Source: Prolixibacteraceae bacterium (lineage in GTDB: Bacteria > Bacteroidota > Bacteroidia > Bacteroidales > Prolixibacteraceae). From it: 34,547 nt of DNA. Shown here piece by piece: positions 1 through 34,547 of this stretch. Made by a program: the position numbers and the translations under genes. The number at the start of each line of letters is the position of its first letter. Position 1 is the stretch's first letter. Under the pieces are notes generated by a model. The model was not told the origin of the DNA. It saw nothing but the letters and a program-made list of their open reading frames with translations, and did not search any database. The DNA is taken from contig JAFGVJ010000348.1 in assembly GCA_016938055.1 (NCBI GenBank), positions 1 through 34,547 on the forward strand. Reading direction: 5' to 3'.

Positions 1-380
1 AACCAGCTGCCGCCATCGTTGTCTTCCCTGAAATCAATCCGTTCAGTTTCGGGGTCAATGGCCGGGAAAAAGAGGCTGTATTCCACAGATCCCGACTGAT
101 CCAGCCAGTACTCTTTTCCGAAAGGAATACCTTCTGTTCGTGTAGCGAAGTACTTTTGCTCAGTGCCAACCGGCTGAATACAGCTTCCACCTGGAATGAG
201 TATCCATGTACCAGGTTGTCCCTTATAGATAAAAGACAGAACAGTATTACTATCGGTGAGTTCGATGGCTGTAACTTTCAGGTTCGAAACGGTTGAGAAA
301 CCTTGTTGCGGGTGATCAATGCTTTGCGAAAAAACACTGCCGGCAAGTGCCAGACAGCAAATAAGGAGAATTTGTTTCAT
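1..380 (-). CDS. Partial secreted protein of unknown function (C-terminus beyond window start)
   Basis: Manual reverse translation from ATG at 380: MKQILLICCLALAGSVFSQSIDHPQQGFSTVSNLKVTAIELTDSNTVLSFIYKGQPGTWILIPGGSCIQP...; signal peptide, open to the window edge. Not in the supplied ORF track because it is truncated. Confidence 0.75.
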   Translation of the reverse strand, partial: MKQILLICCLALAGSVFSQSIDHPQQGFSTVSNLKVTAIELTDSNTVLSFIYKGQPGTWILIPGGSCIQPVGTEQKYFATRTEGIPFGKEYWLDQSGSVEYSLFFPAIDPETERIDFREDNDGGSW

Positions 381-570
381 TACTTTGGTGTTTTAGTGGT
401 TTGAAATGAGTTGCTTGCAAGTTACTAAACAAAAGAATTGCTGATTTATTATGTTGCTCAAAAAAAATATGTTGCACATCACTTTTCTGGGCGGGGAGCT
501 TCTCTTCAAGGCATAAAGCAGAATCTCCTGAAAAGTCCTTATTTTTGAAACTTATTTTTAAACTCGCTGA

Positions 571-1560
571 ATGTTTGAAAAATCAATACATCTCGAAGGG
601 GTTGATCCTTTGGAATTTTTGGGAATCAACAACAACAAACTGGACAAAATACGCGCCTATTTTCCCAAGTTGAAACTGGTTTCGCGGGGGAGCATGCTCA
701 AGGCCATGGGCGACGAGGATGAAATTATCCGCTTTGAAAGTAAAATGAATGCCCTGCTCGATCAATACCACGAGTTTCACAAGTTGAGCCTCGAAACCAT
801 TGGAATGATCATGAACGACCAGTTGGAAACCAGCAGCTTATCGGCCGAACACTCCGATGTGCTGGTGTTTGGAAACAACGGGAAACCCATCAGGGCCCGT
901 ACGCCAAACCAGCGCAAACTGGTGGAAGCCTGTGAGAAAAACGACCTGATTTTTGCCGTGGGACCTGCCGGAACCGGAAAAACCTATACCGCCATTGCCA
1001 TGGCCGTGCGGGCGCTCAAAAACCGCGAAATCCGGAAAATCATCCTGAGTCGTCCGGCCGTGGAAGCAGGTGAGCGGCTGGGGTTCCTGCCGGGCGATCT
1101 GAAAGAAAAAATCGATCCCTACCTGCAACCACTATACGATGCACTGGAGGACATGATCCCTCCGAAAAAGCTCGAAGATTTTATGAAGGACAAGGTGATT
1201 GAAATTGCTCCCCTGGCCTTTATGCGCGGACGTACATTGAGCAATGCTTACGTGATATTGGACGAAGCCCAAAACACCACCATCAACCAATTGAAAATGT
1301 TCCTGACCCGCATGGGCCTGAACACCAAAATCATTGTCACAGGCGATATTACCCAGATTGACCTGCCCCGAAAATCGGATTCAGGATTGATTCAAGCCAT
1401 GCACATCCTGAAGCATATCGAAGACATTGCCATCATTCAGCTGAACCAAAACGACATTGTTCGGCACAAATTGGTGCGCGAAATTGTGAAGGCCTACGAC
1501 GCTTACCAGGATAAACGAGATGCTGAACTTGAAGAAAAAAGAAAAAAGAAAGTTGATTAA
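571..1560 (+). CDS. PhoH family ATPase
   Basis: Walker [17 protein letters not shown], then [31 protein letters not shown] and [22 protein letters not shown], all diagnostic of PhoH. Confidence 0.95.
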
Positions 1561-1613
1561 CTTTGCAATGTCATATATCCAGTTCTTTTGATCCATTAAC
1601 ACAGAAAATAAAC

Positions 1614-2564
1614 ATGAGCAACGCAATTGTAAGAACAGATTTTAATTTTCCGGGGCAGAAAAGTGTGTACCACGGGAAAGTTCGAGAAGTGTACAACATC
1701 CAGGATGAGTACCTGGTGATGATCGTGTCGGACCGCATCTCTGCCTTCGACGTGGTACTGCCCAAGGGAATTCCTTACAAGGGACAGGTATTGAACCAGA
1801 TTGCCGCCAAATTCCTCGATGCCACCAGCGACATAGTGCCCAACTGGAAAATGGCTACTCCCGATCCCATGGTCACGGTTGGCCATAAATGTGAGCCCTT
1901 CAAAGTAGAAATGGTGATCCGCGGCTATTTAACCGGTCACGCCTGGCGGGAATACAAGGCTGGCAAACGTTCGTTGTGCGGCTGTCCCATGCCCGACGGG
2001 ATGGTGGAAAACCAAAAATTTGAAAAGCCGCTCATTACCCCTACCACCAAAGCCGACGTAGGCCACGATGAGGACATCTCCAAAGAGGACATTCTGGATT
2101 CCGGTCTTGTTTCGAAAGAAGACTACGAATTACTCGAGAAATATACCCATGCCTTGTTCCAGCGCGGTACCGAAATGGCTGCCGAAAAAGGCTTGATCCT
2201 GGTGGATACCAAGTACGAATTCGGGAAGAAAGACGGCAAAATCTACCTGATTGACGAGATCCACACGCCTGACTCTTCACGCTATTTTTATGCCGAAGGC
2301 TATGAAGAACGCCTGAAAAAGGGGGAAGCCCAGAAACAACTCTCCAAGGAGTTTGTACGCCAATGGCTCATCGAAAACGGGTTCCAGGGAAAAGAAGGCC
2401 AAACGGTACCTTTTATGAGCGATGAACTGGTGGTGAGCATCAGTGAACGATACATTGAGTTATACGAGAACATTACCGGCGATCGTTTTGTGAAAGCCGA
2501 CATCAAGGATGTGGCCGCCCGTATCGAAAACAACATTCGTAACTACGTCAATTCAAAGTTGTAG
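1614..2564 (+). CDS. purC: Phosphoribosylaminoimidazole-succinocarboxamide synthase (SAICAR synthetase)
   Basis: [38 protein letters not shown] and [13 protein letters not shown] motifs. The ATG at 1614 is preferred over the track's TTG at 1563. Confidence 0.95.
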
Positions 2565-2582
2565 CATCACAGCTACAATAAG

Positions 2583-2620
2583 TAACATAAGCTGTTAACC
2601 GGGCTTAACAGCTTATGTTA
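2583..2620. terminator. Bidirectional terminator-like hairpin between convergent genes
   Basis: Perfect 16-bp inverted repeat TAACATAAGCTGTTAA (2583-2598) / TTAACAGCTTATGTTA (2605-2620) with 6-nt loop CCGGGC. The right arm contains the stop codon of the minus-strand gene. Confidence 0.75.
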
Positions 2621-2902
2621 TAAAATATCGAGCCTGACAATTAAAAGGATCAAAACAAGCAAGACAATAATAATTAAGGCAAATGTGAGAATGGTGATCC
2701 TCAGGTCACGGGAGGCTTGTCTCCGTAGTTGGATCCTTAGTTTTCGTTTTTCTTCGTCAGTGAAGTGTTTGGTCTCCCTGCTTTCGATGTGATCCAGATG
2801 CAATTCCCTGGCTCTCTTTCGAAAGGGATTCTTTTCCTTCATCAGGCGCCGGTTGTTTTTAATACTGGCGTTGGCCGAAAATATAAATCCTTCGCCTCCC
2901 AT
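2618..2902 (-). CDS. Small membrane protein of unknown function (basic N-terminal half, one C-terminal TM helix)
   Basis: 94-aa ORF with strongly basic region (KEKNPFRKRARELHLDHIESRE...KRKLRIQLRRQASRD) then a TM helix ITILTFALIIIVLLVLILLIV. It lies convergent to purC and shares the terminator. Confidence 0.65.
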   Translation of the reverse strand: MGGEGFIFSANASIKNNRRLMKEKNPFRKRARELHLDHIESRETKHFTDEEKRKLRIQLRRQASRDLRITILTFALIIIVLLVLILLIVRLDIL

Positions 2903-2918
2903 GAGCTAATTTTTTTGG

Positions 2919-2946
2919 TTGATTTTCAAATTTATCAATATTTTTG
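2919..2946 (+). promoter_or_regulatory. Bacteroidota-type promoter for the FKBP lipoprotein
   Basis: TTG (2919-2921) - 17 nt - TATTTTTG (2939-2946), matching TTG-N17-23-TAnnTTTG; ATG lies 18 bp downstream at 2964. Confidence 0.5.
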
Positions 2947-2963
2947 AACTTAAATTTAAAGCA

Positions 2964-3488
2964 ATGCCACTCAAATATTTATTTGCTGTCTTTTTTGCCC
3001 TGATCATAGGGTTTTCAATGAACAGCTGTCTCGACAACAACAACGAAGAATACGAAGAATACCTGAAGGAACTGGAAGCCTATCAGAAAAAAATGTACGA
3101 ACAATATCAGGCCGATTCACTGTTGATTGTAGATTACCTTACTGAAAACGATTCGATTGCAGATTTCGACAGTACTTATGGAATATTTTACAACATTTTG
3201 GAGCCGGGAGGCGAAACCCATCCCCAAACCCATTCCATGATCACCGTGAAATACAAGGGTATGTTGCTCGACGGAACCGTGTTTGACCAAACCGAAGCCG
3301 ATGAAGAAGTACAACTTTATCTGAACAACCTTATCGCCGGATGGAAAATTGGGGTTCCCTACATTGGAGCCGGTGGTAAAATTGTGCTGTACCTGCCTTC
3401 GGCCTATGGCTACGGTGAAACCAGCTATGCCACCATCCCGGCCAATTCGGTGCTGATTTTTGAAATCGAATTGCTGTATTTTTATTAA
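2964..3488 (+). CDS. FKBP-type peptidyl-prolyl cis-trans isomerase, lipoprotein
   Basis: Lipobox-like FSMNSC, then MITVKYKGMLLDGTVFDQT...LYLPSAYGYGETSYATIPANSVLIFEIELL, a classic FKBP signature. Confidence 0.9.
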   Translation: MPLKYLFAVFFALIIGFSMNSCLDNNNEEYEEYLKELEAYQKKMYEQYQADSLLIVDYLTENDSIADFDSTYGIFYNILEPGGETHPQTHSMITVKYKGMLLDGTVFDQTEADEEVQLYLNNLIAGWKIGVPYIGAGGKIVLYLPSAYGYGETSYATIPANSVLIFEIELLYFY

Positions 3489-3583
3489 GCTTACTGCAAA
3501 AGTTATGGGGAATTTGATCGAAGCAATCAGGCATAATTTTTGATAAACACTTCCATCAACAAAACAATTTAAAATATACCACG

Positions 3584-4033
3584 ATGAAAAAACTTGTGCT
3601 CATTTCTTCCATCTTCATCCTTTCATTTTCGGCATGTAAAACCTCAAAGTCGCTCAGTAAATCGGCTTATGAGCCTGCTGTTAACCATCAAGTTGAAACA
3701 AGTTTAAATGAAATGGATACAGAACCGGCAAAGGTTCAGGAGCAGGCCATTGTTGTACGAAGCGAAAGCGTTAGCATTGAGCGAAGTAATGACCATACAC
3801 TGCATGCATTTTATGTGATTGTAGGGAGTTTTTCCATGGCTGAAAATGCCTACAAATTGCAAAGTGAGCTCTTGTCCAACGGAATACCCTCCGAAGTATT
3901 GAAGACAGAAACCGGCATGATGCGGGTGAGCTACCTGGGTACTGACCGTGAAGACGAAGCACGTGAAAAAGTATCAGAAATTCGCAGCACACTACCCCAA
4001 TTCAGCGACGTTTGGTTGTTGAAACGGAAGTAA
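3584..4033 (+). CDS. SPOR-domain lipoprotein
   Basis: Signal/lipobox SFSACKTS; C-terminal FYVIVGSFSMAENAYKLQSELLSNGIPSEVLKTETGMMRVSYLG is a SPOR repeat. Confidence 0.85.
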   Translation: MKKLVLISSIFILSFSACKTSKSLSKSAYEPAVNHQVETSLNEMDTEPAKVQEQAIVVRSESVSIERSNDHTLHAFYVIVGSFSMAENAYKLQSELLSNGIPSEVLKTETGMMRVSYLGTDREDEAREKVSEIRSTLPQFSDVWLLKRK

Positions 4034-4069
4034 ACACCACGGAACATCAATTGAACAGAGCAAATAAAT

Positions 4070-6451
4070 TTAAAACTCAAAGATGATCCCCAAAGTGGGC
4101 AAAATGGTACCCGCCAGGTTCTCGATGCTGCGCAACTGGTAGCGTGTTCCGTTGTCAAGGGTCAGGTAGTTGCCATTGGCATCTTTCTCCCTCACCACAA
4201 TGTCGAGGCTCTGGGCCTTGTAATTGTAAGCATTTTGTATGTCGAAATAGAGCTTCAAGGTAAATTTTTCAAGGTAGAAGGCTTTGTCCACCCGCACATC
4301 CAACTGGTGAAAAGCCCTGAAACGCTCGCTGTTGATGCGGCTGTAGTCGAGGTATGGACCCCCGCGTGCTTCCCAGGCTGGAATGAGAGCCGAGGTTTCC
4401 AGATCATAAGGGGTGTAGGGCAGGCCACCCACGAAGCGCCACTTGAGCCCCATGCTCCAGTCGTTCATCATTTTATAGGTGGCAAAAGCCGTGAGCAAAT
4501 GTTTGGTATCCCAGGTGGTGGGAATGTAAGTTCCACTGGCCGGATCTTTGAACTCGCTGCGCACTAGTGTATAAGAAATATTCCCGTTCAGGTTTTTGCG
4601 GTTGTTGTAACGGGCTAAAATTTCCAAACCATAGGCTCTTCCCTCGCCTGATGAAATCACTTCTTCATCGCCCAGCACCCCAAAGTCGTTACCAATGTTG
4701 GCCAGGCTGATGTTGTCCTTTACAGATACCGGGTAATTGGCATACTGTTTCAGAAAACCTTCGGCCGATAACTGTAAAATCTGCGAAGGATTGTATTCCA
4801 CTCCGGCCACGTAATGGTCGGCACGGATGTAGCGCAACTGGTTGGTTTTGTTCACAAGCTCATCGTTCACCCGGTAACCCAGCGAGGTGTAGGGGGGCAG
4901 CTGGTAAAAGCGTCCGGTGCTGGCATTGAGGCTCAGCTCGCGGGTGAGCTGGTACGAGGCCGAAAGCCGTGGTGAAAACTGATCGAGCGGGTTGCTCATA
5001 CTCGATGAGTAGTTGTTCCCATCCAAGCGTAGCCCCAGGGAAACAATCAGGCGATCGGCCAGCATGTTGCGGCTGGCCTGGCCAAAGATGCCGTATTTCC
5101 ACAACAGAAAATCAGTGTCGTAATTGATTTCAACGGCCTGTCCGCCAAAGAAACGCTTTTGATAAGTCTCGTTGGTGTAGCGAGCCAAATCGATGTTCGC
5201 CCCGTAATTGAACTTGAAGGCATTGATGCGGTTGGTGTTCTCCACCCGCAATTTGTTTTCGATCTCCCATGAATGGTAATCGAGCGTGAGATTGGCCGGG
5301 TCCGATTCATCGTTGTCGAAATATTTGAACGAATCGTTGTTCAGCATGTTGCGGCTCAGGGCCACGGTGGAGTTCCCGGTTTTGTGGAAGTGCTTGTACA
5401 CGCCCCCGATGGTGTAGGTCCACTGTTCGTTCACCGCGATGTTGCTCAGGATGAATTCCTGCGACTCGTCGGGTTCCTCAATGCCCTTGTTCAAATCGAA
5501 CTGGTCGATGGCGCCCAGGCCAATAAAGGTGAGTTCGTTTTTGCTGTCAATGCGTGTTTTAACCTTAAACTGCATATCGTTAAAGGTAGGAAGGAAGGGT
5601 AGTTCCAACACGCCAAACAGGAATTGCAGGTAGGAGCGGCGCACGGACACCATGTAGTTGGTTTTCTCCCCAATGGGCCCGTCGAGGGTGGCTGAAACTT
5701 CTGCAGCACCCAGGCTGGCCCTGAATTTTGTTTTCTCGCTGTTCCCGTCCATCTGGTTGAATTCCAGCACACCGCTGAGGGCATCGCCCCGGTTGGCTGG
5801 GAAGGCGCCCGAGTAATATTTTACTTCGCGGATAAAGTCGGCGTTGATGATGCCTACCGGTCCGCCCGAGGCGCCCTGGGTGGCAAAGTGGTTGATGTTG
5901 GGCACCTCAATCCCGTCGAGGTAGAAAACACTCTCGGCCGGACCACCACCACGGATGATGATGTCGTTTCGAAAAGTTGAAACGGTGGCCACCCCCGGGA
6001 ACGATTGAATCACCTTGGAAATATCACGGTTGGCGCCGGGGTTGGTTTCAATTTCACTAAGCCCAATGCTTCGCAGCGAAACGGGGCTTTCCTCGGTTTT
6101 GCGGAAGGGGTTGGCCGTAACAGTTACCTCGCCCAGTTCCTGGTCGGTCGATTCCATTTTGATCACGATGTTGGCCACGTTGGCGTTGCTCACTTCAATG
6201 TCCTGCGAAATGGCATCCTTGTAGCCCACGAAGGAGGTGGTGAGCCTTACAAAGCCGGGTTTTAGGCCAAACAACTGGAAATTCCCGTCGAGGTCGGTCA
6301 CCGAGCCCAGGGTGGTACCAAAGACCACCACGTTCACAAAGGGCAGTGGTTCGTTGGTGGTGGCGTCGAGTACTTGTCCTTTGATGATCCCGTTTTGGGC
6401 AAAGAGGACAGTACTGATGAAGATCAGAATGATCGTATAAATAGATTTCAT
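4070..6451 (-). CDS. TonB-dependent receptor with N-terminal carboxypeptidase-D regulatory-like domain
   Basis: GIIKGQVLDATTNEPLPFVNVVVFGTTLGSVTDLDGNFQLFGLKPG (CarboxypepD_reg-like), plug ISKVIQSFPGVATVSTFRNDIIIRGGGPAESVFYLDGIEVPNINHF, long beta-barrel, terminal phenylalanine. Confidence 0.93.
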   Translation of the reverse strand: MKSIYTIILIFISTVLFAQNGIIKGQVLDATTNEPLPFVNVVVFGTTLGSVTDLDGNFQLFGLKPGFVRLTTSFVGYKDAISQDIEVSNANVANIVIKMESTDQELGEVTVTANPFRKTEESPVSLRSIGLSEIETNPGANRDISKVIQSFPGVATVSTFRNDIIIRGGGPAESVFYLDGIEVPNINHFATQGASGGPVGIINADFIREVKYYSGAFPANRGDALSGVLEFNQMDGNSEKTKFRASLGAAEVSATLDGPIGEKTNYMVSVRRSYLQFLFGVLELPFLPTFNDMQFKVKTRIDSKNELTFIGLGAIDQFDLNKGIEEPDESQEFILSNIAVNEQWTYTIGGVYKHFHKTGNSTVALSRNMLNNDSFKYFDNDESDPANLTLDYHSWEIENKLRVENTNRINAFKFNYGANIDLARYTNETYQKRFFGGQAVEINYDTDFLLWKYGIFGQASRNMLADRLIVSLGLRLDGNNYSSSMSNPLDQFSPRLSASYQLTRELSLNASTGRFYQLPPYTSLGYRVNDELVNKTNQLRYIRADHYVAGVEYNPSQILQLSAEGFLKQYANYPVSVKDNISLANIGNDFGVLGDEEVISSGEGRAYGLEILARYNNRKNLNGNISYTLVRSEFKDPASGTYIPTTWDTKHLLTAFATYKMMNDWSMGLKWRFVGGLPYTPYDLETSALIPAWEARGGPYLDYSRINSERFRAFHQLDVRVDKAFYLEKFTLKLYFDIQNAYNYKAQSLDIVVREKDANGNYLTLDNGTRYQLRSIENLAGTILPTLGIIFEF

Positions 6452-6487
6452 GTTGAATTCAATATTAAAATGGATGTATGATGCCCC

Positions 6488-7261
6488 TTAATTTGAAGCG
6501 CCGGGGTTGGCCGCTGAAAACTGAACCTTCACTTTGTGCACGATTTCACGGGCAGAAGTAATGGTGCTCAGGTCTGTGTACAATTCACCATCTTTCCCGG
6601 CATAATGGCTGTGCCCGATGGGATTCAGGTAATACTCAGGTTTTAAATTCGCTTGATCAATGGTAACCGCATAGACCAGTGCCGGCTGGCACGACGATTT
6701 ATAATCGGCATCATCGGGGTAAAGGTTGTTGTGCCAGTAGCTGTTCCAGTCCCAGGGTTGGTTGATTTCCAACATCAGGCGAAATTTTTCAGGCAGGGCT
6801 TTTGTTGTTTTGGTGCTTAATACAAAATCGTTTAAAGGTGTAGCGCCACTGATGGCATCTGCAACAGGCTGATCGGGTGTTGGCAGATAGGTTTCACCAT
6901 CGGCCTTGATGCCCCGCTTGTGCAACCAGTAAGGCAAAGTAGCCGGACGTTTGGCTTCACCGGGTTTGCTGTCCCATTTGCCCTCGCCCAGCGATCCATG
7001 GCCATAAATGCCGGTGGCCAGGTAACGGGTCACAAACAGTGATTCGATGTAATTCCCTTCCAGGTCTTCAATCCATAAAGCAAAAGTGGGATGGTTGTGG
7101 GCTTTGCCCTTGTAAAATTGAATGGTCATTGCTTGACCTTCGGCCCGGGCATTGGTAACCAGCTGATCGGTGATCGTTGGACCAACTTGCTGGTTCTTGC
7201 AGGAAACCAGTGCAACAAGCAGAATGCCGGTGAATACTAAAGACAGGTATTTCATGTTCAT
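6488..7261 (-). CDS. DUF2271-like periplasmic lipoprotein
   Basis: Lipobox VALVSC; FALWIEDLEGNYIESLFVTRYLATG and VADAISGATPLNDFVLSTKT resemble DUF2271. The ORF track starts at 7288; the most plausible start is the ATG at 7261 or 7255. Confidence 0.65.
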   Translation of the reverse strand: MNMKYLSLVFTGILLVALVSCKNQQVGPTITDQLVTNARAEGQAMTIQFYKGKAHNHPTFALWIEDLEGNYIESLFVTRYLATGIYGHGSLGEGKWDSKPGEAKRPATLPYWLHKRGIKADGETYLPTPDQPVADAISGATPLNDFVLSTKTTKALPEKFRLMLEINQPWDWNSYWHNNLYPDDADYKSSCQPALVYAVTIDQANLKPEYYLNPIGHSHYAGKDGELYTDLSTITSAREIVHKVKVQFSAANPGASN

Positions 7262-7427
7262 TGATTTTTTAATTTGTTGAAGAAACAATTTACGGTTTTA
7301 TTGGTTTGGGAAAGAATATGAACTTATGTTTAACAAATTGAAAAGGGAATATTGCCCGAAAGCCCAATAATGGTGGGCATTTCACAAGGGAATTATTTTA
7401 ACTTTACAATCGATTAACTTACGGCCT

Positions 7428-8756
7428 ATGGATTGGAACCAGCTTTTATCAACCAAACGATTGGGACAAACAAGTTCAGGGAAAGTGACTGCCGACTCTC
7501 GCACGCAGTTCCAGCGCGATTTCGACCGGCTCATTTTTTCTTCGCCATTCAGGCGTTTGCAAAATAAAACCCAGGTTTTTCCGCTGCCCGGCAGTGTATT
7601 CGTGCACAACCGGCTCACCCACAGCTTGGAAGTGGCCAGTGTGGGGCGTTCACTGGGCAACATGGTGAGCGAACGCCTTGTTGAACGTGGAATCACTCAT
7701 CTTTTACTCCCTGAAATTGGTGCAGCGGTATCGGCAGCTTGTTTAGCTCACGACCTTGGCAACCCCCCTTTTGGACACTCGGGCGAAGATGCCATCAAAG
7801 CTTATTTTAAAAATGGCGAAGGACAGGGCTTACAGACGGTGCTTTCGGAAGCTGAATGGACCGATTTGATCCATTTCGACGGCAATGCCAATTCGTTCAG
7901 GATCCTGAGCCACCAGTTCAAAGGAAGGCGTGCCGGGGGCTTTGCCATGACCTATACCATGCTGGCCTCCATTGTAAAATACCCCTACGAATCGGTAGCA
8001 TCGGCAAAAGCCAAGTTTGGCTTCTTCCAAAGTGAAAAGGTTACTTTCGGGGAGCTGGCCGCTGAGCTGGGCATCCTCCCTGCCGGGGGAAAAGGCTTGT
8101 CGTATGTGCGCCACCCGCTGGTGTACCTGGTGGAAGCCGCCGACGACATTTGCTACCAGGTGATGGATCTGGAAGATGCCTACAAACTCAAAATTCTTTC
8201 GTACAAGGAAATTAAAGATTTGTATCTCAATTTCTTCAGCCATCCCGACAATGCAACGAGGGTGCAAAAAATTGAACGGACCCTTACCGAAGTGACCGAT
8301 CCCAACGAGCAGATTGCCTACCTGCGCACCGAGGTGATCAGCCTGCTGGTGAACGAATGCGTGCAGGTGTTCATGAAGAATTACGATACCATTATGGCCG
8401 GCACCTTTAACTCGTCGCTGATGAAAAACCTGAGTGAAAGCCCGGCAAAAGCCATGAAAGAAGTCATCAGTGTTTCCGTCAGCCGGGTGTATGCCCATTC
8501 TTCGGTCATTGAAATTGAGCTGGCCGGTTACCGGATCATCGGCACCCTGATGAGCCATTTTATCGATGCGGTGTTGAACGAAAGCCAATACAACAGCAAA
8601 CTGCTGAAACTTTTCCCTGAACAATTCATTTCGGAGAAGGATGAACCCTACGCCAGGATCCAATCGGTGCTGGATTTTGTTTCAGGCATGACCGATGTTT
8701 ACGCGCTGGAGCTATACCGGAAGATTACCGGGATCAGCCTGCCCGGGATTGGCTAA
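7428..8756 (+). CDS. dgt: dGTP triphosphohydrolase family protein (HD domain)
   Basis: FQRDFDRLIFSSPFRRLQNKTQVFPLPGSVFVHNRLTHSLEVASVGRSLG and CLAHDLGNPPFGHSGEDAI HD motifs. Confidence 0.93.
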   Translation: MDWNQLLSTKRLGQTSSGKVTADSRTQFQRDFDRLIFSSPFRRLQNKTQVFPLPGSVFVHNRLTHSLEVASVGRSLGNMVSERLVERGITHLLLPEIGAAVSAACLAHDLGNPPFGHSGEDAIKAYFKNGEGQGLQTVLSEAEWTDLIHFDGNANSFRILSHQFKGRRAGGFAMTYTMLASIVKYPYESVASAKAKFGFFQSEKVTFGELAAELGILPAGGKGLSYVRHPLVYLVEAADDICYQVMDLEDAYKLKILSYKEIKDLYLNFFSHPDNATRVQKIERTLTEVTDPNEQIAYLRTEVISLLVNECVQVFMKNYDTIMAGTFNSSLMKNLSESPAKAMKEVISVSVSRVYAHSSVIEIELAGYRIIGTLMSHFIDAVLNESQYNSKLLKLFPEQFISEKDEPYARIQSVLDFVSGMTDVYALELYRKITGISLPGIG

Positions 8757-8762
8757 AAATTG

Positions 8763-8770
8763 TATCTTTG
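8763..8770 (+). promoter_or_regulatory. Candidate Bacteroidota -7 box upstream of DUF58 gene
   Basis: TATCTTTG matches TAnnTTTG but lies only 6 nt upstream of the ATG at 8777; no well-spaced -33 TTG found. Confidence 0.3.
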
Positions 8771-8776
8771 AGCACC

Positions 8777-9715
8777 ATGGAACACATTGCCAACATCCAT
8801 AACCTGGAAGAATTTCAGGACTTTGACAACCTCGAGTTCATTGCCCGCGAGGTGGTGGAAGGTTTTATTACCGGCTTGCACCGGAGCCCCTTTCATGGCT
8901 TTTCGGTGGAATTTTCGGAACACCGCCAGTACAACGAGGGCGAATCGACCCGTAACATCGACTGGAAATTGTTTGGCCGCTCGGACCGTTTGTACGTGAA
9001 ACAGTTTGAAGAAGAAACCAACCTGCGCTGCCAGCTGGTGATCGACAATTCCTCGTCGATGATGTTCCCCTACGAGAAAGGAAAAGCCATTCAGTTTAAC
9101 AAACTGGCTTTTTCGGTGTATTGTAGTGCAGCCATCATTTACATGATGCGTCGGCAGCGCGATGCCTCGGGGCTCACTGTTTTTACCAAGCAGGTTGATT
9201 TTCATATTGAACCCCGGCTTTCATCGGTCCACCTCGATTTAATTTACAGTGAGCTGTCCAAATTACTAAAGGCAGAAAATGCCCAAATGAAGCGATCCAC
9301 CAATGCCGTTGAGGTACTGCACCAAATTGCCGAAAACATTCACAAACGTTCGCTTGTGGTCATTTTCTCCGACATGATCGAAACGGCTGAACCCGAAAGC
9401 ATCTACCAGGCACTCCAACACCTTCGCTACAACAAGCACGAGGTGGTACTTTTCCATGTCAGCGATAAAAAATTAGAAACTGAACTGACCTTTTCGAGCC
9501 GGCCTCACCGCTTTATTGACCTGGAAACCGGTGAGCAAATCAAGCTGAAACCACAGGAAGTGAAACGCGAATATGCCCGGCTGATGAAACAATCAACGGA
9601 AGCCCTGAAACTCAAATGCGGCCAATACCATATTGACGTGATTGAAGCCGACATCAACGAAGATTTCCGCCACGTGCTGCAGGCCTACCTCATTAAGCGC
9701 GGAAAACTGGGTTAA
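8777..9715 (+). CDS. DUF58 domain-containing protein (vWA-like)
   Basis: GFSVEFSEHRQYNEGESTRNIDWKLFGRSDRLYVKQFEEETNLRCQLVIDNSSSMMF is the canonical DUF58 signature. Confidence 0.93.
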   Translation: MEHIANIHNLEEFQDFDNLEFIAREVVEGFITGLHRSPFHGFSVEFSEHRQYNEGESTRNIDWKLFGRSDRLYVKQFEEETNLRCQLVIDNSSSMMFPYEKGKAIQFNKLAFSVYCSAAIIYMMRRQRDASGLTVFTKQVDFHIEPRLSSVHLDLIYSELSKLLKAENAQMKRSTNAVEVLHQIAENIHKRSLVVIFSDMIETAEPESIYQALQHLRYNKHEVVLFHVSDKKLETELTFSSRPHRFIDLETGEQIKLKPQEVKREYARLMKQSTEALKLKCGQYHIDVIEADINEDFRHVLQAYLIKRGKLG

Positions 9716-9718
9716 GCA

Positions 9719-10063
9719 TTAAGCAGTATTGCCCTGTTTTCTGGCCTTCAGAATAAACACGAGAATAAAGCTCACTTTCAGCAAAATACCCGGCACCATC
9801 AAAGTAAGATAGGGAAAATCTGCTCCGGTCTTTTTCAGGTACATGCCTGAAAGGAAAAGCACGAGTCCAAGAGCCAGAAGGCTTATTTCGTAGCCCGGCT
9901 TGTACCTGCCAGCCAGCATTTCCTGTACTACATAAAATACTTTGAAGGCAACACCGGCATAAATCACTACTTTGGGCAATATCTCAACAGCACTGAGTGC
10001 CCCCAGTAAAATCCCGCTAAGCAACAACACAATGCCTGCAAACAAGGGCCATTTTCTTTTCAT
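9719..10063 (-). CDS. Small multi-TM membrane protein of unknown function
   Basis: 114-aa ORF with four predicted hydrophobic segments; convergent to the DUF58 gene with a 3-bp gap. Confidence 0.65.
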   Translation of the reverse strand: MKRKWPLFAGIVLLLSGILLGALSAVEILPKVVIYAGVAFKVFYVVQEMLAGRYKPGYEISLLALGLVLFLSGMYLKKTGADFPYLTLMVPGILLKVSFILVFILKARKQGNTA

Positions 10064-10093
10064 TTGTAACTAATTTGTTCTTCGGTTGATGGA

Positions 10094-10945
10094 TTAAAAC
10101 GCTAATTCGCATAATACAGGCAGATGGTCGGAAACAAAAAACAGGTCATCGCGCCGGTCGTCGATGTGCCGGATGCTTTTCACTTTCACGTGCTGCACAA
10201 AAATATAATCAATCCGGTCTACCGGAATCTTAAGGGGATCAAATCCGGTGAAGGTGCCTTCAGGGCCATAATGTGGTTTCTCGGTGCAGGCAAAAGCATC
10301 GTTCAGGGAAGTCTTGAGCAGGCCAATGGGATTGGTATCGGGTGTAAGGTTGAAATCCCCCATGAGGATCACCGGCAGCTTTTCTGAATTCACCCGGTTG
10401 ATGGTTTCCAGGATCAAGCTGGCCGATTCGAGCCGTGCCTGATGGCCCATGTGGTCGAAATGGGTATTGAAAATCCATATTTTCTGTTGGCTTGGACGAT
10501 ATTCAAACAAGCCATATGTACAAATCCTTGGATAGGCAGCATCCCAGCCTTTGGAACCTGTTTCACCGCTTTCGCTCAGCCAGATGGTATTAGACAAACT
10601 CACCCTGAACAATGTACTGTCGTATAGTATAGCACTGAATTCCCCGGCTGTTTGGCCGTCATCGCGGCCTACGCCAATGGAAAGATAAGCGGTTTCCTGT
10701 TTCAGCCAGTTTAGCTGGTGATATTGGGCTTCCTGGATGCCTGCCACTGCCGGACGATAATAGCTGAACAACTCAGCCATGGCAATTTTCCGCTCATCCC
10801 ACTGATTGGGACCATCGCTTTCCAGATCGAGCCTGATGTTGTAACTCATCACCCTGATGGTTTGGCTTTCAGCTGTATGCATCATGATGAGCACGATCAA
10901 GATGCTTAAAAAAATCTTCATCATTTTAATTGTTCGTTCATCCAT
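10094..10945 (-). CDS. Endonuclease/exonuclease/phosphatase family protein, secreted
   Basis: IRVMSYNIRLD...AGIQEAQ...LPVILMGDFNLTPDTNPI...RIDYIFVQ...SDHLPVLCELAF. The true start is probably an internal ATG near 10921-10924, before the signal peptide. Confidence 0.92.
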   Translation of the reverse strand: MDERTIKMMKIFLSILIVLIMMHTAESQTIRVMSYNIRLDLESDGPNQWDERKIAMAELFSYYRPAVAGIQEAQYHQLNWLKQETAYLSIGVGRDDGQTAGEFSAILYDSTLFRVSLSNTIWLSESGETGSKGWDAAYPRICTYGLFEYRPSQQKIWIFNTHFDHMGHQARLESASLILETINRVNSEKLPVILMGDFNLTPDTNPIGLLKTSLNDAFACTEKPHYGPEGTFTGFDPLKIPVDRIDYIFVQHVKVKSIRHIDDRRDDLFFVSDHLPVLCELAF

Positions 10946-11018
10946 TCAAAAGTAATTTTTTTTGGATCACCACGAAATGCCTTTCATCTGACCTATGGCA
11001 TTTGACCCGAAATATTCC

Positions 11019-11026
11019 TACTTTTG
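11019..11026 (+). promoter_or_regulatory. Candidate Bacteroidota -7 box upstream of OMP gene
   Basis: TACTTTTG (TAnnTTTG) 26 bp before the ATG at 11053. Confidence 0.35.
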
Positions 11027-11052
11027 ATTCAATCAACCAAATAACTTGAACT

Positions 11053-11739
11053 ATGAAAAAAATCTACCTTTTCCTGTTGGCTTGTTTTTTTGTTGTACAG
11101 GCATCAGCAAACCTGTTCATAAAAGTGGGTGGAGGATACGGCCTTGGCAATCAGAAATACCTGCTTGAACAGATCTATTCCATCAGTGGAACAGAAAATA
11201 TCTATGCCAGCTTTGGCGGTAATGTTGGCTTTTATGTAGGAGCCGGAATCGATCTGAATCCTCATGTTGAATTGGGGGCCGATTTGGGTTACCAGCACGG
11301 CCGAAGCGTTTCCTCCCTGGCCACCTTTTTCAACAAAACCTATACCGGCCGATTGATTTACCTGAGCCCTTCGCTCACCTTTAAAACCATGATTGACGAA
11401 GACCTGACACCCTATGCAAGGCTGGGATTTTTTACCGGATTTCCCATCATGAACCTCGATGTAAACGGCGATCCCAAAAAATTTCGCGGAGGTTTTCCCT
11501 TGGGACCCAACGGTGCCATCGGGGTGAACTACAACCTTTCGGACAACATTGTGCTGTTTGGCGAAATCTATCACCAGTCAATGTTGTATAAACCTACCAA
11601 ACGGAGGGAAAGCGGTGGCGGTGTAGTAATGTTCAAAGATGTACTCCCCGACAATGCACCGGGTACTGATGAAATCAGTCATCATTTTTTCTCCTACGGC
11701 GCCATGGGGGCCAACATAGGGATTAAAATTGTGTTGTAA
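11053..11739 (+). CDS. Outer-membrane beta-barrel protein
   Basis: Signal peptide MKKIYLFLLACFFVVQASA; repeated amphipathic strands (NLFIKVGGGYGLGNQKY, VELGADLGYQHG, GAIGVNYNLSDNIVLFGEIYHQSM). Confidence 0.75.
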   Translation: MKKIYLFLLACFFVVQASANLFIKVGGGYGLGNQKYLLEQIYSISGTENIYASFGGNVGFYVGAGIDLNPHVELGADLGYQHGRSVSSLATFFNKTYTGRLIYLSPSLTFKTMIDEDLTPYARLGFFTGFPIMNLDVNGDPKKFRGGFPLGPNGAIGVNYNLSDNIVLFGEIYHQSMLYKPTKRRESGGGVVMFKDVLPDNAPGTDEISHHFFSYGAMGANIGIKIVL

Positions 11740-11745
11740 GAATAC

Positions 11746-11825
11746 AGGTTAAGGTTGAGGACCAACATGAAAGATGGAAATGCTCAACCTCACCCTCAAT
11801 CTTAACCTCAATCTCAGCCTTAACC
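11746..11825. terminator. Repeat-rich bidirectional terminator-like element
   Basis: AGGTTAAGGTTGAGG (11746-11760) pairs with CCTCAATCTTAACCT (11794-11808, one G-U) or alternatively with CTCAGCCTTAACC (11813-11825). It lies between convergent genes and overlaps the 3' end of the kinase gene. Confidence 0.5.
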
Positions 11826-14800
11826 TTTCGATATCGTCGGAATTCTGATGTAGAACACCGTTCCGATACCTTCTTCCGATTCGAACCAGATTTGGCCCTT
11901 GAAATTTTCCACAATGTTTTTGGTGATGGCCAGCCCTAAGCCAGCACCGCTCGATTTGGTGGTGAAATTGGGCACAAAAACATTGTCTTTTAATGCTTCG
12001 GGAATCCCTTTGCCATTGTCGGCAATTTTAATCACACAGTACTGGGTTTCTTTCAGCAGGCTAATGTCAATTGTCCCCTGCTGATTCTCGGGAATCGACT
12101 GGATAGCATTTTTAATTAGGTTGATGATGGCCCTCGAAAATTGTTCCTGATCGGCGTAAACCATCAGCTCTTCAGCTCCTTTGAAATGAGTGCTGATTTC
12201 CACCTGACCCGTATAATTGTAGAGTTTCAGTGTTTCGTAAAGTCTTTCGGCCAGTAAAAACTTTTCATTGTGAGCCCTGGGGATTTTGGCAAAATTGGAG
12301 AAAGCAGTGGCAATGGCCGAAAGGTTATCAATTTGCTCAATCAATATTTCACTCACCCGTAACACTTTATCGTGGTAATCGTCTTTCACCTCCGGAACTG
12401 AACGCTGTAAAAACTGAACGTTCAGTTTCATAGGGGTGAGAGGATTTTTGATTTCGTGGGCGATCTGTTTGGCCATTTCGCGCCAGGCAGTTTCCCTTTC
12501 CGATCGTGCCAGTAAATCAGCACTATTGGCCAATTCCCTCAACTTGTTGTTGTATTCGTTCACCAGGGTGCCAATTTCGTCGTCGGAGTTGTATGCAATG
12601 GGTTGGGTGGTTTTACCCAATTGAATGATGCGCAGGTTTTCCCTGATCATTTTGAGCGGTTCGGTAATTTTGGCCGAAATGAAGTAGGCCACCAGGATGC
12701 TGGCCATCAGCAGAAAAACATAAATGTTGATGAAAGCCAGGATGAAGGTGGTGATTTCCTGCCGAAATTCTTTTTCCTTGATAAAATAAGGCAGATTAAT
12801 GTAGCCTATATTTTTCCCGGTATAGCTGATCATAGGGACATAAGCAGAAAGGTATTCCATTTTGGCAATGTGCTCCTTGTGCAGGTAACGTGTTGGTTGG
12901 TTCAGTTTCAGATAGCGAATGGCCGTGTTGTCCATTTGCCGGGAAATAAGTCCCTTTTCAAATACTTCGGGGCGCGAAGTGGTGAGCAAGCGGCCGTTCA
13001 AATCATACAAGTTAATATCGGTCCAGAAAATGTCTGAAATGCGGATCAATTCATAATACAGAAATTCAACCAGTTCCTGGTTGAAGGTTTCAGCATCGCC
13101 CAGTAAAAGGTCAATTTCAACCGATATGGAATTGATTTTATCAATCAGGTCATCGCGGTGGTTGGCCCGGTATTGGGCTATGTTATACAAAACTGTACCG
13201 CTTCCCACAATGAGCAGGGCAACAAATACCACCCCAATGATGGAAAGCTGGATGCGCATCATGAGTGAACCGCTGATTTTGACCAAATGAAAATAGGGAC
13301 GCGTGGAAAAACGCACCAACAACGAAAGGATGAACAGGAAAACAAAAATATAGGGGAAAGCAATCAGGTAATCGGAAAAGCGGATGTAGGGCCTGCTCAC
13401 CATAATGTAGCTTTCGTTGCCCAGCGCATAAATACAGTGTTCGTAATTGTCCCACTTTCTGAAAAACAATTCTTCGTCGGATAACGGATAGGATTGGACG
13501 GTAAGGGCGTACAGAAAATCACCGCCACGGTCAACCAGCTCACCCTTGTTGTATTTGGCAAACGAAAAGTTGTTTCGAATGCGGTTTTCGTAAGAATGAT
13601 CGGGGAGTAAAAGTTCAGGAAATCCTTTCCCTTCGGACAATAGCCTGGAATTCAGTTCAATGAACAATGAGGCGGTGCCGGTATGTTCCAGATCGTCAAA
13701 ATCGAATTGCCCAAAATAAGTCACCCGGCCATTCATATTATCGAGGTAAAAAAAATTGGTTCCGGGAATCTCGGTTCCATACCGGGTTACCAGATCTTCA
13801 AAAAAGGGAAAACAGGCGCTCATGGTATTTTCAGGTTGAATCAGCAAGCTGTCGTCCTGATGACAAAAAGTCAATTGAAGATCATATTCACGGAGGAAGC
13901 CATTGAAGTATTTTCGGGCAAGATAATTTTCCAGTTCCTGATAGTTGATGTGCAGGTTGCCCTGTAACACGGTATCACTTTTGATTTGCTGATCGATTTC
14001 GCGGAGGTAGATTTCAGCCGTCGGATCATGCTCAGCCGAAAGGTTCATGGCCGTGATCTGCTGAATCCGGTTTTCATGTTCTTCCTGAAAATTGATCAGG
14101 CTGGTGAGCATCAACATTGAAAAAATCAACACAAACAAAACCACAACAGTGAGCTGTTGCATGACCACATTGCGTTTTACCACCAAGAAAGCAGCAGCAA
14201 AAATAAGCCAGAAAAACAATGTCAGGCGAAAAGCCTCAAAGGCATCATAGGACCTGAAAAAAACATAGAGCAATAAGGAAAGTAAACTCAATATCAGAAG
14301 GAATACCTTGAAAGTGGTATATTTCCTGAATACCTGAGCTATCCTGATGCTTACAAAGAAATAGGCCATTAGTAAAATCCCCATGGAAAAAAATCCCCCA
14401 AAACTGGCCAGACTGATTTCTTCAATCCGGTAAACTGCAAACGAAATACTGGAATTCATAATCAGCGTATGAATCATGAACCGGATCATCAGAAAAAACA
14501 AACCGGCAAAGATCATCAACAACCCCAGGAGGAGTCGACGTTTCCACTGTTTTTTCTTGTATGTTTCGGGCAGGTCGAAAGCGCGCAGGAAATTAATGCC
14601 CCAGAAAAACAGCAAGGCTGAAAAAACAATAAACTCTCCCAGCGACGACCAAAAGGAAGTGTAGGCAAAATGTATCGGTGTAAACACCTTGAGCAGGTAT
14701 GCCGAACGGGGCAGGTTCAGCCTCACCATCAGCCAATACATCAGCATTACTAAAAGCAGGAGCAAGAAAAGTTTAAGCAACCTGTAACGGTGCCAGTAAT

Positions 14801-15497
14801 GGGTGTTGAAGCGGTAAAGTACTACAAAAAGAAAAATCAATGACAGCAAAAACAAGAATACCGGAATATACAAATCGCTGTAAATACAGGGCAATTCCCC
14901 CGATGGTTCCAGTGAGAATACAAAACGGTTTTGAAAATCATAAACAGGGAAAGAAGTCTCGCTTTGGTAAAAATGAATTTCAAAATCATTGGGAAGATGA
15001 AAACCTTGTGCAAAGGTATTTCTGAGGTATCTATTTTCAATCTGGTAATTGTACTTGATCAAAATGAGACCATTGATCACATAATCGTGATGGATTTTCC
15101 GGGATATTACAAACCATCCATTGGGCAGCTGTACAAAGCCCTCGTTGGCATTGGTAATTTCGGGATAGAAAGCTGCAACATGATCGCTCCAGTAAAACAG
15201 CCGATTGTTTTTGGTAACCAGTATGGCCATTTCCTGGCCTTCGAACAATTCGTTGTAGGGTTTCATGGAGTTGAAAACCTCGGCCATGGGAGCATCGCCA
15301 ACAGAGTCGAGGCGCAGGGCAATGTCTTCCATCATTTTATCCACATGGCTCTGCTTTTGGTGCAAATTACGGGTAAACCGTCTGATATCCTGCTGTTTGA
15401 TGCCGCCAGTCAGTACATAGTTTTCAGTGACAATTCCCAGTATCAAAAAAACCAGGAAAAGTAGAAAAGGGGTTCGCAGGTATCGGTTTCGCTTCAT
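11820..15497 (-). CDS. Large membrane sensor histidine kinase (NtrY-like HAMP-HisKA-HATPase C-terminus)
   Basis: Many TM helices; HAMP-like ISAKITEPLKMIRENLRII; H-box AWREMAKQIAHEIKNPLTPMKLNVQFLQ; N-box INLIKNAIQSI; G boxes IADNGKGIPEAL, FTTKSSGAGLGLAITKNIVE. Confidence 0.93.
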   Translation of the reverse strand: MKRNRYLRTPFLLFLVFLILGIVTENYVLTGGIKQQDIRRFTRNLHQKQSHVDKMMEDIALRLDSVGDAPMAEVFNSMKPYNELFEGQEMAILVTKNNRLFYWSDHVAAFYPEITNANEGFVQLPNGWFVISRKIHHDYVINGLILIKYNYQIENRYLRNTFAQGFHLPNDFEIHFYQSETSFPVYDFQNRFVFSLEPSGELPCIYSDLYIPVFLFLLSLIFLFVVLYRFNTHYWHRYRLLKLFLLLLLVMLMYWLMVRLNLPRSAYLLKVFTPIHFAYTSFWSSLGEFIVFSALLFFWGINFLRAFDLPETYKKKQWKRRLLLGLLMIFAGLFFLMIRFMIHTLIMNSSISFAVYRIEEISLASFGGFFSMGILLMAYFFVSIRIAQVFRKYTTFKVFLLILSLLSLLLYVFFRSYDAFEAFRLTLFFWLIFAAAFLVVKRNVVMQQLTVVVLFVLIFSMLMLTSLINFQEEHENRIQQITAMNLSAEHDPTAEIYLREIDQQIKSDTVLQGNLHINYQELENYLARKYFNGFLREYDLQLTFCHQDDSLLIQPENTMSACFPFFEDLVTRYGTEIPGTNFFYLDNMNGRVTYFGQFDFDDLEHTGTASLFIELNSRLLSEGKGFPELLLPDHSYENRIRNNFSFAKYNKGELVDRGGDFLYALTVQSYPLSDEELFFRKWDNYEHCIYALGNESYIMVSRPYIRFSDYLIAFPYIFVFLFILSLLVRFSTRPYFHLVKISGSLMMRIQLSIIGVVFVALLIVGSGTVLYNIAQYRANHRDDLIDKINSISVEIDLLLGDAETFNQELVEFLYYELIRISDIFWTDINLYDLNGRLLTTSRPEVFEKGLISRQMDNTAIRYLKLNQPTRYLHKEHIAKMEYLSAYVPMISYTGKNIGYINLPYFIKEKEFRQEITTFILAFINIYVFLLMASILVAYFISAKITEPLKMIRENLRIIQLGKTTQPIAYNSDDEIGTLVNEYNNKLRELANSADLLARSERETAWREMAKQIAHEIKNPLTPMKLNVQFLQRSVPEVKDDYHDKVLRVSEILIEQIDNLSAIATAFSNFAKIPRAHNEKFLLAERLYETLKLYNYTGQVEISTHFKGAEELMVYADQEQFSRAIINLIKNAIQSIPENQQGTIDISLLKETQYCVIKIADNGKGIPEALKDNVFVPNFTTKSSGAGLGLAITKNIVENFKGQIWFESEEGIGTVFYIRIPTISKG

Positions 15498-15499
15498 AA

Positions 15500-15973
15500 C
15501 TACTGGTGATGATAAGGTTCTCCTTTCAGGATAGTCATTGCCCGGTACAATTGTTCCACAAAAATCAAGCGGACCATCTGATGGGAAAAGGTCATTTCAG
15601 ACAAGGCCACTTTGGCGATGGCTTTTTCATAAACCATTTCGGAAAAACCATAGGGCCCTCCAATGGCAAAAACCAGGTTTCGGGTGCCGGCCAGCATGAA
15701 TTTTTCAAGATAAGCGGCAAAACTTACCGAGTTGTATTGCTTCCCGTTTTCATCGAGTAAAATCAGTTGATCCCCGGGTTTAATCAGGCTGATAATCAGT
15801 TCTCCTTCGCGCTGCTTTTGTTGTGCTTCAGTAAGGTTCTTGTTATTTTTCAGTGCACTGATAACTTCCAGGTGAAAGGGTAGATAATGTGACAGACGCT
15901 GCACATAAAGGTCGATCCCTTTTTTGAGATAATCGGCTTCGGTTTTTCCTACAACAAGCAGGGTGATTTTCAT
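15500..15973 (-). CDS. rlmH: 23S rRNA (pseudouridine(1915)-N(3))-methyltransferase RlmH
   Basis: MKITLLVVGKTEADYLKKGIDLYVQRLSHYLPF...FAIGGPYGFSEMVYEKA...LSEMTFSHQMVRLIFVEQLYRAMTILKGEPYHHQ. Confidence 0.97.
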   Translation of the reverse strand: MKITLLVVGKTEADYLKKGIDLYVQRLSHYLPFHLEVISALKNNKNLTEAQQKQREGELIISLIKPGDQLILLDENGKQYNSVSFAAYLEKFMLAGTRNLVFAIGGPYGFSEMVYEKAIAKVALSEMTFSHQMVRLIFVEQLYRAMTILKGEPYHHQ

Positions 15974-16150
15974 GAATAAAAGCTTAAATAATCTTGCTGT
16001 GAATTTACAAAAATAAAACAGTATGGGGCTGTTTTCAACATTTGCACGTTTTTTGATTGCTGATTGGATCAGGTGTAAAGCTTAGGAAAAATGGAGAAAA
16101 GAAAACTTGTTCAATATTTTTATGTAATTTCAGCCTTAAAATTTGTTGGG

Positions 16151-16546
16151 ATGAAAAGCATTCGGAAAACATTGATGTTATTGGTCACCATGCTGCTGAT
16201 GGGTTTCTGGGGTCATGCCCAGGTTCCTGATGACATCATAGTGAGTTTAAAGAGCGGTAATGCTTCCAAACTGGCCGGTTATTTTGGCCAGAATGTTGAA
16301 CTGGTGGTTCTCGACTACGAAAATGTATACAGCAAAGCCCATGCACAACAGGTCATCAGCGACTTTTTCAAGAAGTATCCACCGGTGAACTTCACCATCA
16401 TTCACCAGGGGGGCAAAGAAGGTTCCAATTATGTGATCGGGAATCTTCAGGTTCCAAGTGAGAAGTTCAGGGTTTATTTTCTGGTAAAGTGGCAAAACGG
16501 GGTGGCCAATATCCATCAACTGAGAATTGAACGTCAAAACAACTAA
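16151..16546 (+). CDS. DUF4783-like secreted protein
   Basis: Signal peptide ...LLMGFWGHAQ; DDIIVSLKSGNASKLAGYFGQNVELVVLDYENVYSKAHAQQVISDFFKKYPP matches the DUF4783 pattern. ATG at 16151 preferred over 16091. Confidence 0.8.
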   Translation: MKSIRKTLMLLVTMLLMGFWGHAQVPDDIIVSLKSGNASKLAGYFGQNVELVVLDYENVYSKAHAQQVISDFFKKYPPVNFTIIHQGGKEGSNYVIGNLQVPSEKFRVYFLVKWQNGVANIHQLRIERQNN

Positions 16547-16570
16547 AAACATCAACATCTCTGCTGTAGC

Positions 16571-17509
16571 ATGATATCACCGGTTAAGAACTTTCAACTG
16601 AAATTATATCGCAAAAGCCTGCCTTATATCAACAAAGCAAAAGAAGTCAGTCTACCGGGATTCGATAAAGTTCCTTTGTACAACGTTGGCCTGTTCTTTT
16701 TTAAAGGGATTATTAACGGTGCCATCAACCGAAGGGCATCGGCTGTGGCTTTCAGCCTGATTCTGGCTTTGTTCCCTGCCATCATTTTTATTTTTACCAT
16801 GATTCCCTTGATCCCTGTAAAGAATTTTCAAACAGAAATGCTGTTATTCATCCAGGAATTGCTGCCCGAAACAGCCTATGCTGCAGTGCAGAAAGTGATT
16901 GAGGACATCATCACCATTAAACATGGTGGCTTTTTATCGTTAGGTTTTGCCATGGCACTAATTTTCTCTACCAATGGTATCCTTTCACTCATCCAATCGT
17001 TCAACCAATCAGTGAATGTGACAGAAACACGGAGTTGGCTTATGCAAAGGGCCATCGCCTTATTGCTCATTTTCATCCTCTCACTCTTGCTCACCATTGG
17101 TATTTCACTTATTACCTTCACCCAAATTTTCCTAAACTACCTGGTACAAAATGACCTGATGAAACAAGACTGGACTTATTACCTGGTGATATTTGGAAAA
17201 TGGATCATCATCATTGCCGTTTTCTTTTTTGCCTATTCCTTCCTGTATTACCTTGGTCCGGCCCGCAAAAGTAAATTCCGCTTTATTTCAGCAGGTGGGA
17301 CCCTGGCCACCATTCTGAGCATCATCATTACCCTTGGTTTCGGTTTTTACATCGATCATTTCGGAAAATACAATGCACTGTATGGCTCCATTGGTGCCTT
17401 GCCCATTGTGATGCTGATGGTCCAGTTAAACTGCCTGGCTATCATTGTTGGATTTGAACTCAACATTGGGATTGTAGCTGCACGGAAATTACACTTAGAA
17501 AAACAATAA
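16571..17509 (+). CDS. YihY/BrkB family inner-membrane protein
   Basis: INGAINRRASAVAFSLILALFPAIIFIFTMIPLIP...LYYLGPARKSKFRFISAGGTLATILSII...YNALYGSIGALPIVMLMVQLNCLAIIVGFELN. Confidence 0.93.
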   Translation: MISPVKNFQLKLYRKSLPYINKAKEVSLPGFDKVPLYNVGLFFFKGIINGAINRRASAVAFSLILALFPAIIFIFTMIPLIPVKNFQTEMLLFIQELLPETAYAAVQKVIEDIITIKHGGFLSLGFAMALIFSTNGILSLIQSFNQSVNVTETRSWLMQRAIALLLIFILSLLLTIGISLITFTQIFLNYLVQNDLMKQDWTYYLVIFGKWIIIIAVFFFAYSFLYYLGPARKSKFRFISAGGTLATILSIIITLGFGFYIDHFGKYNALYGSIGALPIVMLMVQLNCLAIIVGFELNIGIVAARKLHLEKQ

Positions 17510-17510
17510 A

Positions 17511-17542
17511 AAAGGATTGCCAAACCGGTTCAGCAATCCTTT
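17511..17542 (+). terminator. Intrinsic terminator-like hairpin after YihY gene
   Basis: Perfect 10-bp stem AAAGGATTGC (17511-17520) / GCAATCCTTT (17533-17542); loop contains the palindrome AACCGGTT. Confidence 0.6.
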
Positions 17543-17681
17543 ACAGGCAAACTCCATTGTCATTGGGAACACGGTATTGCCCTTTAGTTGGAGACAAAAC
17601 ATTTGTCTTATCCCAATTGTCTTTATCCAATGACAAATGTTTGTAAAACGGGTTGCAAAAGGAACTGATGAAGCAGTTAAA

Positions 17682-18320
17682 TTATTTTTTACGGATGACC
17701 ATCATCCCGTCGCGAAAGGGGAAAATCACATTTTCAACGCTCGAATCTTCCTGAACCATTTGGTTGAAACGAACAATTCCCCTGGTTTGAGGATCGTTCT
17801 GCTCGGCCGGATCCACCACTTTTCCATCCCACAAAATGTTGTCGGCAATGATGTATCCGCCCGGATTCACATGCTTCATAATCAATTGGTAATATTCGGG
17901 GTATTCCCGTTTATCGGCATCGATAAAAACGAGATCGAATTGTTCGTTGAGGGTAGGAATTATGGTAAGGGCATCGCCGAAATGACAAATAACTTTGTGC
18001 GACAGGGCTGCATTTTCCAGAGCATGCCTGATAATTTCTTCCTGCTCATCGCGCAACTCTATGGTATGGATCAGGGCATCGTCATGGAGGGCCAGCCCCA
18101 TGCTGATGGCCGAATAACCAGTATAAGTGCCCAGCTCAAGTACCCGTTTAGGGGCAATCATTTTACAAAGCATGTACAGGATTTTTCCCTGAACATGACC
18201 CGAAAGCATGCGGGGATGAATACAAGTGAGATGGGTTTCCCTTTCAAGTGCCTTCAGAAAATCCTCCTCAGGAAGGATGTGTGCGGCGATGTATTTTTCC
18301 AGATCGGGCTTGTTGTACAT
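17682..18320 (-). CDS. Class I SAM-dependent O-methyltransferase (catechol-OMT-like)
   Basis: KRVLELGTYTGYSAISMGLAL...LVFIDADKREYPEYYQLIMKHVNPGGYIIADNILWDGKVVD. Confidence 0.93.
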   Translation of the reverse strand: MYNKPDLEKYIAAHILPEEDFLKALERETHLTCIHPRMLSGHVQGKILYMLCKMIAPKRVLELGTYTGYSAISMGLALHDDALIHTIELRDEQEEIIRHALENAALSHKVICHFGDALTIIPTLNEQFDLVFIDADKREYPEYYQLIMKHVNPGGYIIADNILWDGKVVDPAEQNDPQTRGIVRFNQMVQEDSSVENVIFPFRDGMMVIRKK

Positions 18321-18322
18321 GT

Positions 18323-19543
18323 TTACAAAAATACCAGTTTCGACAGGTTGTGAGCAGCCAGAATCTCATTGGATACCTGGTAAATATCATTGGCGCTGAT
18401 GCTGTCAATTTTTTGGAAGACCACGCTCATGGGGTCTACTTTGTCAAAATACAACAAACTACGCCCCAGTGTTAGCATGAGTTCCTCACGGTTTTCGTTG
18501 GCAATGGCAAGCTGTCCAATGAGCTGTTTCTTCGACCTTAACAATAAACGGTCACTCAGTTTTTTACTTCTGATCATCCTGAATTCCTGCTCCACCAGGC
18601 CAACAGCCCTGTAAAGGTTTTTTCTTTCGGTACCGAAATAAACCATAAAAGCTCCCGTATCGGTATAGGGCGAATAGTTGGATTCAACGTTATAGGCCAG
18701 TCCGTTTTTTTCACGCAGGACCATGTTTAAGCGCGAATTCATGGCACTACCACCCAAAATATTGTTGAGCAGCACCATGGGCAGCCGCCATTCGCTTTTC
18801 AGACTGTAGGCTTCGGCCCCAATGATGCAATGCGACTGAAAAGTATCTTTCTCCAGTTCCTTGCTCTTGGGTACATAAGCCTCAAAGGGAATCCGGTTTT
18901 TACTTTGGCTGTTTTCATTCAGCTGAATGAAAGAACGGCTTACCAACTTTTCAAATTTCCGGGGCAAAATTTTCCCCACCGAGCAAATGACCATCTCGTG
19001 GCTTTGATAATTGTTCCGGATAAAGGACTGAAGCTGATTTCGGTGAAAAGAGCGGACCGTATCGGGCGTTCCCAGAATGTTCCGGGCTATGGGATGTCCA
19101 TCGAAAAGCAATTCTTCAAATTCATCGTAAATCAATTCCGAAGGTGAATCGTTGTATGAATTGATTTCTTCGATGATCACTTCTTTTTCAATCTCGAGTT
19201 CTTTTTCGGGAAATGAAGCATTCATCACAATATCGCTGATCAAATCGATGGCTCTGGCATAAAATTCATGCAGAAAAGTGGCATAGATGGCAGTTTCTTC
19301 TTTGGTGGTATAGGCATTCAGTTCTCCACCCACATCTTCAAGATGATTGATGATTTGTACCGCCTTCCTTTTCTGGGTGCCTTTGAAAATAGTGTGTTCA
19401 ATAAAGTGGGCAATGCCCTGTTCAGCAGCATGTTCATCGCGCGAACCGGTATTCACAATTACACCAAAGTGGGCAACCGGAGAATCAACCTGCTGGTGTA
19501 TGACCCTGATCCCATTGGGCAGGGTAAACAACTGATATTCCAT
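18323..19543 (-). CDS. M16 family zinc metallopeptidase
   Basis: HFGVIVNTGSRDEHAAEQGIAHFIEHTIFKGTQKRKA (HxxEH zinc site) and ENIL-type M16 C-half (GGSAMNSRLNMVLREKNGLAYNVESNYSPYTDTG). Confidence 0.94.
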   Translation of the reverse strand: MEYQLFTLPNGIRVIHQQVDSPVAHFGVIVNTGSRDEHAAEQGIAHFIEHTIFKGTQKRKAVQIINHLEDVGGELNAYTTKEETAIYATFLHEFYARAIDLISDIVMNASFPEKELEIEKEVIIEEINSYNDSPSELIYDEFEELLFDGHPIARNILGTPDTVRSFHRNQLQSFIRNNYQSHEMVICSVGKILPRKFEKLVSRSFIQLNENSQSKNRIPFEAYVPKSKELEKDTFQSHCIIGAEAYSLKSEWRLPMVLLNNILGGSAMNSRLNMVLREKNGLAYNVESNYSPYTDTGAFMVYFGTERKNLYRAVGLVEQEFRMIRSKKLSDRLLLRSKKQLIGQLAIANENREELMLTLGRSLLYFDKVDPMSVVFQKIDSISANDIYQVSNEILAAHNLSKLVFL

Positions 19544-19564
19544 TTAATCGATCTATAAAGTGTG

Positions 19565-19572
19565 CAAAAGTA
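19565..19572 (-). promoter_or_regulatory. Candidate -7 box for M16 peptidase / O-methyltransferase operon
   Basis: Minus-strand TACTTTTG (plus-strand CAAAAGTA) 22 bp upstream of the M16 start. Confidence 0.4.
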
Positions 19573-19662
19573 GAAAAAAAACCGATGCAACGGTGTTGAC
19601 AGGACAAATGGATGATTCCCCAATTTGAAGAGGCTGAAATGGATGCTCCCTTTCCTCAGGGT

Positions 19663-20514
19663 TTACCACTTCAGAAAAATCCCAAAGTCGATGTCGGACT
19701 GAATAAAGGCATGTTTCGACAACTGAACGTTGATGGTTACAGGATGATCGTAGGTCCATTCGTAGCGGGTGATGTCATAGTTGATCGCCATTTTGGTATA
19801 CAACAGTGAATACTTGATGCGTCCCCCGATGATGGCCGTTTTGTAACGAAAAAAATCAATCGACAATTCAGCTTCAGGCATCACAAAAGGTAGAAAATAA
19901 AACTTCGACCGGTAATCAAAAACTGTTTTGTAATTGGTTTGAGGTTCTTTCACAATGTCGCGTTGCCAGAAGGGATAAATTGAAGACAAACCAGCACGAA
20001 ATAGCAGATCCAAATGAATGGTTTCATATTGAAATCGATAACTTGGTGCAAAATAGCATCCTATCATGGAAATGTTCCATTGTCTTTCAATGTATCTGGT
20101 ATTTATGGGATGCTTAAACATGCTTTGGTAAAAACCACTGAATTCAGTAAGGTAAAACCGGTTTCCCAGGGAACCAAGCGATATACCAAAGTTGGGTTGA
20201 ATAAAATAGGTGGCTGAAAGGTTAAAGCAATAAGGAATCAGATTGTTGTAAAGGGCCATGCGCAAATCGAGCTGATAAACATCGCGGTGGCGCAGGCGGG
20301 TAGCCATTTCAAAATAAGGATAATCGGGAGCATCCTCTTTGGTAAAAACATAGTTCAAAAAGTCGAGCTGTTTTTCGTTAAGGTGCTTGGTGGTATGAAT
20401 TGACCGATAGCCCTGATAAACAGAGAAACGCTGCAGATCGAAATGCCTCTTTTCCTGAGTGAATACCGTCAGTGGGAAAAAAATAAACAGCAGGATGGTC
20501 AAGTGCTTTTTCAT
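19663..20514 (-). CDS. Secreted/outer-membrane beta-rich protein of unknown function
   Basis: Signal peptide MKKHLTILLFIFFPLTVFTQ; strand-rich sequence. Overlaps the upstream gene by 4 nt (ATGA). Confidence 0.65.
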   Translation of the reverse strand: MKKHLTILLFIFFPLTVFTQEKRHFDLQRFSVYQGYRSIHTTKHLNEKQLDFLNYVFTKEDAPDYPYFEMATRLRHRDVYQLDLRMALYNNLIPYCFNLSATYFIQPNFGISLGSLGNRFYLTEFSGFYQSMFKHPINTRYIERQWNISMIGCYFAPSYRFQYETIHLDLLFRAGLSSIYPFWQRDIVKEPQTNYKTVFDYRSKFYFLPFVMPEAELSIDFFRYKTAIIGGRIKYSLLYTKMAINYDITRYEWTYDHPVTINVQLSKHAFIQSDIDFGIFLKW

Positions 20515-21137
20515 TCAATGATTTCAATTAATGCTGTTTGACCAATAATTGTCCTGCCATTGCTTAGCTCAATTTCTAATTCGAACTGGGCAAGTGTGTT
20601 CTCCACCGGAACAATGAGATAAATCAAAAACTGATTGATGGGTTTCTGATAAAAAGCTTCAGGATTGATCCTGCGAACCAGCTCATCGAAGGTGATGTAG
20701 AAACTCCCGATGTCTTCACAGGCCAGACACGAATTCGCCAAAAAAAGTTCGGTAACATCGGCGTTGCAACAATAATCTTCGTTCAATTTTTCAAGGGTCC
20801 TGATTCGGACCGAACGAATGGTTTGGTTGGGAATGTAAATATCTTCGCAATTGCAATCCTGAGCCTGTAAGGCATTAAAGCCCATTGGTCGCTTTCGGCA
20901 CTGAGATGTAAGTACAGGTTCACTGCCCACAATCTGTATTTCAAAAGCCACGCCCGCCGCTGGCATGATGTTCACATCGCTGGGTTTCGACCATTGACCT
21001 GAATTGTCGATATTGGAAATCAAAACACGCTCATATTCAAAGCTGAAGTAATCGTCATTACAACTACAACAGCTCCAGAACAACCTGAATGTTGTAATTG
21101 CTACGATGATTAGAATGACTTTAATGAAGCGCTTCAT
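20511..21137 (-). CDS. Cysteine-rich secreted/lipoprotein of unknown function (possibly DUF5034-like)
   Basis: N-terminal hydrophobic segment ending FWSCCSCND; multiple Cys; translationally coupled to the following gene by ATGA overlap. Confidence 0.6.
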   Translation of the reverse strand: MKRFIKVILIIVAITTFRLFWSCCSCNDDYFSFEYERVLISNIDNSGQWSKPSDVNIMPAAGVAFEIQIVGSEPVLTSQCRKRPMGFNALQAQDCNCEDIYIPNQTIRSVRIRTLEKLNEDYCCNADVTELFLANSCLACEDIGSFYITFDELVRRINPEAFYQKPINQFLIYLIVPVENTLAQFELEIELSNGRTIIGQTALIEIIE

Positions 21138-21270
21138 TTTGTCAGGCCAGGTTTAGGGATTGATATTTTAACGCACTGCCAGGCAGTATGTTGTTGATAA
21201 AACTGATTTTTCTCACAAATTAAGAAAACTATCTGAACATTCGCACAATGAAAGCAAGGTTTCCTTCCAT

Positions 21271-22017
21271 TTATTTTTTGCTGAGCAACTTAAGAATAAC
21301 GGACCAACTGCCTTTGAGTTCATCTATATTACCGAAAACAAGGTCGGCGCCTGCATGGAGCAGTACATCGCGGTGAATGGGTCCGGTATTCACGGCAATG
21401 GTAAACAAACCTGCTGCTTTGGCTGAACGGACACCGAGCGGTGCGTTTTCTATTACCAATGCCTGATGTTTCATAAAGCCCGACCGCTGCATGGCTTTCA
21501 GATAGGGTTCGGGGTGAGGCTTGCCCTGTATGACATCGTGTGCCGTGATCATTTGATCCCGCCGAAGGATCCCGTTGAATTCTTCAACCAACCTGTTGAT
21601 CAGGCTTTCCTGGGCCGATCCGGTGACCACCCAGCAATGGATCTTTTGCTGGTGAATTTCCTCCAGCAAACCCTTCATGGCCGGAAATATTTCCGAGGGA
21701 GGCATGGCAGCCATCACTTCGTGCTTTCGTTGCCTGATCTGCTCACACTCTTCGCTGGTGGCTTCGCGGTGAAGGTACTTTTTGAACATTTGCTGAACCG
21801 TGAAAAGGGCTGTGCTGCCTTCGTTCATGTAAGGTTCAAATTCGGGTAAGCGAAGCTTGAACTCTGAAAAAGTTTGGATCCACGATTGGGCATGATAGGG
21901 CATGGAATTGTACAAAACCCCGTCCATATCAAAAAAAATTCCCCTGAGATGAAAGGGAACTTCCAACTCAAGGGTGAAATGATGAAATGCTTTTTCGATG
22001 GTTTTTTCGCTGATCAT
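21271..22017 (-). CDS. HAD-superfamily hydrolase (beta-phosphoglucomutase-like)
   Basis: GIFFDMDGVLYNSMPYHAQSW, CWVVTGSAQESLINRL, GKPHPEPYLKAMQRSGF, ALVIENAPLGVRSAKAAGLFTIAVNTG. Confidence 0.92.
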   Translation of the reverse strand: MISEKTIEKAFHHFTLELEVPFHLRGIFFDMDGVLYNSMPYHAQSWIQTFSEFKLRLPEFEPYMNEGSTALFTVQQMFKKYLHREATSEECEQIRQRKHEVMAAMPPSEIFPAMKGLLEEIHQQKIHCWVVTGSAQESLINRLVEEFNGILRRDQMITAHDVIQGKPHPEPYLKAMQRSGFMKHQALVIENAPLGVRSAKAAGLFTIAVNTGPIHRDVLLHAGADLVFGNIDELKGSWSVILKLLSKK

Positions 22018-22113
22018 GACTGAAATTTGAGGTCAAAAATATGGAATTCATCATTATTCAACCTGTTTCAGTAAGACTCAACGCGTCAAACATCATTATC
22101 TGTTAATCTGAAA

Positions 22114-22515
22114 TTACTGAATGGCACCAATAATGATACCCATCGTGGTATAAACCAGCACATCGTAGCCAAAATTGAGCAACCACAATTTTTTGCTTTG
22201 ACCTTCGTATGTCACGTTGTTGAATTTAGAGGTACCAATCCAGAAAAAAGCAGTGGCAAAACCGGCAAAAGCACCAAAAGCAATGTCGGGGTTTTCTCCA
22301 AGGTACATGCTCAGGCCAAAAGAGGCAATCAGGTACATGATGGACGTGACCACAATGGGTTTCCACATGGGACCTTTGGCCCTGAGACCTTCTTCAGTAA
22401 AGTTGTTAAGTTCCATCCATTTTTTCCCAAAAATGGGTCCGTACCACAAACTGCCCAATACCATGGCCGAAACAGTGGCGGCCAACACAGCATAAAAGTT
22501 TACATGAAATTCCAT
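22114..22515 (-). CDS. DUF1761 family membrane protein
   Basis: VNFYAVLAATVSAMVLGSLWYGPIFGKKWMELNNF and C-terminal LWLLNFGYDVLVYTTMGIIIGAI match DUF1761. Confidence 0.88.
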   Translation of the reverse strand: MEFHVNFYAVLAATVSAMVLGSLWYGPIFGKKWMELNNFTEEGLRAKGPMWKPIVVTSIMYLIASFGLSMYLGENPDIAFGAFAGFATAFFWIGTSKFNNVTYEGQSKKLWLLNFGYDVLVYTTMGIIIGAIQ

Positions 22516-22719
22516 CGTTTTAAGTGTTGATTAGCAGCATTAAAAACAACCCCGGGAGTCAAAAAGTTCAGACCTGTTGTTTTTCCATCTATGACTTTTA
22601 GCACAGAAGTTACCGGCATTTCAAACGGAACACTTAAATTCGTGCGACAAAGAATCCTGATTTTTACAAGTGTTTTTTACACTGAAAGGTCATTATTTTG
22701 TATCGAAAAAAATTCGTTT

Positions 22720-24189
22720 ATGGGAAACCTTGAGGCCTATTTTGAAAAATTCAGACAACAGATTGTGGGCATCGACACCACTTTTCAAACGCCTTATGGT
22801 GAAAAAAAGATCGTATATGCCGACTGGATTGCCAGCGGACGCCTGTATCAACCCATCGAAGACCGGATTACCCGTGTGCTTGGTCCTTTTATAGGGAATA
22901 CCCATACCGAAACCTGCGAAACCGGAACCCGCATGACCCTTGCCTACCAATGGTCGCACCAGTTTATCAAAAAGCAGGTAAATGCAGGTTCCAATGATGT
23001 GATCATTACCGCCGGTTCGGGGATGACCACTGTGATCAACAAATTTCAGCGTATCCTGGGATTGAAATATTGTTCGGCAATGTCGGGCAAGGTTTGTCAG
23101 AAAGAGCGCAACAGGCCGGTGGTGTTTCTCACCCATATGGAGCACCATTCCAATCAAACTTCGTGGTACGAAACCAATGCCGATGTGGTGGTGTTGCCTC
23201 CGGGCGATGGTTTATTGGTCGATCCGGTCATCCTGCGCCGCGAGCTGGAGAAATATACCGATCGGGAATTTAAAATCGGCTCCTTCACTGCCTGCTCCAA
23301 TGTTACCGGCATTCACACCCCCATTCATGAACTGGCACGGGTAATGCACGAATTTGGGGGCGTGGTCTTTGTCGATTATGCAGCTTCGGCACCCTACGAA
23401 ACCATCGATATGCATCCGGCCGATCCCTTGGAAAAGCTCGATGCCGTGCTGTTCTCCCCCCACAAATTTTTGGGTGGACCGGGATCTTCGGGTGTCCTGA
23501 TCTTTGATGCTTCCATGTACCACAACAGTGCCCCCGATAACCCCGGGGGAGGTACGGTCGACTGGACCAATCCATGGGGGAAGTACAAGTATGTCGATGA
23601 TATTGAAGTACGCGAAGACGGGGGTACTCCCGGATTTCTGCAAAGCCTCCGAACCGCTTTTTGCCTTCAACTGAAAAAAGAAATGGGTGTGGAAAACATT
23701 CGCAGGCGTGAAGAAGAATTGTTGGAACTGGCATTTAACGGACTCGACAGCATCCCTGAAGTAATCATCCTGGCCAATGAACACCGCCAGCGCCTGGGAG
23801 TCATTTCATTTTATGTCGAAGGCATACACTACAACCTTTTGGTGAAACTGCTCAATGATTTATACGGGATACAAACCCGTGGCGGATGTGCTTGCGCAGG
23901 TACCTATGGTCATTTCCTGCTGGAAATGCAGGAAGACCAATCCAACGACATTACCGATAAAATCACCCATGGCGACTTGTCGGTGAAACCGGGCTGGGTC
24001 AGATGGTCACTGCACCCTACCACCACCAACGCCGAAGTTGCACTGATGATTACTGCCCTGAAAGACATCATTACAAACATTGAAATATACCGGAAAGCGT
24101 ATCAATATGACCGGCATCAAAATCACTTCAAACACAAGGATGAAAAATTCAACCACGAAGCTTTTGAAAAATGGTTGATGGGATCGTAG
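22720..24189 (+). CDS. Class-V PLP aminotransferase / cysteine-desulfurase-like protein
   Basis: YADWIASGRLYQPIED, HMEHHSNQTSWYE, VFVDYAASAPY, LFSPHKFLGGPGSSGVLIF (PLP lysine), TRGGCACAGTYGH (conserved Cys). Start ATG at 22720 preferred over 22591. Confidence 0.92.
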   Translation: MGNLEAYFEKFRQQIVGIDTTFQTPYGEKKIVYADWIASGRLYQPIEDRITRVLGPFIGNTHTETCETGTRMTLAYQWSHQFIKKQVNAGSNDVIITAGSGMTTVINKFQRILGLKYCSAMSGKVCQKERNRPVVFLTHMEHHSNQTSWYETNADVVVLPPGDGLLVDPVILRRELEKYTDREFKIGSFTACSNVTGIHTPIHELARVMHEFGGVVFVDYAASAPYETIDMHPADPLEKLDAVLFSPHKFLGGPGSSGVLIFDASMYHNSAPDNPGGGTVDWTNPWGKYKYVDDIEVREDGGTPGFLQSLRTAFCLQLKKEMGVENIRRREEELLELAFNGLDSIPEVIILANEHRQRLGVISFYVEGIHYNLLVKLLNDLYGIQTRGGCACAGTYGHFLLEMQEDQSNDITDKITHGDLSVKPGWVRWSLHPTTTNAEVALMITALKDIITNIEIYRKAYQYDRHQNHFKHKDEKFNHEAFEKWLMGS

Positions 24190-24229
24190 CATGATGAAGA
24201 ATCATTTTATGCTTTAAAACCGAATTTGT

Positions 24230-24892
24230 ATGGATGTAAAAATTGAAGAAAGCTGGAAAACAGTCCTTCAGCAGGAGTTTGAGCAGCCCTATTTTACCGA
24301 GCTGACCAGTTTTGTCAGGGATGAATATCGGAATCACGCGGTTTTTCCTCCGGGGAATGCCATTTTCAATGCTTTCAACCTTTGTCCCTTTCATCAGGTG
24401 AAGGTGGTCATCATCGGGCAGGATCCCTACCATGGACCCGGACAAGCCCATGGTTTGTGTTTTTCTGTTCAGCCAGGGGTCGATTTTCCACCATCGCTCC
24501 GGAATATTTTCAAAGAAATCCATGCTGATTTGGGCATTCCCATTCCGCCCAACGGTGATCTGACCCGCTGGGCAAAGCAGGGTGTTTTACTGCTCAATGC
24601 TACCCTCACCGTAAGGGCGCATCAGGCCGGTTCGCATCAGAAAAAGGGTTGGGAGACTTTTACCGACGCAGTCATCAAACTGGTGTCAGCGCAAAGGGAA
24701 CATGTGGTTTTTTTGTTGTGGGGAGCCTATGCCCAACAAAAAAAACTGCTCATCGATGCCTCCAAACACCTGTTGCTCGAATCGGTACACCCTTCGCCTT
24801 TATCAGCCTCGCGGGGTTTTTTTGGCAATCACCATTTCAGCCAATGCAACCAATACCTTGCCGCACATGGTGAAAATCCGATTCATTGGTGA
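24230..24892 (+). CDS. ung: Uracil-DNA glycosylase, family 1
   Basis: [94 protein letters not shown]. Confidence 0.98.
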
Positions 24893-24962
24893 ACACCTGA
24901 CGATGCGTTGATCTAACCTGAAAACCCACATATCAACATGGATGCTTTGATCGTTTTTCCGC

Positions 24963-24970
24963 TATATTTG
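24963..24970 (+). promoter_or_regulatory. Candidate -7 box upstream of the GH32-like gene
   Basis: TATATTTG (TAnnTTTG), 26 bp upstream of the ATG at 24997. Confidence 0.4.
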
Positions 24971-24996
24971 TAGGCAATCAATTCAAACTTTAACCA

Positions 24997-26385
24997 ATGA
25001 AACGACTTACCATCTTTCTGTTTATTATCCTTCCTTTCTTGCAAGCTTTTTCTCAAGGTAAAAAAGTCGTTAAACCCTTCGACGAGATTTACCGTCCGCA
25101 ATACCATTTTATGCCTGAACAAAACAAGTTGGGCAACCCGGTTTCAGTTTGGACCAAAGACTCTGTCTATCAGCTATTCTTTCAATACAACCCGCACAAC
25201 CTGTTGCCGGGATACATCAACTGGGGCCACGCCAGCAGTACCGATTTGCTGCACTGGAATTTCCAGCCGCTCGCGCTGAAACAACACGAGCCCATGCGCG
25301 ATTCCATGTACCAGGTTCCCTGGTGGGGAGCGGTTCATACGAACAACAACAAGGTGATGGCCTGGGTAAACCGTTGGGACGACGGTATTTATCAAACTAC
25401 CAGTACCGATGGCCTACACTGGACTCAAGAAGTGAAAACCACCGGAACCGAAGAACTCGAAAAGAGCGAATCTCATGTGTTCTGGTACGAGCCAAGCCAA
25501 AAATGGGTCATGGTAGTTTTTGATAGGGCTACCACCACCATGCTGATTTATAATTCAGACGACGGACTTGCCTGGGAAAAAACCTCTTCCTTCAATTACA
25601 CCTTAGGCTATCCCCAATTGTTTGAATTGCCGGTCGACCGTAAGCCCGATGATACCCGCTGGGTACTGGCCACCGAGAAAGGAACTTACCTGCTGGGCCG
25701 TTTCGACGGGAGGGAGTTGAAACTCGAAACTTCGGTAAAGCAATTTAACCATGGGCGTAAAACTGGTGCTACCATCTTTTTTCCCGATTTAAAACAGGAA
25801 CGAATGCTGGGAATCAGCCTACTGGAAGGTGAACAACTTGCCGATTTGCCCGCCAGAGGACAATTTTCGGTTCCCTTTGAATTGAGTTTACATACTTCAG
25901 AATCGGGGATCGAACTGGTTCAGCAGCCTTTAGAAGAACTGGAAACTCTGCATCATAAATCGTTTATCTGGGAGAATAAGAAAATTTACCCGGGCGTCAA
26001 AAACAACCTGTTGAAAGGTATCCGGGGTAGCGAGTTACGCATCAAAGCTACCATTGATCTGCTCAGCAGCGATCAGTTTGGCTTCCTGATCCGGTCGAAC
26101 CGTGCACGCGAAGGGACTGAAATTTCCTACAACGTGAAAAAAGGCTTCATTAATTTCCTGGGTACTCAACTCGACTATGTCCCCAGAAATAAAAAAATTG
26201 AATTTGAAATCCTCATCGACCGCTCGTCCATTGAACTGTTGATCGATGGTGGCAGGCATGTGATCAGTTATCCCTTCACCCCATCGCCAGAGGCTCCATT
26301 TTATGAGTTGTTTACCACAGGGGGCGAAATCATTGTTGACAAGATGGAAGTGATCACCCTGAAATCGGTATGGCGAGAAGACTAA
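24997..26385 (+). CDS. Secreted GH32-family-fold protein lacking canonical catalytic motifs (putative pseudoenzyme)
   Basis: Signal peptide MKRLTIFLFIILPFLQAFSQ; YRPQYHFMPEQNKLGNPVSVWTKDSVYQLFFQYNP...INWGHASSTDLLHWNFQPLAL...HVFWYEPSQKWVMVVF...YPQLFELPVD, plus a C-terminal beta-sandwich with IDRSSIELLIDGGRHVISYPFTP. The GH32 scaffold is clear but the active-site residues are replaced. Confidence 0.85.
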   Translation: MKRLTIFLFIILPFLQAFSQGKKVVKPFDEIYRPQYHFMPEQNKLGNPVSVWTKDSVYQLFFQYNPHNLLPGYINWGHASSTDLLHWNFQPLALKQHEPMRDSMYQVPWWGAVHTNNNKVMAWVNRWDDGIYQTTSTDGLHWTQEVKTTGTEELEKSESHVFWYEPSQKWVMVVFDRATTTMLIYNSDDGLAWEKTSSFNYTLGYPQLFELPVDRKPDDTRWVLATEKGTYLLGRFDGRELKLETSVKQFNHGRKTGATIFFPDLKQERMLGISLLEGEQLADLPARGQFSVPFELSLHTSESGIELVQQPLEELETLHHKSFIWENKKIYPGVKNNLLKGIRGSELRIKATIDLLSSDQFGFLIRSNRAREGTEISYNVKKGFINFLGTQLDYVPRNKKIEFEILIDRSSIELLIDGGRHVISYPFTPSPEAPFYELFTTGGEIIVDKMEVITLKSVWRED

Positions 26386-26389
26386 GCAT

Positions 26390-27100
26390 TCAGGTTGATG
26401 GATTCTTCTTTCCGGTTGTCAGTTTGTTGCTCACTTCACGCCTTACCCTATTGTGAAGTTTTGCTTTGTTCATTTCCATGAATTCATGCACCAGCATTGG
26501 TTCCCGCTTTGATAGTTCCCGCAAGGCCCACGATAAAGCTTTTACGACCATATCAGCGTCATCCGAAACTACTTCATTACAAATCATGAACGTACGGGAG
26601 GAATCACCTTTCCCTCCGTTCGATTTTTGATTCAGTGGAATGGTAGAAACCACGGCCAACCGGCGTTGCCAAAAATCTTCGTGGTGAACCATCTTCATTA
26701 AATGTTCATCGCTAATCAAGCCAGTTCGCCAGGCTTTCCCATGAATGTATACACCAAAAGTATCCACCGACACCCAATTGTCCAGCTGGTAATTCATTTG
26801 GGCTAAATCATCAGCAGTAAGTGCCGCAAACACTTTTTTGTCTTTGCCAACAAGTTCGTAACCCAGTTGCGCCATCTCCAGTACATTGGTATGGATAAGC
26901 CCGATGGATAAATCAATTTTTTCCCTGAATGAAAGCCGGGTGATGTCTTGCCTGAGCTCTTTCAAAACTTCCCTCAGGAACATGGTTTTGATGCCCAAAA
27001 CTTCTTTTTGGCTTGGCACCATCTTTTTTAGGAATTCCTGTGAAGAAGGATCTGACAAAGCGCGAAGCTTTTGGAGTGTTTGGCTTATAAGTTCATTCAT
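26390..27100 (-). CDS. DNA alkylation repair protein (AlkD-like HEAT-repeat glycosylase)
   Basis: LNQ...YQLDNWVSVDTFGVYIHGKAW...HHEDFWQRRLAVVSTIPL...VVKALSWALRELSKREPMLVHEFM matches the AlkD family (NWxxVD, WxRR, ALSWALR). Confidence 0.9.
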   Translation of the reverse strand: MNELISQTLQKLRALSDPSSQEFLKKMVPSQKEVLGIKTMFLREVLKELRQDITRLSFREKIDLSIGLIHTNVLEMAQLGYELVGKDKKVFAALTADDLAQMNYQLDNWVSVDTFGVYIHGKAWRTGLISDEHLMKMVHHEDFWQRRLAVVSTIPLNQKSNGGKGDSSRTFMICNEVVSDDADMVVKALSWALRELSKREPMLVHEFMEMNKAKLHNRVRREVSNKLTTGKKNPST

Positions 27101-27219
27101 AGCAGATATTTTAGTCGATGTAAGATACGTAATCTGTGTATTCCCTCATTGAAGCACCCACGAAAATCATGTTTTTATTGAAATAAACGCTCGAACTTTC
27201 GGGCAAAGTTTGAACAACA

Positions 27220-28251
27220 ATGAAAGCAATTGTTAAGGCCAAACCCGAACGTGGTCTATGGATGGAAGAGGTTCCCATACCACAGGTAGGGGCCAACGAA
27301 GTACTCCTGAAAATCAGGAAATCGGCCATTTGTGGTACCGATTTGCACATTTATAAATGGGACGACTGGGCACAAAAGACCATCAAAACTCCTTTGATCA
27401 TCGGCCATGAATATGTGGGCGAAATAGTGGAGCTGGGTTCCGAAGTCAACCAGTACAAGGTAGGCGACCGGGTGACTGCCGAGGGGCACATTGCCTGTGG
27501 GCACTGCCGTAACTGCCGGCGCGGACGCATGCACATTTGCGACCATACCGTTGGGATTGGGGTGCAACGGAACGGTGGTTTTGCCGAATATGTCAACGTT
27601 CCGGTGAGCAATGTCATCAAGGTGGATGCCCGTATCCCCGATGAAATTGTATCCATCATGGACCCCTTGGGGAATGCCTGCCATACTGCACTATCGTTCC
27701 CTTTGTTGGGTGAAGATGTGATGATTTCCGGCATTGGAGGACCCATTGGTTCCATGGCTACGGCCATCTGCAAATTTTCGGGCGCCCGTAACGTGTTGGG
27801 TACCGACCTGAGTCCCTACCGCAGGGAGCTGGCCCGTAAAATGGGCGCCGACCAGGTGATAGACCCCCGGAGCGATTCTTTCGAAGATGCCATGAAGAAA
27901 ATGGGCATGGTGGCCGGTTTCGACATTGGCCTTGAATGTTCAGGATCGGCAGTTGCCTTCAACCAACTCATCAATTACATGTACAACGGCGGCAAAGTAT
28001 CCCTGCTGGGAATTTTGCCCCCCAACACCACAGTCGACTGGAACAAGGTCATTTTCAAAGGACTTACCCTTAAGGGGATTTATGGCCGCGAAATGTTCGA
28101 AACCTGGTACCAGATGGAAATGATGCTCACCCGAGGTCTCGACATTACACCCATCATCACCCACCGCCTGAAGGCCGATGATTTCCAACAGGCTTTCGAT
28201 ATTATGGAGGAAGGCAACTGCGGAAAGATCATCCTCGACTGGGAAAAATAA
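27220..28251 (+). CDS. tdh: L-threonine 3-dehydrogenase (zinc MDR family)
   Basis: MKAIVKAKPERGLWMEEVPIPQVGANEVLLKIRKSAICGTDLHIYKWDDWAQKTIKTPLIIGHEYVGEIV; GHIACGHCRNCRRGRMHIC (structural Zn); IYGREMFETWYQMEMML. Confidence 0.93.
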   Translation: MKAIVKAKPERGLWMEEVPIPQVGANEVLLKIRKSAICGTDLHIYKWDDWAQKTIKTPLIIGHEYVGEIVELGSEVNQYKVGDRVTAEGHIACGHCRNCRRGRMHICDHTVGIGVQRNGGFAEYVNVPVSNVIKVDARIPDEIVSIMDPLGNACHTALSFPLLGEDVMISGIGGPIGSMATAICKFSGARNVLGTDLSPYRRELARKMGADQVIDPRSDSFEDAMKKMGMVAGFDIGLECSGSAVAFNQLINYMYNGGKVSLLGILPPNTTVDWNKVIFKGLTLKGIYGREMFETWYQMEMMLTRGLDITPIITHRLKADDFQQAFDIMEEGNCGKIILDWEK

Positions 28252-28314
28252 GCATTCGCATCAGAAAGTGCTGTGCCATTTTTATGCAGCACCCATCATC
28301 CAAATACACGACTG

Positions 28315-28343
28315 AAAACCCGGGGACAACACCCGGGTTTTTT
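28315..28343 (+). terminator. Rho-independent terminator after tdh
   Basis: AAAACCCGGG (28315-28324) / CCCGGGTTTT (28332-28341) followed by a T-run; 7-nt loop. Confidence 0.85.
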
Positions 28344-29205
28344 ATGGTAAGCGCTGGTATCGCAGCTGGCAATGCCTTTTGTTCAGCACTTCCACTTTCT
28401 CGGGGCTGTAATTGATGATCATGCCTTTATGCCTACGATTGTATACAATGATTTCATTTTGGTTATAGCGGATGGAATACAGGGGCTTACGCAAGCGATT
28501 TTTCCGCCAGTGGTAAATCTCCAGGGCATCGCCAGCGGAATTGGTGGTAACAATGAAGGTTTTGTGAAGATGTACCTGATCACCCGCCTGATGAAAACGG
28601 TAACCCCGTTTGGGATTTTTTGAAGTGGAATAAAAGTCGGGCTCATGACGGTAGATTCGGTCGTCCCAACTCCAACGGTTTTTCTTCATGAGTCCTTCTT
28701 CATTCTCAATCAATTGGAACTGCGGCCTTTTTTTGTAATAGACTTCCACTATTCCATCGTGCATTTCCATGTTAAAGCGCTCACGGGTTCGTGATTTTTC
28801 ACGGTAGCTGTAAGAGAAAACACCCTCTTCCATCTGATAAAAAACATCGTCGGTACGCCGGTGGGGCCAGTCAGATTTTTTCAGCTTAAAATCAGAGCCG
28901 GGAGCCAGGTTCATCAAATGATCGACCCTGATGGACAGGTTGAAGTTCAGGTCCATGAAGAGAAAATCGCCGATGTTAAAACCAATCAGCCGGTTATCTT
29001 CTTCTATTTCTTCTTTGGTGGAATCGTTCACGGCCACTTCCCGGGTTTGTCGTACCAGGTCGATTCTTAAGCCGTAAAGGTCGTAGGCCGGTTTCAAACT
29101 CAGGTTCACCGTTTGTGCATCAAAGTGCGCTACATTGATTTTTCGATTCATTTGTGCCTGCAATGCAAAAGGGAGCAGCAGCAGCAGGATGGTGATGGTT
29201 TTCAT
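28342..29205 (-). CDS. Secreted protein of unknown function
   Basis: 287-aa ORF with signal peptide MKTITILLLLLPFALQAQ; no family recognised. Convergent to tdh. Confidence 0.7.
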   Translation of the reverse strand: MKTITILLLLLPFALQAQMNRKINVAHFDAQTVNLSLKPAYDLYGLRIDLVRQTREVAVNDSTKEEIEEDNRLIGFNIGDFLFMDLNFNLSIRVDHLMNLAPGSDFKLKKSDWPHRRTDDVFYQMEEGVFSYSYREKSRTRERFNMEMHDGIVEVYYKKRPQFQLIENEEGLMKKNRWSWDDRIYRHEPDFYSTSKNPKRGYRFHQAGDQVHLHKTFIVTTNSAGDALEIYHWRKNRLRKPLYSIRYNQNEIIVYNRRHKGMIINYSPEKVEVLNKRHCQLRYQRLP

Positions 29206-29304
29206 GGTTCTTTTTCATTCTGTTTAACAACAATTATTCCACTTTGCAAAACTGCACGGGCTTCGATTCAATTTTTTTAACCTGATCGTTTCAATTGAAT
29301 TCGC

Positions 29305-29312
29305 TAACTTTG
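29305..29312 (+). promoter_or_regulatory. Candidate -7 box for rbfA operon
   Basis: TAACTTTG (TAnnTTTG) 23 bp upstream of the rbfA ATG. Confidence 0.4.
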
Positions 29313-29335
29313 CCTTGATTTCTAAAAAAAGTACG

Positions 29336-29674
29336 ATGTATACCATTCGTCAAAATAAAGTATCGCGCCTGATTCAGAAAGAACTGGCTGAATTTTTCCA
29401 GCACGAAAGCCGTGAGTTGTTTGGAGGGAAGCTGATTTCTGTAACAGTTGTTCGGGTATCGAAAGACCTTTCGGTGGCAAAAGTTTACCTGAGTGTTTTC
29501 CCTTCGGAGGGCTCACAAACAATCCTCTCCCTGGTGAAACAAATTTCGGGGCAAATCAGGGGAACACTGGGTCACAAGGTAGGCAAACAGTTACGAATTG
29601 TGCCCCAGCTCGATTTCTTCATCGACGACAGCCTTGATTACATCGAAAACATTGAACGCGTTTTACACGATTAA
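29336..29674 (+). CDS. rbfA: 30S ribosome-binding factor A
   Basis: TIRQNKVSRLIQKELAEFFQHE...LISVTVVRVSKDLSVAKVYLSVFP...IRGTLGHKVGKQLRIVPQLDFFIDDSLDYIENIERVL. Confidence 0.95.
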   Translation: MYTIRQNKVSRLIQKELAEFFQHESRELFGGKLISVTVVRVSKDLSVAKVYLSVFPSEGSQTILSLVKQISGQIRGTLGHKVGKQLRIVPQLDFFIDDSLDYIENIERVLHD

Positions 29675-29682
29675 GCCGCCTT

Positions 29683-30495
29683 ATGCAATACGATCCGATT
29701 AAAAGAAGTTTGGGAAGTGTTTTTAACAAATCGACCGGGTTACGAAAAATGTTTTACCGCCTGCTCGATGGCTTGCTCTTACGCTCGTGGCATGTACGCC
29801 GTGAACTGCGAAAATGGAAAGCCCCCGAAAACCCGGTCATCCTCGATGCCGGTTCAGGTTTTGGACAGTATACCTACCGCATGTCGCAATATTTTCCTTC
29901 AGCATTGATCAAAGCCGTTGATGTGAAGGAAGAACAAATCCTCGATTGCAACCAGTTCTTCTTAAAACTGAAACTGAACTCACGGGTAATTTTTGAAAAG
30001 GCCGATCTGACCACCTTTACAGAACCCGGGCAATATGACCTGATTCTTTCGGTAGATGTGATGGAACACATCGAAGAAGATGTAAAAGTGTTCCACAATT
30101 TCTACGAATCGATGGCCGACAATGGATTGCTGATCATTTCAACCCCCTCCGATCAGGGTGGTTCCGATACCCACGAACACGGGCACGATGAAGTGACCGG
30201 CTTTATCGATGAGCACGTACGCGATGGCTACAACATGGAAGAAATCAAAGAAAAGCTGCGCAATGTGGGTTTTTCAAAAGTGCATGCCCGCTACCAATAT
30301 GGAAAGCCCGGGCATTTGTCGTGGCTTTTATCGATGAAATACCCGATTCTGTTGCTGGGTGTCAGCAAAATCTTTTTTGTGATTTTGCCTTTCTATTACT
30401 TGCTGGTCTTCCCGGTTTCAGCCCTGCTCAACTGGTTCGATGTGAAAATTGAACATGCCAAAGGAACCGGATTAATTGTAACAGCTTACAAATAG
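29683..30495 (+). CDS. Class I SAM-dependent methyltransferase
   Basis: PVILDAGSGFGQYTYRMSQYFPSALIKAVDVKEEQI...YDLILSVDVMEHIEEDVKVFHNFYESMADNGLLIISTPS. Confidence 0.92.
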   Translation: MQYDPIKRSLGSVFNKSTGLRKMFYRLLDGLLLRSWHVRRELRKWKAPENPVILDAGSGFGQYTYRMSQYFPSALIKAVDVKEEQILDCNQFFLKLKLNSRVIFEKADLTTFTEPGQYDLILSVDVMEHIEEDVKVFHNFYESMADNGLLIISTPSDQGGSDTHEHGHDEVTGFIDEHVRDGYNMEEIKEKLRNVGFSKVHARYQYGKPGHLSWLLSMKYPILLLGVSKIFFVILPFYYLLVFPVSALLNWFDVKIEHAKGTGLIVTAYK

Positions 30496-31713
30496 TTGAA
30501 CTTCTCGCTCTATATTGCCCGGCGCTACCTCCTGTCGAAGAAATCGAAAAATGTGGTCAACATCATTTCGGGCATTGCCTTGCTGGGGGTGACTGTGGGA
30601 ACCACTGCCTTGGTGGTGGTGCTCTCCATTTTCAATGGATTTGACGTGCTCATCAAATCCTTTTTCAGCGTTTTCGATGCCGAAATCAGAATTACCGTGG
30701 CCGAAGGCAAACAATTCAACCCCAACGATTCGGTATTTGCCAAGCTCAGGAACGATCCCTCTCTCGCTTACTTCTGTGAAGTGGCCGAGGAAATTGCCCA
30801 CTTCAGGTTTGAAGAACGGCAAACCATAGCCCGCATCAAGGGAGTGAGCGACGAATACCTCGACATGACCGGCCTTGAAGATTATTTGTACGACGGAAAA
30901 CTTTTGCTCAACGATGGAAATTTCGATTATACCATATTGGGCCGCGGCCTGGCTTACAACCTGGGTGCTGCCACCAATTTTGTAAGCCCGGTGTACATTT
31001 CAGTCCCCCGGAAAGGCAAAAGCAGTTCCATGCTGATCAACCCTTTCAAACAAAAACATGTGTTTGTTTCGGGTATTTATTCGGTTGGTCAGCAAGAAGT
31101 GGATGCAGAATATGCCCTGATTCCTCTGGATCTAGCCCGTGACCTGCTGGGGATGGGCGAATCTGTAACTGCCATTGAGCTGGGTTTTGTTGAAGGCAAC
31201 GATCTCAAAAAAATTCATAAACGGCTACAAAAAGAGCTGGGCAGTACCTACAAAGTAGAAAACCGTTACCAGCAACACGAATCGTATTATCGGGTGGCCG
31301 AAAGCGAACGGTTCTTCATTTACCTCACCCTTTCGTTCATCCTTGTGATTGCCTCCTTTAACCTGGCCAGTTCCATTGCGATGCTCCTGCTCGACAAACG
31401 CAAGGATATCCGCATTTTATCGGGACTGGGGCTAACCCGGAAACGCATCGGACAGATTTTTATGTACGAAGGTTGGTTGGTCTCCCTGCTGGGACTGGCC
31501 ATCGGGATGGTGCTGGGCCTGCTCATTTGCTGGGGCCAGATTTATTTCGGCTGGTTGAAATTTCCCGGATCATTTGCCATCGAAAATTATCCGGTGGAAA
31601 TTCGCTGGCCCAACCTGGTGCTCATTGCACTCACGGTGTTAAGCATTGGTGGCCTTGCCTCGTGGCTGCCGCTCAAACTGATGCCCGCCCGATTCTTTCA
31701 GGCCGATGAATAA
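30496..31713 (+). CDS. LolC/E-type (MacB/FtsX) ABC transporter permease
   Basis: NFSLYIARRYLLSKKSKNVVNIISGIALLGVTVGTTALVVVLSIFNGFDVLI...LDKRKDIRILSGLGLTRKRIGQIFMYEGWLVSLLGLAIGMVLG. TTG start directly abutting the preceding stop. Confidence 0.92.
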   Translation: MNFSLYIARRYLLSKKSKNVVNIISGIALLGVTVGTTALVVVLSIFNGFDVLIKSFFSVFDAEIRITVAEGKQFNPNDSVFAKLRNDPSLAYFCEVAEEIAHFRFEERQTIARIKGVSDEYLDMTGLEDYLYDGKLLLNDGNFDYTILGRGLAYNLGAATNFVSPVYISVPRKGKSSSMLINPFKQKHVFVSGIYSVGQQEVDAEYALIPLDLARDLLGMGESVTAIELGFVEGNDLKKIHKRLQKELGSTYKVENRYQQHESYYRVAESERFFIYLTLSFILVIASFNLASSIAMLLLDKRKDIRILSGLGLTRKRIGQIFMYEGWLVSLLGLAIGMVLGLLICWGQIYFGWLKFPGSFAIENYPVEIRWPNLVLIALTVLSIGGLASWLPLKLMPARFFQADE

Positions 31714-31791
31714 ATCATAAAGTCAATGGTCAATAGCACTTTACTCCGCCCTACGAAGTAAAAAGTATAGCTAACACATTCACTATCTGAG

Positions 31792-31837
31792 TGTCATCCC
31801 GACGTAAGGAGGGATCCCTCCTTACGTCGGGATGACA
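31792..31837. repeat. 46-bp perfect palindrome, REP/MITE-like intergenic element
   Basis: TGTCATCCCGACGTAAGGAGGGA|TCCCTCCTTACGTCGGGATGACA; two 23-nt arms, no loop. Confidence 0.85.
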
Positions 31838-31943
31838 GCTATAATGTTGTTGTTAGTTAAGAGTCATTAAGAAGAAATTACACACAATTTTTTTCAGTTC
31901 AATCTATTTTCAATCAATACAATCTGTTCAATCAGTTTATTCT

Positions 31944-31951
31944 TATTTTTG
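31944..31951 (+). promoter_or_regulatory. Candidate -7 box for ABC-F gene
   Basis: TATTTTTG (TAnnTTTG) 23 bp upstream of the ATG at 31975. Confidence 0.4.
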
Positions 31952-31974
31952 CGCCTTCATTTTAAAGTTGAAAG

Positions 31975-33618
31975 ATGATTTCGGTTGATGGATTGACAGT
32001 TGAGTTTGGTGCGACCACCTTGTTTCAGGACATTTCGTTTGTGATTAACGAAACCGACCGCATTGCCCTCATGGGTAAAAACGGTGCCGGTAAATCCACC
32101 TTGCTGAAAATCATCGCAGGCGTGAAAACAGCTAACCGCGGAAGGGTTTCGGCACCTGCCGATGCAGTCATTGCCTACCTGCCCCAGCACCTCATGACTG
32201 AAGACCAGCGCACCGTATTTGAAGAAGCTTCGCAGGCTTTTGCGTCCATTTTCGATATGCGTGACCAAATTGAAGCGCTCAACAACGAAATGGTAGCCCG
32301 CACCGATTATGAATCGGAAAGCTACTTCCAACTGATTGAACAGGTTTCGGCGCTGAGTGAAAAATACTACGCCATTGAAGAAATCAACTATGAAGCCGAA
32401 GTAGAGAAAATACTGCTGGGTCTGGGTTTCCTCCGCGATGATTTTCACCGCCCCACCAGCGAGTTTAGCGGTGGCTGGCGAATGCGCATTGAACTGGCCA
32501 AAATTCTGTTGAAAAAACCCGACCTGATCCTGCTTGATGAACCCACCAACCACATGGACATAGAATCCATACAATGGCTCGAGGAATTCCTGATCAACTC
32601 GGCAAAGGCAGTAATGCTCATTTCACACGACCGCGCTTTTGTTGACCGGGTCACCAACCGTACCATTGAAGTGACCATGGGCCGCATTTACGATTACCGG
32701 GTGAATTTTACGCAGTACCAGCTGCTGCGGGCCGACAGAAGGCTGCACCAGTTGAAAGCCTACAACGAGCAACAAAAAATGATTGCCGAGAACAAAGATT
32801 TCATCGAGCGCTTCAAAGGCACTTATTCCAAAACCAACCAGGTACAATCGCGGGTGCGCATGCTCGAAAAGCTGGAGCTTGTGCAGGTGGACGAGGAAGA
32901 TACCTCTTCACTAAACCTGAAGTTTCCGCCATCGCCTCGTTCGGGTTCCTATCCGGTGATGATGGGTGAGCTGTCGAAACGTTACGACGAACACCTGGTG
33001 TTTGAAAATGTAGCCATGACCATTGAGCGCGGCGATAAGGTGGCTTTTGTTGGCCGGAATGGTGAGGGGAAATCAACCTTGGTGAAAGCCATCATGGGCG
33101 AGATCCCTTTTGAAGGCAACCTTCAGTTGGGACACAATGTACAAATTGGCTATTTTGCCCAAAACGCCGCTTCGATGTTGGACGAGGAACTGTCGGTTTT
33201 CCAAACCATCGACGATGTAGCCGAAGGGGACATCCGAACAAAAATCAAGGACATACTGGGAGCCTTTATGTTTGGTGGCGATGATTGGAACAAGAAAGTC
33301 AAAGTGCTTTCTGGGGGTGAACGAACCCGCCTGGCCATGATCAAACTGTTGCTGGAACCGGTGAACCTGCTCATTTTGGATGAGCCCACCAACCATTTGG
33401 ATATGAAAACCAAGGACATTTTGAAAAGTGCCCTGAAGGACTTCGACGGTACACTGATTGTGGTCTCACACGACCGTGATTTTCTGGATGGCCTGGTTAC
33501 CAAAGTGTATGAATTTGGCCAGCAGAAAGTGAAGGAACACCTGGGTGATATTTACAGTTTCCTGAACAAGAAAAAAATGGACAACCTCCGCGAAATTGAA
33601 CGGAAAATAAAGGCTTAG
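31975..33618 (+). CDS. ABC-F family ATP-binding protein
   Basis: Two NBDs: [14 protein letters not shown]...[15 protein letters not shown]...[10 protein letters not shown] and [14 protein letters not shown]...[15 protein letters not shown]...[10 protein letters not shown]; no TM segments. Confidence 0.96.
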
Positions 33619-34547
33619 GAGGCCATGTGTTTCTTCTTCTTTTTCCAGATCTTGATTACTTTCCCTCTATTTTCGGCCTTTTTCTTTTTGGGGTGCTGTT
33701 GAATGGCATCATGCCCTTCGAACTTAAAATAAGCTACCAACTGTGTGAGCTGCTTCATTTGTTCCTCCAGCTCTTCGGTTCCTGCAGCAAGTTCTTCGGC
33801 AGCAACAGCATTTTCCTGGCTCATTTCATGCAGCTTTTTGATGATGTGGTCAACATGCAGAATATTTTCGTGTTGCTCCTGGCTCGATTGCGCTACGTCT
33901 GCAATGAAATCGGTATTGTTTTCAATGAGGGGGATGATTTTCTGAACCATGGCGCTCACTTGCTGCGATTGGTTGAAATTGGCTTCGGTTAAGGATACAA
34001 TTTCATCAGCCGCATCGCGGGTTACTTCAGCCAGCCTTCGCACTTCTTCGGCAATTACCTGGAATCCGTCGCCTGCTTTACCGGCCCGTGCAGCCTCCAC
34101 GGCAGCATTTAAGGCCAGAATTTTGGTTTGCATGGTAATGTAGTTGATGGTGGCTACTTTATCGGCAATGGATCTGCTCACCTGGAGCGAGGATGCTGTT
34201 TCTGATTTAATTTTATTCATCTCATCTTTTACTTCGTGCGACAACATCCTGGTTTCGTTGGCATTGTTCGCATTCTGCCGGGTTTTTTCGGCAATGACGG
34301 TCAGACGCTGAGCGATGTCCTCGACATAAGCAGCCTGTTCGCTTGATCCTTTCGAGATGATGTTGGTGGTCATTGAAAATTGCTGTGTAGCCAGGGCAAC
34401 TTGACGGGAGTTACTGAAAATTCCTGAAATGATCTCCTTCAGATTTTCGGCCATCACCAAAATATATTTCATCAGCCCCTTGTTGGCCTGGTGGTTTGCC
34501 TGGCCAAAGCGCAGATCACCTTTGGAGATGTTCAGCGCAATGCGGGC
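33615..34547 (-). CDS. Methyl-accepting chemotaxis protein, partial (N-terminus beyond window end)
   Basis: Signalling domain [41 protein letters not shown]. Frame stays open upstream of the track's ATG at 34472 to the window edge ([30 protein letters not shown]...), HAMP-like. Confidence 0.93.

Follow-up and report, generated by a model that had tools for sequence, protein, structure and literature searches.

A GH32-fold protein of a Prolixibacteraceae bacterium with replaced nucleophile and acid/base and a refixed pocket

The locus and its GH32-fold product

The window, meaning the whole stretch of 34,547 nucleotides that was analysed (contig JAFGVJ010000348.1, positions 1 to 34,547), contains on its + strand an open reading frame of 462 codons (24997..26385), here called the pseudo-GH32 gene, whose product carries the Pfam domains GH32N (residues 37-311) and GH32C (residues 314-452). 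On the same strand lie a uracil-DNA glycosylase-like gene (24230..24892) and a threonine-dehydrogenase-like (tdh-like) gene (27220..28251), both named by sequence alone. The frame, and every motif quoted for it in the first-pass annotation, were located in the window at the positions given below. A Bacteroidota-type promoter pattern was matched once in the window, which is below chance expectation, and not at all upstream of the pseudo-GH32 gene. A search of the genome to which the window belongs turned up no 16S; neighbour domains at related loci and distant hits point to Bacteroidota.

The scaffold had been assigned to GH32 from the sequence alone, and the profile search, an AlphaFold2 model and structure matches all bear this out. 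The window protein scores 94.3 bits against PF00251 (GH32N; curated cut-off 22.1) and 51.1 bits against PF08244 (GH32C; cut-off 21.9). In the AlphaFold2 model computed from 30 sequences (pLDDT 89.1, pTM 0.86; an earlier model from 10 sequences had a pLDDT of 80.8), the predicted fold is that of a full-length GH32, a five-bladed beta-propeller plus a beta-sandwich. The top 50 PDB matches of the model are all GH32-fold proteins, and the best are inulinases with a TM of ~0.8. Both domains are matched in the exo-inulinase of Aspergillus awamori (1y4w), the endo-inulinase of A. ficuum (3sc7) and InuAMN8 (8i12), with query-normalised TM values of ~0.80-0.83 and 22-23% identity to the window protein. 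Residues 1-19 (24997..25053, + strand) form a hydrophobic, signal-peptide-like segment, modelled as a helix at residues 2-18, from which export of the protein is probable. The window protein is devoid of Cys.

A GH32 relative was found in 135 of the 141 genomes of the bacterial family that were searched, following a first search of 61 relatives. Ten genomes from three genera, that of the window included, form a clade with 39-55% identity to the window protein, whose 10 rows are monophyletic with an SH-aLRT of 100 in a tree built with the motif columns masked; an eleventh genome (G003) has a C-terminal fragment only and was excluded from this tree. The canonical orthologs of the family are ~33-37% identical to the window protein. 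Outside the family, no clade-level scores were obtained among 394 genomes of the order and 398 of the phylum, in which the best score was 229 bits. All ten clade members have an open frame, a hydrophobic N terminus and a GH32N domain above the cut-off, and nine have GH32C above the cut-off, the exception being a shortened member (L070).

Catalytic and sugar-binding positions

The correspondence of motifs was established by alignment with the PDB inulinases and with 45 canonical orthologs of the same bacterial family that have the D/D/E triad, and it agrees with the alignment to the WMNDPNG, RDP, EC and FSGS motifs proposed earlier. All positions that follow are on the + strand. The WMNDPNG site reads KLGNPVS (25126..25146): its Asn is replaced by Gly46, which is G in every clade member, and the nucleophile Asp by Asn47 (codon 25135-25137), a position occupied by N, A or S across the clade and never by the Asp of catalytic GH32s. 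The FSGS site reads WWGA (25321..25332), and here the fructose-contacting Ser has become Trp110 (W in 9/10 members). At the RDP site, SES (25465..25473), Arg is changed to Ser157 (S or C in the clade), the transition-state stabiliser Asp to Glu158 and Pro to Ser159. The EC site reads GY (25606..25611), with Gly204, invariant in the ten members, in place of the Glu acid/base that catalytic GH32s have, and Tyr205 (F or Y in the clade) in place of Cys. The Trp of the WQ motif is replaced by Leu275 (25819..25821), where seven of the ten members have E, and relative to the inulinases the Trp of the WG motif is likewise replaced, as are the nucleophile, the acid/base, the RDP Arg and the FSGS Ser. 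Two further residues are the same in all ten members: Q63 (25183..25185), a pocket residue that has been kept, and E227 (25675..25677), a new acid past the acid/base motif, the equivalent of which is G in 44 of the 45 canonical orthologs.

Recurrence of equivalent residues in ten genomes, which the suggested search for orthologues brought to light, rules out an assembly or frame error as well as chance. The first-pass annotation held that all catalytic residues had been lost. It turns out that this is so for the nucleophile (N47) and the acid/base (G204), but that the third acid is kept as E158; position 158 is E in nine members and D in one, so that the side chain is still acidic, although longer where it is Glu, and the adjacent Arg is gone. 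Most of the sugar-binding residues are likewise replaced.

The RDP Arg is reported to be completely conserved throughout clan GH-J (PMC3360783). In the inulinase KcINU1 the substitutions W79L, R181L/K, C239A and W334L made activity undetectable (PMC7545266), and in BT1760 the substitution E221A lowered activity about 4,000-fold (PMC6560043). Positions 71, 157, 204, 205 and 275 of the window protein match residues at which a single substitution thus abolished or nearly abolished activity (PMC7545266, PMC6560043). Because five such positions are changed and the nucleophile is gone as well, hydrolysis of fructosides by the retaining mechanism of GH32 is, as far as sequence can tell, very unlikely for the window protein. 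The E221A variant of BT1760 retains levantetraose binding (PMC6560043), and so catalytic loss alone leaves fructan binding possible.

Descent, selection and the pocket

The uracil-DNA glycosylase-like gene is immediately upstream of the GH32 gene in the window, in both g4 genomes, in g22 and in one other g1 genome, and a tdh-like gene is close to the GH32 gene in genomes with the pseudo-GH32 (g1) and in genomes with a canonical GH32 (g18 and g3). Since canonical GH32s occupy the tdh-adjacent position in g18 and g3, the loss occurred most likely in place, and the pseudo-GH32 gene is most likely a positional ortholog that descends from the GH32 of the family.

No partner gene conserved throughout the clade was found in the clade loci, and a function could not be read from the neighbours, since the uracil-DNA glycosylase-like, class-V aminotransferase, AlkD-type and tdh-like genes hint at no glycan role. 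A sensor histidine kinase gene adjoins the pseudo-GH32 gene divergently in four g1 genomes (L065, L067, L069 and L070) and is nearby in L064; the copy scanned (L067) consists of HisKA and HATPase domains. Elsewhere in the family, GH32 is often accompanied by a protein of ~840 aa (L077:8125-10647, clustered with proteins from 37 other loci), which is absent at the pseudo-clade loci; the scanned copy of this L077-type protein has a Por_Secre_tail, the type IX secretion tail.

Purifying selection acts on the pseudo-GH32 gene in both of the clade pairs whose dS could be used, their NG86 dN/dS being 0.185 and 0.127; these two pairs make up the estimate for the clade, the remaining pairs tried having saturated dS. 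Together with the open frames, the low values uphold the earlier view that the gene is no decaying pseudogene. Canonical pairs have dN/dS of 0.04-0.08, about 2-4 times lower. The pseudo-GH32 is also evolving faster than the canonical orthologs: within g1 the GH32 identity is 45% compared with 87% for the tdh-like protein, whereas the corresponding values in g18 are 78% and 90%. This acceleration also fits partly relaxed selection, as would be expected if the enzyme had become dispensable, its catalytic residues had eroded and the fold lingered on because loss is slow. Repeated loss in the family is in keeping with such erosion, as catalytic residues are replaced also in genera g2, g8, g15 and g17 and in parts of g5, g11 and g21, and parsimony requires 7 changes for the catalytic loss across the family. 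Yet dN/dS is well below 1 in both pairs, the frames have stayed open among members only 39-55% identical to the window protein (the in-frame stop flags of G001 and G006 fall outside the ORFs used), and the pocket has been refixed with new residues, as described next, so that we consider a lingering remnant distinctly improbable.

The KcINU1 work (PMC7545266) was used to select eleven canonical pocket positions. Within the clade their conservation exceeds the mean of the propeller (0.69 vs 0.44; p=0.0045 by permutation), even though most of them hold new residues. In the degenerate genus g2 (6 sequences) the same positions are not conserved above average (0.42 vs 0.55). In addition, two loops, which in the canonical family orthologs are 11 and 5 residues longer, have been shortened in the clade: loop 111-125 from 26 to 15 residues and loop 173-190 from 23 to 18, uniformly in the nine full-length members. 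The catalytically dead scaffold has therefore probably been retained by selection with another job.

What this job would be can be approached from the pocket, the geometry of which we infer from sequence. In our preferred reading, which we hold to be reasonably likely, the product is a secreted, non-hydrolytic GH32-fold binding protein with a remodelled pocket and a ligand other than terminal fructose. A GH32 gene of the family, most likely staying in place, has lost its nucleophile and acid/base; thereafter the two loops became shorter in the clade and new residues (G46, W109, W110, E158, G204, E227, G257 and S274) were fixed in or near the pocket; and the old pocket may now hold a ligand other than terminal fructose without hydrolysing it.

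The same constraint on the pocket would also be expected of a re-invented active site, in which Glu158 and Glu227, with W109 and W110, would support a chemistry distinct from fructoside hydrolysis in an aromatic-rich pocket of an otherwise standard GH32 fold. The acid at position 158 and E227 are both found in 10/10 members, the latter in place of the Gly of canonical orthologs, but the nucleophile and acid/base positions are non-acidic (N/A/S and G), and no solved closer relative with other chemistry was found among the PDB structure matches; we judge new catalysis of this kind quite unlikely. W110, for its part, could fill the pocket and not line it, and the protein may then have a structural role or act by surface contact. 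A structural or partner-binding protein acting through the surface of the sandwich or propeller, its old pocket merely filled, would account for the bulky Trp at the Ser position and for the conserved C-terminal domain, and the divergent histidine kinase gene adjoining the pseudo-GH32 gene in four g1 genomes is consistent with it. However, this kinase gene is missing from the window, g4 and g22 loci, and the positions of the pocket have been refixed, which makes a purely surface role unlikely compared with the binding protein that we prefer.

Comparison with other GH32 proteins

Plants have defective invertases, such as tobacco Nin88, that share the GH32 fold, have lost sucrose hydrolysis and serve another role, Nin88 being an indirect activator of active invertases (PMC3713406). 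The comparison drawn in the first-pass annotation with non-catalytic plant homologues thus holds as regards lost sucrose hydrolysis. These proteins keep the catalytic triad, however, and lack the Asp/Lys couple and some Trp (PMC3713406), whereas the window protein is without nucleophile and acid/base, and hence they are not its equivalents. In animal GH32s the D, D and E are kept in 93-99% of sequences (PMC11311677). A bacterial GH32 pseudoenzyme, preserved by selection after both nucleophile and acid/base had been lost, was not found in searches of open-access full text.

No canonical GH32, such as the active invertases on which Nin88 acts indirectly, was found elsewhere in the clade genomes, in which other PF00251 hits score <35 bits; these genomes are mostly drafts, 56-99% complete, and so a canonical GH32 could be missed in some. 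As far as these mostly incomplete genomes show, it is therefore unlikely that the pseudo-GH32 regulates an active GH32 of its own cell. The one weaker hit that was examined, the second PF00251 hit in the genome of the window (L003:1060-2856), reads as a LamG-plus-GH43-like protein and lies beside a GH29-like ORF, both named by sequence.

Pseudoenzymes are known from other glycoside hydrolase families. Here, the 45 canonical orthologs (for example L016) belong to the same gene lineage as the clade, those of g18 and g3 lying near the tdh-like gene, and keep the D/D/E triad and the fructose-binding residues; the other degenerate GH32s of the family derive from the same ancestral gene and have pockets that are variable or otherwise replaced, and a shared new pocket was not seen among them in the small samples tested. 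A single gene lineage thus includes canonical pockets, partly degenerate ones and refixed ones, and its sequences allow one to trace how a dead enzyme passes to a new function.

Some of the losses may be shared. The changes N46->G and E204->G are common to the clade, g2 (one member of which keeps E204) and g15, and are possibly one old event; a single clade of the pseudo-GH32s and g15 is not rejected (AU p 0.613), and a reduced tree groups the pseudo-GH32s, g15 and g2 with a support of 90. One pair within g2 has a dN/dS of 0.038. In genus g12, for which the profile search gave no match at E <= 1e-30, there is a very divergent GH32-like ORF (L161:987-2405; end branch 4.68 in the tree with masked motif columns) with no recognisable catalytic motifs. 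In genus g8 (L130 and L132-L136) the acid/base Glu is kept and the nucleophile Asp is replaced by Glu in five sequences and by Gln in one, so that here the GH32 lineage has degenerated in another way and only in part.
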